In this document: piece by piece, positions 1 through 64,000 of the stretch
Layout: every line of letters starts with the position of its first letter
Position numbering within the stretch: position 1 is the stretch's first letter
Assembly (NCBI RefSeq): GCF_003991905.1
Contig: NZ_RSCL01000014.1
Coordinates: 186,001 to 250,000 of the forward strand
Length of the DNA stretch: 64,000 bases
Reading direction: 5' to 3'
Source: Dulcicalothrix desertica PCC 7102
GTDB lineage: Bacteria > Cyanobacteriota > Cyanobacteriia > Cyanobacteriales > Nostocaceae
The notes under the pieces: generated by a model
What the model was told of the DNA's origin: nothing
Database searches by the model: none
Seen by the model: only the letters and a program-made list of their open reading frames with translations
Made by a program: the position numbers and the translations under genes

Positions 1-72
1 TTGTGCAACAGTTCTATCAAAATGTCTCTATGTATTTAATACATTTTTATACTTCAATCTATGATAACCCTT

Positions 73-139
73 AGAAACCCGGTTTCTTAATTGAAGTCTT
101 GTAATAAAAACAACGATTTCGCTTAGAAACCGGGTTTCT
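73..139. repeat. paired inverted palindromes (AGAAACCCGGTTTCT family)
   Basis: AGAAACCCGGTTTCT (73-87) and its exact reverse complement AGAAACCGGGTTTCT (125-139) flank a 37-base AT-rich spacer. Each arm is itself nearly palindromic, so the unit can fold as one long hairpin or as two short ones. The same layout, with similar spacer sequence, recurs at 17828-17893 and in reverse at 61223-61284, so this is an interspersed repeat family. Confidence 0.85.
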
Positions 140-213
140 CAGTACCGATTTGAAAATTTATGTGTAATGATGTTGCATGTTGTATTTAATACATTTAGCG
201 ACAGTAATTAATT

Positions 214-1011
214 ATGAATTTAGTCTTGAAAACTAGTTTATTAGGGATATTTTTACTAACTTCAAGTTGTTCATCACCACAAAAGGATGTAAAGCAAGAA
301 ACCAGTACGAGCAATAATCAATCAACCCAAACAGAACAAGTAAAAGAAGTAAAATCAACTAAAGCGGTACCCTTAGCAGTCAAAGTTCCAGATAAACCAA
401 AAGCTACTACTACAAACTCAGTAAAATCAACAAACTCATCTAATAAGCAAATGCATTTGGTGGTAGTCAGTGATGACTTGCGGTTCTTCCAACATGAAAC
501 ACCAACATATAAATCAAGAAAGTTTGAAGTTAACCCCGACTTCCCGGCGCCTGGGAACTATACTGTATTTAGCGATTATGATAAACAGCTTACAATTCAA
601 AAAATCAAGATTCCAGGGGATGTCCCTTTACCCACCGAACTTGAAAAATTTAGTAATACAAAAACATTATCTAATACAAAAATAACACTCTTAGCGCCGG
701 AATCAAATCTTAAATCGGGACAACAGGTAAATTTAAGATTTGACTTGCAGGATACGAAAAATAAACAACCAGTAAAATTACAACCGTATCCAAATCAAAA
801 AACGCTCGGTAATGCACGTTTATTTATAGTTCGCAGTTCATCACCACTCAAAACTACAGACTATATACCAGCAACGTTGCTCCAAGACTCACCCGACGGT
901 CAAATTAGCTTTGCGTCAAGTTTTCCTCAAAAAGGAACTTATAAGCTTTGGTTACAATTTAACCGCAATAGCAAGGTCAACACGGCTGATTTTTGGGTGG
1001 ATGTGAAATAA
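214..1011 (+). CDS. secreted lipoprotein of unknown function
   Basis: A 265-residue protein with a short hydrophobic N-terminus ending in a lipobox (LTSSC, Cys19), so it is probably a lipoprotein. Residues 20-78 are a polar Ser/Thr/Lys/Gln-rich linker. From about residue 80 there are two beta-rich blocks. The first begins MHLVVVSDDLRFFQHETP, which resembles a pattern in secreted YtkA/FixH-like proteins. The second (about 150-265) looks like an Ig-like or copper-chaperone-like sandwich ending in a 'GTYKLWLQF' strand. No catalytic motif is visible. It reads in the same direction as the ethylene-receptor-like kinase that follows 70 bp downstream, but a shared transcript is not shown. The function is unknown; membrane or periplasmic localisation is the firm part. 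Confidence 0.8.
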   Translation: MNLVLKTSLLGIFLLTSSCSSPQKDVKQETSTSNNQSTQTEQVKEVKSTKAVPLAVKVPDKPKATTTNSVKSTNSSNKQMHLVVVSDDLRFFQHETPTYKSRKFEVNPDFPAPGNYTVFSDYDKQLTIQKIKIPGDVPLPTELEKFSNTKTLSNTKITLLAPESNLKSGQQVNLRFDLQDTKNKQPVKLQPYPNQKTLGNARLFIVRSSSPLKTTDYIPATLLQDSPDGQISFASSFPQKGTYKLWLQFNRNSKVNTADFWVDVK

Positions 1012-1081
1012 TTACTTCCAAAGGTAGATTTGCTTTGTAGCAATAACGTTGTATCCACTTGTAAAAAGGTGGAGCATTAAC

Positions 1082-2275
1082 GTGGACTTACAAAACTTAC
1101 ACAATTTTTTCTACTCAGGTAATTTTATCCCACATGGGCATTGTTACTTGTGGAAGCCTGAGTTGGTATCGCTGCATATGCTATCAGATGTACTAATTGC
1201 ATTGTCTTACTATTCAATACCCATAACGCTTGTGTATTTTATTCGTAAGCGTAAAGATATTCCGTTTCAGAATATTTTTCTACTGTTCGGCGCCTTTATT
1301 ATTTCGTGTGGTACAACTCATATTATGGAGGTATGGACATTATGGCATCCTGACTACTGGTTCGCAGGCGCCTTAAAAGCACTAACAGCATTAATATCGT
1401 TCTATACAGCTTTAACTTTGATACCTTTAGTACCAAGAGCATTAGCTCTACCAAGTCCTGCACAGCTTGAAACTACGAACCAAGCTTTGATGATGGAGAT
1501 TATAGAGCGTAAACGTGTAGAGCAGGAATTGCGTCAGTATAAAGAACATTTAGAGGAAATTGTTCAAACTCGTACTGTTGAGTTAGAGTCAGCAAACGCA
1601 CAGCTTAGAAGTGCCAATCAAGAGTTGAACGATTTTGCTTATGTAGTATCGCACGATTTGAAGGCGCCGTTACGAGGAATTACTTCACTATCTGAGTGGT
1701 TGTTAGCTGACTATGGTGAAGAGTTCGACGAAGAAGGCAAAAAGATGGTTAATTTAATGATTAGTCGAGTTCAACGACTACATCAATTAATCGATGATAT
1801 TTTAAAGTATTCACGAGTCGGACGTGCAAAGGTTGAGAAGAAAGATGTAAACTTAAATAAAGTTGTATCTGAGTTAGTTGAAGTTTTAAGTATACCCGAA
1901 AATATTAAAGTTGAGATTCCTAATCAATTACCGACTATTAAATGCGATAAAACCAGGATTGAGCAGCTTTTTCAAAATTTGATTACTAATGCAATAAAAT
2001 TTATTGATAAGCCAGAAGGGTTAATTAAGATTAGTTATGTGGATGCTCCCGAATATTATAAGTTTAGTGTGGCTGATAATGGGATAGGGATAGAATCACA
2101 GCATTTTGAGAAGATATTTCAATTGTTTCAAAAATTAACTAGTTTACAAGATTCTGATAGTACGGGTGTTGGGTTAGCTTTGGTTAAGAAGATTGTGGAA
2201 TTACATGATGGAAAAGTTTGGGTTGAGTCTGAGGTAGGGGTGGGGAGTAATTTTGTATTTACAATTAAGAAGTAG
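1082..2275 (+). CDS. ethylene-receptor-like sensor histidine kinase
   Basis: A 397-residue membrane histidine kinase. I start it at GTG 1082, because AGGTGGAG (about 1068-1075) sits about 6 bases upstream; an in-frame TTG at 1049 would add 11 residues but has no such site. Residues 20-125 match the three-helix ethylene-binding domain of plant ETR1 and cyanobacterial Etr1. They keep the Asp (D36), Tyr (Y43) and the Cu(I)-ligand pair C76/H80 in CGTTH. A coiled coil (about 130-175) leads to a HisKA domain with phospho-acceptor H191 (SHDLKAPL), an N box near residue 298 and G boxes (DNGIGI, GVGLAL) in the ATPase domain. There is no PAS, GAF or receiver domain, so it is shorter than plant receptors. 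The family binds ethylene and signals through phosphotransfer; the partner regulator is not in the window. The stop overlaps the convergent DUF2358 gene by 11 bp. Confidence 0.9.
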   Translation: MDLQNLHNFFYSGNFIPHGHCYLWKPELVSLHMLSDVLIALSYYSIPITLVYFIRKRKDIPFQNIFLLFGAFIISCGTTHIMEVWTLWHPDYWFAGALKALTALISFYTALTLIPLVPRALALPSPAQLETTNQALMMEIIERKRVEQELRQYKEHLEEIVQTRTVELESANAQLRSANQELNDFAYVVSHDLKAPLRGITSLSEWLLADYGEEFDEEGKKMVNLMISRVQRLHQLIDDILKYSRVGRAKVEKKDVNLNKVVSELVEVLSIPENIKVEIPNQLPTIKCDKTRIEQLFQNLITNAIKFIDKPEGLIKISYVDAPEYYKFSVADNGIGIESQHFEKIFQLFQKLTSLQDSDSTGVGLALVKKIVELHDGKVWVESEVGVGSNFVFTIKK

Positions 2276-2672
2276 GTTTTTGGAAGAATTGTTTTAAGAT
2301 TTCACTTGGTTCTCTGTCCCATGTGTCTATGTGTTCGTATATTAGTTGATTTTGGTTGAGTTTATATGTTGAGTAACCGTTGAAATATAATTTGGGTTGC
2401 CAGGGTAGACGAAGAGTTCCTCGTACCGTCCAGTTTGCGATAATGGTTTTTTCGTCGGATGGTGCGATGTTGTGTAAGTCGAAGTGGATGTCGGTGAAGA
2501 ATAAGCGTGCGTGGAATCGCAGTGTCCAGTATACTATTCGGTAGTTCGGTTTGCCTTTGAATTTGTTTACTGGGTCTTTAAATAAGATATCTTGAGTGTA
2601 GATGTCGTAGGTTATATCTTTTTGAAATAGTGTGGGTAAATCTTGGTTTAGGGTTTCTATGATTTTTTGCAT
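2265..2672 (-). CDS. DUF2358 family protein
   Basis: A 135-residue soluble protein. It resembles DUF2358, a SnoaL/NTF2-like family found in cyanobacteria and plastids, by the pattern DI..D..F.DP...F.G...Y...YWTLRFHARLFF, the central WTVRGT strand and the C-terminal HIDTWD. No enzymatic activity is established for the family and I see no catalytic residues. The full family length is present. Its 3' end overlaps the kinase gene on the other strand by 11 bp. The start is the first ATG (2672), with no strong ribosome site visible upstream. Confidence 0.8.
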   Translation of the reverse strand: MQKIIETLNQDLPTLFQKDITYDIYTQDILFKDPVNKFKGKPNYRIVYWTLRFHARLFFTDIHFDLHNIAPSDEKTIIANWTVRGTLRLPWQPKLYFNGYSTYKLNQNQLIYEHIDTWDREPSEILKQFFQKPTS

Positions 2673-2684
2673 GTTTTATGTATG

Positions 2685-2730
2685 AACCACAAAGGACACA
2701 AAGAACGCAAAGGAAGAAAGAAGGAAGAAA
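2685..2730. repeat. AACCACAAAGGACACAAAG-type interspersed repeat
   Basis: A purine-rich motif of ACAAAGGACACAAAGAACGC type lies between two leftward genes. A shorter degenerate relative lies at about 30181-30212, and kin sequences (ACCACAGAGACGCAGAGG) occur in the composite repeats at 34233, 40622 and 52078. This is a common low-complexity repeat in cyanobacterial intergenic DNA. Confidence 0.6.
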
Positions 2731-2736
2731 AGAGGT

Positions 2737-3861
2737 TTATTTGAACAATTCTTGTATTTTTTGCCACCAGGTTATGTTGGTGTTATATTTTGGTTTGGTT
2801 AGGTCTGATATCGTTGGGAATGTTGCTGATTTATTATAGAAGTGTTTTTTAAGGAGTTTTGCTAGTTGGTTATTATTTGCTCGTAGTCCTTCGTAGAAGA
2901 AGAGTACTTCTCCGTTAATGCCGCTAGAACGATTGTAGTCGATTTTTTTGATTAATAGGTCTGGACTAATTATATATGAGCCTAGTTTAGTTAGTATACC
3001 CGGCGCCATTCTTTGTAAGGCGCCTTTGAATTGTTGGGTTGTTGTGTCTACTATAGTTTTGTAGCTGTTGATGTCACGTCGATATATTTGGGGGTTGATT
3101 ATATCGACTATGTTTTGTTGTAACCAAGTGGGAGTGTCTTGTAAGTATTCTTTGTATGCCCAATCATGTATGTTGGGTGAGATGGAAATTATTAAGTTGG
3201 GGTTGACTGCTTTGATTTGATGGTAGAGTGATGCCCAAAATTGAGTTAATATATCCGCACGCCAGTTTAACCATTGGGTATCTTTGGGGTTGGATGGAGG
3301 GTTTTTACCAAATGCGGAATAATAACGTTGTTGTGTTACTGCGTCGTATCCACCCTCACACGGAAATGCTGGTAAACGGTCATCTCCCTGGATACCATCA
3401 ATATCATAGTTATTTACAACTTCGAGAATAAGGTTGGACATAAAAGCTTGTACGTTGGGGTCAAGTGCGTTTAACCATTCAAAACCGTTTTTCTTGAGTA
3501 AATTTCCTTGTATATCTCGTGCAGTCCATTCAGGTTTTTTCGCAAGCAACATCCCACCGTTGAGATTATACGAACTCGCAAACCCATATTCAAACCACGG
3601 TATCACTTTCAACCCAACACTATGTGCAGCTTCTATCACCTCAGCTAGAGGGTCACGTCCAATACATAGCGAACTAATCTCAACACCAAACGTTTTTTGC
3701 ATAACTTGACTTGGATATTGAGTTGCAGCTTTATTCCACACCACAGGGAAAACCACATTAAAACCAGTTTCAGCCAAAAACTCCATCGCCTCAACTATAT
3801 TATCCCGTGAGTTGAGAACAGTACTATCAGTAGTCGTTAACCAAACTCCACGTATCTCCAT
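2737..3861 (-). CDS. glycosyl hydrolase-like GHL10 family protein
   Basis: A 374-residue TIM-barrel protein of the GHL10 family (formerly DUF187), distantly related to GH10/GH13 glycosidases. It opens with the family signature EIRGVWLTTTDS, then a FPVVWNKA strand, the acidic loop DIDGIQGDD (about residues 153-161), ISISPNIHDW and DIINPQIYRRD. Many homologues carry a signal peptide or SLH domains. None is visible here, so the enzyme may be cytoplasmic, or the signal may have been lost. The substrate is unknown; family members are thought to act on cell-wall or sheath polysaccharide. The start is ATG 3861, with only weak Shine-Dalgarno sequence. Confidence 0.85.
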   Translation of the reverse strand: MEIRGVWLTTTDSTVLNSRDNIVEAMEFLAETGFNVVFPVVWNKAATQYPSQVMQKTFGVEISSLCIGRDPLAEVIEAAHSVGLKVIPWFEYGFASSYNLNGGMLLAKKPEWTARDIQGNLLKKNGFEWLNALDPNVQAFMSNLILEVVNNYDIDGIQGDDRLPAFPCEGGYDAVTQQRYYSAFGKNPPSNPKDTQWLNWRADILTQFWASLYHQIKAVNPNLIISISPNIHDWAYKEYLQDTPTWLQQNIVDIINPQIYRRDINSYKTIVDTTTQQFKGALQRMAPGILTKLGSYIISPDLLIKKIDYNRSSGINGEVLFFYEGLRANNNQLAKLLKKHFYNKSATFPTISDLTKPKYNTNITWWQKIQELFK

Positions 3862-3942
3862 ACTTTAGATATCAACCCATAGAAGTAGGATTTTAACTAT
3901 AAAACAAGAAAAAATAACAAATAACCACTTCAGGACAGAAAC

Positions 3943-4806
3943 ATGAATAACTGGCGCCACGAATATATAATTACTAATGGTGTGAGACTGCACTACGTCA
4001 CCCAAGGGGAAGGACCTTTAATGCTCATGCTACATGGATTTCCAGAGTTTTGGTACTCTTGGCGCCATCAAATACCCGAATTTGCCAAATACTATAAGGT
4101 CGTAGCACTGGACTTACGCGGTTACAACGATAGCGATAAGCCAAAAGCACAGTCTGCTTATGCTATGGATGAACTAGTAAAAGATATAGAAGGAGTAATT
4201 AAAGGACTAGGATATAACAAGTGTACGCTCGTAGGACATGATTGGGGTGGCGCCATCGCCTGGAATTTTGCTTATAAACATCCAGACATGTTAGACAAGT
4301 TAATAGTTCTCAACCTTCCACATCCTGCAAAATTTGCTGAAGGGTTACGCACACCTCAACAGATACAGCGTAGTTGGTATGTGTTTTTCTTTCAACTGCC
4401 TTTGTTACCAGAACTGTTTGTTCAGTCTAATGACTACCAGTTTATCGAAACCGCTATCAAAGGTATGGCTGTTGATAAAAGTGCTTTTAGTCAAGCTGAT
4501 ATTGACGCTTATAAAGACGCAGCAGCTAAACGCGGCGCCTTAACTGCTACGATTAATTATTACCGCAATGCTTTTCAACCAAAGACTTTTAATCAAAGTT
4601 TGGGTGTATTAGAAGTACCCACACTTATGATATGGGGTGAAAAAGATGACGCTTTGGGTAAAGAACTAACTTATGGTACCGAAGCGTATGTCAGAGACTT
4701 CCAAATTAAGTACATTACTAATTGTAGCCACTGGGTACAGCAAGAACAGCCCAGCTTGGTAAATCAGTATATGCGAGATTTTCTCGGTGTTGCTGCTTTT
4801 GTTTGA
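3943..4806 (+). CDS. alpha/beta hydrolase, epoxide hydrolase-like
   Basis: A 287-residue alpha/beta-hydrolase with the complete triad expected for epoxide hydrolases and haloalkane dehalogenases. The oxyanion motif is HGFPEFWYSWRHQ (from H31), the nucleophile D100 lies in GHDWGG, the acid is D235 in WGEKDD and the base is H263 in NCSHW. An Asp nucleophile rather than Ser argues against an esterase. A lid domain lies at about 130-215. The HGFPEFW pattern is typical of soluble epoxide hydrolases; the substrate cannot be read from sequence. It stands alone, divergent from the GHL10 gene and followed by a hairpin. Confidence 0.85.
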   Translation: MNNWRHEYIITNGVRLHYVTQGEGPLMLMLHGFPEFWYSWRHQIPEFAKYYKVVALDLRGYNDSDKPKAQSAYAMDELVKDIEGVIKGLGYNKCTLVGHDWGGAIAWNFAYKHPDMLDKLIVLNLPHPAKFAEGLRTPQQIQRSWYVFFFQLPLLPELFVQSNDYQFIETAIKGMAVDKSAFSQADIDAYKDAAAKRGALTATINYYRNAFQPKTFNQSLGVLEVPTLMIWGEKDDALGKELTYGTEAYVRDFQIKYITNCSHWVQQEQPSLVNQYMRDFLGVAAFV

Positions 4807-4817
4807 ATAATCAAAAC

Positions 4818-4851
4818 GGTGCCTTATTACTCTACTTCTACATAAGGCGCC
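4818..4851 (+). terminator. hairpin downstream of epoxide hydrolase-like gene
   Basis: A 10-bp stem (GGTGCCTTAT with ATAAGGCGCC, one G-U pair) and a 14-base loop lie 12 bases past the stop codon. No strong T-run follows, so it is a weak intrinsic terminator at best. Confidence 0.5.
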
Positions 4852-5235
4852 TATATCTAAAGTCATAAATTTATATAACTTTATAATTATTACATTTTGA
4901 CTCTATTATATTATTAAGAAATTTGTAATTATCTCAGTATAAATACTTGTCAATATAACGATGATAAAATCATAATCATGAAGAGAACTAATTATTATTG
5001 TTAAGAATATTTAAATAATTCTTTAAGAGTAATTAATTCAAATGAGTAGAAAGAAGCTCTATTGCTTACGGGGATTGGGTTTACAGATGAGAAGAATAGA
5101 GAATTGTCAAATTTTTTCCATGAGAAAAATATGGACAGTTTGTTAACTGAACTAATGACCTGAAAAGAAAAAGGTGCGATAATGAATCCGTGAGGAAAAA
5201 ACGAAAGCATTATTTTTGATGCACGGGGGATTATT
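4852..5235. other. AT-rich intergenic region
   Basis: About 380 bases without a credible gene. Only short frames occur on either strand. The last 15 bases hold GGGGGA before ATG 5236, a plausible ribosome site for the pentapeptide-repeat gene. Confidence 0.6.
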
Positions 5236-5691
5236 ATGAAAATGAAATTATTTGCGGCTGTGGTTCTAGCGACTCCCCTATTTTTAGCTGGTACAGTAAG
5301 CGCGCAGAGTTCAAACCAGTTACAACAACTATTACAAACTGGTGAATGTATTAAATGTAATTTAGTAGGGGTTGACTTAAAAGGTGCCCACTTAATTGGC
5401 GCCGACTTACGTGGTGCTAATTTAAAAGGAGCAGACTTAAGTAAAGCTAACTTAGAAGGCGCCGATTTAACAGGGGCGAACCTAGAAGGTGCTAATCTAA
5501 CTTCAGCTTTTGTTACAAACGTTAATTTTAAACAAGCTGACCTCGATAAGGTTAACTTTTCGCAAGCGATAATTCACAACGCTAACGTTTATCAGGCATC
5601 GATGAACGATATGAATATCAGTGATGCTGATATCTATGGTACTGGTATCGGTGTTGGTGGTGAAGACGCTGTAATTCCAGATTGGGATTAA
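5236..5691 (+). CDS. secreted pentapeptide-repeat protein
   Basis: A 151-residue protein with a Sec signal peptide (residues 1-23, ending VSA before QSSNQ). Two cysteines follow (C38, C41 in ECIKCNL), as is usual in the cyanobacterial secreted branch of this family. From residue 42 to about 136 there are consecutive A(D/N)LXX pentapeptides (LKGAHLIGADLRGANLKGAD and onward), which build a right-handed quadrilateral beta-helix. The acidic C-terminus carries no repeat. The function is unknown; the periplasm or thylakoid lumen is likely. It is convergent with a larger membrane pentapeptide protein, with a hairpin repeat between the two stops. A GGGGGA ribosome site supports the start. Confidence 0.85.
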   Translation: MKMKLFAAVVLATPLFLAGTVSAQSSNQLQQLLQTGECIKCNLVGVDLKGAHLIGADLRGANLKGADLSKANLEGADLTGANLEGANLTSAFVTNVNFKQADLDKVNFSQAIIHNANVYQASMNDMNISDADIYGTGIGVGGEDAVIPDWD

Positions 5692-5705
5692 TTATATTTC
5701 TTGTA

Positions 5706-5729
5706 GCACAGGCATCCAAGAGCCTGTGC
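5706..5729. repeat. GCACAGGC/GCCTGTGC hairpin between convergent genes
   Basis: An 8-bp perfect stem (GCACAGGC and GCCTGTGC) with an 8-base loop lies between two converging genes and could end transcription on either strand. The same stem with variable loops recurs at 34252-34273, 40673-40693 and 52123-52144. Confidence 0.7.
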
Positions 5730-5741
5730 ATTGATTGTAAG

Positions 5742-7103
5742 CTAATTAAATGTACTTGATAAAGGACTGAAGAATCGGGCGAATTCTCCGGGTTTGAATG
5801 TTTCCTCCCAGTTGGCAGGTAAACGTTGGGGGTTGGGGTTTTCTTTTGTTGGTACGCGCATAAATATATATTCGCACTCGGCGCCTTCAAGTTGGGTTTG
5901 AGGTGTTATACCCCAGTTGTCGATATAGGCGCCTGTAAGGGTTGCGGTGCGAAAGTCTGTATTATCGACTTGGGAGCGCATTAAATTTGCTCTCATTAAA
6001 TTGGCGTTGCGTAAGTCGCTGTTGTTTAGTTTGGCGCCAACTAAGCTGGTATCTATCAAGTTTGCTGCACGCAAGTTTAAACCTTGCAAGTCCCAACCGT
6101 CAAAGTTTTGGTTGTGGAGGTCTTTGTGGATTACGATTTTTCTAATTGTTGGATTTGCAAGATAACTTTTACCTACGACTGCTTGGTTTAGCTTTTTAAC
6201 TTCAAACCAACAGGTACGTGTTAAATTAGCTCTCAGAAAGTTGGCGTTTTTGACTGAAGCGCGAGTAAAGTCAGCATCGGTAAGATTTGAGTCTTGAAAA
6301 TTGGTACCATAACGAGTAACTGTTGATAAAGCTAAGTTACGAATTGCACTTTGTTTTTCGTCTTCAAATAAGGCACGACAACCGACATAAGCAGATAGTA
6401 GAATTACAATTACGGCAATTGCAACAGCAACTCCTCCAGCAAGTGGATTAACTCTTGCTGCCATTACAGCCATGATTCCAGAAAGTGCTGCTGCAATAGA
6501 AATGGCAATAGTAACGGCAATCATACCAGCTATGGTACCAGCAAGTGCTACGGCGCCTGCTATTGTAACGGTACCAAGAATTGTTGCGACAACTCCTACG
6601 GCGCCTGTAACAATGACAGCTACAACTTGCGCTAATTCCATTGCTCCAGCATGTGCAGTACCACCTGCCCATGTAACTGCGACTATTCCAGCCCATCCAA
6701 CTGCTGCAAGTCCAGCACACGTTACCGATAATGCCATAAATCCAAATGCAGCACTAACTCCTCGAAATAGAGTGATGAGAAAGAATATTAGTAATACAGC
6801 TAAACTAATAATACCGACATAAAGGTTTTCACGATTGGTATCGAGTAATAAAATTCCGACTAATGAGCCACCTATTGCTGAAAGTAAACCAGATAAAGCC
6901 GAAAGTAGTAACGCAGTGAATATTAAGACAAGGCAAGAGCGTTTTTGTAGTCCGCATTTAGCGTGACTAAAGTTTGCACCTTCTAAATTAGCATTACTAA
7001 AGTCTACACCTCGGATATTGGAGTAAGAAAAGTCGGCGCCACTAAGGTCTTTGCCTTTAAAGGATTTACCTCTGAGCTTCGCACGGCGATAATCTTGAGC
7101 CAT
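5742..7103 (-). CDS. pentapeptide-repeat protein with central membrane domain
   Basis: A 453-residue protein in three parts. Residues 5-50 are pentapeptide repeats (FKGKDLSGADFSYSNIRGVD and onward). About 55-245 is a Gly/Ala/Val/Ile-rich membrane block with perhaps six to seven helices. Residues 270-405 return to pentapeptide repeats, interrupted by a 'VVGKSYLANPTIRKIVIHKDL' stretch that is seen in other cyanobacterial pentapeptide proteins. The repeat parts should form beta-helices on the same side, or on opposite sides, of the membrane depending on helix number, which I cannot settle. No enzymatic motif is visible. It starts at ATG 7103 and is monocistronic. Confidence 0.8.
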   Translation of the reverse strand: MAQDYRRAKLRGKSFKGKDLSGADFSYSNIRGVDFSNANLEGANFSHAKCGLQKRSCLVLIFTALLLSALSGLLSAIGGSLVGILLLDTNRENLYVGIISLAVLLIFFLITLFRGVSAAFGFMALSVTCAGLAAVGWAGIVAVTWAGGTAHAGAMELAQVVAVIVTGAVGVVATILGTVTIAGAVALAGTIAGMIAVTIAISIAAALSGIMAVMAARVNPLAGGVAVAIAVIVILLSAYVGCRALFEDEKQSAIRNLALSTVTRYGTNFQDSNLTDADFTRASVKNANFLRANLTRTCWFEVKKLNQAVVGKSYLANPTIRKIVIHKDLHNQNFDGWDLQGLNLRAANLIDTSLVGAKLNNSDLRNANLMRANLMRSQVDNTDFRTATLTGAYIDNWGITPQTQLEGAECEYIFMRVPTKENPNPQRLPANWEETFKPGEFARFFSPLSSTFN

Positions 7104-7222
7104 GTAAATTTACAACAGAGTTGGAACAATCAAAATACGTTTGTAGGATAACACTTTACAAACATATTTTTGCTAGTGTAACCTTTTATAAAGACCTTCT
7201 TATTTATTAAAATTTAATGTAG

Positions 7223-7281
7223 GGTGCGTGACGCTATGAAGAAACTTCAACGTAGCGACAAGACATGTAGCGTCATGCACC
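7223..7281. repeat. GGTGCGTGACGCTA inverted repeat at aat 3' end
   Basis: GGTGCGTGACGCTA (about 7224-7237) and TAGCGTCATGCACC (7268-7281) pair with one mismatch around about 30 bases that include a further CGTAGCG. The right arm covers the aat stop codon, so the repeat has supplied the last codons of aat and may also end its transcript. Confidence 0.7.
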
Positions 7282-7863
7282 AACTTGTGATAAAAAAGAA
7301 CAATTAGCTTGTAAAGCTTTTTCGAGTAAACGCTGGTATTCTTTATCTTTGATACGATAGGCGCCAAATCTTTCGAGGTGTGGGTTCATCATTTGGGCAT
7401 CGAATAATACAAATGAGCGTGCTTGTAAGTGTTGTACAAGTTTGACCATTGCGACTTTAGACCCATCTGGAATATTGAAGAACATTGACTCACCAATAAA
7501 GGCGCCGTTGATAACAATACCTAAGATACCACCAGCGAGTTCCGAGCCGAGCCAAGTTTCATAGCTATATGCCCAACCTGCTTGATTGAGGTTTAAGTAC
7601 ACATCTTTTAACTCGTCAGAAATCCAAGTAGTATCTCGGTTCGCACAGCCTTCTACTACCGCTGGAAAATTTCGGTTAATTGCTACACTGAATGTATCTT
7701 TGTTCAAAACTCGACGTAGAGACTTCGGATAACGGAAGCGTTCATCAAGAGGAATAAGAGTACGGTCACGACTTTGGTACCAACCCAGGTGATTATCATC
7801 ATCAGCCATGAGAAAATAGCCTTGAGCGTAACCGTGAATAATACTATCAACGTCGTACTGCAT
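7273..7863 (-). CDS. aat: leucyl/phenylalanyl-tRNA--protein transferase
   Basis: A 196-residue Aat. It transfers Leu or Phe from charged tRNA to proteins with N-terminal Arg or Lys, marking them for ClpS/ClpAP degradation (N-degron pathway). Family signatures in order: a short N-terminus IIHGYAQGYFLMAD, the WYQSRDRTLIPLDE loop, a TWISDELKDVY helix, the EAWLG-like ETWLGSELAGGILGI strand, GESMFF and the C-terminal FVLFDAQMMNPHLERFGA. The length is normal for cyanobacteria, shorter than in E. coli. The start is ATG 7863. A 3' inverted repeat overlaps the stop. It is divergent from the small gene at 7908. Confidence 0.92.
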   Translation of the reverse strand: MQYDVDSIIHGYAQGYFLMADDDNHLGWYQSRDRTLIPLDERFRYPKSLRRVLNKDTFSVAINRNFPAVVEGCANRDTTWISDELKDVYLNLNQAGWAYSYETWLGSELAGGILGIVINGAFIGESMFFNIPDGSKVAMVKLVQHLQARSFVLFDAQMMNPHLERFGAYRIKDKEYQRLLEKALQANCSFLSQVGA

Positions 7864-7907
7864 AAGAATAGTAGTCTTCTAATAAAAAATAGCTATATGC
7901 AATCCTT

Positions 7908-8240
7908 ATGACAGAACCAATTCCAGCTATAACTTTATTACCTGCTTCTGACCCAATACAAGAAGGTCGTTGGCTACAACAAAATTTACATCAATGGCTT
8001 GATAGTCAGTTTATCCCTGAAGCGGTGAACCAAAAAATCGCGGAGCGGGCAGCGCAAATCTTTATACGTCAACGTATGGAAGGGGAAAATGACCTCGGTT
8101 CTTTGGTTTTAGCAATTGTAACCGAGATGCAGGCGTTTGATTTTTCTAAAAGTTTCTATGGAGAGTTTGCTATTGCTAATGCAGTCAGCGATATTCTCTT
8201 AGAAAGTTTAGGTATTGATAATAAATGTTGCGGACAGTAG
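7908..8240 (+). CDS. conserved cyanobacterial protein, unknown function
   Basis: A 110-residue acidic, mostly helical protein with no signal peptide or membrane segment and no motif I can assign. It begins MTEPIPAITLLPASDPIQEG and contains an alternating-hydrophobic helix (about 45-60, AERAAQIFIRQRMEGENDLG). It reads rightward toward the convergent rpsN, with only a repeat-like AT stretch between the stops. Composition and third-base pattern look like a real gene. The function is unknown. Confidence 0.7.
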   Translation: MTEPIPAITLLPASDPIQEGRWLQQNLHQWLDSQFIPEAVNQKIAERAAQIFIRQRMEGENDLGSLVLAIVTEMQAFDFSKSFYGEFAIANAVSDILLESLGIDNKCCGQ

Positions 8241-8243
8241 ATT

Positions 8244-8303
8244 TGGGATTTTAGATTTTGGATTTTAGATTGAATCCAAAATCGCAAATCTAAAATCTAA
8301 AAT
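8244..8303. repeat. ATTTTAGATTTTGGATT repeat hairpin
   Basis: Direct copies of GATTTTAGATTTTGG-type sequence are followed by their inverted complement (AAATCTAAAATCTAAAATCG), giving a long AU-rich foldback between the convergent genes at 7908 and 8308. It may serve as a two-way terminator. Confidence 0.65.
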
Positions 8304-8307
8304 CGTT

Positions 8308-8610
8308 TTACCAGCTTGACTTTACGACACCTGGCAGTAAACCTTGGTGTGCCCATTCGCGTAATACGTTACGGGAAAGACCAAAATCACGATAATATCC
8401 TCTTGGGCGCCCTGTTACCCAGCAACGGTTATGCTGACGGGTGGGTGCGCTGTTACGAGGTAATTGTTGAATTTTACGGTGAATTTCCAACTTTTGTAGT
8501 GGGTTTTCGGTTGTTCTGAACTCATCAAGTAAAGCTTCACGCTTTGCTGCGTACTTCTCAACCATTTTCGTGCGCTTTTTCTCGCGCTCTATCATGCTCT
8601 TCTTTGCCAT
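8308..8610 (-). CDS. rpsN: 30S ribosomal protein S14
   Basis: A 100-residue bS14/uS14 of the long, zinc-free type. It binds 16S rRNA in the head of the small subunit near the A site. It has the basic N-terminus [19 protein letters not shown], the helix [29 protein letters not shown] and the C-terminal [20 protein letters not shown]. Length and C-terminus (VKSSW) match the family. It is the last gene of a leftward housekeeping run (serS, rseP, nth, rpsN), but an interspersed palindrome separates it from nth, so it probably has its own promoter. Confidence 0.97.
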
Positions 8611-8664
8611 TACAGTCTCAAGATTAATTTTTTGACAGCATTCCCTATTGTATACATAAATTTG

Positions 8665-8709
8665 TGGGGACGCGATTAATCTATAGAGACGCGATTAATC
8701 GCGTCTCTA
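8665..8709. repeat. TAGAGACGCGATTAATCGCGTCTCTA palindrome
   Basis: A 26-base perfect palindrome (8684-8709) built on GAGACGCGATTAATCGCGTCTC is preceded by an extra half copy (8670-8682). It covers the nth stop codon (TAG, 8707-8709 on the minus strand). A partial relative with GAGACG ... CGTCTC arms lies at 39131-39157. Confidence 0.8.
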
Positions 8710-9378
8710 CGTTGGGTTTGGTAATAATTTCTTTCCGGTGGGACATATTGGCGCCAGTTCACAAGCTTCACATGCGGGTTTTCTGGCTTTACATATTGCT
8801 CTACCATGATATATCAACCGTATTGACCAGTTTTCCCAGTCGTGTTGCGGTAATAATTTCATTAAGTCGCGTTCGATACGGATGGGATCTTCGTGTTTTG
8901 TAAAGCCTAGACGGTGACTAAGGCGGCTAACATGAGTATCAACTGTGACTCCGGCGTTAATACCAAATGCGTGTGCTAAAACAACGTTTGCCGTTTTTCT
9001 GGCAACTCCTGGCAGCTTTAATAAATCATCCATTCGATTGGGCACTTGCGAATTGAAGTCTTGAACTATCATTCGACAGGCACCTTGGATGTTTTTTGAT
9101 TTGTTACGAAAAAAGCCTGTGGTTCTCACTAATTCTTCAATTTCCGCGATGTCAGCTTCTGCCATACTTTTGGCATCTGGAAAACGGGCAAATAAAGCTG
9201 GTGTGACTTTATTTACACGCTCGTCTGTACATTGTGCTGATAGAATTGTGGCTACCAGCAGTTGTACAGGGGTTGAATAGTTTAAAGAACAGGTCGCGTC
9301 TGGGTATAAACGATTTAAGCGGACGAGTACTTCGTGTGCCCGTTGTTTTTTAGATGACCGATTGCGAGTAAGGTTCAC
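8707..9378 (-). CDS. nth: endonuclease III
   Basis: A 223-residue bifunctional DNA glycosylase/AP lyase that removes oxidised pyrimidines (base excision repair). The helix-hairpin-helix motif is LPGVARKTANVV with catalytic K128; catalytic D147 lies in VDTHV. The [4Fe-4S] loop is C196-X6-C203-X2-C206-X5-C212. The length is normal. Its ATG overlaps the rseP stop by 4 bp, so the two are translationally coupled. An interspersed palindrome provides the stop codon. Confidence 0.95.
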   Translation of the reverse strand: MNLTRNRSSKKQRAHEVLVRLNRLYPDATCSLNYSTPVQLLVATILSAQCTDERVNKVTPALFARFPDAKSMAEADIAEIEELVRTTGFFRNKSKNIQGACRMIVQDFNSQVPNRMDDLLKLPGVARKTANVVLAHAFGINAGVTVDTHVSRLSHRLGFTKHEDPIRIERDLMKLLPQHDWENWSIRLIYHGRAICKARKPACEACELAPICPTGKKLLPNPT

Positions 9379-10442
9379 TGGAACAATGCTTCTTTGACAA
9401 TTAGAAAAATGCCTAATCCTAAAAGTAACACTAAACCTGTTTGCATAACACCATCTTGAATACGGGTAGGTAAAGGTTTACCACGTAATCCTTCAATTAA
9501 CAAAAATGCTAGTTGTCCACCATCTAAAGCTGGTAAAGGCAAAATGTTGATGATGGCTAAGTTGATGCTAATAAGTGCTGCGAAGGTGAACAAGTTACCC
9601 GCATCGTTTTGAGCGATATTGGCGCCCATCTTGACAATTTTGACAGGGCCTGCTACTTGTCCGGCAGTTTCACCGAATTTAGTAACTAGCTGTCCAAAAC
9701 CTTGAACGATGCCAAAAAATATCTGCTGGTAACGATTTGCGGCGATACTCAAAATTTCAGCGATATTTCCGGTGTGGCGATAAATGGGTTTACCGTTGGG
9801 TGAGATAAGTTTAATCCCAATTATGCCGTTACCATCCTTATCAGCTTCGGGAGTCAGTTTAAAACTGAGTTGTTCTTGTTCGCGCTGAATTTTTACATTT
9901 AACTCTTGATTAGCACGAGTTTGAATTTGTTGTCTAAGTACGGACAATGCCTCTTTAGAAGCAGGAATTTCCTGATTATTAACTGCCAGAATAATGTCAC
10001 CGTCTCTAATACCCGCTTGGTAAGCAATAGATGTTTCCGAAGCTGGCTGGACTATGGCGCCGGGTTGAAAGTTAAAACCTTCAGGCACTCCAACAATTCC
10101 AAACTGTAAAGCTAGTAATAAGTAAGCAAATATTAAATTGGCGATTACACCCGCACTGATAACAATCGCCCGGTCTAAAATTGGACGGTTACGCAGCAAA
10201 TTTGGGTCTTGGGGAGGGATATCGCTATCCGGGTCATCATCTGGAAACCCGACGAAACCGCCTAACGGGAAAGCACGAACTGCATACTCGGTTTCCGGGC
10301 CTTGGTATTTCCAGACTACTGGTCCAAAGCCTAACGAAAAGCGGTTAACATAAATGCCTTGTGACCTTGCTGCTATAAAATGACCTAGTTCATGAACCAG
10401 GATTAAAACAGCTAAGACTGCGATTGCCGCTAAAAATGACAT
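9375..10442 (-). CDS. rseP: RseP-type site-2 membrane metalloprotease
   Basis: A 355-residue intramembrane zinc protease (M50B). The zinc site is HELGH (H17, E18, H21) in the first membrane helix. A PDZ domain (about 115-205, GIRDGDIILAVNNQEI) follows the second helix. The third zinc ligand is in NILPLPALDGGQL near residue 308, in the third core helix. It cleaves membrane-bound anti-sigma factors or remnant signal peptides; the substrate here is unknown. It sits between serS (126 bp upstream) and nth (4-bp overlap), an order I recall from other cyanobacteria. Confidence 0.93.
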   Translation of the reverse strand: MSFLAAIAVLAVLILVHELGHFIAARSQGIYVNRFSLGFGPVVWKYQGPETEYAVRAFPLGGFVGFPDDDPDSDIPPQDPNLLRNRPILDRAIVISAGVIANLIFAYLLLALQFGIVGVPEGFNFQPGAIVQPASETSIAYQAGIRDGDIILAVNNQEIPASKEALSVLRQQIQTRANQELNVKIQREQEQLSFKLTPEADKDGNGIIGIKLISPNGKPIYRHTGNIAEILSIAANRYQQIFFGIVQGFGQLVTKFGETAGQVAGPVKIVKMGANIAQNDAGNLFTFAALISINLAIINILPLPALDGGQLAFLLIEGLRGKPLPTRIQDGVMQTGLVLLLGLGIFLIVKEALFQ

Positions 10443-10568
10443 AGAGTGAACTTTAATTAATCTTTTAGGACGCTATGTTTCCATTCTAAAGCCAGTAACT
10501 AGCTCTCACCTCTACAGAATGTATTAATTAGGGCAACAGATGATGAGCGGATGTAACGGATAGGCGTT

Positions 10569-11849
10569 TTAAAGCACTTCGCGTCCTAGATATGGTTGTA
10601 AAGCTTCGGGAATCCGTACAGTACCATTAGCTTGTTGGTAGTTTTCTAAAATAGCTGCCATTGTTCTGCCAATAGCTAAACCTGAACCATTAAGTGTGTG
10701 AATATAAGAGGTTCCTTTTTTTCCAGCTTCTTTAAAACGAATGTCTCCACGTCTTGCTTGGAAGTCCATAAAGTTGGAGCAACTGGAAATTTCGCGGTAT
10801 TTTTCAGAGGAAGGTAGCCAAACTTCTAAATCATAGGTTTTTGCCGCACCAAAACCTAAATCACCCGTGCATAACTCTATAACGCGGTAGGGTAATTTCA
10901 ATGCTTGTAATATAGCTTCGGCGTTGCCTACTAATTTTTCGAGTTCTTCAAACGAAGTACTAGGATTTACGAATTTAACAAGTTCAACTTTGTTAAATTG
11001 ATGTAAACGTATTAAACCTCGCATATCGCGTCCATAGCTTCCTGCTTCACGTCGAAAACAGGGGGTATAAGCGCAGTGATATATGGGTAAATTTTCTGCT
11101 GCTAAGATTTCTCCTCGATAAAGGTTTGTGACGGGTACTTCTGCTGTTGGTATGAGCCATAAGTCATCTGCTGCACACTTAAAGCTTTCTTCTGCAAATT
11201 TTGGCAGTTGTCCTGTTGCTGTTAGTGATTCGGTATTAACTAAAATTGGTGGAATTACTTCTATGTATCCGGCGCCTATTTGAGTGTTAAGCATAAATTG
11301 TATCAATGCTCGTTCTAATGCGGCGCCTGCTCCAACAAGTGTAATAAAGCGGCTTTGAGCTACTTTTACCGCCCGTTCAACATTCATTATGCCGAGTTTA
11401 TCAGCAATTTCCCAGTGAGGAATAATACTTTTGTTTTGAGGTATATACTCAGTACCCCATTTTCGGACTTCTACATTTTCATCTTCATTTTTGCCAACAG
11501 GTGTAGATTGACTGGGCAAATTCGGGAGTGCGAGTAGAAATTCTTGGATTCTATCTTTTATTTCTTTTTCTTGTGGTTCTAATGAACTAATTTGTTCTTT
11601 AACAGATTTGCCTTCTTCTTTTAACGTAGCGATTTCAGTAGATGACGGGTTGGAACCTGCTTTAATTTTTTGTGGAATTAATGCGGCAATCTCGTTTCCG
11701 CGTGCTTGAAGTTGATTTCGGGTTGCTTCGAGTTCGCGTTGCTGTTTATCTAATTCTAGTATGGGTTGAATATCAAAATTACCGCCGCGCGTGTTTAACC
11801 GCTGCTGTACTAATTCAGGATTTTCGCGTATTTGCTTGATATCTAGCAC
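10569..11849 (-). CDS. serS: seryl-tRNA synthetase
   Basis: A 426-residue class II synthetase that charges tRNA-Ser. The N-terminal long antiparallel coiled coil (about 27-100) grips the tRNA long arm. The catalytic core shows motif 2 ([18 protein letters not shown], about 266-283) and motif 3 ([17 protein letters not shown]). The [12 protein letters not shown] loop and the serine-binding TAEVP are intact. The length is normal. It is the first gene of the leftward serS-rseP-nth group. A GGATGTAACGGATAGG repeat lies just past its stop (about 10550-10565). Confidence 0.96.
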
Positions 11850-11959
11850 AAGTTTTCTCTAGCTCTAACTATCTAAATAATTAATATCGTATTGCCAATA
11901 CACCACCATATATTAATTTTGGCTTCATATGACGCAAATAAAGTATAGTACATCGCAAT

Positions 11960-12568
11960 TTATTTTGTAATTCGATTTAGTAACCAGATTGACCCAATTA
12001 GTCCAGCAAAGTGTGCGGAAACTGTATTGGTATTGGCTTGGACTACAAATATATCTAGTGGTTGTATAACTCGACTAGGGTCAAGCTGGGTGATGACACC
12101 TGGTTGGGTTGATGTTAAAGCTTTGGTTAGTAGTACACCTACAATAGCCTGGGCGCCGACAAGTGTTAGCAAAATACCTACTAAATGTACGATTAAGCCT
12201 AAACGCACAACTTGAACCGTTTCTAATTTACGAGGACGGTTATTGGAGTTTGGAGAGTCAAGTCGTCTACCAATTTGAACATATCGAAAAGAAATAAAAA
12301 TACCTACACCCAAGGCAACGAGTCCACTAATGGCAAAAAATACACCTAGTCCAGCGCCTGTGTTAGGAGATGCATTTGCTGGTCTTGGACTAATGCTGGC
12401 AAATAGTAAAATGCCGCCAGAAACAACACCTAGAACTAATTGTGCCCAAAAAGTAATCCAACCGATACGGCGGAAAAGTTGTGCAATTGCGCGCAGTTGA
12501 GAATCGTATTTTTCTGTCATAGCTTCTATTGCGCTATATAATGCGCGGTCACTTTCGTCTACTATCAC
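11960..12568 (-). CDS. DUF3611 family membrane protein
   Basis: A 202-residue membrane protein with four predicted helices (about 34-57, 76-98, 123-147 and 180-198). It matches DUF3611, found in cyanobacteria and chloroplasts, by IAQLFRRIGWITFWAQLVLG and the C-terminal HFAGLIGSIWLLNRIT. The function is unknown. The N-terminal 30 residues are cytosolic and acidic. It starts at ATG 12568, with an upstream ORF-free region of over 500 bases that it shares with the divergent padR gene. Confidence 0.8.
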   Translation of the reverse strand: MIVDESDRALYSAIEAMTEKYDSQLRAIAQLFRRIGWITFWAQLVLGVVSGGILLFASISPRPANASPNTGAGLGVFFAISGLVALGVGIFISFRYVQIGRRLDSPNSNNRPRKLETVQVVRLGLIVHLVGILLTLVGAQAIVGVLLTKALTSTQPGVITQLDPSRVIQPLDIFVVQANTNTVSAHFAGLIGSIWLLNRITK

Positions 12569-12789
12569 ATATCACATTACGAAAATTCTTTCTAGATTAC
12601 TTAAATACAATGTTTCAGTATTATACGGAAATCAAAATGTATAAATAGGTATAAATTTGATATTACAAACTCCAACGATTACTGATTTTTAGCTGATTTT
12701 TGGAACAGTGTTGCTTTCGGTAATCACTGTCATAGAAAGTGATTGTTAAGTTTTACAATAAATATTGCATTTTACCTTTAAAATATCTT

Positions 12790-13005
12790 GAGTGGCATTT
12801 TATGCTTAAGCAGTCCTAATAGACCTGGCGTCACTTAACACAAAGGTAACGGCATCTGCTGTTACTAGTACCGCTCCTCACCACACAAGATGCTCGCGTT
12901 GATTAAGGCTCTGTTTTACAGTGTCTTAAGGACTGTCTCTCCCATCCCATGATAGTCAGCATGGGAGTTGTATGTATCGGAAACTTAGTGGCATTTTACC
13001 CTAAG
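12790..13005 (+). ncRNA. candidate structured RNA or 5' leader upstream of padR
   Basis: A gene-free region with unusually dense pairing. Hairpin 12846-12865 is GTAACGGCA with TGCTGTTAC. An unpaired C-rich tract (GCTCCTCACCACACA) follows, then hairpin 12903-12929 (12-bp stem with one mismatch and a TTT loop). A further stem joins CTCCCAT with ATGGGAG (about 12938-12975). CAGTCCT (about 12810) can pair with AGGACTG (about 12929) to close the first two hairpins. An 11-base direct repeat TGGCATTTTA(T/C) brackets the region (about 12793 and 12991). Strand is assumed from the downstream gene. It could be a free small RNA or the padR leader. I cannot place it in a known family. Confidence 0.35.
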
Positions 13006-13104
13006 TAACGTTATATACTTACATAATCAGGGGGTAGCACTATATACTGACTAGCATAACTCGTATGCTTAACCCTCAGGCATTTTTATAGCCATTCACC
13101 AACC

Positions 13105-13452
13105 ATGAAACTAGAGGATATATATCAGTTTTTTGACAATCCTCCGCCAACTTACTTGTGCCAAGAACTTGCGGTATGCTACATTTTATCAGTTTTGCTT
13201 AACGAGGGAGAATCTTACGGTACTGAGTTAATCCAGAAACTAGAAAACGAATACCCAACTTATCGACTTTCAGACACTGTACTATATAGTGCAATTAAAT
13301 TCTTGGAAGACGAAAAGGCAATTACTGGTTACTGGAAAAAGCTCGAAGGGCGAGGTCGTCCTAGACGGATGTACCAAATTTCTCCCGAATGGCAGGAACA
13401 CGCAAATTCGTTAGCCCAGCTATGGCAAAAGTATATCAAGGAGAGGTCTTAA
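13105..13452 (+). CDS. PadR family transcriptional regulator
   Basis: A 115-residue winged-helix regulator. The PadR signature runs from CYILSVLLNEGESYGTELIQ (about 25-44) through RLSDTVLYSAIKFLEDEKAI and the wing GRGRPRRMYQISPEW. The C-terminal helix is shorter than in classic PadR proteins, as in the small PadR-s2 type. It lies 56 bp before the CCB-type gene on the same strand, so it may share a transcript with it. Ligand and target are not evident. The long upstream region with paired segments could carry its operator or leader. Confidence 0.88.
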   Translation: MKLEDIYQFFDNPPPTYLCQELAVCYILSVLLNEGESYGTELIQKLENEYPTYRLSDTVLYSAIKFLEDEKAITGYWKKLEGRGRPRRMYQISPEWQEHANSLAQLWQKYIKERS

Positions 13453-13508
13453 TTGACGAATAATTGATAATGAATAAATCGTCTCTAATCTGAACCTGAC
13501 TGCTTGTT

Positions 13509-14036
13509 ATGGATAGTGCAATTCTGCCATCGACGTTGATGCTAACGATACTTTTACTGGTTGGGCAATTTTTTTTCATCCGTGCCTCGACTAAAGACCG
13601 TACCGAAACAGCACAACTAACTTCAAAGCAACTTGAAGCAATACTTTTGCCGCAGTTGAAGGAATATTTCCAAGCGCGGTCTTACCGGGTGGCAGCGGTA
13701 GACCCGGGCCAAAACCAAGTTACCTTTGAAGGTTTTGTCCGACCTAGCCTGTTTTTAGCAGTGTTCCTAACGCTTCTATCTACTGTCGGTACATTATGCC
13801 TTGCCTTGGTTTTGTCGCAGCTTTTTCCGAACATCGGCGCCCTCAGTTTGGGGTTGCTGCTTCTCGCGCCTTTAAGTGGATTATTTTATTGGAGAAAAGC
13901 TGGAAGGCTTGAGAAAGTTTTGCTTCGGGTTGAACCGACATCAAGCAATGAAACTTTCTCAAGCCGAATAACTGTAGTTGCTCATCGTGATGAAATTATC
14001 CAGTTACGAGAGGCACTACAGTTAGAAGATATTTGA
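13509..14036 (+). CDS. cofactor assembly of complex C subunit B-like (CCB2/CCB4 family)
   Basis: A 175-residue membrane protein with an N-terminal helix (about 6-26, LMLTILLLVGQFFFIRAS) and two more around 78-124. The stretch FFFIRASTKDRTE and the following soluble segment resemble the CCB2/CCB4 family. In chloroplasts that family helps attach haem ci to cytochrome b6 of the b6f complex. The assignment rests on remembered family pattern, not on a catalytic motif. It lies downstream of padR on the same strand. Confidence 0.65.
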   Translation: MDSAILPSTLMLTILLLVGQFFFIRASTKDRTETAQLTSKQLEAILLPQLKEYFQARSYRVAAVDPGQNQVTFEGFVRPSLFLAVFLTLLSTVGTLCLALVLSQLFPNIGALSLGLLLLAPLSGLFYWRKAGRLEKVLLRVEPTSSNETFSSRITVVAHRDEIIQLREALQLEDI

Positions 14037-14432
14037 ATAAATAGTGTTTCCCAGATTTTACTCGTTCAGATTGTTTAGGCAAGTGCTTAATTTAATCGTC
14101 TCGACAAACCTGTGAAAATTACCAGTGCAAAGCAAATATGATTCTCCATGATGTTACATCGTGGAGAATCAATTGTACTTACGGTAGAATGGCACCATTA
14201 TATAACGATAGCGATTTGGGCAACGTTCATAAAGGCGATTATTTCACCCGTTGTAGCTCTTACATTAGTCACTTTGAGGCTTTCGGGGTGTTAACACAAT
14301 TGTAATATGGCTGGCAAGCGAGCTACATAATTAAGAAAAAATAAATTTTTAAATAAAGGTCGCCTCTTTGCCAGTTAATTATTGTCAATGACCAAAAATA
14401 TCAACTGTCCTTGACATTTGGTAATTGATTTT
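14037..14432. other. intergenic region with strong hairpin
   Basis: About 400 bases without a gene between a rightward and a leftward gene. The only clear structure is a 14-bp stem (14140-14170) described separately. Confidence 0.6.
14140..14170. terminator. 14-bp hairpin between convergent genes
   Basis: GATTCTCCATGATG and CATCGTGGAGAATC form a 14-bp stem with one wobble pair around a TTA loop. No T-run follows in either direction. It could be a terminator or a stable RNA end, or an orphan palindromic repeat. Confidence 0.45.
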
Positions 14433-14750
14433 TTATCTACCTGCGATAGCCAGTACCTCCTGCCCCAAAGGAGGCTCCAATGTTCTCAGGCTAGGAAATA
14501 GAAAATGATTCTCTTCAACGTACTGAGCACCGAACAAACCTTTTTCAGCCCAAAAGTATCGATCTGTAGTATGTTCGTTACGCTTTACGAGTAACAAAGC
14601 AGGTGGCAGAATACCTTCGGTTTGTATGAACCTTCTGGCTGCCGTTACAGGTTTCTCCTCACCGCTGTCGATGCTATATTGAGGCACGTGCTCAAGAATT
14701 CGCCGTCCTTCCTGGCGCCTACGGCTCTTCCGCTTGCGTCTCCTTGCCAA
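14433..14750 (-). CDS. DUF3155 family protein
   Basis: A 105-residue small basic protein found across cyanobacteria. The body matches what I know of DUF3155: ARRRKRKSRRRQEGRRILEH, then VPQYSIDSGEEKPVTAARRF, then KRNEHTTDRYFWAEKGLFGA. I place the start at TTG 14750, because AGGAGG (14759-14764 on the minus strand) lies 8 bases upstream and family members begin at this point with M-ARRRKRK. An in-frame TTG at 14771 would add seven residues and place the ribosome site inside the coding region. The very basic N-terminus suggests nucleic-acid binding; the function is unknown. Confidence 0.82.
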   Translation of the reverse strand: MARRRKRKSRRRQEGRRILEHVPQYSIDSGEEKPVTAARRFIQTEGILPPALLLVKRNEHTTDRYFWAEKGLFGAQYVEENHFLFPSLRTLEPPLGQEVLAIAGR

Positions 14751-15067
14751 GCTAAATTCCTCCTCTTTCAAGCAAAAAGATTGTAGTTATAGCTACAAAA
14801 TCCGTCGTAATTATAAAATTTATAAATTAAAAAATCAACTGTTTTTAAGTAAATGATACAACTCTTTAGGACAAGGCGTAAAACTTTTTTAGTAGAATGT
14901 CCAAAAATAATACCAAAGCAGGTTGATAAATTGAGATTGATAACAAAAATATCGTAGGAGTGAAGGTGTAACCTATGCCTGGGTCAGTTAACACAATAAT
15001 CCGGAGAGCGTTATTATTGTTAAGTACCTTTGTGGCTTGGAGCGTAATTGCCAAGCAGTAGCTAAAA

Positions 15068-16372
15068 ATGTTAATGTCCGCCAGTACGGAGTTTATTGCT
15101 CTGGTAAGGGAGCAGATGGCGCTGTTGGCCCAAGGGCTGGGAGCCTCTTTGAGTATTTTATATTTGACTACTGAACTTGTTGAAGCCCATGTAACTGAGG
15201 CAAAATTAGTTCCTGTGGTGATTTTCCCCGAAACAGCAGCGATAATCGGCGCCGATACAAACGAGGATGATTTAAACACTTTTAGTTCTTTAGTACGGAA
15301 TAATGCAACAGATAGTAGTACAATTGATAGTACTAAAAATGTGAATGCGATTTTTCTACCTAATATAGATAATATAGATAACCAGTTGGTTTTGCCGTTG
15401 GTTCATGAAAATATGATGTTGGGCGTTTTAGTGACAACATGTACTCTTGGAAGAATGTGGAATGAACAAGAGCGAGGCGAAATTAAACGGGTTGTACAAA
15501 CGCTGGCAATAGCGTGCATTTTAGACCAGAAACGAGCCTGGTTGCATTCTCAGTTACATTCGTCTCAAATTATTCAGGAAAAACAACAAGATCTACTAGA
15601 TAGCTTGTTACATCAATTTCGTAACCCATTAACTGCATTACGAACTTTTGGCAAATTATTAATGAAGCGGTTGCAACCAGGAGATAAAAATCGTGAGGTT
15701 GCGACATCGATTGTGCGTGAAAGCGACCGTTTGCAAGAATTGCTTCAGAAATTTGATGAAGTGATTGATTTAAGAGCTTCTGAATTTGCTCCTTTGTTAC
15801 AGTCTAATAAACAATTACAAGCTTCGGCGCCTTCATCAAATTCACCAAGAAGAGCATTATTATTACCTGGTTCTGATGAACTAGAAACTGATTGCGATGT
15901 TAAAGATATACTTTTACCACTATTAGACTCTGCAAATGCCATTGCTGCAGAGCGAGGTTTACAGTTAATTAGTAATATACCAAGTCAGTTACCTTTGTTA
16001 CGAGCGTCGAGTAAAGCATTGCGCGAAGTTTTCAGCAATATTATTGATAATGCTTTGAAATATACTCCTAGTGGAGGAAAAGTTTTAGTTGAAGCGGGGC
16101 TTTTTAAGGGGAATATGCAAGGAGTAGAGATTAGTGATACGGGTCCAGGTATTCCACAACAAGATTTAGAGCATCTTGGTGAACGTCATTACCGAGGGGT
16201 GCAAGCACAAACAGATATTCCGGGAACAGGATTAGGTATTTCTATTGCTCAACAGTTAATAGAGCAAATGCAGGGCGAAATTCAAGTAATAAGCCCTGCA
16301 ATTAATTCAGTAATTAAATCGTCCGACATTGTAGGAACCACTTTTATTGTATGGTTGCCAGTTGCTTCGTAA
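15068..16372 (+). CDS. GAF-domain sensor histidine kinase
   Basis: A 434-residue soluble kinase. Residues 5-155 look like a divergent GAF domain. A linker helix leads to the HisKA domain with phospho-acceptor H182 in LLHQFRNPLTALRTF; the Arg-Asn-Pro replaces the more usual Glu/Asp-Ile/Leu-Arg. The HATPase domain has an N box (NIIDNALKYTPSGG), G1 (DTGPGIP) and G2 (GTGLGISIA). No transmembrane segment is visible, so it senses a cytoplasmic signal or works with a partner. No response regulator is next to it. The start could be ATG 15068 or ATG 15074; neither has a strong ribosome site. Confidence 0.88.
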   Translation: MLMSASTEFIALVREQMALLAQGLGASLSILYLTTELVEAHVTEAKLVPVVIFPETAAIIGADTNEDDLNTFSSLVRNNATDSSTIDSTKNVNAIFLPNIDNIDNQLVLPLVHENMMLGVLVTTCTLGRMWNEQERGEIKRVVQTLAIACILDQKRAWLHSQLHSSQIIQEKQQDLLDSLLHQFRNPLTALRTFGKLLMKRLQPGDKNREVATSIVRESDRLQELLQKFDEVIDLRASEFAPLLQSNKQLQASAPSSNSPRRALLLPGSDELETDCDVKDILLPLLDSANAIAAERGLQLISNIPSQLPLLRASSKALREVFSNIIDNALKYTPSGGKVLVEAGLFKGNMQGVEISDTGPGIPQQDLEHLGERHYRGVQAQTDIPGTGLGISIAQQLIEQMQGEIQVISPAINSVIKSSDIVGTTFIVWLPVAS

Positions 16373-16395
16373 GTTGGGGGTACTGCCCATCTTAC

Positions 16396-17649
16396 TTATT
16401 TGAGGGAAATCTGCAAGTTTTGACCGATAGTCATTTGGAGGTCGGTGTCGGGGTCGATAACAATTAGGTCAACGCTCTTTCTACCAAAGAAGGCGCCGAT
16501 TAAACCACCAATTGCTGCACCACCAAGAACTTCTTCTGTTGCAATAGCGCGGTCACCAGTTACGGCAGAAACTGCTGCTGCTGCTCCGGCGCCTAATGCT
16601 GCATTTTTAAGTGCAGAACCAATACGACTACCTTTTTCGATTCTTTGAGTTTTAGTGATTGTTTCAGACTGAGCAGTAATTTTATATTCTTGACCAGTAG
16701 TAGTTACTAACTTGTCTGCTATAAATTGTGAACCTTTTGTACCTTTAACTGGTTTAAGTTGACCAATAACTTGGCTACCCGCTGGAATTACAATTGTTCC
16801 TTTATCGGTGACTACGTTTTGAGCAACTGTTAAAGTTAAAGGCGCCGTTTCATCTTGAGTAACAAGAATTTTTTCTGCTTTGTCATATTTAACTGGAATT
16901 GTAGTACCTTGAGGAATTACAACAGCGACAGGAGGTTTTTCAACTTCGTTAAGTGCGACAATATATGGCGAGTTGATGGCAGCAACCTGATTAGTACTAA
17001 CTAATGCTTGATAAATAAATGCTGCTACTTGAGCGCGGGTTGCTACTTGCTCAGGGTTAAGGAACTGAACATTAGGATAGTTAACTACAATTCGGTTTTC
17101 TGTTGCTGCTGCAATTGGTGAGCGAGCATAATTCGCAATATTTGTAGAATCGTTAAAGGTTTGTAGTGTGGTTTCAACGTTACCTTGAGGACTAAATTCT
17201 AAGCCATTAGCTAGTGAAACTAATACTTGTTGGCGAGGAATTTGTTCTTCTGGAGCGAAACGATTGTTAGGATACCCAGACAAAAACCCTGTAGTGTAAG
17301 CTCGTTGAATTGCACTACTCGCCCAGTAATTGCTGCGTACATCTGTAAATGTTGTACCTTGACGAACTGAATTTTTCGGGAAAGCTTTGTTTATCATCGC
17401 GGCAAATTGAGCGCGCGTTACTGGAGCTTGTGGACGGAATGAACCATCAGGGAATCCAGCGATAATATTTCGTTGCGCTAATTGTTGAATGAACTGCGCT
17501 GCCCAATAATCGGACTGCACATCAGTAAATGTAGTTGCTGTTTGAGCGAATGATGGTGCTGATACGACCATTGGGGCAATTGTACCTGCGGTAATACCCA
17601 TAGCCATGAATGCTGCCATACCCGATGATAAACGATTTCTGTATGCCAT
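16396..17649 (-). CDS. SLH-domain surface protein with glycine-zipper C-terminal domain
   Basis: A 417-residue exported protein. I start at ATG 17649, because a GAGGAG site lies 10 bases upstream and the product then begins with a normal signal peptide (about 1-36, ending SFAQ). The upstream ATG at 17724 would add a 25-residue Lys-rich extension. Three S-layer-homology repeats follow (about 38-85, 93-140 and 155-205, with FTDVQSDYWA and FTDVRSNYWA) that anchor to secondary cell-wall polymer or peptidoglycan. The C-terminal part (about 235-417) is homologous to the next gene: a beta-rich segment with IPVKYDKAEKILVTQDET and a Gly/Ala zipper (GSALKNAALGAGAAAAVSA). It converges with the kinase gene, 23 bp apart. 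Confidence 0.88.
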   Translation of the reverse strand: MAYRNRLSSGMAAFMAMGITAGTIAPMVVSAPSFAQTATTFTDVQSDYWAAQFIQQLAQRNIIAGFPDGSFRPQAPVTRAQFAAMINKAFPKNSVRQGTTFTDVRSNYWASSAIQRAYTTGFLSGYPNNRFAPEEQIPRQQVLVSLANGLEFSPQGNVETTLQTFNDSTNIANYARSPIAAATENRIVVNYPNVQFLNPEQVATRAQVAAFIYQALVSTNQVAAINSPYIVALNEVEKPPVAVVIPQGTTIPVKYDKAEKILVTQDETAPLTLTVAQNVVTDKGTIVIPAGSQVIGQLKPVKGTKGSQFIADKLVTTTGQEYKITAQSETITKTQRIEKGSRIGSALKNAALGAGAAAAVSAVTGDRAIATEEVLGGAAIGGLIGAFFGRKSVDLIVIDPDTDLQMTIGQNLQISLK

Positions 17650-17827
17650 TTTTTTATTTCTCCTCAACACTTTTTGCTTTTGTTTGTTAGTTAATTTGAC
17701 TTTCTTGGGGTTTGAATGTTCCAAATTTTACGCTAATTTCAGTAATATCATTTAGATGTAATTATTTAATGAAGTACTGAATATATAAATACCAAACCTG
17801 CTTATTAAAGACATTAAAAAATCCCCT

Positions 17828-17893
17828 AGAAACCGGGTTTCTTTTCCAATATCTGTAATGAAAATGAAAATTTTACATAGAAACCCGGTTTCT
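17828..17893. repeat. paired inverted palindromes (AGAAACCGGGTTTCT family)
   Basis: AGAAACCGGGTTTCT (17828-17842) and its complement AGAAACCCGGTTTCT (17879-17893) flank 36 bases, the mirror order of the copy at 73-139. The spacer shares a TGTAATGAAAAT-like core with that copy. It lies in the 409-base gap upstream of the SLH gene, which has no other content apart from the terminator at 17989. Confidence 0.85.
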
Positions 17894-17988
17894 AAGACTC
17901 TTTTCTGAGCCTGATGTATTGAATGACGCAGTATAAAAAAAATAGTTGCATAGCTATTAAAAAAATTTTGAGCTTATACCAATAATTA

Positions 17989-18017
17989 AGCGGTCGTCTC
18001 TGTTGAGTACGACCGCT
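17989..18017 (-). terminator. terminator of the glycine-zipper gene
   Basis: AGCGGTCGT and ACGACCGCT form a perfect 9-bp stem with an 11-base loop, 41 bases past the stop of the leftward gene at 18059. On that strand it is followed by TTAATTATT, a loose U-tract. Confidence 0.7.
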
Positions 18018-18058
18018 GCTTTCTAGGGATGTTAAAAGTCACGTGCGCTTTTGAGGTG

Positions 18059-18754
18059 TTATCTGTTGTTTAAAGATACAGTCAACGGACCAGTTAGTCT
18101 TAACGTCAAGTCTCTTTGTGTATCTATAGATATTACTTCTGCATTGTTACGACGTAGTAAGATACTTGCTAAGGCGCCTGCACCACCACCAGCTAATAAC
18201 TCGCCAATTTCAATCTTTCTGTTACCTGTAATCAATCCGATAATAGCACCGGCGCCTGCACCATATGCCGCATCTGTGAGAATTTGACCAGTATTAGAAC
18301 TTTTTGTAATTTTCTCTGTACTAGTAACAATATTCGATTCTGCGTAGATTTGTTGCTTGCGTCCATTCGGGAACTCAATTTCGCGCGCGACAAATTGGGC
18401 GCCTTTTTGAGAGTTTCTATTAGCTGGCTGAACTTTACCTCTAATTTTACTGTCGCGAGGAATCAATACATTTCCTCTACTATCAGTAATGTTATTAGGT
18501 ACTGTAAGGGTAATATCTACAGTTTCATCTTTGGATACAATAATTTTATCTTTTTCGTATGTAGTTGGAATTCTTGCTCCGGAACTAATTGTAATGTCAC
18601 GGTTATAGTTACCACCGTTTCTTGGTTGCCCGATTCTATACTGAGCGTTAGCTGGTGACAATATAAATATAGGAGCAACTGTACCTGTGGTAATTGCCAT
18701 TGCCATCATGGCAGCAGCACCAGATTTCCAACGGCGAAGGCTTTTCATGTTCAA
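18059..18754 (-). CDS. exported glycine-zipper protein, SLH-less paralogue
   Basis: A 231-residue exported protein with a signal peptide (about 1-37, ending ANA). Residues 58-231 match the C-terminal half of the neighbouring SLH protein in order: IPTTYEKDKIIVSKDETVDI, IPRDSKIRGKVQP, a Thr/Ser-rich strand, the zipper DAAYGAGAGAIIGLITGNRK and the final LTLRLTGPLTVSL. It therefore looks like a duplicate that lost, or never had, the SLH repeats. The zipper suggests membrane insertion or oligomerisation. The function is unknown. A terminator lies 3' and the two paralogues lie in tandem on the same strand. Confidence 0.8.
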   Translation of the reverse strand: MNMKSLRRWKSGAAAMMAMAITTGTVAPIFILSPANAQYRIGQPRNGGNYNRDITISSGARIPTTYEKDKIIVSKDETVDITLTVPNNITDSRGNVLIPRDSKIRGKVQPANRNSQKGAQFVAREIEFPNGRKQQIYAESNIVTSTEKITKSSNTGQILTDAAYGAGAGAIIGLITGNRKIEIGELLAGGGAGALASILLRRNNAEVISIDTQRDLTLRLTGPLTVSLNNR

Positions 18755-18931
18755 GTTTCCTCAATTTTATGAGCGTTAAATTTATTGACGCGGAGGTACT
18801 GACGAAAGTTTCTAATATTTTTACAACCTGTCTTACGATATATATCTATTGAATGTATTTTTTGAGTAACTGCTAAGACGTAACTATTGTAAAGTTGTTC
18901 CAAAATATCAGAGCTAACTAGTTTATTTACT

Positions 18932-19336
18932 TTATTCAATTAGATAGCTATACCAACCAGTTTCACCGTCACTATTCTTTTGTGGTTGCAGCAGGCGCCA
19001 TGTCTTGCCTTCCTTTTGTAACTGCATGTAAACTTCAAATGGCTTTTTAGGCTGCGTCAGTTCGCGCTCGCTCAGTTTTAACGATAAATCGTAAGTTCCT
19101 TTAACTATGTAAGCAGGTAAGGTGTTGATTGTTTTAGATTGTAGCTGTTTAATTGCTAGATGCTTAACGTTAAATCCTTTTACATCTAAATCTAACTGTA
19201 GCTCAAGCTGCTGTTGAGTCTGCTCTAGTTGAACTGCAATGGCTTTTTTGACCAATTTGTTTGTCGGTGTCAGTGGGTTACTGTTACATCCGCTTAGTAA
19301 CACTACCATCACAGCTATTACAATTAACCGAACCAT
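18932..19336 (-). CDS. small lipoprotein of unknown function
   Basis: A 134-residue lipoprotein. I start at ATG 19336, with AAGGAG 8 bases upstream; an earlier in-frame start at 19366 would add ten residues ahead of the signal. The signal peptide ends in the lipobox LLSGC. The mature part is a Gln-rich helix (EQTQQQLELQL) followed by a beta-rich domain with a charged C-terminus (TWRLLQPQ...GWYSYLI). This shape is common in cyanobacterial lipoproteins of unknown role. It lies upstream of the zipper paralogue on the same strand, with a 177-base gap that contains no convincing gene. Confidence 0.75.
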   Translation of the reverse strand: MVRLIVIAVMVVLLSGCNSNPLTPTNKLVKKAIAVQLEQTQQQLELQLDLDVKGFNVKHLAIKQLQSKTINTLPAYIVKGTYDLSLKLSERELTQPKKPFEVYMQLQKEGKTWRLLQPQKNSDGETGWYSYLIE

Positions 19337-19380
19337 TATCACTGCTCCTTTTTTAAGACTTACCATCTTAATAATAAGGG

Positions 19381-19428
19381 AGAGGCGCCTGCCTAAATGG
19401 TTACTATTGTGGGCGCCTCTACTTTTTT
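19381..19428 (+). terminator. GC-rich hairpin with T-run
   Basis: AGAGGCGCC and GGCGCCTCT form a 9-bp stem around 22 bases, followed on the plus strand by ACTTTTTTG. It has the shape of a plus-strand intrinsic terminator, but no plus-strand gene lies just upstream. It may protect against antisense reading or end the minus-strand fragment at 19437. Confidence 0.5.
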
Positions 19429-19436
19429 GACAAAAC

Positions 19437-19984
19437 TTAAGTGGTGTAGTAATTATTTAGGTCAATACCAAACTGAGCGAATGTTTCAGCGACTTTATCC
19501 CAATGTTCTTTTGGTGGCTTCTCGATTCCATAAGATTTACACCATTTATTTATTGCTTGTGGGGTAACACCGAATTTTTTAGCTAATTGATTCATTGGTA
19601 TTTGCCGGACCATAACTTCCAATTCTTCTTTTGATGGTCTTTCGACTTTACGTCGTTTAATTCCTGCATCTGGATTCACTTTTCTTTGTCGCAAATCCAC
19701 ACCAAAGTCTTTATAAGTACGTTTTGATGCAGATTGCGTAAATTCTGTAAAGTCTTCCCACCAATAAAAAGGTTGAGTAGATAATGGTACTTTAGTGGTT
19801 ATCTTACATCCAGCAAAACTAATCGATGGATCACAACTTTATCTAAATGGGGCAGATACAAAGCATAATAATCAAAATCATCAGGCTTATAAGGTTTGTA
19901 ATGATTACGATTCTTATCTACCGCTTCTAAAAACCTAGGTAAACCTCGGCATAAGTCTACGGTGTAACTTGACGTCAAAATGTT
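19437..19984 (-). pseudogene. disrupted gene with C-terminal HTH, frameshifted and cut by tnpB element
   Basis: Two reading frames form one protein. Upstream (19984 down to about 19832) a frame encodes ...FLEAVDKNRNHYKPYKPDD...LPHLDKVV. Downstream (about 19832 to 19437) it continues DPSISFAGCKITTKVPLSTQ...WWEDFTEF and a basic helix-turn-helix tail (MNQLAKKFGVTPQAINKWCK). Restoring one G after GTTGTG joins them as VVDPSI, so a single-base deletion has broken the gene. The 5' part is missing: the frame runs straight into the tnpB stop codon at 19985. The tail resembles C-termini of cyanobacterial HNH-type proteins, but no HNH motif remains. An internal ATG at about 19700 could give an 87-residue product from the tail. 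Confidence 0.7.
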
Positions 19985-21499
19985 TTAACGCTTTCGCTTG
20001 GAACATGCTCGACTTTTACTAGTATTACTACTAGCTACTCGCTCAACATGAACCTTGACCAAAACACTCCAGTTAGGAACATTGTAATAGTCATGCCTAG
20101 ACACAACATCAACGCTTTGACGAATTAATTTATTGAGTTTAGACCAACCGCTCCACACATGTTTCCTCGAATTCACCTCAAGGTAAGTGTTTGTGGATGC
20201 GGGTAATTTCTCAGACAAATTCATTCCTCTTCTTGCAATGACTAAAGCTGCGGATATCTCGCTACTTAAGCCATACATTCGAGAGTATTTAACCAAACCA
20301 ATTAAACTTGTATATGCCGGATTTTTTTTGTATAAAGCAATGCCACGATTTGAAAGAATACTTTCTAGCAATTGATATAGCTGACTGTAAGCAAATCCAG
20401 AAAGCATACGAGCATATCGCTTACCTTTCTCTCTTAATCTTTGTTTTTTAGCTGAAAAATCTAATTCTTCACATACAACAGGACTTGCATATTTACTGGC
20501 TAATTTCGCTAATTCTAGACACGCATCAACTAATTGTTGCTGATTTGAGTTACTCGATAAGCCAGTTAATAAAGGAATTGTGCCACTATCAAATAAATTA
20601 CCATAGCTATCAACATAAGCCCAGCCGATAGATTTTGGATTAATATCTATTCCAATCGCACCGTATTGAATCGGTCTACTAACTGCTTTGATTGATTTAG
20701 GAGTAAATTGAACAGCTACTACCCAACGACCATTTTTTCGATAAAAATGCCAAGTTTTAGCTCCGAATGAAGGAAGTCTATTAATATTTCTATCAAAATT
20801 ACCTATTTCTGTTTCAATATATTTACCAAATCTTGATTCTAAACAATAAGGTACTTTTAAACGAATTTTCGTACCATCATACTGACAAGATTGATTTCCA
20901 AAGGATTCATCTTTTGAACCAACTATAAATATTTCTGAACTTGAAACGCTGACTTTGATTGTCGCAACTTTTAAATCAGCTATTTTCTTTGACAACTGAT
21001 AAATATAACGTTTTTTGTTATGAATCTGAAACTTTAAACCATGCCAGTTAGAGCGACCCGTCTCCAAATCACAGCATAGTGGTAAGTTGCATCCTGTTAA
21101 AGAGTTTTCCCAATTTTTCTGAGCGTAAAATTTCTGGCTATCAACTATTCTTTTTTCTGCATTTTTTAACCAAATTAGAGCAGACTTTAATTTACCTTCT
21201 AGCTGTTTAATATGGTTTAATCTACATTTTTTTGCTGAATCGACTTTAGCTAAAGCACTTGTAATAACTCCAGTCGCTTGCCTTTTATTTAGACTGTATT
21301 TGCTTTGTAAGTAAGTATTAAACTTGCTCTTGCCTTTTTGAAAATCTTTTTTGGACAAGATTACATTTACAGTTTCACTAACTGCCTGTTTAAATATGGT
21401 TGAAAAAGCATTTAAAAACATCTCGAACTCAGTAAAGCCAAGCTGGTTCATTTCCGACTCTGGCGTTGGCAATCCTTTCACATAGGTGAGTGTTACCAT
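19985..21499 (-). mobile_element. tnpB: IS200/IS605-family tnpB (OrfB) without tnpA
   Basis: A 504-residue TnpB-type protein, an RNA-guided nuclease relative of Cas12. RuvC-I has D285 (GIDINPKSIGW) and RuvC-II has E344/E345 (VVCEELDFS). The third site region is KYSRMYGLSSEISAALVIAR, where E414 takes the place of the usual Asp. The CxxC zinc ribbon of canonical TnpB is absent, as in the cyanobacterial and Firmicutes branch with NPAYTS..G..KY....GLS. No tnpA is present. The protein is full length with no frameshift. The stop codon lies within a few bases of the neighbouring gene fragment, which fits these elements, where the 3' end of tnpB overlaps the guide RNA scaffold. The coding region has no GGCGCC site, unlike its surroundings. 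Confidence 0.85.
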
Positions 21500-21541
21500 T
21501 TTCCGAATTTCTATAGTGCATTTATTTTTCCACCACTCTTG

Positions 21542-21570
21542 AATATATTCTATATTTTCGCTTGTGTCAA
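21542..21570 (-). promoter_or_regulatory. sigma70-type promoter of tnpB
   Basis: On the minus strand, TTGACA (21570-21565) and TATATT (21547-21542) are separated by exactly 17 bases. The predicted start site lies about 35 bases before the tnpB ATG at 21499. The -10 region is within an AATATA/TATATT dyad. Confidence 0.65.
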
Positions 21571-21851
21571 GATATTTTGTTCAACTTTTGGAATTTTTTT
21601 GATTACACTTATACCTTTATCTGTTGTGCTGACTCAATAGAGACGTATTTTTACTCTTATTTTTCGCTGATTGTAGTTGATTGAACCTAGGAAAACCTAG
21701 GTTATTTGACAACAGTATTTAACCCTTATTTTTTGTATGATGCTTCAATTTTTTTTAAACCAAACTTCTTATGTTGGTAAATCTACCATAAGTATGGTAC
21801 GATATTACTAAATTAAGAAAGCTTCGCAAAGACTTTAAAATGCCTTTAAAA
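21571..21851. other. left flank of tnpB element, AT-rich
   Basis: No gene. It contains an AACCTAGG...CCTAGGTT hairpin (about 21687-21706). CCTAGG-type sequence also occurs in the gene fragment on the other side of tnpB (about 19933). The element's left end is not defined. Confidence 0.5.
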
Positions 21852-21925
21852 TGAGCGTGGCAGGACTCGAACCTGCGGCAGATTGCTTAGAAGGCAATTA
21901 CTCTATCCACCTGAGTTACACGCCC
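21852..21925 (-). tRNA. tRNA-Arg (anticodon TCT)
   Basis: A 74-nt cloverleaf on the minus strand. The acceptor stem GGGCGTG pairs with CACGCTC (one G-U pair), and the discriminator is A at 21852. The anticodon loop CTTCTAA gives TCT, reading AGA/AGG. The T arm has GGTTCGAGTCC. CCA is not encoded. It lies about 280 bp from the tnpB promoter, at the edge of the accessory patch. Confidence 0.95.
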
Positions 21926-22216
21926 AGTCTACGTTACAATTATTTTATATCAATTTTTGAAAAAAAGCAATAGGGTTTTATAGATTTTAGTCCAGACTAA
22001 AATCTAGGTGTAAGATATATTGTTACTTATATAATCACAGGATAGCATTGATGAGGCGCCGGGTGAATAGTTAAGTTGAATAAAACTAAAAATATGCTAA
22101 CTTGTATCCAGTATATTGATATACAAGACACAAAGTAAACGCAATTGGCTTTCAGAGTCAGTATGCTGTTTATAAAAAATAACAATGCCCCTGTCAGGAG
22201 TAGTGAAGCGTTTGTC

Positions 22217-22876
22217 ATGTTCATTTTAAAGCGGCAGGATGTTGAAATATCAACCATTCAGCACCCAAAGCGCGACCAGCAGGTGCCCATTCTTTATTAC
22301 CAGGGGCAAACTTTTCGGTTGATAAGTGTATTTAGAGCAAATCAAGAAGAAGAAGCCAAGGCATTATGGCGTGAGTTGACGGATAATCGAGGTAAAGCTT
22401 GTATTCTTCTCGAAGAACCAGACCGTTACAGCGTTTGGGGAAAAGTTCGTCTTGAGCAATTAGGTACAGAAACTGAAGATTCGACAAAGACGACGACTTT
22501 ACTTGTAGCTAGTATTTTATTACTACAGTCGATACATATTGACATTGAAGAATTTCTAGGCGCCCGACAAGCCGTATTATTTGAAAAGGATATGGCAGAA
22601 GTGTGTAGACAAAAGCAATATCCCCAAGCATCTTCACCTGAGTTATTTAAATATTTGTTAAACGTCAACCCATTACAGGCAGCTCAATTGCCAACTTGGC
22701 AGGAAAATCATGTAGTTACGTTTTTACAGGAACTCCATCGGTTGGGCAAAGTTTATTTTGGGAACACAAACTTTGCTCATCCTGTTGTTGATAAATTACA
22801 AGAGATGTCAGAAAGTGACCGTTCGTTTTTTATAAGTTGGCTCAATCAATCACCTGTGAATAAAATTTGGCATTAG
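22217..22876 (+). CDS. conserved cyanobacterial protein (Npun_F0813-like)
   Basis: A 219-residue soluble protein. I prefer ATG 22217 (MFILKRQDVEIST), where my memory of a conserved cyanobacterial family (named after Npun_F0813) begins. In-frame TTG 22145 and ATG 22163 are longer alternatives, and AGGAG at 22196-22200 is too far to decide. It has a beta-rich N-terminal half (ILYYQGQTFRLISVFRA, CILLEEPDRYSVWGKVRLEQ) and a helical C-terminal half (about 140-219) ending LNQSPVNKIWH. There is no signal peptide or membrane segment. The function is unknown. It is probably transcribed alone. Confidence 0.75.
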   Translation: MFILKRQDVEISTIQHPKRDQQVPILYYQGQTFRLISVFRANQEEEAKALWRELTDNRGKACILLEEPDRYSVWGKVRLEQLGTETEDSTKTTTLLVASILLLQSIHIDIEEFLGARQAVLFEKDMAEVCRQKQYPQASSPELFKYLLNVNPLQAAQLPTWQENHVVTFLQELHRLGKVYFGNTNFAHPVVDKLQEMSESDRSFFISWLNQSPVNKIWH

Positions 22877-23007
22877 TCTTTAGTAGTTTTACTTAGGCTT
22901 AAGTTTGGGTAAAGCGAGTATATTGTGGGTTTAAGCGGTTTGAACTGCAAGCAGTGAATCAAACTGAGTTAAAAAAACTACAACATGCATAGCACAAATA
23001 AATTAGT

Positions 23008-23886
23008 ATGAGTAACACTTATAAGAATTCGTATCCATCTACGCTGTTTTCAACCCAGAATATCGTATTAGCTAGTCTAGGTTGGGGTGTGCTGACGCTT
23101 TTGTACTTTCTGTTATTTAGCGCTGAGGTTCCTTCTAGTGACGGGAGTTTAAAGCGCGCGGATTGGTACATAATTGGTACAAATATTTTTGAAGCAGTGG
23201 CTTATCTTGGTGCAGGTGTTCTATGTTTAAGAAATTGGCGCAGCCAAGTTTTGGTGAGCAACCGCAATGTTTGGCTGTTGATGGGCATAGGTATGCTTTC
23301 TTTCTTTTTAGGAGGAGTATTCTTTGGCTACACAGAAATTGTTTTAAAGCAAGAGCCATTCCCTTCAATTGGCGATGTGTTTTTCGTGATTACCTATATA
23401 GTTGTGGGTTCCGCAATGATTTTAGCAGTGGCTTCGAGACGAATAAAACTAGAGTCTTGGCAATGGATTATCATAGCGATGATTGCTATATGTGGTAGTG
23501 CGCTTGCATGGTTAATATCAAATCAACCAGCAGGTGTAGAAAAAGACAAGGTTGAAGAGTGGGCAGTTCAAATTGCTCCGCTATTAAACTGGTTTTATGT
23601 GATTAGTGACGTGTTGTTATTAATCATTGCTACTGCTTTACTGCTAGCATTTTGGGGTGGGCGTGTTTCTTTATCTTGGCGAATGATTGCAGCCGCAGCA
23701 TTTTCGCTATATATCGCAGATATGTGGCAAAAATACGCTACTACGTGGATACAAAATTATCAAAGTGGAGGGATACTAGAAGTGTTCTATGTATGGAGTG
23801 GAGTGTTATTTGGTATGGGTGCTGTCTTAGAATATGACGCATCTCTCAATCGTTCGCGGCGCGAACGTTCAAAAAAACGAGCCTAG
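23008..23886 (+). CDS. multi-pass membrane protein, unknown
   Basis: A 292-residue membrane protein with about eight predicted helices (around 20-40, 52-72, 87-108, 122-143, 150-168, 183-215, 222-240 and 255-275). A basic tail RSRRERSKKR follows the last helix and should be cytosolic. The layout of paired helices with conserved polar residues is reminiscent of small bacterial signalling membrane domains, but no motif supports a name. Its stop is 2 bases before the TTG of the next gene, so the two are likely co-transcribed. Confidence 0.75.
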   Translation: MSNTYKNSYPSTLFSTQNIVLASLGWGVLTLLYFLLFSAEVPSSDGSLKRADWYIIGTNIFEAVAYLGAGVLCLRNWRSQVLVSNRNVWLLMGIGMLSFFLGGVFFGYTEIVLKQEPFPSIGDVFFVITYIVVGSAMILAVASRRIKLESWQWIIIAMIAICGSALAWLISNQPAGVEKDKVEEWAVQIAPLLNWFYVISDVLLLIIATALLLAFWGGRVSLSWRMIAAAAFSLYIADMWQKYATTWIQNYQSGGILEVFYVWSGVLFGMGAVLEYDASLNRSRRERSKKRA

Positions 23887-23888
23887 AT

Positions 23889-24935
23889 TTGGTATCTACC
23901 GTGAGAAAACTAACAGAGTCAGACAAACAAGAGATACTTAAGTGCTATCGCGAAAGTGCTGAAACAACTTCAACCTTAGCGGAGAAGTACGACGTTAGCA
24001 ACTCAACAATTAGTCGTTTGCTAAAAAGTACTTTACCCGAAGATGAGTATGAGTACCTTGTTTCGCTTAAGCGAGCAGCGCGTACACCAGAAGGAAGAGC
24101 TACGGTAAGTTACGAAAATATCCCAGAGTTTAGCTTACAACCCGTAATTCCCGAACCTGTTGTAGAAGTTGAAAAACCAGCAACTCCTCGCAAAACTAAA
24201 CTGCCTCCAGTAGCACTAAAAGAACCACAACCAGAGGTTCCGATGCCAACAGAAGCAATTGAAGGCGAAGTTGGGGTTCGCAGGGTACGTAAAAAACGCT
24301 CTTCCGCAGAACTAGAGGCGCCTCTTCCTGTTCGACCTGTTGCAAAACAGTTAGAACTGCTAGAAACAAAATCATCCAATGTACCTTCTTATGAAAATTC
24401 TCAATATCAGGAGGATATTCCAGAGGATATACGTGCTGATACAACAGCAATGCAGTTAGAGGCAACGCAAAACACTTTTGCTGAGATGTTTGGCGAGGAA
24501 CTACTCGATGACCAAGGGGACGACCTAGATGATTTGGACGACCTCGATGATGAAGACGAGGACGACGATGAAGAATGGGAGGCGCCTCGACCATTAGTAA
24601 CTCGACGTGGTGATAGCTTAGTTAGAGTTTTACCTCTATCAGCAGCTAGCTTACCTAGAACTTGTTATCTCGTTATCGACCGCGCCGCAGAACTAATCAC
24701 CCGTCCATTGCGTGATTTTGGTGACTTAGGGCAAATACCTAACCCCGAAACCCAGCAACGTACCTTACCCATATTCGATAATCATAGAGTCGCCAAACGG
24801 TTTTCGACCAAACGCGACCGCGTGATTAAAGTTCCTGACAGCCGGATGTTGCACAAAGCCCGCTATCAATTACAAGCTAAAGGCATAACCCGCTTGTTAA
24901 TCGACGGTCAGGTTTATTCATTATCCTCTGTGTAG
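23889..24935 (+). CDS. helix-turn-helix protein with acidic linker
   Basis: A 348-residue protein. Residues 6-50 (LTESDKQEILKCYRE...LAEKYDVSNSTISRLL) form a Hin/transposase-like helix-turn-helix. Pro/Glu-rich low-complexity sequence follows (about 75-200), then a run of Asp/Glu (about 214-228, DDLDDLDDLDDEDEDDDEE). The C-terminal domain (240-348) is conserved-looking, with LPRTCYLVIDRAAELITRPL and KARYQLQAKGITRLLIDGQV. There is no transposase catalytic domain, so a regulatory or nucleoid role is more likely than transposition. The start is TTG 23889 or GTG 23901; both are within a few bases of the upstream stop. Confidence 0.7.
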   Translation: MVSTVRKLTESDKQEILKCYRESAETTSTLAEKYDVSNSTISRLLKSTLPEDEYEYLVSLKRAARTPEGRATVSYENIPEFSLQPVIPEPVVEVEKPATPRKTKLPPVALKEPQPEVPMPTEAIEGEVGVRRVRKKRSSAELEAPLPVRPVAKQLELLETKSSNVPSYENSQYQEDIPEDIRADTTAMQLEATQNTFAEMFGEELLDDQGDDLDDLDDLDDEDEDDDEEWEAPRPLVTRRGDSLVRVLPLSAASLPRTCYLVIDRAAELITRPLRDFGDLGQIPNPETQQRTLPIFDNHRVAKRFSTKRDRVIKVPDSRMLHKARYQLQAKGITRLLIDGQVYSLSSV

Positions 24936-25011
24936 TTATTAATCATTAGTCAGTACTCAATACGAGAGATGGGCTATGAGCAATGAACTACATTATTAGC
25001 GCTCGCTACCT

Positions 25012-25048
25012 TGAGGGTTGACAACCAGTTAACCCTCATTGTTTGTTT
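25012..25048 (+). terminator. terminator after HTH gene
   Basis: TGAGGGTT and AACCCTCA form an 8-bp stem with an 11-base loop, followed by TTGTTTGTTT, about 80 bases past the stop of the HTH gene. Confidence 0.65.
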
Positions 25049-25079
25049 ACTTGTATAAAAACCATAGATTTTATACTTT

Positions 25080-25397
25080 ATGGATTACTGTGTAGTAATG
25101 GTGACAACGAGTTCACAGCAAGAAGCAGAAACCATAGCTAAAACCCTTGTAGAATCAAAGCTTGCCGCCTGCGTCAACATTTTCCCTATTCAATCAATTT
25201 ATACTTGGCAAGATAAAGTTCACAATGAACCTGAATTTCAATTATTTATCAAAACCGACAGGCGCCTGTTTAGTACCTTAGAAGCTAAAATTCGTGAATT
25301 ACACTCCTACGAAGTACCCGAAATTATCGCTCTTCCCATTATTGCAGGTTCACAACTCTATTTAAACTGGATTTCTGAAAACACCGGATTTTCCTAG
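25080..25397 (+). CDS. cutA: divalent-cation tolerance protein CutA
   Basis: A 105-residue CutA1, a small trimeric PII-like fold protein linked to copper and other divalent-metal tolerance, although its actual activity is unsettled. Signatures: VVMVTTSSQQEAETIAKTLV, the ACVNIFPIQSIYTWQ strand with the metal-site Cys, EFQLFIKTD and LHSYEVPEIIALPI. The length is normal. The stop lies inside a long hairpin repeat that converges on the ADP-ribosylglycohydrolase gene. Confidence 0.93.
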   Translation: MDYCVVMVTTSSQQEAETIAKTLVESKLAACVNIFPIQSIYTWQDKVHNEPEFQLFIKTDRRLFSTLEAKIRELHSYEVPEIIALPIIAGSQLYLNWISENTGFS

Positions 25398-25431
25398 AGG
25401 ATATATTTTTACGTAATTTATCCTCTAGGAA
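25391..25431. terminator. 13-bp perfect hairpin between convergent genes
   Basis: TTCCTAGAGGATA (25391-25403) and TATCCTCTAGGAA (25419-25431) pair perfectly around 15 bases. The left arm includes the cutA stop codon. The 17 bases TTTTCCTAGAGGATATA are the exact complement of part of the 56-bp repeat at 51956-52078, so this is a related repeat that probably also terminates both genes. Confidence 0.75.
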
Positions 25432-25472
25432 TTTGGGCACCTAATGTGAAGAAATCTTATTTATATATAATT

Positions 25473-26396
25473 TTAGGAAATCGATTTGCGCGCATCAATT
25501 ATGTCATCTTTACGTGCAATTAGTTCTACCCAGTCATTAGGTATATTATCAAAACCATAGTAAATACTTGCTAACCCACCTGTAACACCTGCCGTAGTAT
25601 CTGTGTCAAATCCTAAATTCACAGCTTTTAGTACAGCTTCGGCATAAGAAGAACTATTTAAAAAGCACCACAGTGATGCTTCTAGTGTGTCAATTACATA
25701 TCCATTTGAACTAATTTTCTCTATTGGTAGTTTATTAATGGCGCCATTAAATACTCGTTCAAAATGCTGCATCTCCAGATTACATTCAGATGTACTATAA
25801 ATATCTTTAACGTTTTCTATGCCTTTTAGGTAAGCTGCATGTTTATCGGCGCCTTTTAGTAAAGCAACTGCAATACTAATATAGATACCACACGCCATTT
25901 GTGACCTGGGATGAGCGTGAGTGATACAAGAGACTTGATGTACTCGTTTAATTAATTCAGAAAATTCTAATTCTCTATATAAATAAGCCATTGGTAAAAT
26001 TCGCATCAACGACCCATTACCATTACTGTTCTCAGTTTTACCACCTGCGTCTACGGGTGAGCCGCCTTGTTTCCAATTTACAATAGCCATAAAAGTTGTA
26101 TTACCAACGTCAAACACTTCACCCCTAGCAGTCCAATAACTTTCGTGGTACCACTGCCAAAAAGACTTAGCTATAGCATCGAGTGAAAAACCATTACATA
26201 AACTTTCTGCTAAACAAAAAGTCAAGGAACTATCATCAGACCAAGTGCCAGGTGGTTGATCCCATGTTCCGTAACCCTGCATTGAAGTTACTGGTGATGC
26301 TGTTCTCTCTACACGACTGGTAAATTCGACAGGCACTCCTAAAGCATCACCCACACAAACACCCATTAAACCAGATAACACTTGATTGTTTAACAT
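25473..26396 (-). CDS. ADP-ribosylglycohydrolase family protein
   Basis: A 307-residue DraG-type hydrolase (ADP-ribosyl-hydrolase fold), which removes ADP-ribose from proteins or small molecules using two magnesium ions. Metal and substrate motifs: GDALG near the N-terminus, GTWSDDSSLTFCLAES (metal-binding SDD), GNGSLMRILP, and the C-terminal GFDTDTTAGVTGGLASIYYG (DTD). I start at 26396 (MLNNQVLSGLMG), which matches the family N-terminus; ATG 26420 would add eight residues. The substrate is unknown. No dinitrogenase genes are nearby to suggest classic DraG. Confidence 0.88.
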   Translation of the reverse strand: MLNNQVLSGLMGVCVGDALGVPVEFTSRVERTASPVTSMQGYGTWDQPPGTWSDDSSLTFCLAESLCNGFSLDAIAKSFWQWYHESYWTARGEVFDVGNTTFMAIVNWKQGGSPVDAGGKTENSNGNGSLMRILPMAYLYRELEFSELIKRVHQVSCITHAHPRSQMACGIYISIAVALLKGADKHAAYLKGIENVKDIYSTSECNLEMQHFERVFNGAINKLPIEKISSNGYVIDTLEASLWCFLNSSSYAEAVLKAVNLGFDTDTTAGVTGGLASIYYGFDNIPNDWVELIARKDDIIDARKSIS

Positions 26397-26677
26397 AATA
26401 ATTCTTTGGATACTCACCATATAAATAATGGTCGTATCATTTATAACTTATTTGTTCCCGAAAGTGTGACAGATTAAAAAGTGTCATCTGAAACATATAA
26501 TTTTCCTGTGTTTTCGCTAAAAGGCTGTATAAATAATACTTTTGTAATTTTATCTACTGATAAATACAAATTTTAAATAGCAAGTTTGACGCGCGAAAAG
26601 TCGAAAACTAACTGGAACCTTTTAGTATTTTTTTCGACATTGAATATAAAGCGATACTTACAAAAAAGGTTAAAAAT

Positions 26678-27211
26678 ATGAAAGGTGTGATGAAGTCTTG
26701 TGTGACAATTTCTGCATTATCGATGATAGCAATTGCTCCAATTTTTATGTCTGCTGGTTCCGCTAGTGCGGCGCCTAAAAAAGGTACTAATGCAAGCTAT
26801 GTAGGTGTTGGTATTTCTGCTGGTGTCACCAATGGTGGTCAAAATGGAGACGCTGCAACTTTTGGTGGTAATATTCATGGTCGTCTTAACTTGGGTGGAC
26901 CAGTATCAGCACGCACTCAAATCAACTTCAGTGACGAAACAAGCGCAATTATTCCCCACCTGACTGTAGACGTACCTGTCGCAAAAGGTACTAACGTCTA
27001 TGTTGGTGCTGGTTATCAATTTGTTGAAGAAGACGGCAAGCCAACTCCTAGTGGAAACAAAGACGGTGTTGCTGTTGTAGCTGGTGTTGAATCAGAAGTA
27101 GCTAAAAATTTCCTTATCTATAGCAACGCGACTGTTGGTGTCAACGCTTATCAGAATAGCTCCGCTTCTGGTGTTAGCCTTAACGGTGGTGTTGGCTATC
27201 GCTTTAGATAG
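26678..27211 (+). CDS. small outer-membrane beta-barrel-like protein
   Basis: A 177-residue exported protein. The signal peptide covers about 1-31 (ending ASA before APKKG). The mature part alternates short amphipathic strands and Gly/Asn turns (YVGVGISAGVTNGG, GGNIHGRLNLGG, NVYVGAGYQF, GVAVVAGVESEV) and ends in GVGYRFR, with a penultimate aromatic residue typical of barrel-insertion signals. The size suits an eight-strand barrel. The function is unknown. It is monocistronic, with a 257-bp AT-rich upstream region. Confidence 0.75.
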   Translation: MKGVMKSCVTISALSMIAIAPIFMSAGSASAAPKKGTNASYVGVGISAGVTNGGQNGDAATFGGNIHGRLNLGGPVSARTQINFSDETSAIIPHLTVDVPVAKGTNVYVGAGYQFVEEDGKPTPSGNKDGVAVVAGVESEVAKNFLIYSNATVGVNAYQNSSASGVSLNGGVGYRFR

Positions 27212-27512
27212 AAATTTACCCTTCTCCATTAGCTAATAGTTAATACTTTATCAATATAGAATGGTATTTGCTGCCCACTTATTAACTATTAGCAACGAGT
27301 TATTGACTATTTATAAATAATTAATAAGTATTATTGCCGGGTTTGTTCTAGTGTTACATCACTAGTCAAGTCGGCTTTTTGACGTGGTAGAATATAAATA
27401 ATTCAACTTAATCCCGACCGGATTACCGTACATCCGTAGCCGAATGGGTGCTAAATCTTACCATGTTTCGGCGTGTAGTGATGACTTAATAAGAACACTT
27501 TATTTTACAGAA
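27212..27512 (+). promoter_or_regulatory. upstream region of sulfite reductase gene
   Basis: Three features. TTAACTATTAGC and its near-complement GCTAATAGTTAA (27228-27293) form a loose inverted repeat after the barrel gene. The dyad CTAGTG-N6-CACTAG lies at 27348-27365 and could be a regulator site. GCCGAATGGGT and ACCATGTTTCGGC (about 27438-27475) can form a leader hairpin just before the start. I found no clean GTA-N8-TAC NtcA site. Confidence 0.4.
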
Positions 27513-29303
27513 ATGGTACAATCTGCTCCTCCTCCTGCCGTTGAAACCCGCAAACCTTCTAAAGTCGAAGGACTCAAAGAACGTAGTAATTTTTTACGTG
27601 AACCAGTTGCTACTGAGTTACTTCAAGACACGAATCACTTTAGCGAAGATGCTGTACAAATTCTGAAATTTCATGGTTCGTACCAGCAAGATAATCGTGA
27701 TAACCGTGCTAAAGGTCAAGAGAAAGATTATCAGATGATGTTGCGGACACGTAACCCAGGTGGTTTTGTGCCACCAGAGTTATATTTGACTTTAGATAAG
27801 CTGGCTGACGAATACGGTAATCATACAATACGTGCTACCACTCGCCAAGGGTTTCAGTTACATGGGATTTTAAAGAAAAATCTCAAGCCTTCGATTGCTG
27901 CTATAGTTCAAAGCATGGGTTCAACATTAGGCGCCTGTGGAGACGTGAACCGTAACGTAATGGCGCCACCAGCACCTTTCAAAAATAGACGCGATTATCA
28001 GTATGCCTGGGAATATGCCGAAAATATAGCCCAGCTACTAACACCACAAACAGGAGCTTACTACGAAATTTGGTTGGATGGCGAAAAAGCTATTAGTGCT
28101 GAAGAAAATCCAGAAGTCGTAGCAGCACGTCAAAAGAATGGTACGGGTACAATTGTTCATGATAACCCAGAACCTATCTATGGTACGCACTACATGCCAC
28201 GTAAATTTAAAGTGAGTGTGACAGTACCAGGAGATAATTCAATTGATTTATATAGTCAAGATTTGACGTTGGTAGTCATTACCAATAAAAAAGGTGAGCT
28301 TAAAGGGTTTAATGTATTTGCTGGTGGGGGTTTAGGAAGAACTCATAACAAAGAAGAAACCTTCGCACGTACCGCAGACCCTATCGGTTATGTACAAAAA
28401 GAAGACGTTTACGACTTGGTAAAAGCAATTGTTGCCACACAGCGCGATTATGGTGATAGAACCGACAGGCGCCATGCTCGATTAAAGTATTTAATACATG
28501 ATTGGGGTGTTGACAAGTTCCGCACGAAAGTTGAAGAATATTTTGGTAAACCTGTCGAACCATTTAAGAAACTCATCAAGTTTAGATATCATGACTTTCT
28601 GGGTTGGCACGAACAAGGCGATGGTAAATTATTTTTGGGTGTTTCCATCGACAATGGACGTGTAAAAGACGAAGGTGACTTTAAGCTTAAAACAGCATTG
28701 CGCGAAATCGTTGAGAAGTATAACTTACCAATACATCTAACACCGCATCAAAACGCGCTGTTATGTAATATTGCACCTGAACACAAAGAAGAAATTGAAG
28801 CAATTCTGAATCGTAATGGTGTAGTCACAGACTTAGAAAAAATTGACTCGTTAGAAAGATTCTCTATGGCATGTCCTGCTTTACCCACATGTGGTTTAGC
28901 TGTAACAGAGTCTGAGCGTGCAATACCATCCTTTTTACAACGGATACGAGCATTATTAGATAAAGTCGGTTTGCCAAACGAGCATTTCGTTACTAGAATG
29001 ACAGGGTGTCCGAACGGATGTGCGCGTCCTTATATGGCAGAACTAGGATTTGTGGGTAGTGCGCCATTATCCTACCAAGTTTGGTTAGGTGGATGTCCAA
29101 ATCAAACTCGACTGGCACAACCGTACACCGAAAAAATGCACGTGGACGACTTAGAAACTTTCCTTGAACCGATTTTTGTATTATTCAAAAAGTCGCGCAA
29201 GAAAAAAGAAAGTTTTGGTGATTTTTGTGCGCGCGTTGGTTTTGATGCTATTCGTTCCTTTAGCGAAAACTATCAACCTGGAGTAGAAGCTGGCAACGGA
29301 TGA
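27513..29303 (+). CDS. sir: ferredoxin-dependent sulfite reductase
   Basis: A 596-residue assimilatory sulfite reductase (six-electron reduction of sulfite to sulfide with reduced ferredoxin). Sirohaem and [4Fe-4S] ligands are C-X5-C in ACPALPTC and C-X3-C in GCPNGC near the C-terminus. The [39 protein letters not shown] and [16 protein letters not shown] stretches are characteristic of Sir rather than nitrite reductase (NirA). I place the start at ATG 27513 (MVQSAPPP); the in-frame ATG at 27444 adds 23 residues unlike the family N-terminus and lies inside a hairpin. It is monocistronic. Confidence 0.92.
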
Positions 29304-29308
29304 TTCTA

Positions 29309-29377
29309 GGATGTAACGGATAGGTAATTTTATAGAACAAAAATTTGTTCGTCACGAATAACTCATCCGTTACATCC
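29309..29377. terminator. long inverted repeat after sulfite reductase
   Basis: GGATGTAACGGAT (29309-29321) pairs perfectly with ATCCGTTACATCC (29365-29377), and an inner palindrome GAACAAAAATTTGTTC lies at about 29336-29351. The right arm runs into the 3' end of the convergent acetyltransferase gene. The same GGATGTAACGGATAGG sequence occurs at about 10550, so this is an interspersed repeat used as a terminator. Confidence 0.7.
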
Positions 29378-29933
29378 GTTGTATCCGTTGCAAATTAGTA
29401 TTTTGCAATAATTTAATGCTAGTAGGTGGTTTCGGGTCAGGCGCCGTTGGTAGTAGTATTAGTCCTAACCAAGTAACATCATGCCATTCGTCACATTTAT
29501 ATCCGGCATTTTTATAAGTACCAACGTGCTGAAAGCCTAATGATTCATGTAGGCGCATACTTGGTATATTAGGTTGTGTTACACCTGCGTATGCATTGTA
29601 GTAACCTTGAAGCTTTAAGACATCAAATAAAGTAGTATATAAACTTTTTCCAATTCCCATACGTCGTGCGCGTTCATGTATGTAAACGCTGACATTTACT
29701 GACCATTGATAAGCTACACGTTCATGATGCGGCGCCGCGTAAGCATAACCTAAAACTTGATTATCAGAACAATATACTAGCCAGGGATACTGAAGAAGCA
29801 GTTTGGTTATACGTTGTTGCATTTGTTCAATAGTAGGCGCCTCAGTTTCAAATGTTATTGGTGATGATAGGCAAAATGGAGCGTATATAGCTTGAATAGA
29901 GGCAGCGTCATCAACTGTGGCAAGGCGAATCAT
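29370..29933 (-). CDS. GNAT acetyltransferase, phosphinothricin/methionine-sulfoximine type
   Basis: A 187-residue GNAT enzyme of the Pat/Bar/MddA branch, which acetylates phosphinothricin-like or methionine-derived amino groups. It has MIRLATVDDAASIQAIYAPF, GYAYAAPHHERVAYQWSVNV, the acetyl-CoA site ERARRMGIGKSLY (R-x-x-G-x-G), GVTQPNIPSMRLHESLGF and DVTWLGL. The last 20 residues are variable and lie in repeat sequence. It is convergent with sir. The in vivo substrate is unknown. Confidence 0.85.
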   Translation of the reverse strand: MIRLATVDDAASIQAIYAPFCLSSPITFETEAPTIEQMQQRITKLLLQYPWLVYCSDNQVLGYAYAAPHHERVAYQWSVNVSVYIHERARRMGIGKSLYTTLFDVLKLQGYYNAYAGVTQPNIPSMRLHESLGFQHVGTYKNAGYKCDEWHDVTWLGLILLPTAPDPKPPTSIKLLQNTNLQRIQRM

Positions 29934-30398
29934 AGAAAAATCAGAATATCAAAGGATTAATATAGCAATCCTAAATCATTTTTGAACAATCATATTAGCA
30001 ACTTTTTTAATAATTCACAAATTTCAATATAGTAATTTATTTTTATTTGCGTCTTTCAGAGTTTGTTATTCAATAAAATTTTTTATTAAGATATAGAAAT
30101 CATATCTTATCTAAATTATTAAACATTCAATTGATATAATAAATAGTCCTTAATATTCGTGAAAAATCGTATTTATATAACGAACCGCAAAGTACGCGAA
30201 GGAAAGAAACTAGAATGTTGCTTATAATAAAAGCTTGCATTAGAGAAAATAGTTATTTATTGATGCAATCATCTATATTTATATTAGAGAACTAACAACA
30301 AGGGAGTTATTGCTACTGTTAGCGCTAAACAGATTTTTGAAACATCTATCGTGCGACATATTTACCATATTAAACTTACAAAGGCAGTGGGATAATTC
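29934..30398. other. long AT-rich leader of the paoABC-like operon
   Basis: About 465 bases without a gene. It holds a degenerate ACCGCAAAGTACGCGAAGG repeat at about 30184-30202. The last 100 bases before ATG 30399 have no strong ribosome site. I saw no recognisable molybdenum-cofactor riboswitch fold by eye. Confidence 0.5.
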
Positions 30399-31121
30399 AT
30401 GAGTAACAACGATGATAGACTTAAGTTAGCTTCACAGCAAGGATTAAGGACGCAGGTTGCAGCCACATCAGTCGGCGCCGTAGCCCTTGCATCAACAGTT
30501 AGAGCTACTCAAGATAAACAGAGCGTGAAAGTAGAAGTCGGAGAAATCATTGTTGACCTTAATATTAATGGCGAGAAGTATACACTCGCGATAGAGCCTC
30601 GCGTAACTTTACTTGATGCCTTACGTGAACGGTTGCAGCTAACAGGTAGTAAAAAAGGTTGTGACCACGGACAATGCGGCGCCTGTACTGTCATAATAGA
30701 TGGGCAGCGCGTTTATTCGTGTTTATCGCTAGCTGTAATGCAGGAAGGTAAAGAAATTACAACAATTGAAGGTTTGACTCAAGGTGATGACCTTCACCCA
30801 ATGCAGTTAGCATTTATTGAAAATGATGGTTTTCAATGTGGTTATTGCACTCCAGGTCAAATTTGTGCTGCGGTAGCGTTAATTGATGAAGTTAAGCGAG
30901 GTTGTGCGAGTGTAGTTTCAGAAGATTTTACTGAAACTTTGGGTGGGGCGCCGCAATTAGCAAATCTTTCAGAATTAGAAATTCGCGAACGAATGAGTGG
31001 TAATTTATGTCGTTGTAGTGCTTATAACGGTATTGTCGCGGCAATACAGCAAGTAGCTGGACAAGTGCCACCAGAACCAGCTGCGTTTTTAATGGTGCAA
31101 GGAAAAGAAAAACAAGCATGA
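30399..31121 (+). CDS. paoA: aldehyde oxidoreductase [2Fe-2S] subunit (PaoA/YagT-like)
   Basis: A 240-residue iron-sulfur subunit of a xanthine-oxidase-family aldehyde oxidoreductase. The plant-type cluster is C88, C93, C96 and C108 (GCDHGQCGACT...SC). The second cluster is C147/C150 (FQCGYC) and C204/C206 (LCRC). The first 38 residues (LRTQVAATSVGAVALAS) look like the remains of a Tat-type signal, but the twin arginine of E. coli PaoA is missing. The complex may therefore be cytoplasmic or exported poorly. It overlaps the next gene by 4 bp (ATGA), forming an operon. Confidence 0.88.
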   Translation: MSNNDDRLKLASQQGLRTQVAATSVGAVALASTVRATQDKQSVKVEVGEIIVDLNINGEKYTLAIEPRVTLLDALRERLQLTGSKKGCDHGQCGACTVIIDGQRVYSCLSLAVMQEGKEITTIEGLTQGDDLHPMQLAFIENDGFQCGYCTPGQICAAVALIDEVKRGCASVVSEDFTETLGGAPQLANLSELEIRERMSGNLCRCSAYNGIVAAIQQVAGQVPPEPAAFLMVQGKEKQA

Positions 31122-32101
31122 AGAATTTTAACTACACACGGGCAAATACAATACAAGATGTTGTCGATAGACCGGAACCAGCAATGCTTATTGCTGGTGG
31201 TACAAATTTAGTTGACCGGATGAAGGTTTTTCTTGACGAACCGACGCAAGTTATTGATATTTCTCGTCTTGATCTAAAGAAGATTGAAACTACTGGTGAC
31301 GGGTTACGGTTAGGCGCCTTGGTTACTAATACCCAAGTAGCTGACTTTCCTGTTGTGCGGCAAAACTATCCAATATTGTCACGAGCAATATTAGCAGGAG
31401 CATCGCAGCAAATTCGTAACGTTGCTAGTGTTGGTGGAAATTTGATGCAGCGTACTCGTTGTCCTTATTATTATGATACTGCGTTTAGTTGTAATAAAAG
31501 ACAGCCAGGAAGTGGATGTCCCGCAGCAACGGGAATAAATCGGATGCACGCAATTTTTGGGGCAAGCGATAAATGTGTTGCTGTAAACCCTTCAGATATG
31601 TGTGTGGCATTAGCAGCTTTGGATGCAGTTGTTGAAGTTGAGGGTGTTTCGGGTCGGCGCCAAATTCCTTTTAGCGAGTTTCATCGTTTACCAGGTAATC
31701 AACCTGAACGTGATACTGCACTTGAGGAGGGGGAAATTATTACTGCTGTAATATTACCAGCAAATATAAACGCCAAATCGGGAGTGTATTTGAAATTGCG
31801 TGACCGTGCTTCTTATAGTTTCGCGCTCATTTCAGTAGCAGCTATTCTAGATATTGATAATAACAAGATTTGTAACGCCCGAATTGCACTAGGTGGTGTT
31901 GCACACAAACCTTGGCGTACACAAGAAGCAGAACAGTTTTTAGTTGGTAAAGCTGTTGATACAACATTATTTCAACAAGCTGCTGACTTAGCACTTCGTA
32001 ATGCTCAACCGTTAGAACATAACAAGTTCAAAGTGGAAATGAGCAAACGTGCTATTCGTCGCGCATTAATGGTATCAGCTAATGGAGGTGGGATAGCATG
32101 A
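31118..32101 (+). CDS. paoB: aldehyde oxidoreductase FAD subunit (PaoB/YagS-like)
   Basis: A 327-residue CO-dehydrogenase-type FAD-binding subunit. The FAD motif AMLIAGGTNLVD is near the N-terminus. QIRNVASVGGNLMQRTRCPYY starts the insert that carries an extra [4Fe-4S] cluster in PaoB: several cysteines (RCPYY, SCNK, SGCP, KCVAV) lie between about 107 and 155. The C-terminal CO-dehydrogenase flavoprotein domain is complete (GVAHKPWRTQEAEQFL). It has 4-bp overlaps with both neighbours, so the three subunits are co-translated. Confidence 0.9.
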   Translation: MKNFNYTRANTIQDVVDRPEPAMLIAGGTNLVDRMKVFLDEPTQVIDISRLDLKKIETTGDGLRLGALVTNTQVADFPVVRQNYPILSRAILAGASQQIRNVASVGGNLMQRTRCPYYYDTAFSCNKRQPGSGCPAATGINRMHAIFGASDKCVAVNPSDMCVALAALDAVVEVEGVSGRRQIPFSEFHRLPGNQPERDTALEEGEIITAVILPANINAKSGVYLKLRDRASYSFALISVAAILDIDNNKICNARIALGGVAHKPWRTQEAEQFLVGKAVDTTLFQQAADLALRNAQPLEHNKFKVEMSKRAIRRALMVSANGGGIA

Positions 32102-34215
32102 GTCAAATTATAGGGACATCGGTTAGTCGTAAAGATGGTATCGCAAAAGTTACTGGCGCCGCGACTTACTCAGCAGAATATCAACTAGCTAATTTAGTTC
32201 ACGGGTATCTTGTAACTGCGACAATAGCTAGTGGAGAAATTCGTAGTATTGATACAAGTAAAGCTCAAGAATTACCAGGAGTTATTGCGGTATTTACGCA
32301 CTTGAATGCGCCCAAAGTATTTAAACCGACTAACAACTTTGCGAAGTCGAAGATTTATGAAGCTCGTTTGCCTTTATCTGATAATCAAATTCATTACGCA
32401 GGACAAATTATTGGGCTTGTAGTTGCTGATACTTTTGAGCGTGCGCGCGATGCAGCTTCGCGTGTACTGGTTGATTATAGTACTCAACCACTCGTAATTG
32501 ATGCTAGTCTTGCAAACTTCAAAGAGGCGCCACCACATTTTGGCGAAGAAATGAAGTTTTCTATTGGTGACGTTACGAAAGGAATGGAAACTGCAACCGC
32601 AAAAGTTGTTGAAACTTATCAAACCGAAACCGAACTTCATGCTCCAATGGAACCTCATGCTATCATCGTAGACTGGCAAGAAGGCGATGGAGTTACTATA
32701 TATGAGCATAGTCAATTCGTTTTAGGTTCACAACGTACCTACGCAGAATTACTAGGTGTACCAACTGAAAAAGTACGAATTATTAGTCCATATATAGGTG
32801 GTGCTTTTGGTTCTAAAGGCTTTCCTTGGTCTCACGCTGTTCTTTGTGCAGCAGCAGCAAAACAAATTCAACGACCGCTCAAATTAGTTTTAAGTCGGCG
32901 CCAGATGACGGCTTTAACTGGACATCGTTCAGAAACAGAACAAACAATTCGTTTGGGCGCCACTGCGGATGGTACGATTACAGCGATTGACCATGAAGTA
33001 AAATCAGTAACATCGCCTGTAGAGGTTTTCACTGAGCCTTGCACAAATATTACCCCCGTCATGTACAAAACTGACAACCTGCAGATAATGCAGGAATTGG
33101 CGGTAATGAACGTTGGAGTACCCACTTTTATGCGGGCGCCGGGTGAAAATCCAGGAATGTGGGCGTTAGAATCAGCGATGGATGAACTCGCATGGAGTTT
33201 AAAAATTGACCCTGTAGAGTTGCGACTCAAAAACGAAACCAAAATTCATCAGCGTAAAAACCTTCCTTTTAGTGCAAAACATTTTGCGGACTGTTTGAAA
33301 GTTGGTTCCCAGAAGTTTGCTTGGAAAGACCGAGCAAAAGAACCGCGCGAAGTACATCGTGATGGAAAGTTAATTGGCTGGGGAATGGCAGCATCAACAT
33401 TCCCAGGTTTACGCGGTGCAGCATCTGTCAAAGTTCGTTTGTTAAAAGATGGTACAGCACATGTTTTAACTGCTGGTAATGATATAGGGACTGGCGCTTA
33501 CACAGTAGCAGCAATAGTTGCCGCCGAAACCCTACAAATACCTGTAGAAAAAATTCGTGTTGAACTTGGTGACTCACGACTTCCAGATGGAGGTATGGCA
33601 GGTGGTTCAATGATGAGTGCATCAATGGCGCCTGCTGTAATGGCAGCATGTCAAGAAGTTTTAAAACAAGCAGGAGTTGAAACAGCCCAAGAAGCATTTG
33701 CACTGCTTGAAGAAACTGGTGGCGCCGCATTTGAAGCAACAGCATCTTCGGCGCCAGGAGAAGAAAGTAAAAAATTTGCCTTTCAATCATGGGGCGCCCA
33801 TTTTTGTGAAGTAGCCATTGATGAGAGTATTGGTAGGCTGCGTGTAACTCGTTGGTTGTCAGTAATGGATATAGGACAAGTCATCAACGCCAAAACCGCA
33901 GCAAGTCAAATACGTGGTGGTGTGATAATGGGTATAAGTCAAGCTTTAATGGAAGAATGTCAGTTTGACCCCAACATTGGTTATCCCGTTGTATATGACT
34001 TAGCAACATATCATTATGCAGCACACGCCGATATTCCCCGTATAGATGTAATATTTGTTGGGGAACCTGATACAAACTTTAACCCTGCGGGAGTTAGAGG
34101 AGTAGGAGAAATAGGTATTACAGGAGTTTCTGCTGCCATAGCCAACGCTGTGTATCATGCCACAGGTAGGCGCCTGCGAAGTTTACCATTAACACCAGAC
34201 AAACTATTAGCGTAG
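32098..34215 (+). CDS. paoC: aldehyde oxidoreductase molybdenum subunit (PaoC/YagR-like)
   Basis: A 705-residue large subunit that holds molybdenum cofactor, probably the cytosine dinucleotide form as in PaoC. It has an N-terminal SRKDGIAKVTGAATYSAEYQ, GGAFGSKGFPWSH, the R-A-P-G motif FMRAPGE and the conserved catalytic Glu E671 in GVGEIGITG. It oxidises aldehydes to acids; PaoABC detoxifies aromatic aldehydes, and that substrate range is an inference here. The cofactor-inserting chaperone PaoD is not adjacent. The length is slightly below the E. coli protein. A composite repeat follows. Confidence 0.9.
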   Translation: MSQIIGTSVSRKDGIAKVTGAATYSAEYQLANLVHGYLVTATIASGEIRSIDTSKAQELPGVIAVFTHLNAPKVFKPTNNFAKSKIYEARLPLSDNQIHYAGQIIGLVVADTFERARDAASRVLVDYSTQPLVIDASLANFKEAPPHFGEEMKFSIGDVTKGMETATAKVVETYQTETELHAPMEPHAIIVDWQEGDGVTIYEHSQFVLGSQRTYAELLGVPTEKVRIISPYIGGAFGSKGFPWSHAVLCAAAAKQIQRPLKLVLSRRQMTALTGHRSETEQTIRLGATADGTITAIDHEVKSVTSPVEVFTEPCTNITPVMYKTDNLQIMQELAVMNVGVPTFMRAPGENPGMWALESAMDELAWSLKIDPVELRLKNETKIHQRKNLPFSAKHFADCLKVGSQKFAWKDRAKEPREVHRDGKLIGWGMAASTFPGLRGAASVKVRLLKDGTAHVLTAGNDIGTGAYTVAAIVAAETLQIPVEKIRVELGDSRLPDGGMAGGSMMSASMAPAVMAACQEVLKQAGVETAQEAFALLEETGGAAFEATASSAPGEESKKFAFQSWGAHFCEVAIDESIGRLRVTRWLSVMDIGQVINAKTAASQIRGGVIMGISQALMEECQFDPNIGYPVVYDLATYHYAAHADIPRIDVIFVGEPDTNFNPAGVRGVGEIGITGVSAAIANAVYHATGRRLRSLPLTPDKLLA

Positions 34216-34232
34216 AAATACAAATTAAAATC

Positions 34233-34325
34233 CCCTTGTTATGTTGCTGTGGCACAGGCATCCTTGCCTGTGCAGTAATATAATTTTTTACCACAGAGAC
34301 GCAGAGGACACGGAGAGAAGAGAAA
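34233..34325 (-). repeat. composite repeat (hairpin plus CTCTGTGG tract)
   Basis: Read on the minus strand: CTCTCCGTGTCCTCTGCGTC, then TCTGTGGTAAAAAA, a short spacer, then the hairpin GCACAGGC/GCCTGTGC (34252-34273). The same order occurs at 40622-40705 and 52078-52160 on the plus strand. The rest of this 330-base gap (34326-34545) has no gene. Confidence 0.75.
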
Positions 34326-34545
34326 TAAACCACATTCCTGAGCGAGGAATTTCCCACTCTTTAGACACGCTCGTACACAAAGATAAGAGTTAAAAGAGTT
34401 ATATATTGGTGCCTACTTCTAAAACTAATTTAATTAATTTTGATATGTTAATTTTTTAATAATTCTTACAAACGTGTAACTTATGCATTGGTGGTTAATT
34501 TTTTCAACCCTGCAAAATTAAGTAAATGCTTAAAGGTAGAATATT

Positions 34546-35004
34546 ATGAGGAAGCTATCGATACCATATTTTCCTGAGAGACAAAGAGGTCAAGTAATAA
34601 TAACCTTAAACGTAACCAATCAAATTGATCAAATCTTAGCCGAGCGTGGTTTTATTTCCCCAGAAGAAGTCCGTTCCGTTACATTAACAAATGTTTTAGT
34701 CGATACAGGTGCAACATTATTATGTTTACCCTCATCTGTTATTACTCAATTAGGTTTAGCTCAACGAGGAGAAGCAAGCGTTCAAACCACTGCTGGGCTA
34801 CAACAAGGACGAATATTTAAAAATGCTGAATTGTCCATTGAAGGGCGCCAAAGTACTTTTGACTGCTTAGAGCTAACAGAAGTACCATATGCTTTATTAA
34901 GTGTGTTACCAATGCAACGTTTGGGACTTGAGCCAGATTTAACAAACCATAAGTTGCGATTATTACCTATGAATTCTGAGCAAAGTTATCTTACAGTTTT
35001 ATAA
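34546..35004 (+). CDS. retroviral-type aspartic protease family protein
   Basis: A 152-residue clan AA aspartic protease-like protein. The active-site motif is VLVDTGATLLCLPSSVITQL (D-T-G, about residues 51-53), followed by the flap-like TTAGLQQGRIFKNAEL. A single D-T-G per chain means it must dimerise, as retropepsins do. There is no signal peptide. Similar small proteins in cyanobacteria are often beside toxin-antitoxin genes, but not obviously so here. It converges on hypB with a 6-bp overlap of the stops. Confidence 0.82.
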   Translation: MRKLSIPYFPERQRGQVIITLNVTNQIDQILAERGFISPEEVRSVTLTNVLVDTGATLLCLPSSVITQLGLAQRGEASVQTTAGLQQGRIFKNAELSIEGRQSTFDCLELTEVPYALLSVLPMQRLGLEPDLTNHKLRLLPMNSEQSYLTVL

Positions 35005-35835
35005 ATGCACCGTCATTATATTTGTGTATAACCAATCATACCAATCATCTAAACCCTGACCTGTTTGTGCCGAAACTTGAAAAACCTGAATTTGTGGATT
35101 TACTTGACGCGCGTACTCAATACATTTTTGTATATCGAACTGTACATAAGGAAGTAAATCAAGTTTAGTGATAATCATTATCTGACTAGCACGGAACATG
35201 TGAGGATATTTGATAGGTTTATCTTCTCCCTCCGTTACAGAGAGAATTACAACTTTGCCATTCTCACCCAAATCAAATAATGCTGGGCAAACAAGATTAC
35301 CTACATTTTCAATCATCACAACAGAATTTAGAGGTGGGTTAAGCTGTTGTAAACCCTTATCAATCATTGTTGCATCTAAATGGCAACCTGTTCCAGTATT
35401 GATTTGTACAACTTTGCAGCCAGTATCTTGGATTTTTTGAGCATCATTAATTGTTTCTTGGTCGCCTTCAATAACGCTGATAGGTAACTTTTCCTTTAAA
35501 TCTTTGATAGTGCGAGTAAGTAAAGTCGTTTTACCGGCGCCTGGTGAACTCATCAAATTTAAAGCTAAAATATTTCGTCCCTTGAACCAACCGCGATTTT
35601 GAGCCGCAAGTAAATTATTCTTAGATAAAATATCAGCTTCTAGCGATATTGTGGTGCTGTGGACTTGGGCATGAATATGAGCAGGTTCTTCATGATGGTG
35701 TGTATGAGTAACCACACTACCATCTGGTAAAACATGTGTATGATTATGATATAAATCAATCATAGCAACATTACCCGTTTCTAAATTAGTAACCTTTACA
35801 TCTCCATCATCCGAACATCCACAATTTACACACAT
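34999..35835 (-). CDS. hypB: hydrogenase nickel incorporation GTPase HypB
   Basis: A 278-residue SIMIBI GTPase that inserts nickel into [NiFe] hydrogenase with HypA. The N-terminal CVNCGC metal motif and a His-rich stretch (about 29-60, HNHTH, HTHHHEEPAHIHAQVH) store nickel. The P-loop is SSPGAGKTTLL (about 95-105). Switch elements EGDQET and GTGCHLD are followed by ENVGNLVCP and TKLDLLPY. The start overlaps the hypA end by 10 bp, so the two are coupled. Other maturation genes are not adjacent; hypE lies about 9.4 kb upstream on the same strand. Confidence 0.95.
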   Translation of the reverse strand: MCVNCGCSDDGDVKVTNLETGNVAMIDLYHNHTHVLPDGSVVTHTHHHEEPAHIHAQVHSTTISLEADILSKNNLLAAQNRGWFKGRNILALNLMSSPGAGKTTLLTRTIKDLKEKLPISVIEGDQETINDAQKIQDTGCKVVQINTGTGCHLDATMIDKGLQQLNPPLNSVVMIENVGNLVCPALFDLGENGKVVILSVTEGEDKPIKYPHMFRASQIMIITKLDLLPYVQFDIQKCIEYARQVNPQIQVFQVSAQTGQGLDDWYDWLYTNIMTVHL

Positions 35836-36167
35836 AATTCCTCTATCTCAATTTCTTTTATTTTTAACTCTTCACCAGCAATTAAATCTAACTCAGTACA
35901 ACCACACGTACATCGACCAAAAGGCTTTTCAAGTAAAATTTGTGTACCGCAGTTGCGACAATTTGCCAAACCAGGGATTTCTCTAATTTGCAACATGGCG
36001 CCTTCTAAAACAGTTCCCTGCGAGCAAATATCAAAACAAAATTTAATAGCATCAGGTAAAATCGCCGATAGCTTACCAACTTCTAATAAAATACGCTGTA
36101 CTTTCTTACCTTCAGCATATTCAGAAACAATCGCTACAATATTTTGAGTAATACTCAACTCATGCAT
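35826..36167 (-). CDS. hypA: hydrogenase nickel chaperone HypA
   Basis: A 113-residue HypA. It begins MHEL with the nickel-binding H2, contains the core helix SEYAEGKKVQRILLEVGKLS and a zinc site at C70-X2-C73 ... C86/C88-C90 (CRNCG...CTCGC). It delivers nickel to the hydrogenase large subunit with HypB. The length is normal. It is the first gene of a hypA-hypB pair. The upstream 60 bases hold a GTTGGGT repeat and then a DUF2332 remnant, so its old operon partners have been displaced. Confidence 0.94.
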   Translation of the reverse strand: MHELSITQNIVAIVSEYAEGKKVQRILLEVGKLSAILPDAIKFCFDICSQGTVLEGAMLQIREIPGLANCRNCGTQILLEKPFGRCTCGCTELDLIAGEELKIKEIEIEELCV

Positions 36168-36174
36168 ATCTACC

Positions 36175-36209
36175 GTAGGTTGGGTGGAACGAAGAGAAAC
36201 CCAACATAT
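36175..36209. repeat. GTTGGGT...ACCCAAC interspersed hairpin
   Basis: TAGGTTGGGT and AACCCAACATA flank GGAACGAAGAGA, a repeat common in filamentous cyanobacterial intergenic DNA. It lies directly upstream of hypA. Confidence 0.6.
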
Positions 36210-36228
36210 ATTTATATTATCGTCATAT

Positions 36229-36546
36229 TTAATTAACGAGCCACTTTATCCAATCTCCATAAGGGCTACAATAAGCTAAAGATTGTGAGGTTTTGACTCC
36301 TCTTTCAAAAAAACTAATTTCAACCAGTGCCTTTGCTTTTGCTTTCATCTCAATAGAAACTATAAATAAATCCTGTTTTAAAGAATGTTGAGCAAGAAGA
36401 GAGAAAAGCTTTTCAGATGAATCTAAAGAAAACTGATTAAGAGTGAAAGTATGAAAAATACATAATGCTACATCCTCTGGTACAGATGATAAAATTTCAG
36501 GAAGGCGCCCAAGAGCATCTCCAGTAATTATTGTTAGTGCATTTGC
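36229..36546 (-). pseudogene. C-terminal remnant of a DUF2332 gene
   Basis: An uninterrupted minus-strand frame with no start codon near its 5' end encodes GRLPEILSSVPEDVALCIFH, then TFTLNQFSLDSSEKLFSLLA, QDLFIVSIEM, VEISFFERGVKTSQSLAYCS and YGDWIKWLVN before the stop. This matches the C-terminal third of DUF2332 proteins (normally about 330 residues). The 5' two thirds are missing; the remnant abuts the stop codon of the next gene (36548). It is a truncated, dead gene. Confidence 0.65.
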
Positions 36547-36547
36547 C

Positions 36548-36991
36548 CTAGTATATAGTTATGTCTACAGGAGAAAATGACTTGTAACTTAAACTATAAA
36601 TTAGCCCAGAAGGCCTTTTTTCTCCAGGTATTGCATCCCATTCAGATTCTAGTTTCATCCGACCTAAGCCTTCACTTATATGACCAGCATAAGTAACATT
36701 GCCATTATTTATCCATAATCGCATTCTAGCAATAGTTTGTTTTTTATGCTCAAACACAAGTGAGCGTGGTGTAGGCAACCAAACAAACACAATAGGTTTA
36801 TTAAGTTGTCGATAGAAACAAAACTCTGCTATTGATTTACCCTTACCCTGATATCGAATAGTTTTCTTGCTTTCTATTTCCTCTTTGATACGCGTGTCAA
36901 AACCCAAAATTTTCTCACGCATCCTTAATATTGCTGCTTGCTCATCACCTGGTACGGTGCCTAACCAGTCTAGTAATAACTGTGGTGGCAC
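36548..36991 (-). CDS. hypothetical protein, accessory
   Basis: A 147-residue soluble protein with no family I can name with confidence. It begins MPPQLLLDWLGTVPGDEQAA, has an alternating helix EKILGFDTRIKEEIESKK and beta strands SIAEFCFYRQLNKPIVFVWL and RMRLWINNGNVTYAGHI. The shape recalls DUF1801/DUF5655-type small domains, which are often appended to restriction or DNA-repair proteins, but this is only a resemblance. It abuts a truncated DUF2332 fragment, in a region of gene debris between hypE and hypA. Confidence 0.55.
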   Translation of the reverse strand: MPPQLLLDWLGTVPGDEQAAILRMREKILGFDTRIKEEIESKKTIRYQGKGKSIAEFCFYRQLNKPIVFVWLPTPRSLVFEHKKQTIARMRLWINNGNVTYAGHISEGLGRMKLESEWDAIPGEKRPSGLIYSLSYKSFSPVDITIY

Positions 36992-37330
36992 CGGAATATT
37001 AACAGATATGCTGTTAATATCAAGCTTCTGGTAAGGAATTTGAATTTCGCTCCTATCGACATAGTTAAGTAAACATGTATTATTGAGTTAGTCCAAAAAT
37101 TGTTGCAGGTGTCGATGCTCAAAATCTGCCACAAGCTGTGGCAGAAATTCCTTGTTACGGAAAGATTCAGATTGAACTGTTACACCGTCAGTAAATATGC
37201 CACTTTACGGATTGATAATGGGCGCCAACAACCCAAACGGTATAATTTTCACTTTTGAGAGGGTTGACTTAAAACGTTTGGTTGTTTTAATCAGGCATCG
37301 GTATGAGGAGACTTACTAGTGTCTAAAACT
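36992..37330. other. gene-free stretch with palindromes
   Basis: TCTGCCACA/TGTGGCAGA forms a perfect hairpin at 37124-37144. A looser inverted repeat joins CAACAACCCAAACG (about 37226) with CGTTTGGTTGTTTT (about 37277). A plus-strand frame ending at about 37182 (...AVAEIPCYGKIQIELLHRQ) may be a gene scrap, but it has no start and no recognisable kin. Confidence 0.45.
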
Positions 37331-37526
37331 GGTTCTTTCGTACATAGCGTGCTAAATTTTAATTAAAATTTACAAGTATGCTTTATTTACAAGGCTTATA
37401 GGCACTTATAGTTTAAATTTAAGCGATAAAAAACCGTTCTGAAGGTAACAATGGCTGTAAGATAAACCCAGCAAGAGTTTTAAGCTTATTTTACCACAAG
37501 TTTAGCACGCTAAGTACGCAAGAGCC
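37331..37526. mobile_element. candidate MITE with 26-bp terminal inverted repeats
   Basis: The left end at 37331-37356 (GGTTCTTTCGTACATAGCGT plus GCTAAA) and the complement of the right end at 37501-37526 (GGCTCTTGCGTACTTAGCGT plus GCTAAA) agree at 23 of 26 positions. The 144 bases between them are AT-rich and carry no gene. The right end lies inside the acetyltransferase gene at 37491-37820 and cuts it off. No clear target duplication is visible. It could be a non-autonomous transposon derivative. Confidence 0.65.
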
Positions 37527-37820
37527 GTAATTCCCACGGTCTTGCCCTGTTAAATCAGGACGAATACCCATTCCAATATCGAGAGCAAGCGCGCTGTAAT
37601 TACCTCCATCAACTTGCCCGTCTTCTCCAAAACTACAAAAGCCAATAAATTCTAGCTTCTCAAATATACCGTAGAAGTTATTTTGAGGGTCAAGAAAGTA
37701 TTGTACGTTTTGTTCGATTTCATCAGGATTCAAATTATAGAAGTTTAGTGGCGCCTCATAATGCCAGAGAGCGCAAGCACGCGCGTTGATTTCATCCAAC
37801 TGTTGAATGCTTAAAAACAT
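37491..37820 (-). pseudogene. GNAT acetyltransferase truncated by inserted element
   Basis: The first about 95 codons encode a normal GNAT N-terminus (EINARACALWHYEAPLNFYN, FYGIFEKLEFIGFCSFGEDG, LALDIGMGIRPDLTGQDRGN). The frame then enters the inverted end of the 196-bp element and stops after VLSVLNLW. The sequence is cut within the acetyl-CoA motif region, so about 50 C-terminal residues are missing and no activity is expected. No continuation is found on the far side of the element. Confidence 0.75.
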
Positions 37821-37961
37821 TTGTACGTTCTGTATCGTTAATATTCAGTTGTGTAACTATAAAATATATGTTTATTCCTATGGGCAAGCCAAACAAAGAT
37901 TCTCATCTTCGTTAAGTCAACAGTAATCGTAAGGATTGGCGCCTATCGCAAACCTCAACTT

Positions 37962-38489
37962 CTACTTTGGTTGTAATTCTTTACCTTTGCTGCGTCTACG
38001 CCATTGTTCAGCAACTTTTTTAACCTCTTCAATCTCATCAAAATCTACTTTTACAAACGCATTATCAAACTCAATACCTAAAGCTGTGCTAATTTCAGTA
38101 ATTTCACTGAAGCTGGCAAACCTATAATTTTTTGCTTCATAATCTTTAATTTTTTCTTCTTCAAACCCTATTATGTCAGCCAACTCTTTGTGGCTCATCT
38201 TTGCAGCAATGCGCGCTTTAATCAGGGTGTCTGGAAGCTTATTAAAATTTTCTACTTTTATTCTTATTGGTTGTTTATTTTCACAATTGATTAAACTTTC
38301 ATATTCATTAATTTCTTTTTGTAAAGCCATCAAATGAGACTTTTTAACATCAATATCACATTGCCAGCTTTCAGGATTATTTTGCATCCAAGCTTCATCC
38401 TGCTGTATCACTGATATAGAATATTCAAATTTTTTCGCACATTCTTTACTATAATTATATTGTTTTTCATTCTTTATCATAATTCCCAC
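37962..38489 (-). CDS. XRE-family antitoxin-like protein
   Basis: A 175-residue protein with an N-terminal helical segment (about 10-70) and an XRE helix-turn-helix at about 88-145 (LIKARIAAKMSHKELADIIG, then FEEEKIKDYEAKNYRFASFS). The tail is basic (EQWRRRSKGKELQPK). Its start overlaps the end of the upstream nucleotidyltransferase-like gene by 13 bp, the usual coupling in toxin-antitoxin pairs. It probably represses its own promoter and neutralises the partner. The gene order is toxin first. Confidence 0.75.
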   Translation of the reverse strand: MGIMIKNEKQYNYSKECAKKFEYSISVIQQDEAWMQNNPESWQCDIDVKKSHLMALQKEINEYESLINCENKQPIRIKVENFNKLPDTLIKARIAAKMSHKELADIIGFEEEKIKDYEAKNYRFASFSEITEISTALGIEFDNAFVKVDFDEIEEVKKVAEQWRRRSKGKELQPK

Positions 38490-38920
38490 CTCATTAAATC
38501 AATAGCAATAATTCCTTTGCGATTTTGCATTCTGTCACGCTGGAAGAAATCAAATGAATTTAAGCCTAAATCGCCCACAGGTTCATCTGACCGATATAAT
38601 TCACCTCTATATTTAGCCTTTTGTGCTTGACTATTATAAGATGTGAATATCGGAAGCGCATTTTTTCGCAGATAATCCATATCAACTTCTTCCGTGTCCC
38701 AGCAGGCATCAAAATCATTCGGGTCTGGTTCACTAGTCACAAAACTACCGTTTATATAAATAGTTCTACAACCAGCTTCTTGTAATTGCTTCATTGCCAA
38801 TTCGAGACCAGTTATCATACGCTGCCTTTGTACAGTATAACCAAATCTCTCTACCAATTCTTCCCATTCACAAAAATGTACCCCTGTTGGTAAATTTCCA
38901 TTTTCATCAAATTCTGGAAT
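38477..38920 (-). CDS. nucleotidyltransferase-like toxin candidate with non-ATG start
   Basis: The frame reads IPEFDENGNLPTGVHFCEWE and then ELVERFGYTVQRQRM, TIYINGSFVTSEPDPNDFDA and CWDTEEVDMDYLRK. The GSFVTS...DPNDFD pattern is the GS-x(n)-DxD core of a minimal nucleotidyltransferase, as in DUF6932-type proteins. The conserved N-terminus begins at ATT 38918-38920, or ATA 38921-38923, directly after an in-frame TAA. The expected ATG is absent, although AGGGTG lies a few bases upstream. TTG 38857 would delete the first 21 residues. Either initiation is at ATT/ATA, or an ATG-to-ATA change has silenced it. It pairs with the XRE gene. Confidence 0.65.
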   Translation of the reverse strand: MPEFDENGNLPTGVHFCEWEELVERFGYTVQRQRMITGLELAMKQLQEAGCRTIYINGSFVTSEPDPNDFDACWDTEEVDMDYLRKNALPIFTSYNSQAQKAKYRGELYRSDEPVGDLGLNSFDFFQRDRMQNRKGIIAIDLMRWEL

Positions 38921-39130
38921 TATTTATGACACCCTAGCATATTTTTATTATCAAATATAAATAGGCAAATTAGGTTAAAAACTCAACAAAAATCAATATT
39001 AACATATATAAATTATCACAAATATTTAAATACGATATGTTTTGTAAAGGATGTGTAGATGTAAAAACGCACAGATGCGATTTAATTGGCGAATAGGAGC
39101 AAGACCAATCACTCATGCAATTTGAGACTA

Positions 39131-39157
39131 TAGAGACGTAAAATTCTGCGTCTCTAC
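39131..39157. repeat. TAGAGACG...CGTCTCTA hairpin
   Basis: TAGAGACG and CGTCTCTA form an 8-bp stem around 11 bases, a shortened relative of the palindrome at 8684-8709. The surrounding 38924-39200 contains no gene. Confidence 0.65.
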
Positions 39158-39200
39158 AGCTTTCAAAATATCAAAACGTTTTATTAAATATTCTTGACAA

Positions 39201-40190
39201 TCACTGAATTAATTTTGCCTTACGTTCAAGAATTGTAAGTAACTCTTCTTGTGCATCTGTAAGATATGTTTTATGCTCTTTGCCAAAAAATGCTAACAAG
39301 CTATCAGTGGCAGAATCACGGTTTGGTGAAGCATGTAATCGTCGTAACCGTAAAACTAAGTCTTGCATGAATTTGCATCCATCATCATATAAATTCAGTG
39401 ATAGTAAATGCTGGATTTTAACTGTATACTCACCATCCCAAGTTTCAATTGTACAAGAATAATCGCCAACATGGGTTATGGCACCCCAGCATCCACCTTT
39501 ACCTTTTAAATCTGGATTATTTTTAGGAAGCAAAACACAAATTTCTCCCTTACGATAAGGGTTCTTGACTTCCGTTCTTTCTCGAATCTTGTCAACGATG
39601 TCCTTTACTACTCGTCCTGATGGTACTTTCCCACCAACCTTTTCCACTGCGAGTTTCCAACAATTACGTTGTTCATCAGGTTCAAGAGCAACCAAAGGGC
39701 GAACTTGGCGTTCACTAGTAGGAAGAATTTGATAACCATTGGTTAACAAATCTGGTTCCTGTACATCTGGTAGAATTTGATAACCATTGGTTAACAAATC
39801 TGGTTCTTGTACATCCGGTGGATTTTGATAACCATTGGTTAACAAATTATCGACTACATTAGCTGCTGCTATTTTGTAAACAGCAGCAATGCGCGTGTAA
39901 CCAAACCTTTTCCTACAATACTCTTCAAAAGTTTTATGAGTACTTCTGTATAGTTTTTTGTCGCGCAAGCAACGTAATGCCTTCCCCGCTTCATAAAACG
40001 CGCGTTCAACAAGATTTTCTAATATAATCCGTTCTTGTTCTTCATCATATGATAAGTCATCAGAATCAATGACTTCAACTTTAACTACATTACGAGTGGG
40101 AGTTACATTGTATGGAGCTTTCGCTTCGCGCGCTTTAAATAAAGTAACTATATTGCCTACACCCTTGGCTTGATAGCACGATGCATTCAT
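39201..40190 (-). CDS. accessory DNA-binding-like protein with internal tandem repeats
   Basis: A 329-residue protein. Residues 50-115 (FYEAGKALRCLRDKKLYRST, FEEYCRKRFGYTRIAAVYKI) resemble the helical N-terminal domain of plasmid- and phage-associated cyanobacterial proteins, possibly DNA-binding. About 116-160 is three copies of a 16-residue repeat (DLLTNGYQILPDVQEP), from a 48-bp DNA tandem. About 163-210 (ERQVRPLVALEPDEQRNCWK, GGKVPSGRVVKDIVDKIRER) recalls ParB-family linker helices. 215-270 is a small beta domain. The function is unknown. It lies within a stretch devoid of GGCGCC sites, next to the toxin-antitoxin-like pair. Confidence 0.65.
   Translation of the reverse strand: MNASCYQAKGVGNIVTLFKAREAKAPYNVTPTRNVVKVEVIDSDDLSYDEEQERIILENLVERAFYEAGKALRCLRDKKLYRSTHKTFEEYCRKRFGYTRIAAVYKIAAANVVDNLLTNGYQNPPDVQEPDLLTNGYQILPDVQEPDLLTNGYQILPTSERQVRPLVALEPDEQRNCWKLAVEKVGGKVPSGRVVKDIVDKIRERTEVKNPYRKGEICVLLPKNNPDLKGKGGCWGAITHVGDYSCTIETWDGEYTVKIQHLLSLNLYDDGCKFMQDLVLRLRRLHASPNRDSATDSLLAFFGKEHKTYLTDAQEELLTILERKAKLIQ
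39724..39847. repeat. 48-bp tandem repeat inside CDS
   Basis: Unit 1 39724-39771, unit 2 39772-39819 (two mismatches) and a partial third at 39820-39847. Each unit contains the dyad TAACCATTGGTTA and encodes LLTNGYQILPDVQEPD in the minus-strand gene. The multiple of three keeps the frame. Confidence 0.9.
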
Positions 40191-40621
40191 ATTTTTTCTA
40201 CAAGCAAATTTTATACTATTTATCTTAATATATATATAGTTATGTATTACACTAAAATACTTAATAAAATTTATAAATTATACGAGTAAGCTAGTTAGAA
40301 TATATTAATGAAGCTTTAAGGGCGAACTTGTCACTTTACACAATATCAAGGGCAGTTGATAATCAAAAAATATGCCTGAAAACAATAAATGTAGTATTTT
40401 GATGTAAAGATGTAAAAATTATTACTAAGTTTTTTATAAATTACGTGTTTGTCGCAAAAAAAGCGCTGTTTTATAGAGTCAATATAACTAATTGCTGTAA
40501 TTTTGATACAGCTTTATACTTTTTTTATGTGTAGAAGCATTAGAGCGGTGTAGATAAGTTTGATTTATATTGAGGGTTGTTTAATTATTTTCTCAATGCT
40601 AAATCTTATTTTAAATCTCTC
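40191..40621. other. AT-rich gene-free region
   Basis: About 430 bases with no supported gene or clear structure. It separates the repeat-containing gene from the VWA gene on the same strand and probably holds the promoter of the former. Confidence 0.5.
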
Positions 40622-40705
40622 TTTCTTCTCTCTGTGTACTCTGTGTCTCTGTGGTAAAAAAACTCTATCACTGCACAGGCGAGACGCCTATGCTACAAGA
40701 CTGCA
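40622..40705 (+). repeat. composite repeat (CTCTGTGG tract plus hairpin)
   Basis: CTCTGTGTACTCTGTGTCTC, TGTGGTAAAAAA, a short spacer, the hairpin GCACAGGC/GCCTATGC (40673-40693, one mismatch) and ACAAGACTG. It is closely matched at 52078-52160 and, inverted and shorter, at 34233-34325. It lies at the 3' end of the VWA gene. Confidence 0.75.
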
Positions 40706-40726
40706 AAATTGATGATATAAAGTTTA

Positions 40727-42511
40727 TCAACTAATTCTAAAAACTTTCCCTTTGGGTACAAAAGGTAAGTATCTTTGTGCGGGGAGTAAAAAAGCGTGTT
40801 CTCGGCGGATGTGTAAGCGGTCACAAAATCCATCGGTAATAATTAGTAAGGGGCCATCTTTGGGAAAATCTTCTGCTTTCTCCAACATATCTATCCCCGG
40901 TTGTAAAACTGTACCACCTCGACCTTTAACTTGAACTCGTTCTGCTAAAGATTCCGGCGCCATATATCCTTGGTCATAAGCAAATGCATCACAGAAAACA
41001 ACCCGTACATAAGGCACATCATGAGAAATACTATAACTGGCAATGGCGCCTAAAGCTTTCCCCAATAATTCCCGCTCCATTGAACCAGAAGTATCTAATA
41101 TTACTCCAAATGTTCGACCTTCTTCGGCACTAGTATCAGGTATGTAACGAGGACGGGGAATGTCTGGAGTGGAAGATTGGCGCCGACTTGGGCGAGCATA
41201 TGACCTAACATGAACTAATGGCGAAAAATAATTATCAAACCATCTTGCTAATTCCACATCCCAAGGAATAGGAGGATGATTTAAAGCGCGAATTTCTTCG
41301 ACTAACCCCAAAGGCAGAAAACCTCTGTTTTGTTCGTGATGATAGATAAGTCCTTGATTTAAACAACGACGGTAAAAATCATCTAGTCCCATACCATCAT
41401 CATGAGTCCACCAATCTGGTGTTCCTCCCTCTAAAATGTCACATTGCCCGACACCTCGTAATGTAGCAAGTTTACGGAAGCGACGTAAATCTGTAACTAT
41501 TTGGTCATAGATAGCTTCGGCAGATAACCCTTTTAACTCAGGGTCGTATAATAAACCAAATTTTGGTAATTCTCCTAAACCCATTTCTATCAGCCAGGAA
41601 TTAATTACATAGTCACAAGCAACGTTCCAAAAGTAAAAGTCTCTTCCTTGGCGCCTCGTATCATGTCTTAATCCTACATGCAATAACTCATGGGCAATGA
41701 CAAATCGGCATTCTTGGTCATCGAGTTTAGCAGCAGGGTTAATAAAAATTTCTTTGTTTTGAATATCAACGGCAGCAACCGAAATATCTAAACGTTGACA
41801 TATTAATGGGTCTTCGATAATTTCAAAGTTTGCTGCTAAGGCGCCTAAAAGTGGATAACTGTTAATGAACCATGACTTCGCTCTGTTAGCTGGAGTATCT
41901 TTTTCAATATTTGCTCCCAAAAAAGCTTCGCGTCCTCCCGCAACATTTACGGCACTTGTCACAGCACTAATTAACCCTCTGCCAAAGCTAGCTTGCCAGT
42001 CAAAATTACGATTTAGATAATAATTATTATTTTTGGGGGATTCTATAATCATATCAGTAAAGTTATACCCAGGAATCCCACTCTCACAAAATTCCTGATA
42101 TAAGCTTTCTTCATTACGAGTAGAAGCATTTATAGAGAAATTATATTCATCTGGAGCGCGTCCTAATTTTAAATCGTTTAGAAATTTCGCTATAAAATAG
42201 TTACATGCGGCATTCCATTCTCGAAAATTTGTTTTTTGCTGAAAATGCCCAAATCCTAAATGCAATAGACAATGAGCTAGTACATATGCCCACTCTTCTT
42301 CTAAACCACGTCTGGTAGGGTGTACATGAATGGCGCCGTTACTTGTAACAACAGCCCAACCCTTGGGTGGACATTGATTTCCTTCTCTACGTATAATATT
42401 AGCGTGATAAAATAGCTCTGTAAACATGGGATGGCACCGAATAATCCCACATCCTTCATTAAAATTAATTAATCCAATATCTTTGCCCGGTTGATTTTTT
42501 TTACTTGGCAT
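40727..42511 (-). CDS. DUF2201-type metallopeptidase with VWA domain
   Basis: A 594-residue protein. The N-terminal half holds two related zincin-like segments. The first, degenerate, is AHCLLHLGFGH (about 94-104). The second, intact, is AHELLHVGLRH (H274 begins HELLH), so a zinc peptidase site is likely. The C-terminal part has a VWA-like domain with the MIDAS motif DTSGSM (D473) and ITDGFCD. The family (DUF2201_N plus VWA-like) is normally encoded with a MoxR ATPase, as here: the start overlaps the MoxR gene's end by 11 bp. It probably forms a metal-dependent complex remodelled by the ATPase; the client is unknown. A 24-residue scrap of a similar gene is at 44782-44853. Confidence 0.82.
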   Translation of the reverse strand: MPSKKNQPGKDIGLINFNEGCGIIRCHPMFTELFYHANIIRREGNQCPPKGWAVVTSNGAIHVHPTRRGLEEEWAYVLAHCLLHLGFGHFQQKTNFREWNAACNYFIAKFLNDLKLGRAPDEYNFSINASTRNEESLYQEFCESGIPGYNFTDMIIESPKNNNYYLNRNFDWQASFGRGLISAVTSAVNVAGGREAFLGANIEKDTPANRAKSWFINSYPLLGALAANFEIIEDPLICQRLDISVAAVDIQNKEIFINPAAKLDDQECRFVIAHELLHVGLRHDTRRQGRDFYFWNVACDYVINSWLIEMGLGELPKFGLLYDPELKGLSAEAIYDQIVTDLRRFRKLATLRGVGQCDILEGGTPDWWTHDDGMGLDDFYRRCLNQGLIYHHEQNRGFLPLGLVEEIRALNHPPIPWDVELARWFDNYFSPLVHVRSYARPSRRQSSTPDIPRPRYIPDTSAEEGRTFGVILDTSGSMERELLGKALGAIASYSISHDVPYVRVVFCDAFAYDQGYMAPESLAERVQVKGRGGTVLQPGIDMLEKAEDFPKDGPLLIITDGFCDRLHIRREHAFLLPAQRYLPFVPKGKVFRIS

Positions 42512-43565
42512 TTTCTTTTTGCACCAAACGCGGCAAATCTCTAACTATTTCTACCATGAGCCAACTGGGTAAAGCATCACCTTTTTCTGATTGGGCAACA
42601 ACCATTTGTGCTATCTCTAAGCTAATAGATGCGAGGTCTTTGAGCAGACTTTTAGCTCGGTGAGCTAAATCTTTTTGACTACCTGTAGCTATTTTTTGTT
42701 CTTGAGGTAATTCTTTAATAAGTTGCGCGCGTAACGACTGTGCCAAGAAATACAAAACATCTCTATCTTCAGGCTTTGTTGGCCAACCAATATCTCCTTT
42801 AAGAATAGCACTCAATTGATACTTACTTTTAATTTGTTTGATAAACCCTTTAAACTGGGTCGCATGATGGGGAGATAAGCACCCAATAGCTAAAACTTCC
42901 AGCCAATCATCAGTAATACGCTCACCAAATTCATGAAGAGCATCGCTTAACATATGCCAAGAACGTGGTGTAGAAAAAGTTTCTTCATGTTTTGGAGGTT
43001 GACTCCACAAGTGGTCAGGACGAGTTTGAATGTATTCTATTACCCAAGGATGAATGTTATTATTTTTTGCCCATTCCAACCAATCGCGATGCGAAGCTTT
43101 TAAATGTACATGAATCATGCGGTTGAGCAAAGCAGAAGACATCGGCTTAACAATGGCATTATCAGATGCGCGATTCCCGGCGCCGATTACAATAGAACCA
43201 GCAGGAAGATGATACTCACCAATTCGGCGTTCGTGAATAAGACTATAAAATGCTTTCTGTACTTCGTGAGAACAAGCATTTAGTTCGTCTAAGAACAAAC
43301 AGTATGGTTCTGAGCGTGCAATTATTTTTGGGGGACAGAAGCGACTGGTTCCATCTATAATTTGCGGCACACCGATTAAATCTTCCGGCGCCAGTTGACT
43401 ACCAAGTAATGAAACACAAGGTATTCCCACTTCCCTTGCAAACTCTTCCACCAAAGATGATTTACCTATTCCAGGCGCCCCCCAAATAAACACTGGTCTT
43501 ACTACAGCCACATTCAACAGAAACTCGGATAGTTGTTTTTGGGTAAGTGCAATTGCTGGGTTCAT
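42501..43565 (-). CDS. MoxR-family AAA+ ATPase
   Basis: A 354-residue AAA+ ATPase. Walker A is GAPGIGKSS (29-37), Walker B is CLFLDELNAC (about 89-98), and sensor 1 is GSIVIGAGNRASDNAIVKPM. The C-terminal 150 residues form a helical lid (AIGCLSPHHATQFKGFIKQI and beyond). The family acts as a chaperone that inserts or releases VWA partners. It is coupled by an 11-bp overlap to the VWA-metallopeptidase gene downstream. No promoter is obvious; 562 gene-free bases lie upstream. Confidence 0.88.
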   Translation of the reverse strand: MNPAIALTQKQLSEFLLNVAVVRPVFIWGAPGIGKSSLVEEFAREVGIPCVSLLGSQLAPEDLIGVPQIIDGTSRFCPPKIIARSEPYCLFLDELNACSHEVQKAFYSLIHERRIGEYHLPAGSIVIGAGNRASDNAIVKPMSSALLNRMIHVHLKASHRDWLEWAKNNNIHPWVIEYIQTRPDHLWSQPPKHEETFSTPRSWHMLSDALHEFGERITDDWLEVLAIGCLSPHHATQFKGFIKQIKSKYQLSAILKGDIGWPTKPEDRDVLYFLAQSLRAQLIKELPQEQKIATGSQKDLAHRAKSLLKDLASISLEIAQMVVAQSEKGDALPSWLMVEIVRDLPRLVQKENAK

Positions 43566-44006
43566 TCAATACCAATTTGTATAGATTTATATAAACAGTA
43601 GGCGTATCTTGTTTATAACACCTTGCAAGAGGATGATTCCGGATTAATTAGAACGGCGTCTGTCATATACATCGCTTATAGCGTGCTCCCGGTTGCTTAC
43701 TGCATCAAAACCTAAAATCATTATATTGATTTTAGCTTGCTCCGTCAGAAGCTTATCTTGAAGCGTGAGTAGTGACTCGTTTTGCGGTTGCAGGCGCCGT
43801 ATGTTTTGGTAAGATTATGAGCAATCTGGGAGATGCATTTTTGAATGTCTGATGGACGATAACACAATATTGAACAATTTAGCTATGCTTACATTAAGTT
43901 ACTTGCTTCTATAAGAGCTATAAAAAGCATAAAAAACCGTGACAGGTGAGTATAAAGGTTCATTCTACTTCAATTAAATGTGCCTGATTTAAACCTAGGT
44001 ATCCAA
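43566..44006. other. gene-free region upstream of moxR
   Basis: AT-rich, with a 9-bp hairpin CTAAAATCA/TGATTTTAG at 43712-43735. No supported gene is seen on either strand. It presumably holds the promoter of the MoxR-VWA pair. Confidence 0.5.
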
Positions 44007-44038
44007 TAAAAAAAGGGAATGTAGATTATACATTCCCT
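44007..44038 (-). terminator. intrinsic terminator
   Basis: On the minus strand AGGGAATGTA-TAATC-TACATTCCCT is a perfect 10-bp stem with a 5-base loop, followed by TTTTTTT. It ends the transcript of the exported protein gene at 44128, 90 bases upstream. Confidence 0.88.
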
Positions 44039-44127
44039 ATAAGGTGCAATAATGTGGAATATTAAATTAGTTTTAAAAGAGTTAGATAAATAGCTTTTAA
44101 AACTTAATTACGTTTATAAAAGTGCTA

Positions 44128-44523
44128 TTAAAATCCTCTAACAATTGCTTCGCGTAGAATTGTGCGGTTGTTTCTTTTCACAGTCAAGTTTTTGTTTGTG
44201 CTGGAGACAGTTACACCATAAGTATATTCACCATTAACAGCTTCAAAGTACCTTCCTCTGTTTTTAGCGCCATTTACGGTCAAAGGTAGACTTATCTTTT
44301 TACCAGTCTTTTTGTCTAAACCTACATAATTATGTGGTGTATCACCTCCACAGATGCTTACTAAAAAATTCTTTGTCTCAGCCGCAACAAATGTACTGTC
44401 GTATTTACCACATAGACTACGAACTTCTCCAGCTTGAGCGGTTTGTGCGAAGGGGAGTGAAAGCGAGCAGACACCAACAACGGATAAAACTAACTGAGCG
44501 ACTGTTTTAGAATTAACTTGCAT
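44128..44523 (-). CDS. small exported protein, unknown
   Basis: A 131-residue protein. I start at ATG 44523 (MQVNSKTVAQ), which gives a clean signal peptide ending AQA before GEVRSL; ATG 44571 would add 16 residues and spoil it. The mature part is 100 residues, with two cysteines (RSLCGKYDS and VSICGGDTP) that may form a disulfide, and beta-rich sequence (YTYGVTVSSTNKNLTVKRNN). No family is recognised. A strong terminator lies downstream, so it is a one-gene transcript. Confidence 0.75.
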   Translation of the reverse strand: MQVNSKTVAQLVLSVVGVCSLSLPFAQTAQAGEVRSLCGKYDSTFVAAETKNFLVSICGGDTPHNYVGLDKKTGKKISLPLTVNGAKNRGRYFEAVNGEYTYGVTVSSTNKNLTVKRNNRTILREAIVRGF

Positions 44524-44571
44524 ATTTATAATGATGCGTGTGGTTGAATTTGATACTAATTTCTTCAGCAC

Positions 44572-45277
44572 ACGTTTTCGTTATTACGGAAAAGTCGATT
44601 AGATTATTTTGGTTGAAATTTTGTTCTATAGAAGGCGACACTCTATTTTATACCTGCCAAATGACATCTCACGAATGGCGCCGGATTGATAAATACAATA
44701 CATTTCAACTAAATAGCTCATAACAACTAAATAAGTTAGCATCGTTGTCAAATCAAAAGCGTTTTATCGTTAGGTGCCATTATCAATCCTGGTTGTAATA
44801 CTGTACCACCTCAACCTTTTACTTGTACTCTTTCTGCGAGAGATTCCGGCGCCTGTCATATATATAGTTTATTATAATTTATTAAATATTATTGACAAGT
44901 GCTGATTTAAGAATTAGGACTTTATCATTTTGATGAAATGCGGGTTTGAGTCAAAATCTTAAAACCTATAATTATATTATTTTAGGATAAGAATCCTCGA
45001 TATATCTTTTAAAGATATCAGTTTTTTATAAATCACTGACTGTGGTTAGAAGATTAAAGCAAAGCTAACAAGCAGCAATAATTTAGAATAAAGCTATGCT
45101 TGCATCTACATTTAAATTACGACCCTAAAATAAACTTACTTGATAATTAATATACGCAATCTCACTTAGAATAGTTTGCAAGGGCATTATTCCGCTCAAA
45201 TCTCTATAATAATTGCTTTTAACTTGCGCTTAATCGCTTAAAAAGCTATACTGTAGAGGTACTAGCACAATTGATAC
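44572..45277. other. 700-base gene-poor region with gene debris
   Basis: No intact gene. It contains the VWA-gene scrap at 44782-44853 and an AT palindrome (45003-45019, ATATCTTT/AAAGATAT). The high AT content and remnants suggest a decayed locus. Confidence 0.6.
44782..44853 (-). pseudogene. decayed fragment of a second VWA-metallopeptidase gene
   Basis: The minus-strand translation APESLAERVQVKG-stop-GGTVLQPG matches residues MAPESLAERVQVKGRGGTVL of the gene at 40727-42511 almost exactly, with CGA changed to the stop TGA. DNA identity with 40893-40964 is obvious but diverged at many third positions, so this is an old or horizontally acquired copy. Nothing else of that gene remains around it. 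Confidence 0.75.
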
Positions 45278-45463
45278 ATGATAACTTACAAATGTACGCG
45301 CAATAAACCTTATATTAACGATATTGCACGCAAAACTGAAACTGCCTCTCGCCAAGGGCACTATATCAAAGCTAACTCTATAGAAGATGCAATCGCACAA
45401 ATGGAAAAAAAGTTTCCCAATGAAAAGAATATAGGATTTACAGCTGAAGAGTGGGAAGAATAG
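45278..45463 (+). CDS. small conserved protein
   Basis: A 61-residue protein (MITYKCTRNKPYINDIARKT and SRQGHYIKANSIEDAIAQME, ending TAEEWEE). The ARQGHY(I/V)xAxSxEEAxxxMxxxFP pattern resembles small cyanobacterial proteins of unknown role. Third positions and ending look coding. It is a lone plus-strand gene beside hypE, converging on it. Confidence 0.6.
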   Translation: MITYKCTRNKPYINDIARKTETASRQGHYIKANSIEDAIAQMEKKFPNEKNIGFTAEEWEE

Positions 45464-45531
45464 TTAGTGATATCATAAGCTTGGTAGCATTGATATTAAG
45501 CTATCAAGTCCTTTTGTGGCAATTTCCAAAA

Positions 45532-46602
45532 CTAACAAATTCTAGGCAATTGGTCACCTACTAACATATCAACTATTCTTTCGGCGCCAAAACCAGTCTT
45601 CAACAAAACAATTCCTTCTGGTTTCTCAATTACTTCTCCAACTACACACGCATTTAAACCTGCTGGATGTGATTTCATTGCTGATAATACTGTATCCGCG
45701 TCTTCACGTTTGAGGACAACTACTAGTTTTCCTTCATTAGCTAAATACAAAGGGTCGAAACCAAGAATTTCACATACACCCTTAACTTGTTCTTGAACTG
45801 GTATCGCTGCTTCATCAAGACGAATACTGACATTGGCACTTGAAGCAAATTCATTTAAAACTGTTGCTAAACCACCACGTGTAACATCCCGCATTGCATG
45901 AATATCAGGACACGCTTCAATTATAGTGGCGACTAAATCATTCAAAGGCTGACAGTCACTCTCTATATTACTATCCAACGCTAACTCACCACGTGCGATT
46001 AATATAGATGTACCATGATTACCCAATTCTCCGTTAATTAAGACTACATCACCAGGTCGAATATTTTGGGTAGATATATTTACTTTATTAGATATTACTC
46101 CAATACCAGTTGTATTAATAAATATTTTATCTGCGGCGCCCTTCGGCACGACTTTAGTATCACCTGTGACTATTTGTACACCTGCTTTAATTGCAGCATT
46201 TTGCATACTTTTAACAATACGCCTTAGTGTTTCTACTGGAAACCCTTCTTCTAAAATAACGCTACAAGTCAAATATAATGGTTTGGCGCCACTTACAGCT
46301 AAATCATTGACTGTGCCATTTACAGCTAACTCACCAATATCACTACCAGGAAAAAACAACGGGTCTACAACATAGGAATCAGTAGTAAAGGCAAGTTTAT
46401 CACCATGTTGCATCAAAGCCGCTATCTCAAAAGTTGCCTGGTCTTCAAGTGGCGCCAAATATGAGTTATTAAATGTATTAACAAAAATATCATCGATTAA
46501 ATCGTGCATCGCTTTACCACCACTGCCATGCGCGAGGGTTATATTTTTATCTCGTAACTGAGCGCGCTTATTAAGTTTAATACCGTAATCCGAGTTTTTC
46601 AT
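45532..46602 (-). CDS. hypE: carbamoyl dehydratase HypE
   Basis: A 356-residue HypE, which dehydrates the thiocarbamate on its C-terminal Cys to the cyanide ligand of [NiFe] hydrogenase. It has the N-terminal ITLAHGSGGKAMHDLI, the ATP-binding FTTDSYVVDPLFFPGSDIGE and GDTKVVPKGAADKIFINTTG, MRDVTRGGLATVLNEFA, and the functional C-terminus PRIC with the acceptor Cys at the last residue. The upstream gene (diguanylate cyclase) ends 15 bp before its ATG, while hypF, C and D are absent here and hypA-hypB lie 9.4 kb downstream. Confidence 0.95.
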   Translation of the reverse strand: MKNSDYGIKLNKRAQLRDKNITLAHGSGGKAMHDLIDDIFVNTFNNSYLAPLEDQATFEIAALMQHGDKLAFTTDSYVVDPLFFPGSDIGELAVNGTVNDLAVSGAKPLYLTCSVILEEGFPVETLRRIVKSMQNAAIKAGVQIVTGDTKVVPKGAADKIFINTTGIGVISNKVNISTQNIRPGDVVLINGELGNHGTSILIARGELALDSNIESDCQPLNDLVATIIEACPDIHAMRDVTRGGLATVLNEFASSANVSIRLDEAAIPVQEQVKGVCEILGFDPLYLANEGKLVVVLKREDADTVLSAMKSHPAGLNACVVGEVIEKPEGIVLLKTGFGAERIVDMLVGDQLPRIC

Positions 46603-46617
46603 AAATTAGCGGGACAA

Positions 46618-47901
46618 TTAACTAAAAATTGCGAACTGTGCTTTGCCTTGCTGTTTGGCACGGTACATCGCAATATCCGCATCGTTGAGCAAATTAAGAG
46701 GTTCTTCATGATTTTTTGAACTTAAGGCAATTCCAATACTAGCGGTAGCAATAAGCTCGTATCCTTTAAGATGTAATGGTTCTTTGAGAGATTCTTGAAT
46801 ACGTCTTGCTACACTTGTTGCCAAATTCACGTTCTTGATGTCTTCTAATAACACGGCAAATTCGTCACCTCCAAACCGAGCAACCGTGTCACCACTTCGC
46901 ACACACGAGTTTAACCGAGAAGCAACATGAACTAGTAAATCATCTCCCATCGAATGTCCGTAACGGTCATTAATTCCTTTAAAACCGTCTAAATCTAAAA
47001 ACATGATAGCAAAATGATAATTATTCCTTCTTTTTGCACGCTCGAAAACTTGCCTTAAACGGTCTAAGAATAAAACTCGATTTGGTAATGATGTTAATGC
47101 GTCGTAAAAAGCGTTGCGTACTAAATGCTCTTCCTTTTGTTTACGCTGCGATATATCTTGAAATACTATAACGGCGCCTGTAATATTACCATCTCGGTCG
47201 CGAATTGGAGCAACGTTGTCTCCAATGGAAATCAAATCGCCATTTTTATTGATTAACACGCAGTTTTCTGGCAAATTTAAAACTTGACCCTGCTTAATTG
47301 CTTGCCTTACCAAATAGTCGATTTCTTCTCCTGTGTCATTATCTACTAAGTTCAATACTTGTGTAATGTGCTTTCCAATAACTTCTTCTTCTTTCCAACC
47401 AGTTAGAGTTTCTGCAATTCGGTTCATGACTTGCACGTCTCCACTGATACCAGTAATCACGACGGCGCTACCCATACTGTTAATAACTGACAGCATCTGC
47501 TGCTGTTCTACTTCAAATTTAGTTTCAATATGATGCTTATAAAGTGCCATTTCTACAGCGTTATATAAATCTTTTTCTGCAAACGGTTTAAATATATGAC
47601 TAAACGGTTCGCTCCGGCGATTTTGAGATAAATTCGGTTCTACCGTATACTCCATTAAATATAATACTGGTATGTGAAAGTTTGTCCGGATAATATTACC
47701 TGCCGCAATCGCATCAATATCACCAGCCAAGCAGATGTCCATTAATACTAAATTAGGTCGCGTTTCTGCTACCTTTTCAATAGCTGCTTTCCCTGAATCA
47801 ATTATATCTGAAACCGCATACCCTAATTTCTGCAAACTATCAATTATGTCTATTGCGAGAACTCTAGAGTCCTCCACAACTAGGATTTTTGGGCAGTCCA
47901 T
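46618..47901 (-). CDS. response regulator with PAS and GGDEF domains (diguanylate cyclase)
   Basis: A 427-residue protein starting at ATG 47901 (MDCPKILVVEDSRVLA). The earlier ATG at 47991 would put 30 unrelated residues ahead of the receiver domain. The REC domain covers about 1-120, with phospho-acceptor Asp in VLMDICLAGD. The PAS domain covers about 135-255 (MLSVINSMGSAVVITGISGD, then GAVIVFQDISQRK). The GGDEF domain covers about 260-425, with DALTSLPNRVLFLDRL, an intact active site RFGGDEF and an I-site RSGD five residues before it. It makes cyclic di-GMP from GTP, controlled by phosphorylation and product inhibition. The kinase partner is unknown. It lies 15 bp upstream of hypE. Confidence 0.9.
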   Translation of the reverse strand: MDCPKILVVEDSRVLAIDIIDSLQKLGYAVSDIIDSGKAAIEKVAETRPNLVLMDICLAGDIDAIAAGNIIRTNFHIPVLYLMEYTVEPNLSQNRRSEPFSHIFKPFAEKDLYNAVEMALYKHHIETKFEVEQQQMLSVINSMGSAVVITGISGDVQVMNRIAETLTGWKEEEVIGKHITQVLNLVDNDTGEEIDYLVRQAIKQGQVLNLPENCVLINKNGDLISIGDNVAPIRDRDGNITGAVIVFQDISQRKQKEEHLVRNAFYDALTSLPNRVLFLDRLRQVFERAKRRNNYHFAIMFLDLDGFKGINDRYGHSMGDDLLVHVASRLNSCVRSGDTVARFGGDEFAVLLEDIKNVNLATSVARRIQESLKEPLHLKGYELIATASIGIALSSKNHEEPLNLLNDADIAMYRAKQQGKAQFAIFS

Positions 47902-48353
47902 ACTAAAATTACCTGCTTGAATCGGTTCAGATGCGATTAACGACACGAACCATAGGGCAGCGAAAATAATTCTATCATAATCAATCTCCATACTGCTTAC
48001 ATCTGTCGTTAGTACAAAGTTAAGCAGAATATTATATTAAGCAATTTGGGTTCCATTAACCGTTAATTTCGGCACTTACCTCTAATCCATCTGTGCAATC
48101 ATTATCTAGTTTTCCAAGCTATATTCAGCATATACTTGTATAAAAAATATCATCCCAGGGTTATTATTTATTACCTCATAAATACAATAATACTCGGTTT
48201 TTACTTAGCTAAATAAAAATATTATATTAACATATAATTTAGTTATGTGTTGATTTGATATACTGCTCACGCCAAGAGAAAATCATTCATACACTAACAA
48301 AATATTAACCAAACACTTACAAGTAAACTGTATTTACAATACAGTTTTAATGT
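47902..48353. other. gene-free region
   Basis: About 450 bases between the diguanylate cyclase start and the folB terminator, with the possible N-terminal extension noted at 47902-47991. AT-rich; no clear regulator site or gene is seen. Confidence 0.5.
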
Positions 48354-48386
48354 ATAAAAAAACCGGGTTAACATTAAACCCGGTTT
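48354..48386 (-). terminator. intrinsic terminator of folB
   Basis: On the minus strand AAACCGGGTT and AACCCGGTTT are joined by a short loop (TAATGTT), and T-rich sequence TTTTTTTATA follows. It lies 34 bases past the folB stop. Confidence 0.85.
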
Positions 48387-48419
48387 GCTGAACAACTTTT
48401 GACGTTTGGTAATAAAACT

Positions 48420-48788
48420 TTAAACTCTAGTACGAGTCACTTCGAGACTAATTCTGCCTCCAAAATCAGGAATAGGCGCCGCTGGTTTACTGAGAATCAC
48501 TTGTACTTGTGTGATAGAATGACATTCGGCTAAAATCGACTCTGCAATTGTCGCAATTAGCTTTTCAATCAGTGCGAACTTCGATGTTTGTATTAAATGC
48601 TTCACTATACTAATTACGCTACGGTAATCTAAAGTATCTTCAATGGCATCTGTTTTTCCTGCTTTCGAGATATCTAGCCACAACTTAACATCTACTTCAA
48701 ACCATTGTCCTAGCACTTGCTCTTCTGGTAGGTACCCAGTGTAACCATAAGCACGAATACCTGTCACATGAATGTTGTCCATATTCAT
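48420..48788 (-). CDS. folB: dihydroneopterin aldolase
   Basis: A 122-residue FolB, which converts 7,8-dihydroneopterin to hydroxymethyl-dihydropterin in folate synthesis. It has the N-terminal IHVTGIRAYGYTGYLPEEQ with the substrate Tyr/Glu site, DTLDYRSVISIVKHLI, the FALIEKLIATIAESI helix with catalytic-loop Lys, and VQVILSKPAAPIPDFGGRIS. The length is normal. It is monocistronic, with a strong terminator. Confidence 0.93.
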   Translation of the reverse strand: MNMDNIHVTGIRAYGYTGYLPEEQVLGQWFEVDVKLWLDISKAGKTDAIEDTLDYRSVISIVKHLIQTSKFALIEKLIATIAESILAECHSITQVQVILSKPAAPIPDFGGRISLEVTRTRV

Positions 48789-48897
48789 ATATTATGTCAA
48801 AACGTTAAATTGCCTGGTTGGATTGTAATAGGTATTGGGTAATGGTAATCAAGTACTAGATACTAGATAGAGCAATATTGATTTCACCACTGCCATA

Positions 48898-50616
48898 ATG
48901 TCATTAATTCGTAATACAAATGAACTGTGGGCTTTTGTCCTTGTCGAGACTCTAAAAAGGTTAGGGTTGACTTGTGCTGTAATTTGTCCGGGTTCTCGCT
49001 CAACTCCTTTAGCTGTTGCGTTTGCTCAAAAAGCGCCAAAAATAGAAGTGATTCCTATTCTCGATGAACGTTCAGCAGGATTTTTTGCATTAGGAAGAGC
49101 AAGAGCGACCAAAAAAGCTGTGGCAGTTGTTTGTACTTCTGGAACAGCGGGGGCAAATTTTTATCCTGCGGTGATTGAAGCGTTTGAAAGTTGTGTACCG
49201 TTATTGTTACTGACTGCTGATAGACCGCAAGAATTACGCTTTTGTCACTCTGGACAAACTATTGACCAAGTAAAGTTATACGGTAATTATCCCAACTGGC
49301 AAGCCGAACTCGCAATTCCTGGCGCCACATTAAATCTACTAACATATTTAAGGCAAACAATAATTCATGCATGGGAGCGTTGTTTATCTCCTCAACCAGG
49401 TGTCGTACATTTAAATATACCGTTTCGCGACCCTCTAGCCCCTGTTTCAGATGGTATTGATTTAACTAGCTTACAGTTAGAAATAGATAGCGAAGATTTT
49501 TGGCGCCAACCTTTACCCCTTTCACCCTTACCCGTTACACCTTACCCCTCCCCCCTCCCCTCTTCTTCTCGCGGTATTATTATTGCTGGAATTGCTCAAC
49601 CGCTTATAGACGAGCAATATTGTAATCACATTGCTCTTCTTGCTCACGCTTTAAATTATCCTGTATTGGCAGAAGGACTTTCTCCCGTTCGTAACCACGC
49701 TCATCTAAATCCCTATATAATTTCCACTTACGACTCAATTCTTCGTAATGCTGACTTTAGAGAAAAGCTTGCACCTGAATTTGTCATCCTTATAGGTGAA
49801 ATGCCAACTAGCAAGGAGTTACGAACTTGGTTACAGCAAACCCAACCCCAATTACTAATCATCGATAAAAGCTTTCGCAATCTTGATTCGCTGCACTTAA
49901 AAACTTCACACCTGCGAGTAGACATTTGTGAATTGAGCGAATTTCCCACGTTACCAACTACTACTTACCTTGAAGATTGGCGCCATATTGAAACGAAAAC
50001 GCGCATAACACTCGATAAAACTTTTGAACTTTGCAGCGAGATGCTTGAATGTAAAGCAGCTTGGTTACTTTCACAGATACTACCACCAAAAACACCTTTA
50101 TTTATTGCCAACAGTATGCCTGTACGTGATATTGAGTTTTTCTGGAAACCCAATAATCTTGGTATTAAAGCTTTTGTTAACCGAGGCGCCAATGGTATTG
50201 ATGGTACATTATCTACAGCTTTAGGAGTAGCTCACCGTAACCAAAGTAGTGTTATGCTAACAGGTGATTTAGCTTTACTACATGATACAAACGGGTTTTT
50301 GATTAGAAAAAAGTTTATAGGTCATTTGACAATTGTTTTAATTAATAACAACGGTGGTGGTATTTTTGAAATGTTACCAATTTCTCAATTTGAGCCACCA
50401 TTTGAAGAACTTTTTGCAACTCCCCAAGAGATTGATTTTGCCAAACTCTCTGCTACATATGATATTGAGCATGAAATAATTACATCATGGGATTTATTAA
50501 AAGAAAAATTAAATCCATTACCTACATCAGGAATTCGGATTTTAGAATTACCAACAAACCGTAAACATGATGCAAAATGGCGTAAAGATAATTTAGGCAA
50601 ATTTGCTATTATTTGA
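48898..50616 (+). CDS. menD: SEPHCHC synthase MenD with low-complexity insert
   Basis: A 572-residue thiamine-diphosphate enzyme that joins isochorismate and 2-oxoglutarate in phylloquinone/menaquinone synthesis. It has an N-terminal CPGSRSTPLAVAF, DERSAGFFALGRARAT, CTSGTAGANFYPAVIEAF and the C-terminal ThDP motif GDLALLHDTNGFL...NNNGGGIFEMLP. At residues 203-225 a Pro/Ser/Leu-rich stretch (LPLSPLPVTPYPSPLPSSS) is encoded by C-rich repeat DNA (49507-49570) and is not part of the conserved fold. It probably sits in a surface loop between domains and is tolerated. The methyltransferase gene overlaps its 3' end by 8 bp on the other strand; menB is about 1.6 kb downstream. Confidence 0.93.
   Translation: MSLIRNTNELWAFVLVETLKRLGLTCAVICPGSRSTPLAVAFAQKAPKIEVIPILDERSAGFFALGRARATKKAVAVVCTSGTAGANFYPAVIEAFESCVPLLLLTADRPQELRFCHSGQTIDQVKLYGNYPNWQAELAIPGATLNLLTYLRQTIIHAWERCLSPQPGVVHLNIPFRDPLAPVSDGIDLTSLQLEIDSEDFWRQPLPLSPLPVTPYPSPLPSSSRGIIIAGIAQPLIDEQYCNHIALLAHALNYPVLAEGLSPVRNHAHLNPYIISTYDSILRNADFREKLAPEFVILIGEMPTSKELRTWLQQTQPQLLIIDKSFRNLDSLHLKTSHLRVDICELSEFPTLPTTTYLEDWRHIETKTRITLDKTFELCSEMLECKAAWLLSQILPPKTPLFIANSMPVRDIEFFWKPNNLGIKAFVNRGANGIDGTLSTALGVAHRNQSSVMLTGDLALLHDTNGFLIRKKFIGHLTIVLINNNGGGIFEMLPISQFEPPFEELFATPQEIDFAKLSATYDIEHEIITSWDLLKEKLNPLPTSGIRILELPTNRKHDAKWRKDNLGKFAII
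49507..49572 (+). repeat. C-rich repeat insertion within menD
   Basis: A tract of CCCTTTCACCCTTACCCGTT followed by CCCCTCCCCC/CCCCTCTTC units, a type of sequence usually intergenic in filamentous cyanobacteria. Here it is in frame within menD (about 22 codons). Confidence 0.7.
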
Positions 50617-51325
50617 TGCCACCAAAGACCGCTAAACCATAGTACTTCCAGGGAACAGCTACAGTTGAAAATCCAGCTTGCGTGAGCATTTGTAAGTGTG
50701 CGTCCAAAGTTGCTAGTTGGTCTTGATTGGAATACCCATAAGTAGTGCTGTTTCCTATTCTTGCACGAACATCAGCAAGCGTAGTACCTTGTTGATTTGC
50801 CCATTCTTCTCGCGCTAATTTATACACCTCTGCTAAAGTAGGGCAAGATGGTAAAGTTGGGTCAGCATTCCAAAAGCAACCAGATGGAATAAGACTTTCA
50901 TGAATACGTGTAAATAAATTTTGCTTCATTTCATCCGTAAGATGATGAATTGCAAGTGACGATATACACGCATCAAAATCGGCGCCGATATTAAATTTAT
51001 CAGGATAACTTGCCCATTCACCAAAATCAGCTTCTTGTCCCGACCATCTTTCTTCACATCCAAAAGAACTAACCTTCGAGCTAGCGAAGTTAATCATGCG
51101 TGGCGAATAATCAAGCGCTATAATTTCCGCATCTGGACAACGTTTAAGTATTTTGAGCGTTAACTCCCCAGTTCCACAACCTAGTTCTAGAATTTTTTTA
51201 CTTGCAGATGGTACACAGCGAGTAATTACTTCGAGCATTTCATCATAACGCGGCAAAAGTTGACGAATACCAGCGTCAAAGTCTGAAGTGTTAGCGAAGA
51301 CCTCACCAGGATATATTTGTGACAT
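50609..51325 (-). CDS. class I SAM-dependent methyltransferase
   Basis: A 238-residue Rossmann-fold methyltransferase. SAM motif I is ILELGCGTGELTLKIL (about 45-60), the acidic residue after beta2 is in IIALDYSPRMI and motif post-II is DFDACISSLAIHHLTDE. It contains the loop SGCFWNADPTLPSCPTLAEV. The substrate is unknown. Placement beside menD could suggest a quinone methyltransferase, but the sequence does not show UbiE/MenG motifs. It overlaps menD by 8 bp, convergently. Confidence 0.85.
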   Translation of the reverse strand: MSQIYPGEVFANTSDFDAGIRQLLPRYDEMLEVITRCVPSASKKILELGCGTGELTLKILKRCPDAEIIALDYSPRMINFASSKVSSFGCEERWSGQEADFGEWASYPDKFNIGADFDACISSLAIHHLTDEMKQNLFTRIHESLIPSGCFWNADPTLPSCPTLAEVYKLAREEWANQQGTTLADVRARIGNSTTYGYSNQDQLATLDAHLQMLTQAGFSTVAVPWKYYGLAVFGGIK

Positions 51326-51468
51326 GGATTTTAAGTAAATGCATCTGACTTAATTATCTTACGAAAAATTAAAAAATCTAACTTTTGTAACAATACCTTT
51401 GCCAAAATATATTTTAATAACGATTTTGCGTCTCTACATTTGCGTTAAAACAAAGCAGGATACCACTT

Positions 51469-52071
51469 ATGACAACTGATACATATGAAATATATGACCA
51501 CCTTACGGATAGAGAAACTTTGATTGTTTACATGACTAAACATGAGGAGCAATCAATTACTATTGACGGTAATCTATTAGCGATGGGACGGTGTACCCGC
51601 ATCCTTCAAGATTCTTATGATTTTCGTCCAGTTCATAAACGGCAAGTGAAAATAGGAGAACGTTTAACAGTTAGCGCTGCTATAGGAGGGGGACTTAAAG
51701 TCAGAACCATTCCTACTGACTGGGTTGTTACAGAAGCTGAAACCTACGAACCAAAAAACGAGATACCAGGTTTTAGAGAAATTATAATTGCTTATTGCGA
51801 ACAAGTACCATTATCTCTCGATGAATTTAGAAAAGCTATTTACGAAAGTGGTGTTGTAGTTAGTCTAGATTCCTTTGGAGGTGATGAGGCAGCTTACGAT
51901 AAATATTTACAATCATCGAAAGTAACGGTTAATAGCAATGGTAATTTTAATGCAAAGGCGCCAAAATCAAGCGAGGATAAATCACATCCAAATATATCCT
52001 CTAGGAAAATTGACATAACGGAGGCGCCAAAATCAAGCGAGGATAAATCACATCTAAAATATATCCTCTAG
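51469..52071 (+). CDS. hypothetical protein with repeat-derived C-terminus
   Basis: A 200-residue protein. Residues 1-150 form a soluble alpha/beta body (ETLIVYMTKHEEQSITIDGN, RPVHKRQVKIGERLTVSAAI, REIIIAYCEQVPLSLDEFRK) with no family I recognise. Residues 164-200 are encoded by two copies of a 56/57-bp repeat and contain APKSSEDKSH twice (164-173 and 186-195). One extra base in the second copy brings CTC-TAG into frame and supplies the stop codon. The tail is therefore an insertion, and the original C-terminus is gone. No membrane segment or signal is present. Confidence 0.65.
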   Translation: MTTDTYEIYDHLTDRETLIVYMTKHEEQSITIDGNLLAMGRCTRILQDSYDFRPVHKRQVKIGERLTVSAAIGGGLKVRTIPTDWVVTEAETYEPKNEIPGFREIIIAYCEQVPLSLDEFRKAIYESGVVVSLDSFGGDEAAYDKYLQSSKVTVNSNGNFNAKAPKSSEDKSHPNISSRKIDITEAPKSSEDKSHLKYIL

Positions 52072-52078
52072 GAAAATT
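51956..52078 (+). repeat. two tandem copies of a 56-bp hairpin repeat
   Basis: Copy 1 at 51956-52011 and copy 2 at 52022-52078 differ by one substitution and one extra A. Each contains GAGGATA and TATCCTC, a foldback stem, and begins with AGGCGCC. The section TATATCCTCTAGGAAAA is the exact complement of 17 bases in the cutA hairpin (25389-25405), so the family has a third, partial member in the window. Confidence 0.85.
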
Positions 52079-52160
52079 CTCTGTGTACTCTGTGTTTACG
52101 TGGTAAAAAATAATTACTTACAGCACAGGCTTTCCGGCCTGTGCTACAAGACTGACAAAT
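52078..52160 (+). repeat. composite repeat (CTCTGTGT tract plus hairpin)
   Basis: CTCTGTGTACTCTGTGTTTA, GTGGTAAAAAA, a short spacer, the hairpin GCACAGGC/GCCTGTGC (52123-52144), then TACAAGACTG. It is the plus-strand twin of 40622-40705. Confidence 0.8.
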
Positions 52161-52243
52161 TAATGATGTGATTTTGGCGCCTTTGATGCTCTTGTTGCCC
52201 TATGCGATAAAATTTTTTGGTTCGGCAATAATAAACGCTTGTA

Positions 52244-53077
52244 ATGGAAACCAATTGGCAAACTGTTAAATCTTACGAAGATATTCTTTATCATAAAACT
52301 GATGGCATTGCGAAAATTACCATCAACCGTCCTCATAAACGCAATGCTTTTCGTCCTAAAACGGTATTTGAGCTTTACGAGGCTTTTTGTGATGCTCGCG
52401 AAGATACTACTATTGGAGTTGTTTTATTTACTGGATATGGTCCACATACTGATGGTAAGTATGCTTTTTGTTCGGGTGGCGACCAAAGTGTGAGGGGACA
52501 AGCTGGTTATATTGATGATGAAGGTACTCCACGATTAAATGTATTAGATTTACAACGTTTAATTCGTTCGATGCCTAAAGTTGTAATCGCTTTGGTTGCT
52601 GGTTATGCTATTGGTGGTGGACATGTTCTACATTTAATTTGTGACTTGACAATTGCCGCTGATAATGCTGTGTTTGGCCAAACTGGCCCCAAAGTTGGTA
52701 GCTTTGATGGTGGTTTCGGCGCCAGTTATCTTGCGCGTGTCGTTGGACAGAAAAAAGCTCGCGAAATTTGGTTCCTTTGCCGTCAGTATAACGCTCAACA
52801 AGCTCTAGAAATGGGATTAATCAATACAATTGTTTCTGTTGAACAGCTTGAAGCAGAGGGTATTCAGTGGGCAAAAGAGATTTTAGAAAAAAGTCCCATT
52901 GCTATTCGCTGTCTCAAAGCTGCTTTTAATGCTGACTGCGATGGACAAGCTGGTTTACAAGAACTTGCTGGAAACGCCACTCTACTTTATTACATGACTC
53001 TTGAAGGCGCCGAAGGTAAACAAGCTTTTTTAGAAAAGCGTCCGCCAAATTTCCGTTCTTTTCCTTGGCTACCTTAA
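52244..53077 (+). CDS. menB: 1,4-dihydroxy-2-naphthoyl-CoA synthase
   Basis: A 277-residue crotonase-fold enzyme that cyclises O-succinylbenzoyl-CoA in phylloquinone synthesis. It has the oxyanion motifs [11 protein letters not shown] (about 80-90) and [20 protein letters not shown], the [19 protein letters not shown] loop and the C-terminal [20 protein letters not shown] with the conserved tail. The length is normal. Start ATG 52244. It lies near menD on the same strand, separated by the repeat-tailed gene; the two probably once formed a tighter cluster. A strong terminator follows. Confidence 0.95.
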
Positions 53078-53105
53078 TTATTTTTTAACATTTCATCCTA
53101 AAAAC

Positions 53106-53138
53106 CGCACCTTTATATTCAAGGTGCGATTTTTTTTG
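53106..53138 (+). terminator. intrinsic terminator of menB
   Basis: CGCACCTT and AAGGTGCG form an 8-bp stem with a short loop (TATATTC), followed by ATTTTTTTTG. It lies 28 bases past the menB stop. Confidence 0.92.
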
Positions 53139-53301
53139 ATCAACATAAATACATGAAGCCCCAAGCGTATCTTCTTACTTTTTTTACACAGTTGCACCAA
53201 TCAGTATATCCAGGTGATTGGTAACCAGGAAGGTTAACTAGATTCAGATTATTTACTCAGAATTTATTTAAGAAAATGTAACATTTGATAAATAGGAGGT
53301 A

Positions 53302-53595
53302 TTAAACTGATACTGTTTTTGCCACAGAAAGTTCAGCGCGGTGAACTGCTAACTCTTCTAATGGAAGAACATCTTGCTTCAAATTTGATGCTACAACAGG
53401 TATGGCTTCTGGCAAGCTCCATGAATCTTCTAAGGTTTCCCAAGATGGTGCAAACGCTGGTAAAGCCAATGAGCAAGCTTTCCAATGTCCTTGAACTGGC
53501 GCCCCTAGCTGCTGACAGTTTCCACCGCGACGACCTTCTGGATTGTAATGACGACAATATTTACAGGCAGAAGTTAAGAAATTGATGCTCTTCAT
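53302..53595 (-). CDS. small cysteine-containing cyanobacterial protein
   Basis: A 97-residue protein starting at ATG 53595 (MKSINFLTSACKYCRHYNPE); ATG 53613 adds six residues not usual in this family. The motif C-X2-C...GGNC...WKACSLALPAFAPSWE places four cysteines as a possible metal site. Similar small proteins occur widely in cyanobacteria without a known function. The C-terminal 45 residues are variable. Codon use fits the neighbours. Confidence 0.7.
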   Translation of the reverse strand: MKSINFLTSACKYCRHYNPEGRRGGNCQQLGAPVQGHWKACSLALPAFAPSWETLEDSWSLPEAIPVVASNLKQDVLPLEELAVHRAELSVAKTVSV

Positions 53596-53613
53596 GGTCA
53601 ACGCCGTAGGCAA

Positions 53614-53966
53614 ATAGTTTTCACTATTTATTTTCCTCCTAGATACAAATACGGATTATTGCCAACAAACCATTATTCAGCATATGTTTTACCGATCCCC
53701 AAGCCAATTTTGCCTTTATATTTATTTTATGTTTGTGTTATATTTTTCAACTTTTTGGTTACAATTACGATACATAAAGCTAAATTAGACTCTTGGGAAT
53801 CACCCTTTAAAAGCAATTGGGATCAAAGCTAACATTACCGCTATAGATTTGTCCTAAATTCGCTCATCATCCATTAGATAGAAAGTTTTTACATTTTTAT
53901 AGCTTTTTTAACTTTTTCTACCTCTTTTGACTTATTTGACGTATGTATATTTTATCTAAAATCTAG
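53614..53966. other. gene-free AT-rich region
   Basis: About 350 bases between two leftward genes. No gene or convincing structure; a promoter for the cysteine-containing gene is expected here. Confidence 0.5.
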
Positions 53967-54518
53967 CTAAAACCTTTTTGCCGCGCATAATGCACAAACT
54001 CCCCAACGTTCTAGTTCACCCGAAGGAGTCGGAGCTTGACATTGCGGACAAAGTGGTAAGTTTTGTGAACTAGTTTGTACTTTTTTAACCCAGCTATCAA
54101 AAGCTGTATTTACAGCATTACTACCTATTGCTGGAATATCCTTCTCTACAGTTTTAGAGATATTTTGTTCTAAATAGCATGGATGTTCTTGATGTGAAGC
54201 TCTTCTTGGTTTTATGATGCGGGTGCTACTATTCCAACCAGCAGTAGAAAAATGAATGTCGGTTAACGGTGCCGATAGTTTTTGATTTACCTTTATAAGT
54301 AAGGTTTTGCGCTCAAACGTCAAAGTTTGTGCCCATGCAGCACTAGATGTTGCAACCCGCAAAACATCACGATGGATAGAAATAGGACGAGTATGTAGTG
54401 CAATAGAACTACCGACAATATCATGCCAGCATTTGAGCAAAATTTGTAAAGGTGGAGTTTGCCAGTGACCCCGCGCTTGTAAAAGTTTTAATACATCGCT
54501 TACAGTTCTGAAAGCCAT
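53967..54518 (-). CDS. dciA: DUF721/DciA-family protein with C-terminal zinc ribbon
   Basis: A 183-residue protein. The DUF721 domain (about 5-90) contains LLKCWHDIVGSSIALHTRPI, DVLRVATSSAAWAQTLTFER and LLIKVNQKL. DciA is the ancestral bacterial loader of the replicative helicase DnaB, found in species without DnaC/DnaI. The C-terminal segment has a CPQCQ...CALC double CxxC (about 160-180), a zinc ribbon added in cyanobacteria. The middle (95-150) is low complexity. It is divergent from the membrane protein at 54606, an arrangement I recall from other cyanobacteria. Confidence 0.82.
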   Translation of the reverse strand: MAFRTVSDVLKLLQARGHWQTPPLQILLKCWHDIVGSSIALHTRPISIHRDVLRVATSSAAWAQTLTFERKTLLIKVNQKLSAPLTDIHFSTAGWNSSTRIIKPRRASHQEHPCYLEQNISKTVEKDIPAIGSNAVNTAFDSWVKKVQTSSQNLPLCPQCQAPTPSGELERWGVCALCAAKRF

Positions 54519-54605
54519 CGAATTTAATTTGAGGGATATTATAAAGACTAAGCGTAAATTATTTTTTTACTTTTTAAAGTCTTATAGCTTGAAAGTGAGT
54601 TGTTC

Positions 54606-55856
54606 ATGAGTCAAAACCCCCTGATGCATCTGGGTAGTCAATTTTCTAAAACACCCGGCTTGAAACCACCACTAGCAGCAGCACTAGCTAGTTTGGAAGT
54701 ACAACTCGACCGAGAGTTAGCAAGATACAGGCGTACACGAACTGGTGGATATCGTGCTTCTGCCCAAAGCTCAAAAGACAAAAATAGTAGTGCAATTGGA
54801 CTACAATATTTAACTCCGGTAGCTGACACGATACCATTTGATACAGCTATACCGAGTTTAGACGAAAATATTAGTGAAACTGCTATATCCGAAACGAATG
54901 TTACACCAGTAACTTATATAAACGAAATAACCACGACGCCCCCACCACCACCCCCACCTCCACCAAGTCCCAGAGTTGCGGTTACACCTGACCCAATACC
55001 TGACCCAATAAAAGAGACGGCGCCATCACCATTATCTAGTAGTGCTAGCATTGTTCCAGTTACTACAATCAAAGCCTCTACAGACGAAAGTGTAGAGTCT
55101 AGCACTCATCAAAATCAACCCGATGATTATTTAGAGTCATCGGAGGCATTATTACGGAGTTTGACAGAAGAGGCGCCTAAACCACAAAAGCGACCAAAAA
55201 GCAACAGTGATAGTTTGCTTTCGCCTTTAGGTATTGGTTCTATTTTATTATTCTTAATGGCAAGTATAATTTTGGGCGCTGTTGTACTAAATCCAAAACT
55301 TCTGCCACAATTTAGTCTTGGTGGTTTGTTTAAACGCGATGGTTCAACTGCAACTAATAGTGATATAGGTAGCCCAAGTAGTGACGGCAATACAAAAACA
55401 GTCGCTCAACCACAGCTAACACCTATAACTAGATATCCCAACCTTGCTTCATACGAATTCCCAGAGGTTAAGAGTCCTAATGATGTTGTTGGCTTGACCC
55501 CCAAACCAAAACCTACTCCAACTGTGGCGCCTCCTCCAACTCCTCAAAATGTGGCGCCTCCTGTAGTCCCTGCCATATCCGTTCCAACAACTCAGGCACC
55601 AGTAGCTATTACACCTACACCCACACCTACAGATATTCCTATCTCTGAAATTAAACCTTCAAGTGATGGGTTTTATCATGTAATTATAGACAACACTAGC
55701 GAAGGCGCCTTTGCTAACGCTCGTAAAGTAGTGCCAGATGCATATTTGTCACCCGATGGCAAGTTAATTTATCTCGGAGCAATTAAAAACAAAGAGAAAG
55801 TTCAGGAATTGCTTAATGAGGTTAGGCAAAAAGGCCTCAACGGCAGAGTCAAATAA
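54606..55856 (+). CDS. single-pass membrane protein, Pro-rich with SPOR-like C-terminus
   Basis: A 416-residue protein starting at ATG 54606 (MSQNPLMHLGSQF). The N-terminal 200 residues are cytosolic, Ser/Thr/Pro-rich, with a nine-Pro run at about 117-127 (PPPPPPPPPS). One membrane helix lies at about 208-230. A Pro/Thr-rich linker follows (about 265-345, VAPPPTPQNVAPPVV) and then a C-terminal domain (345-416, GFYHVIIDNTSEGAFANARK and the ending GLNGRVK), which has the beta-alpha-beta shape of SPOR domains. It probably spans the inner membrane and contacts peptidoglycan. Divergent from dciA. Confidence 0.75.
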   Translation: MSQNPLMHLGSQFSKTPGLKPPLAAALASLEVQLDRELARYRRTRTGGYRASAQSSKDKNSSAIGLQYLTPVADTIPFDTAIPSLDENISETAISETNVTPVTYINEITTTPPPPPPPPPSPRVAVTPDPIPDPIKETAPSPLSSSASIVPVTTIKASTDESVESSTHQNQPDDYLESSEALLRSLTEEAPKPQKRPKSNSDSLLSPLGIGSILLFLMASIILGAVVLNPKLLPQFSLGGLFKRDGSTATNSDIGSPSSDGNTKTVAQPQLTPITRYPNLASYEFPEVKSPNDVVGLTPKPKPTPTVAPPPTPQNVAPPVVPAISVPTTQAPVAITPTPTPTDIPISEIKPSSDGFYHVIIDNTSEGAFANARKVVPDAYLSPDGKLIYLGAIKNKEKVQELLNEVRQKGLNGRVK

Positions 55857-55919
55857 ATGTAGAGACTGTATTCATACAGTCTCATTATTCACGTCTCATT
55901 ATTAAAGTAGGAAATAATT

Positions 55920-56600
55920 ATGGGATTTTTAGATAGAATTACACGTGTGGTGCGTTCAAACGTCAATAGTTGGGCCGCTGCTTCGGAAGACCCAGAAAAA
56001 GTTTTGCTTTCTGCCGTAATTGAAATGCAGGATAATTTAATTCAGTTACGACAGGCTGTTGCTAGCGCTATTGCTACACAAAAACGTACTGAACGTCAAG
56101 CTGCTAATGCTACTGAAGCTTCCGAAGAATGGTACAGACGTTCAAAACTTGCTCTTGGACAAGGTAACGAAACCCTTGCCCGTGAAGCGCTTGTTAAACG
56201 CAAGAGTTATCAAGATACCGCAATTTTGCTGAATACCCAAATTCAGCAACAAAACAGTGTAGTTGTTACACTAAAAAAGGATATGCGAGCTATCGAACTT
56301 AAAATAGCTGAAATCAAGACTAAAAAGGACATGTATATTGCGCGTGCGCGTTCGGCACAAGCGTCATTACGTCTCCAACAACTTGTGGGAGAGCTAGAAA
56401 GTGGTTCTACAAGCGTTTTTGAGCGTGTTGAAGATAAAATTATACAACTCGAAGCTCAAAAAGAAGTATCCTATATTACTCATGAAGATAATTTAGAAAA
56501 GAAATTTTTAGCTTTGGAATTAAGTAATAATGATATAGATACTGAACTTAAAGCAATTAAGGCTCAAATCTCAAAAAGCACTATTACTGAGAGTGACTAG
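55920..56600 (+). CDS. pspA: PspA/IM30 family protein
   Basis: A 226-residue coiled-coil ESCRT-III-like membrane-remodelling protein. The N-terminal amphipathic helix GFLDRITRVVRSNVNSWAAA binds membranes. It is followed by hairpin helices (NLIQLRQAVASAIATQKRTE) and a central ARSAQASLRLQQLVGELESG. It lacks the extra C-terminal helix of Vipp1, so it fits PspA. It lies 202 bp before a longer paralogue. Its role in membrane stress is likely; the regulator is not visible. Start ATG 55920. Confidence 0.85.
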   Translation: MGFLDRITRVVRSNVNSWAAASEDPEKVLLSAVIEMQDNLIQLRQAVASAIATQKRTERQAANATEASEEWYRRSKLALGQGNETLAREALVKRKSYQDTAILLNTQIQQQNSVVVTLKKDMRAIELKIAEIKTKKDMYIARARSAQASLRLQQLVGELESGSTSVFERVEDKIIQLEAQKEVSYITHEDNLEKKFLALELSNNDIDTELKAIKAQISKSTITESD

Positions 56601-56802
56601 TAATATATAATACTGTAATGATGAAAATAATATTAATACGCATGTGCGGAAATTTGAGCGTATCTTAAGAAGAAAGATATTAAGGGGGGTGTTTGCTGCA
56701 CAATCTCGCATAAGAAAGATTAAATTTAAAGAATGGCAGATAGTTAATAGTAAAAATCCAAATCGTTCTTGAAAGTAAGCGTAAGTCTCAAAGGAAAAAA
56801 TT

Positions 56803-57600
56803 ATGGGTTTATTCGACAGAATTAGACGAGTGGTCAGTTCAAACCTCAACGACATGGTGAGCAAAGCTGAAGACCCTGAGAAAATGCTGGAACAAGCGAT
56901 TCTGGAAATGCAGGAGGACTTGGTACAGTTACGTCAGGGTGTTGCACAGGCTATTGCAGCACAAAAGCGTACTGAAAAGCAATATAACGATGCCCAAAAC
57001 GAAATCAATAAGTGGCAACGTAACGCACAGCTAGCTTTACAAAAGGGTGACGAGAACTTAGCTCGTCAAGCTTTAGAAAGGAAAAAATCTTTTACAGATT
57101 CTGGAAGCGCGCTGAAAGAAAGCTTAGACCAGCAAACAACCCAAGTTGAAACTCTCAAACGTAGTTTAATTCAACTTGAGAGCAAAATTTCTGAAGCCAA
57201 AACTAAGAAGGAGATGCTCAAAGCTCGTATTACCGCAGCTAAAGCACAAGAACAACTTCAGGGTATGGTGCGCGGTATGAATACATCTAGCGCGATGTCA
57301 GCTTTTGAGCGGATGGAAGAAAAAGTCCTGATGCAAGAAGCACGCGCTCAGTCCGCAGGAGAATTGGCAGGCGCCGATTTAGAGACTCAGTTTGCTAAAT
57401 TAGAAGCAGGTAGCGACGTTGACGATGAGTTAGCTGCACTCAAAGCCCAAATGACATTAGGCCCAGCGCAAGCGCCAAATCAACCCCAACTACCCGGACA
57501 AACCACCGCACAACCACAGTCATCAACATCAACGCCAAAATCAGAAGAAGTTGTTGATGCCGAACTAGAATCGCTCCGTAAACAACTAGACAACATGTAA
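56803..57600 (+). CDS. vipp1: Vipp1 (IM30) thylakoid membrane protein
   Basis: A 265-residue PspA-family member with the N-terminal helix MGLFDRIRRVVSSNLNDMVS and the conserved EDPEKMLEQAILEMQEDLVQ. A flexible Pro/Gln/Ser-rich linker (about 218-248) leads to a final helix VVDAELESLRKQLDN, the extension that defines Vipp1. It forms rings and rods and supports thylakoid membrane maintenance. It lies directly after the pspA paralogue; whether they share a transcript is unclear because of the 202-bp gap. A terminator follows at 57643. Confidence 0.88.
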   Translation: MGLFDRIRRVVSSNLNDMVSKAEDPEKMLEQAILEMQEDLVQLRQGVAQAIAAQKRTEKQYNDAQNEINKWQRNAQLALQKGDENLARQALERKKSFTDSGSALKESLDQQTTQVETLKRSLIQLESKISEAKTKKEMLKARITAAKAQEQLQGMVRGMNTSSAMSAFERMEEKVLMQEARAQSAGELAGADLETQFAKLEAGSDVDDELAALKAQMTLGPAQAPNQPQLPGQTTAQPQSSTSTPKSEEVVDAELESLRKQLDNM

Positions 57601-57642
57601 GAATATATACAGTTTGTATTTTTACAAAATATTTCATTTTTA

Positions 57643-57676
57643 AATCCCACAAAGTTATATTTGTGGGATTTTGTTA
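57643..57676 (+). terminator. intrinsic terminator of vipp1
   Basis: AATCCCACAAA and TTTGTGGGATT form a perfect 11-bp stem with a 6-base loop, followed by TTGTTA. Confidence 0.85.
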
Positions 57677-57700
57677 TCTAATCTGCGATAATCTTTAATA

Positions 57701-58045
57701 ATGAATTACGACACCGCGCGCAAAGTCCTTATTGACCAAGCGATTACAAATTTAGACAATCCCGATGCCTTGCTGACACGAATGCAGCAGGGTAAACCTC
57801 CCGTTCCAGGTCAAATAACATCCATACTATTAGCTTTAAAAGTGGCGTTTGAAGCTCTTAAAGAAGCCACTACTTTAGACCGAGAACTTACGTATGCTTT
57901 ATACCTATTATCTTTAAGAACACAACAGTTATTTGCAATTGGGCGTAAAAACGGTATTGACTGGCCTCCTTTATTCAAAGAAGACTTACTAAGAATTTCC
58001 GCAGCTTGCGAAAGCATTTTTTCTGGAACTTGGCAAAACAGTTGA
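57701..58045 (+). CDS. conserved cyanobacterial protein, unknown
   Basis: A 114-residue all-helical soluble protein (TARKVLIDQAITNLDNPDAL, QITSILLALKVAFEALKEAT, LTYALYLLSLRTQQLFAIGR). No catalytic motif. The pattern with 'NPDALLTRMQQGKPPVPGQI' looks conserved, but I cannot name a family. It begins 100 bp after the vipp1 gene and past a terminator, so it is probably independent. A long inverted repeat lies directly downstream. Confidence 0.7.
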   Translation: MNYDTARKVLIDQAITNLDNPDALLTRMQQGKPPVPGQITSILLALKVAFEALKEATTLDRELTYALYLLSLRTQQLFAIGRKNGIDWPPLFKEDLLRISAACESIFSGTWQNS

Positions 58046-58047
58046 AA

Positions 58048-58114
58048 GTGCGCTCGTGCTGAGTTCTGAGTAGTAAGTCAAAGAACTGCGCGTCTCCACT
58101 CAGCACGAGCGCAC
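58048..58114. repeat. 16-bp perfect inverted repeat between convergent genes
   Basis: GTGCGCTCGTGCTGAG (58048-58063) and CTCAGCACGAGCGCAC (58099-58114) pair perfectly around 35 bases. It is G+C-rich against an AT-rich background and starts 2 bases after the stop of the gene at 57701. It likely acts as a two-way terminator and may be an interspersed repeat. Confidence 0.75.
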
Positions 58115-58132
58115 TCCTTACTCCTCACTTTC

Positions 58133-58726
58133 TTATCGGTTTCTTAATTCTGCTTCGAGTTTATCGATATCGCTTTTTAATAGTACAGTCATCTGTCCTG
58201 TAAAAGCCTTACCATTTTTGGGTTTAGCTATTTCCATCCAGTAAGCATAGCGGTCTCCCATTCTTAACTGACCGCGTAATGCTTCACGAACAGGTGACGA
58301 AGCTAAACGTGCTGAATTTATTGCACTTTGGTTTGGATAATCGTAAATTAATTGCGCGCGTTTAAAATCTTGATATACATCTAAACCATAAATTATTCTT
58401 AGTGATTCCTGTAAACGCTCAAAACTCATTCCGTTAATAGCATCATACATTGATAGTCTTTCTGTACGTATTTTACTACGGTCTCTGGAAAAACTAACGG
58501 CGCCTGGAGGTAGTACAGATGCTTGGAAAGTAAATCGTTGTGCTGCGGTGTCACTTCTGTTTATTAAAAAACGTTCACCTGGCTTCGGTTTGAGTGTAGC
58601 ATGTCCTTTTAACCAGGCGCCTACTTCTTCGGTACTTTGTCCTGGCAATGCTAGCACATGGTTTGTAAAAGCTAAAAAAGTAAAAGGTAATAGCCAGAGG
58701 GAAATTAATTGCTTGTTTAGTTTCAT
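58133..58726 (-). CDS. exported protein of unknown function
   Basis: A 197-residue protein with a signal peptide (1-27, ending VLA before LPGQS). The mature domain is alpha/beta with STEEVGAWLKGHATLKPKPG, RIIYGLDVYQDFKRAQLIYD and a C-terminal helix KSDIDKLEAELRN. No cysteines, and no family recognised. Probably periplasmic. It is convergent with the helical protein gene across a long inverted repeat. Confidence 0.75.
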   Translation of the reverse strand: MKLNKQLISLWLLPFTFLAFTNHVLALPGQSTEEVGAWLKGHATLKPKPGERFLINRSDTAAQRFTFQASVLPPGAVSFSRDRSKIRTERLSMYDAINGMSFERLQESLRIIYGLDVYQDFKRAQLIYDYPNQSAINSARLASSPVREALRGQLRMGDRYAYWMEIAKPKNGKAFTGQMTVLLKSDIDKLEAELRNR

Positions 58727-58969
58727 ATTTCTTTATCAAGTTAAGGGATTATACTGAGATACCCCTGGTATCAATATGGGGTAATATTAGTTTTCCCTTT
58801 TTTGATAGAATTCTCTTCACACAGGCAAAAACCTTTATGTACTACATAACCAAATACTTTATCAACGATATAAATAACAAAACGAAAGGGCAGACAAAAT
58901 AAAATTGTCCGCCCTAGAACATATGCAATAATTTAGGGTAGATGAATTATAGCACTCTTAACAAGACTA

Positions 58970-60034
58970 TCAATACCTAACATACCGATCAAAGTCATCA
59001 AACATATCCTCTAAAAGCTCATCCATCATTTCTTGCTGTAATGAGCGTAAAATCTCAGGCCCCTGTAGAAACTGCTTGACAGAAATTTTACTTTGGTTAA
59101 AGTCTTGGGCGTAATCACGTATCTGAGATATTATATTGATTTGATTTTCGAGTTGTTCGGTAATTGTATCCAGCGGCTCAACTCCTTGTTTTCTAAATTT
59201 TCGGAAATCTGTTACCATTCCCCCTTGAGGTGTCTTTTTCGCTTCTCTAAGTGATTTCTTCAAACTTTCAAATTGCGTTTTGAGAACTCCATTTTGCTGC
59301 TCGATACGTAGACACTTGCGACTTAAGTCATCTTCACTACTACTATCTATTTGTTCTCCAACTTGATACTGTTGCTCAATTTCTAAAAGTCTTGCTAAAT
59401 CTCCTTCAGTATACGCTCGATTAATTTCTTTCATTATTTCTGTATGACGCTCTTGAGTTTCACTGTCACTAGCTTTATCTGGGTGAAAAACTTCAGCTAA
59501 CCGCAAAAATATATGACGAATTTTTTTAGAAGATTCGCTACGACTTGCAGACGCAGATTGTGCTTCTGTATCTGATTGATAATAATAGTGCTGGTGTGAT
59601 TGATTTGATTCATTAAAATCTTCGTCACCATCAAATTTTTCTTCTATTTCTATTTCTTCAAGTTCAATAGGCTGAGGACTAATGATTTCTGCATATTGTA
59701 AACTACGATAAATTTCTTCAACTTTGTTTTTATTTTGCTTGTTTAGCTTTTTATTTTTAAGAATTTCATTAAATATCGCGTGAATTTCTTTATCAATAAC
59801 TGCTATTTTCTGAATATTTGGAGTTGCTCGACCATACACTTCTGTTGCAACAGTACGCATTTGCTCTATAAATTTATCTAACTCCGTGCGTTTCTTCTTT
59901 ATTTGCTTCAGCAGCTTTTGGTGTTCAATTTCAAGACCTTCCAAACGTAGGTGGACTTGGCTCGGCGCCAAAGTGGTGGTCGCGGTAGTGCTACTAGTCG
60001 TGCGTTTTAAAGTTGGTGAAGATTTTCGAGACAT
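58970..60034 (-). CDS. J-domain protein
   Basis: A 354-residue protein. The N-terminal 120 residues are coiled-coil. An acidic/Gln-Ser-rich stretch (about 125-165, EFDGDEDFNESNQSHQHYYY) follows. The J domain is at about 175-235, with RLAEVFHPDKASDSE (HPD intact), followed by helix KEINRAYTEGDLARLLEIEQ. The rest is coiled-coil. The HPD loop stimulates a DnaK partner, so it should be a specialised Hsp40. This domain order (J domain in the middle, no zinc finger) is known from other cyanobacteria. The client is unknown. Confidence 0.82.
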   Translation of the reverse strand: MSRKSSPTLKRTTSSTTATTTLAPSQVHLRLEGLEIEHQKLLKQIKKKRTELDKFIEQMRTVATEVYGRATPNIQKIAVIDKEIHAIFNEILKNKKLNKQNKNKVEEIYRSLQYAEIISPQPIELEEIEIEEKFDGDEDFNESNQSHQHYYYQSDTEAQSASASRSESSKKIRHIFLRLAEVFHPDKASDSETQERHTEIMKEINRAYTEGDLARLLEIEQQYQVGEQIDSSSEDDLSRKCLRIEQQNGVLKTQFESLKKSLREAKKTPQGGMVTDFRKFRKQGVEPLDTITEQLENQINIISQIRDYAQDFNQSKISVKQFLQGPEILRSLQQEMMDELLEDMFDDFDRYVRY

Positions 60035-60191
60035 GAGACCAACGAGTTTTACAGAGGGTGTTTACCGAACATTTTGAACTAAATTCACACAAATTATTAC
60101 AAAAGTTACTTTTCAAAACACAAAATTAATTTTACTGTATTGCCTATTGTACTACTTTAATCCCAAATTACAAATTTATTTCCAGCAGTAA

Positions 60192-61220
60192 TTACTCAGA
60201 CCCTATTGCTACTTTAATTACTTTACGCTCACGCATGTCTACGAAGACCTGCTCTAAATCTTTTAAAGGTCGTTGTTCGCTAATTAGTAATTCAAAAGGA
60301 ATTCTACGACTCGCAATTAGTGACAACGCTTCACGTACAAAATAAGGCGTGTTATGAAATACACCTTTAATTGTCAGTTCGCTGTAATGTAACACCTCTG
60401 TACTTACAGAAATATTTGTATTTTTAGGACATCCGCCAAATAAGTTTACAGTGGCGCCAGGACGGGCACAAGCAATAGCTGTCTCCCATACAGTTTTATC
60501 TCCTGTTGCTTCAATAACTATATCGGCGCCGTAACCATCTGTTAATTCTTTGACTCTTTCTGCAATATCTGGCACCCCATGATAATTAAAAGTTTCTGCT
60601 GCCCCAAATTTCTTCGCTATCTCTAATCTTTGATCATTACCACCAAAAACTAGTACTGATGCATAGTAGTCTAAAACGAGTTTAGCAACAAACATTAAAC
60701 CAATGGCGCCATCACCAAGCAAAACAACTCTATCACCTGGTTTAATATTCGAGCGGGCAACACCATGCAATACACATGCTAACGGTTCCGTCATTGCTGC
60801 GAGTTGATATGGTACATCAGGCAGCAATAATAAATTCTGCTCAACAATCTGAGCAGGAATTTTAAGATATTGTGCGAATGTACCGTTATTCCAAGTTAAA
60901 TTCGGACAAAGCGAAAATTCTTGCTTTTTACAAAAGAAACAGTTGCCGCAGGGTGCAGAATTATTAGCAACCACAGCGTCACCAATTTTCCATTTGGTGA
61001 CACCAGCACCAACGGCAACAATTTCTCCTGCTGCTTCATGTCCAAATAAAGTCGGAGGTTTTAGCATTTTCGCATGACCACCCCGGCGCCATACCTTTAA
61101 GTCAGTGCCACAAGTGGTTGCAGCATGTACTTTGATAACGACTTCACCTGTATTAGGTATGGGGTCGTTTATGTGTTCAAGTCTTAAATCTTCTTGACCG
61201 TAAAGTAAAGCAGCGAGCAT
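60192..61220 (-). CDS. zinc-dependent alcohol/polyol dehydrogenase
   Basis: A 342-residue medium-chain dehydrogenase. The catalytic zinc site includes C37 (TTCGTDLKVW) and H61/E62 (FGHEAAGE). The structural zinc has C91, C94, C97 and C105 (PCGNCFFCKKQEFSLC). The Rossmann motif is LLGDGAIGLMF. The type is threonine/sorbitol dehydrogenase-like; the substrate is unknown. The start codon ATG 61220 directly follows a CGGGT/ACCCG hairpin and six T, with no room for a ribosome site. Either it is translated as a leaderless transcript, or the repeat has reduced its expression. Confidence 0.88.
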   Translation of the reverse strand: MLAALLYGQEDLRLEHINDPIPNTGEVVIKVHAATTCGTDLKVWRRGGHAKMLKPPTLFGHEAAGEIVAVGAGVTKWKIGDAVVANNSAPCGNCFFCKKQEFSLCPNLTWNNGTFAQYLKIPAQIVEQNLLLLPDVPYQLAAMTEPLACVLHGVARSNIKPGDRVVLLGDGAIGLMFVAKLVLDYYASVLVFGGNDQRLEIAKKFGAAETFNYHGVPDIAERVKELTDGYGADIVIEATGDKTVWETAIACARPGATVNLFGGCPKNTNISVSTEVLHYSELTIKGVFHNTPYFVREALSLIASRRIPFELLISEQRPLKDLEQVFVDMRERKVIKVAIGSE

Positions 61221-61222
61221 AA

Positions 61223-61284
61223 AAAACCGGGTCTCTACCCGAAATTGTTTTTTTACTACAATATCAATAAAGAAACCCGGTTTC
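61223..61284. repeat. paired inverted palindromes (AGAAACCCGGTTTC family), with terminator shape
   Basis: Third copy of the family, in reverse orientation. Arm AAAACCGGGTCTCT (61223-61236) pairs with AGAAACCCGGTTTC (61271-61284). On the minus strand CGGGTAGAGACCCG plus TTTTTT immediately precedes the dehydrogenase ATG, so the repeat has terminator shape in the direction of transcription. Confidence 0.8.
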
Positions 61285-61288
61285 GCTC

Positions 61289-61465
61289 CTATGATTGCGA
61301 AACAACTCCAAGATTTTTAGATTCTCCTGTGGGCACACGACTAACTGTTAGTAAAGAAACTTCTTGGCGACAAGATTGACATAACCAGTAAACTTTACCG
61401 TGGCGAACGTGACGCAACAGCATGGAACTACCGCAACAGGGACAACTGTTAGCTCTCATACTCAT
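61289..61465 (-). CDS. 58-residue zinc-ribbon protein
   Basis: A small protein, MSMRANSCPCCGSSMLLRHV then RHGKVYWLCQSCRQEVSLLT, with two CxxC pairs forming a zinc ribbon. AAGGAG lies 9 bases before ATG 61465. Small ribbons of this type are conserved in cyanobacteria. It ends 68 bases before the dehydrogenase on the same strand, with a repeat containing a terminator shape between. The function is unknown; RNA or DNA contact is possible. Confidence 0.78.
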   Translation of the reverse strand: MSMRANSCPCCGSSMLLRHVRHGKVYWLCQSCRQEVSLLTVSRVPTGESKNLGVVSQS

Positions 61466-61539
61466 ACTATTGTTCTCCTTTTAAATTATTTGACGTTGTT
61501 GATTTGTTCTTGATTTAAGGGCCATGCACGCCCAACTGA

Positions 61540-62610
61540 TTAAAATTTGATTTTGGCTGCGTGAATACGTCCGTTCTGATTAATGCGAGTTTGAATGATT
61601 TTTTCATACACTTGCTCGTATCCATCAACCATGCGAAGCTCGCTAAAGTTGTTTTCTACATGTTTGCGACAGTCATGACGGCTAAGTTGCAGCGCGACAG
61701 GAACCATTGCGGCCATTTCCTCATAACTAGTACAAACCATTCCAGTCACTCCGTGGGCAATAACCTCTGGTACGGCGCCCATATTCATTGCAATCACTGG
61801 CGTACCAGTTGCCATTGATTCAATCATAACCAAACCAAAAGGTTCTCGCCATGTAATTGGAAATAGTGCGAGTGCAGCATTACCTAAAAGTTCGACTTTT
61901 TGGGCATTACTAACTTCTCCTAAAAACTCGATATGCTCACCATCAATATGTGGAGCTATCTCGCGTTCAAAGAATTCTGCATCTACTACATCCACTTTTC
62001 CAGCCATTTTTAGGTGCCATCCAGTTGCACGCGCAATGTTAATTGCATGTTGCGGGCCTTTTTCGGGTGAAAAGCGTCCTAAGAATGCTAAGTAAGGCTT
62101 AGTTAAGAGCGGTTGAGCAATAAATGGATAGTCTTCTAGGTTAATACCGTTGTAAACTGTATCAACGTAATTAAGGTCTATTTGACGTTGAGTGTTGCTA
62201 ATGCTAACAAATGGTTGCTTTTTATGATGCGTGTAAACGTTGATATTTTCACTGTTAAAACTGCCATGCAACGTATGCACCGTTGGTGTTGGTACAAAGT
62301 TAGCGCTTAGTAATGCCGGAACCCCTACATGGGAGTGAATAATGTCGAATTCCTCAGCGCGCTGATAAACTTGGCTTAGTTCGAGCGTTTCGTATGCCGA
62401 ATATTCCCGTAAATTTGGGTCTAAACGTAATGCACGCGGACAAACCGCTTCGAGCTTCGCTAGTGTATATGAATCACCTGACGCGAATAAAGTAACATCG
62501 TGACCTCGACGTACTAATTCATCTGTCAGACGACTCACTACCAGTTCGATGCCTCCGTAAGTTGGAGGTGGAACCCGTTCCCATAAGGGAGCTACTTGAG
62601 CGATTTTCAT
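61540..62610 (-). CDS. GT4-family glycosyltransferase
   Basis: A 356-residue GT-B glycosyltransferase. It begins MKIAQVAPLWERVPPPTYGG, typical of a branch found in cyanobacteria and actinobacteria, then VVSRLTDELVRRGHDVTLFA, IIHSHVGVPALL, FLGRFSPEKGPQHAI and the donor-binding motif EPFGLVMIESMATGTPVI with the E-X7-E pair. It transfers sugar from a nucleotide donor to glycan or glycolipid; the substrate is unknown. No polysaccharide cluster surrounds it. The Kyte-Doolittle profile seems soluble. Confidence 0.9.
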   Translation of the reverse strand: MKIAQVAPLWERVPPPTYGGIELVVSRLTDELVRRGHDVTLFASGDSYTLAKLEAVCPRALRLDPNLREYSAYETLELSQVYQRAEEFDIIHSHVGVPALLSANFVPTPTVHTLHGSFNSENINVYTHHKKQPFVSISNTQRQIDLNYVDTVYNGINLEDYPFIAQPLLTKPYLAFLGRFSPEKGPQHAINIARATGWHLKMAGKVDVVDAEFFEREIAPHIDGEHIEFLGEVSNAQKVELLGNAALALFPITWREPFGLVMIESMATGTPVIAMNMGAVPEVIAHGVTGMVCTSYEEMAAMVPVALQLSRHDCRKHVENNFSELRMVDGYEQVYEKIIQTRINQNGRIHAAKIKF

Positions 62611-63145
62611 AACTTGTGAAAGGTACAGGTGAAAAGGTCTGATATTTCAGAACCAATATTTCAGATGTGGTAGAGCATTTATACTCAGCCACCAACAGTT
62701 TACATTAAATCAAGGCACCTACTAGAAAAGATTTTTCCAGTTAACCGTACTTGACGTTTTCGGTATTTACTGAGTTCTGCTAACCAGTCATTAATCATTA
62801 GGTAACTACATTAATAACATTACAATCAACTATGAATACACTTCATCTATCCTGGGGATCATTGAAAGCAGCACGAGAATATAGGCGAAACAACATGAAT
62901 TACGATTTATCGCGCGAATATTATACCCTATGCAAAATCTCACAAAATGGAGAGGCGCCTGTGAACAACAAAAAAACTACGAAAAAAAAATATAACTTTA
63001 CAAATATCAATTAAGATTTTAGTCAGATGCACTACAAAATTTCATCACTAACTTGTAATATTAGCGCTATTAATATATCGTTATTAGTCATATCAAAAAT
63101 ACTAATAGTTAATCAATATATAAAAAATTACCTAGATAAAAAATA
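62611..63145. other. 535-base upstream region without a supported gene
   Basis: It holds the promoters of the divergent glycosyltransferase and xth genes. A 60-codon frame (62832-63014) is present, but without a ribosome site or recognisable product. The DNA is AT-rich toward xth, with one GGCGCC at 62954. Confidence 0.5.
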
Positions 63146-63928
63146 ATGAAAATTGCTACTTGGAACGTTAACTCAATTCGCACACGCTTAGAACATGTTG
63201 CCGACTGGCTAGAACAAAACCCTGTTGATGTGCTTTGCGTGCAAGAGACCAAAGTTGTTGACAAAGACTTTCCGCACTCCAAGTTTGAGGCATTAAGTTA
63301 TCACACATATATATATGGACAAAAATCTTATAACGGAGTTGCGCTACTCAGTAAAAAGCCACTCGAACAAGTAAGTACAGGTTTCACGAGTATACTTCCC
63401 GAATTAGACCCAATATGGGATGAACAAAAACGAGTTATTACAGGTGTAATTGATTCTTGTCGAATTTTAAATCTCTACGTACCTAATGGTTCCGAAGTCG
63501 GTTGTGATAAATACGAATTTAAACTGGGTTGGCTGACCGTACTGCGAAAATACCTGCAAGCTTTATTATTAGAGAATCCTAACATTTGTATGTGTGGTGA
63601 CTTTAATATTGCCCTTGAAGATAGGGATATTCACGAAAAAGCCGATATAAAAAATCATATTATGTCATCTGATGCCGAACGTCAAGCTCTCAAAAATGTT
63701 CTTGAACTAGGTTTTGCGGATGCTTTTCGTAAATTTACGAATGAAGCAGGTCATTACAGTTGGTGGGACTACCGCGCAATGGCATTCCGTCGTAATATGG
63801 GCTGGCGCATCGACCATCATTACTTAACAACCGAACTATACGAACGCGCAGTAAGTTGTGTAATTGATAAGGCGCCTCGTAAGCTTGAAAAACCCAGCGA
63901 CCACGCGCCAGTCATCGTAGAATTTTAA
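63146..63928 (+). CDS. xth: exodeoxyribonuclease III
   Basis: A 260-residue AP endonuclease/3'-exonuclease of the EEP family. It has the metal and catalytic residues N7 (ATWNVNSIR), E34 (CVQETKV), the Tyr/Asp segment NLYVPNGSEVG, CGDFNIALEDRDIH, WWDYRAMAFRRNMGWRIDHH and the terminal SDHAPV (D252/H253). It cleaves at abasic sites in base excision repair. The length is normal. Start ATG 63146. The AT-rich upstream region may hold the promoter. Confidence 0.94.
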   Translation: MKIATWNVNSIRTRLEHVADWLEQNPVDVLCVQETKVVDKDFPHSKFEALSYHTYIYGQKSYNGVALLSKKPLEQVSTGFTSILPELDPIWDEQKRVITGVIDSCRILNLYVPNGSEVGCDKYEFKLGWLTVLRKYLQALLLENPNICMCGDFNIALEDRDIHEKADIKNHIMSSDAERQALKNVLELGFADAFRKFTNEAGHYSWWDYRAMAFRRNMGWRIDHHYLTTELYERAVSCVIDKAPRKLEKPSDHAPVIVEF

Positions 63929-63973
63929 TCTACTGGTCTTTGTCATTAATTTTGGGGAGTTGGTACAGATTTT

Positions 63974-64000
63974 GATCCCCCCTATCCCCCCTTGGTAAGG
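63974..64000. repeat. C-rich repeat start (CCCCCCTATCCCCCCTTGG)
   Basis: A TTTTGATCCCCCCTATCCCC stretch followed by CCCTTGGTAAGG at the window end is typical of the start of a long interspersed repeat in cyanobacterial genomes. It is cut by the window edge. Confidence 0.4.

Follow-up and report, generated by a model that had tools for sequence, protein, structure and literature searches.

Among described RNAs, Yfr1 is defined by ACUCCUCACAC, held unpaired between two stem-loops, and the accessible text of PMC2190773 gives it a length of 54-69 nt, an unpaired stretch of 16-20 nt, a U-tailed terminator and a frequent position by guaB and trxA. Yfr2 pairs with Yfr1 (PMC6778093 and PMC6974561), and in Nostoc the Yfr1/Yfr2 network has been linked both to nitrogen stress and to remodelling of the cell wall (PMC6974561). 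Extra RNAs with the Yfr1 motif exist besides Yfr1, those named in the available part of PMC6778093 being Syr5, Yfr104, TSS 2515196r and 3750139f of Nostoc PCC 7120, and Yfr10, the last of which interacts with Yfr2. The operators of PadR-family proteins are described in the excerpted text of PMC3506622 as inverted repeats, ATGT/ACAT, whose arms stand about 8-10 bases apart.

The window, by which we mean the whole stretch of 64 kb that was analysed, comes from a genome of 11.4 Mb, and the element considered here spans its positions 12790-13005. It is like Yfr1 in that an open tract with the core CUCCUCAC lies between two hairpins and in its predicted pairing with Yfr2, and nearly all of the same genomes carry Yfr1 as well. 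It is unlike Yfr1 in the tract itself, which is GCUCCUCACCACAC and not ACUCCUCACAC, in its size and fold (~165 nt of conserved structure with five helices and a weak U-tract) and in its neighbours, a DUF3611 gene and padR in place of guaB/trxA. We rejected membership of the Yfr1 family: no Yfr1 above the Rfam family threshold is present in the window or in eight relatives, the exact Yfr1 11-mer occurs in 0 of 119 non-redundant regions, and Yfr1 (RF01116) is a separate gene, found in 189 of the 192 genomes of the family and as one copy in the window's own genome, elsewhere than at this locus. The remark of an earlier note on this DNA, that the tract is close to the Yfr1 loop without being identical to it, is borne out by the common core, the missing 11-mer, the separate Yfr1 gene and a pairing with Yfr2 that is predicted as for Yfr1. 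Compared with Yfr10-like RNAs, the tract is likewise predicted to be accessible but has only the core CUCCUCAC in common, and where Yfr10 homologues are said, in the portion of the literature covered, to have little of sequence, structure or place in common apart from the Yfr1 motif, the RNA described here is conserved in all three.

The Rfam scan proposed in that note identified no family: with Rfam 15 there was no match at the element at the gathering threshold, and relaxed thresholds gave three chance-level matches in the surrounding gap (E 3.2 to 9.1). The RNA family is absent from Rfam at threshold. In the accessible portions of the literature on PadR in Nostoc/Anabaena, on structured RNA in Nostocaceae and on Yfr1/Yfr2/Yfr10, no paper is recognizable as dealing with this locus; a PadR gene of N. 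punctiforme is named there and is not tied to the padR here. PMC4734099 lists transcription-start-based sRNAs of Nostoc PCC 7120, several of them limited to heterocystous strains, and the available part of its Table 1 has entries of like length, 6274486f (169 nt, homologues 26/27) and 4772591r (155 nt, 17/27), none tied there to this locus. The element may already stand in that table, with its structure and tract unremarked. Genome G102 proved no substitute for PCC 7120 coordinates, since by hand calculation it did not show the offsets expected between the two published motif sites.

The padR locus and the fold of the RNA

The element lies in a gap of 536 bases, 12569-13104, bounded by ORF starts, which confirms the gene-free region given in the earlier note. 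The features of the locus are listed here in order.

Upstream flank of the gap, minus strand: DUF3611 gene, with seryl-tRNA synthetase further out
12734-12784, plus strand: conserved AT-rich promoter-like block, putative -10 TAAAAT at 12779-12784
12803-12970, plus strand: structured RNA core, match to covariance model R1 (G000:C14:198803-198970; E 6.2e-26; the window's own sequence is one of the 30 used to build R1)
12811-12817, plus strand: 5' strand of P0, CAGTCCT, pairing with its 3' strand AGGACTG at 12929-12935
12822-12826, plus strand: 5' strand of P1, aligned partner 12895-12899
12827-12841, plus strand: single-stranded block GGCGTCACTTAACAC, majority form GGCATCACTTGACAC, 1.4-1.6 bits per column
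12845-12866, plus strand: P2 hairpin (hairpin 1)
12873-12886, plus strand: unpaired Yfr1-like tract GCUCCUCACCACAC, 1.76 bits per column at its centre
12903-12929, plus strand: P3 hairpin (hairpin 2)
12946-12965, plus strand: P4 hairpin (third hairpin)
13004-13019, no strand: PadR-operator-like site 1, AGTA-N8-TACT, by sequence pattern
13033-13048, no strand: PadR-operator-like site 2, GGTA-N8-TACT, overlapping a -10-like TATACT
13074-13104, plus strand: conserved padR start region, 1.35-1.8 bits per column, pairing weakly with the tract
13105-13452, plus strand: padR (Pfam PF03551, E 6e-12)
13509-14036, plus strand: ccb1, cofactor assembly of complex C subunit B (Pfam PF12046, E 3.7e-67)

All of the structural parts that the earlier note had picked out are present, namely two hairpins with an unpaired C-rich tract, GCTCCTCACCACAC, between them, the closing pairing that we call P0 and a third hairpin. 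The direct repeat that it placed at both ends is also there but measures 12 bases and not 11 (AGTGGCATTTTA at 12791-12802 and 12987-12998), and it is not conserved as a repeat in the family, the last 11 bases occurring twice in just 7 of the 119 non-redundant relatives' regions, the window included. In a conservation profile of 59 sequences, which remained after filters for length (98 of 119) and redundancy, information content peaks over 12734-12843, in the tract, around the operator-like sites and where padR starts; the first repeat copy falls in a conserved block. Taken in ten-base steps, the block 12734-12784 carries 1.3-1.7 bits per column, compared with 0.9-1.1 just upstream, and may well serve as a promoter. 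A consensus scan called no plus-strand promoter in the gap, and by eye no Shine-Dalgarno sequence is visible in the padR start region. Elsewhere in the window, an ORF of 504 aa (19985-21499, minus strand) looks by eye to be of the TnpB type and transposon-associated.

Folded as a single sequence the plus strand is unremarkable (z -1.57, with 16 of 200 shuffles folding as well), and the minus strand gives z -2.49 with 3 of 200; the case for structure beyond chance comes from the covariation seen in relatives. The window's own sequence forms P1 poorly; the helix is supported in the relatives, where compensatory pairs such as AGCUC/GAGCU and GACCU/AGGUC are found, and the spacing between P2 and P3, 36 nt in the window, is in relatives partly taken up by P1. 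RNAalifold offered an alternative in which GCUC of the tract pairs with the 3' strand of P1, but a lineage with CGACCU/AGGUCG does not follow it, and P1 is preferred for that reason. The block 12827-12841 is kept even in two diverged loci (L222 and L227). Two others (L021 and L029, from some genomes of genus g7) carry a repeat-like insert of ~60 nt upstream of P2 with the tract intact. A terminator-like site at 12945-12966 covers P4, which is terminator-like at best: T-rich sequence 3' of it (a run of five T or at least seven T in 12) is found in 35 of 100 sequences, three of them with a run of five T. We also considered an encoded peptide and rejected it, because the short ORFs look unconserved by eye and the one reading MLKQS-stop from 12802 loses its start and frame in relatives.

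Conservation of the structure and its linkage to padR

The covariance modelling with homologous padR upstream regions that the earlier note had called for found both conservation and covariation. A1 holds 47 of 71 clusters, 20 having been left out as longer than 225 nt and four as wrongly cut; A2 holds 30 of those 47, and its pairing figures describe the better-aligned part of the family, since 17 sequences with inserts or divergence were removed by hand. On A2, aligned with MAFFT, 82.2% of cells pair in the five-helix structure against 31.1-43.1% when the partners are slid by one to three columns, a comparison that favours the named partners in that the structure was drawn from the A2 sequences themselves. 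Double changes occur in 25 of the 35 pairs, and of 500 shuffles none reached the paired percentage, either double-change count or the covariation score, with 37 reaching the number of pair types. A3, in which 100 chosen loci were aligned to the model and which leans towards it for that reason, gives 83.9% paired cells and double changes in 33/35 pairs, a count reached by 5/500 shuffles.

By helix, double changes were found in 8/9 pairs of P2, 7/9 of P3 and 4/6 of P4 in A2, and in every pair of each (9/9, 9/9 and 6/6) in A3. P0 (helix 1) has 75.7% of cells paired and double changes in two of six pairs in A2, with 74.3% and four of six in A3, and P1 (helix 2) has 75.3% and four of five in A2. 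RNAalifold recovered P2 and P3 from 47 sequences, with double changes in 10 of 11 pairs, and P4 too from 59. On the padR tree, a single parsimony reconstruction counted 139 double changes in the named pairs (2877 pairable cells); with slid partners the count was 60-69, in a smaller number of pairable cells (1098-1407). P2, P3 and P4 are the best supported helices and P0 and P1 moderately so, and the presence of a conserved structured RNA at 12790-13005, as the earlier note had supposed, is strongly supported by conservation and covariation in sequence comparisons.

A plain DNA search matched the element in 122 of the 192 genomes of the family, and the covariance model R1 in 155. The padR protein is encoded in 156, among them all 155 that carry the RNA, so that presence of the two agrees in 191/192 genomes (155 with both, 36 with neither and one, G081, with padR only), and the RNA was found without padR in none. 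Among the 30 loci first studied padR lay downstream in every one and the DUF3611 gene beside the element in 29; in a larger set it was seen there in 139 of 141 loci, and in the remaining two the locus edge cuts the sequence short. These are counts of loci and not of genomes, as named and unnamed loci overlap, and relatedness is only partly handled, through the padR tree. The conserved 5' block stands in the same direction at most 420 nt before padR in all 119 non-redundant regions, and the distance from the end of R1 to the padR ATG is 130-135 nt in nine of 13 genomes picked and 113-189 in the rest. Two loci of a lineage with 4-4.5 Mb genomes, L224 (G042) and L226 (G081), keep padR with the tract gone, the RNA of G081 being a decayed remnant. 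Within the window's own genome, a search for further copies gave only short weak matches, the best with E 0.19.

Scanning named genomes for an exact pattern yielded 31 matches, in Nostoc, Calothrix, Fischerella, Chlorogloeopsis, Westiellopsis, Scytonematopsis, Mojavia, Goleter and Atlanticothrix, all of which we take to be heterocyst-forming genera. R1 matched 46 of 388 genomes in a sample of the order, 45 of them inside the family, and 24 of 386 in a sample of the phylum, all inside it; the family, order and phylum samples overlap, and weak relatives may be missed because the large samples were scored with stricter filters. The sole match outside the family, in G206, is weak (E 1.9e-4 for one genome of 388); the tract is missing from its alignment, and the 1.7 kb examined there showed no padR. 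That locus (L215, 774-898) shares GGCAUC and the P3 hairpin with its flanks, and may be a remote relic or a chance match.

Between the RNA and padR stand the two operator-like sites. At least one such site, with at most one mismatch, lies within 120 nt of the padR start in 118/119 regions against a shuffle mean of 0.09 (one per region), and two or more are found in 67/119, with clusters about 70 and 100 nt upstream of the start codon. The geometry is that of PadR operators, inverted tetramers with eight bases between, but the letters are AGTA/TACT instead, and an operator role is for this reason one that we infer. These two palindromic sites, 29 bp apart before padR and conserved in the family, suggest PadR autoregulation. 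An operator-pattern scan of six genomes for a PadR regulon returned six matches, three at padR and three elsewhere; the pattern used does not cover the two sites of the window.

The open tract and its predicted partners

CTCCTC is kept in 112 of the 119 non-redundant regions and missing in seven, and the longer form of the tract that was searched for occurs in 85. The predicted mean unpaired probability of the tract is 0.72 against 0.46 for the whole RNA, and it is the higher of the two in 93 of 100 sequences. We found no common partner for it in cis within padR-ccb1 across 18 loci: the best pairing was weaker than the shuffled mean in 14, equal in one and stronger in three (L026, L020 and L033), with a stronger site at -20.4 kcal/mol that stands in L026 alone. 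Pairing with the area near the padR start gave -7.9 to -8.8 and once -12.6 kcal/mol. Exact 11-nt complements of the tract in four genomes numbered 21, three of them the element's own antisense and most within ORFs; none lay at most 60 nt before the start of an ORF of at least 60 aa, and three lay at 70-108 nt. In the window's own genome, five of nine complements, the element excluded, fall within ORFs of two groups, the members of each being alike and apparently repeated (G000:C13:201526 and 202108; C33:91961, C35:38200 and C69:14480).

A likely partner in trans is Yfr2, represented in Rfam by Cyano-1 (RF01701), which we take to be the same RNA. Yfr2 would be the other side of the interaction and is not a relative of the element, and its 5' end (GUGUGUGAGGAGC/U) complements the tract, which is able to pair with it with a bulged C; of the 11 exact Yfr1 11-mers in the window's own genome, 3 are Yfr2 copies read in antisense. 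Each of five genomes searched also holds one Yfr2-like RNA just under the Cyano-1 cut-off (L265 at G000:C1:279786-279853, L261, L263, L264 and L266), near-identical across five genera. It has a promoter resembling TTGACT...TATATT and a hairpin with T-rich sequence behind it, and seems to be a distinct conserved branch of the Yfr2 family. The 16-nt tract pairs with the Yfr2-like RNA of the same genome at -23.9 to -27.5 kcal/mol through 14-15 pairs in all five genomes, and a 13-nt Yfr1 motif reaches -19.1 kcal/mol with that of G000. On canonical Yfr2 the values are -19.7 to -24.4 for the tract and -18.7 to -21.2 kcal/mol for the Yfr1 motif, the tract being better in four of five genomes and slightly worse in G029; the unequal query lengths favour the tract somewhat, and the energies ignore internal structure.

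Shuffled tracts did as well with the Yfr2-like RNA in 0-1 of 2000 cases for three tract forms, and with longer tract pieces against Yfr2 5' fragments 0-11 of 500 shuffles did so. Full-length duplexes with the Yfr2-like RNA were weakly better than shuffles, 22-60 of 300 being as good, energies that are uninformative because RNAduplex ignores internal structure. The match to Yfr2 may be partly generic, as Shine-Dalgarno-like and anti-Shine-Dalgarno-like sequences pair easily. Among the Yfr2-type RNAs with which pairing of the tract is predicted, the best partner is the Yfr2-like copy present in all five genomes.

A small RNA or a leader of padR

The account that we tentatively favour, which falls somewhat short of being probable, is a trans-acting base-pairing RNA like Yfr1 and Yfr10 that competes for Yfr2 and shares one locus with padR. 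The element would then be a conserved non-coding RNA family of ~165 nt in heterocyst-forming cyanobacteria, probably transcribed from its own promoter just upstream, with helices that, judging by covariation and predicted accessibility, would leave the tract GCUCCUCACCACAC open. It would act by base pairing through this anti-Shine-Dalgarno-like tract, as Yfr1 and Yfr10 do, with the single-stranded 5' end of small RNAs of the Yfr2 type (GUGUGUGAGGAGC) as the likeliest predicted partner, which would bring competition with Yfr1 for Yfr2, and with Shine-Dalgarno regions of mRNAs as predicted alternative partners. Through the operator-like sites and the -10-like sequence behind the RNA, PadR could repress itself and block transcription arriving from the RNA gene, and the RNA would be tied to padR because the two, as we propose, form one regulatory locus.

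A separate RNA is favoured by its own promoter-like block, by the twin sites and TATACT behind it and by the lack of a common cis partner; against it stand the constant company of padR (155/155), which a free-standing small RNA need not keep, and a P4 that is unconvincing as a terminator. The favoured account is also weakened by exact 11-nt complements that do not lie where targets would be expected, by full-length duplexes little better than shuffles, by a Yfr2 match that may be partly generic and is slightly worse than that of the Yfr1 motif in G029, and by the seven regions lacking CTCCTC and the loss of the tract beside a retained padR in G042 and G081. The company of padR and the weak P4 speak for the main rival, in which the padR mRNA would carry the element at its 5' end as a long structured cis leader, with the C-rich tract as a landing site for Yfr2-type or other trans RNAs. 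The lock-step of RNA and padR over the family, the 5' block fixed in direction and range before padR with a fairly steady spacing, and the absence of a clear terminator 3' of P4 would all suit such a leader, although co-loss is weak evidence of a cis function, since one deletion can remove adjacent sequences. The operator-like sites and -10-like sequence between RNA and padR argue the other way, as does the fact that no expression platform is seen: the tract pairs weakly with the padR start, the long-range pairing from RNAalifold is only 3 bp and no conserved strong terminator is there for a terminator switch. We place the small RNA slightly ahead and hold the leader to be a real possibility that we nonetheless do not expect.

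The other explanations fare worse. The block 12734-12784 and the AGTA-N8-TACT sites do resemble DNA elements, and the whole might be mainly DNA, a large promoter/operator region with hairpins that are protein-binding inverted repeats; this is improbable, since an open, conserved tract enclosed by five nested helices that show compensatory changes (G-U pairs among them) is the mark of RNA. Descent from Yfr1 as a diverged paralogue, for which the common core CUCCUCAC between two hairpins would speak, is mostly refuted by the failure of the Rfam Yfr1 model; the lack of the 11-mer over the 119 regions, the different structure and neighbours and the presence of Yfr1 itself in nearly every genome also speak against it, and we regard it as very improbable. 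Chance hairpins in a gene-free region would fit the plus-strand folding energy (z -1.57) but are already refuted by conservation and covariation, and hardly deserve credence.

One may go further and see in the padR-linked RNA and the Yfr2-like RNA, whose 5' end reads GGUGUGUGAGGAGCG, a matched pair in heterocystous cyanobacteria, complementary over 14-15 bp with one bulge, that would form a third arm of the Yfr1/Yfr2 network. Their pairing would free Yfr1 from Yfr2 or place padR under the control of the Yfr2-like RNA, and would so connect the Yfr network, related to nitrogen and the cell wall, with a PadR sensor, a scheme that we consider rather unlikely as it stands. The element adds to the heterocystous cyanobacteria a well-conserved, structurally defined RNA family with a specific predicted partner. 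If the favoured account is true, the Yfr1/Yfr2 network would gain a further competitor, one attached to a PadR sensor.
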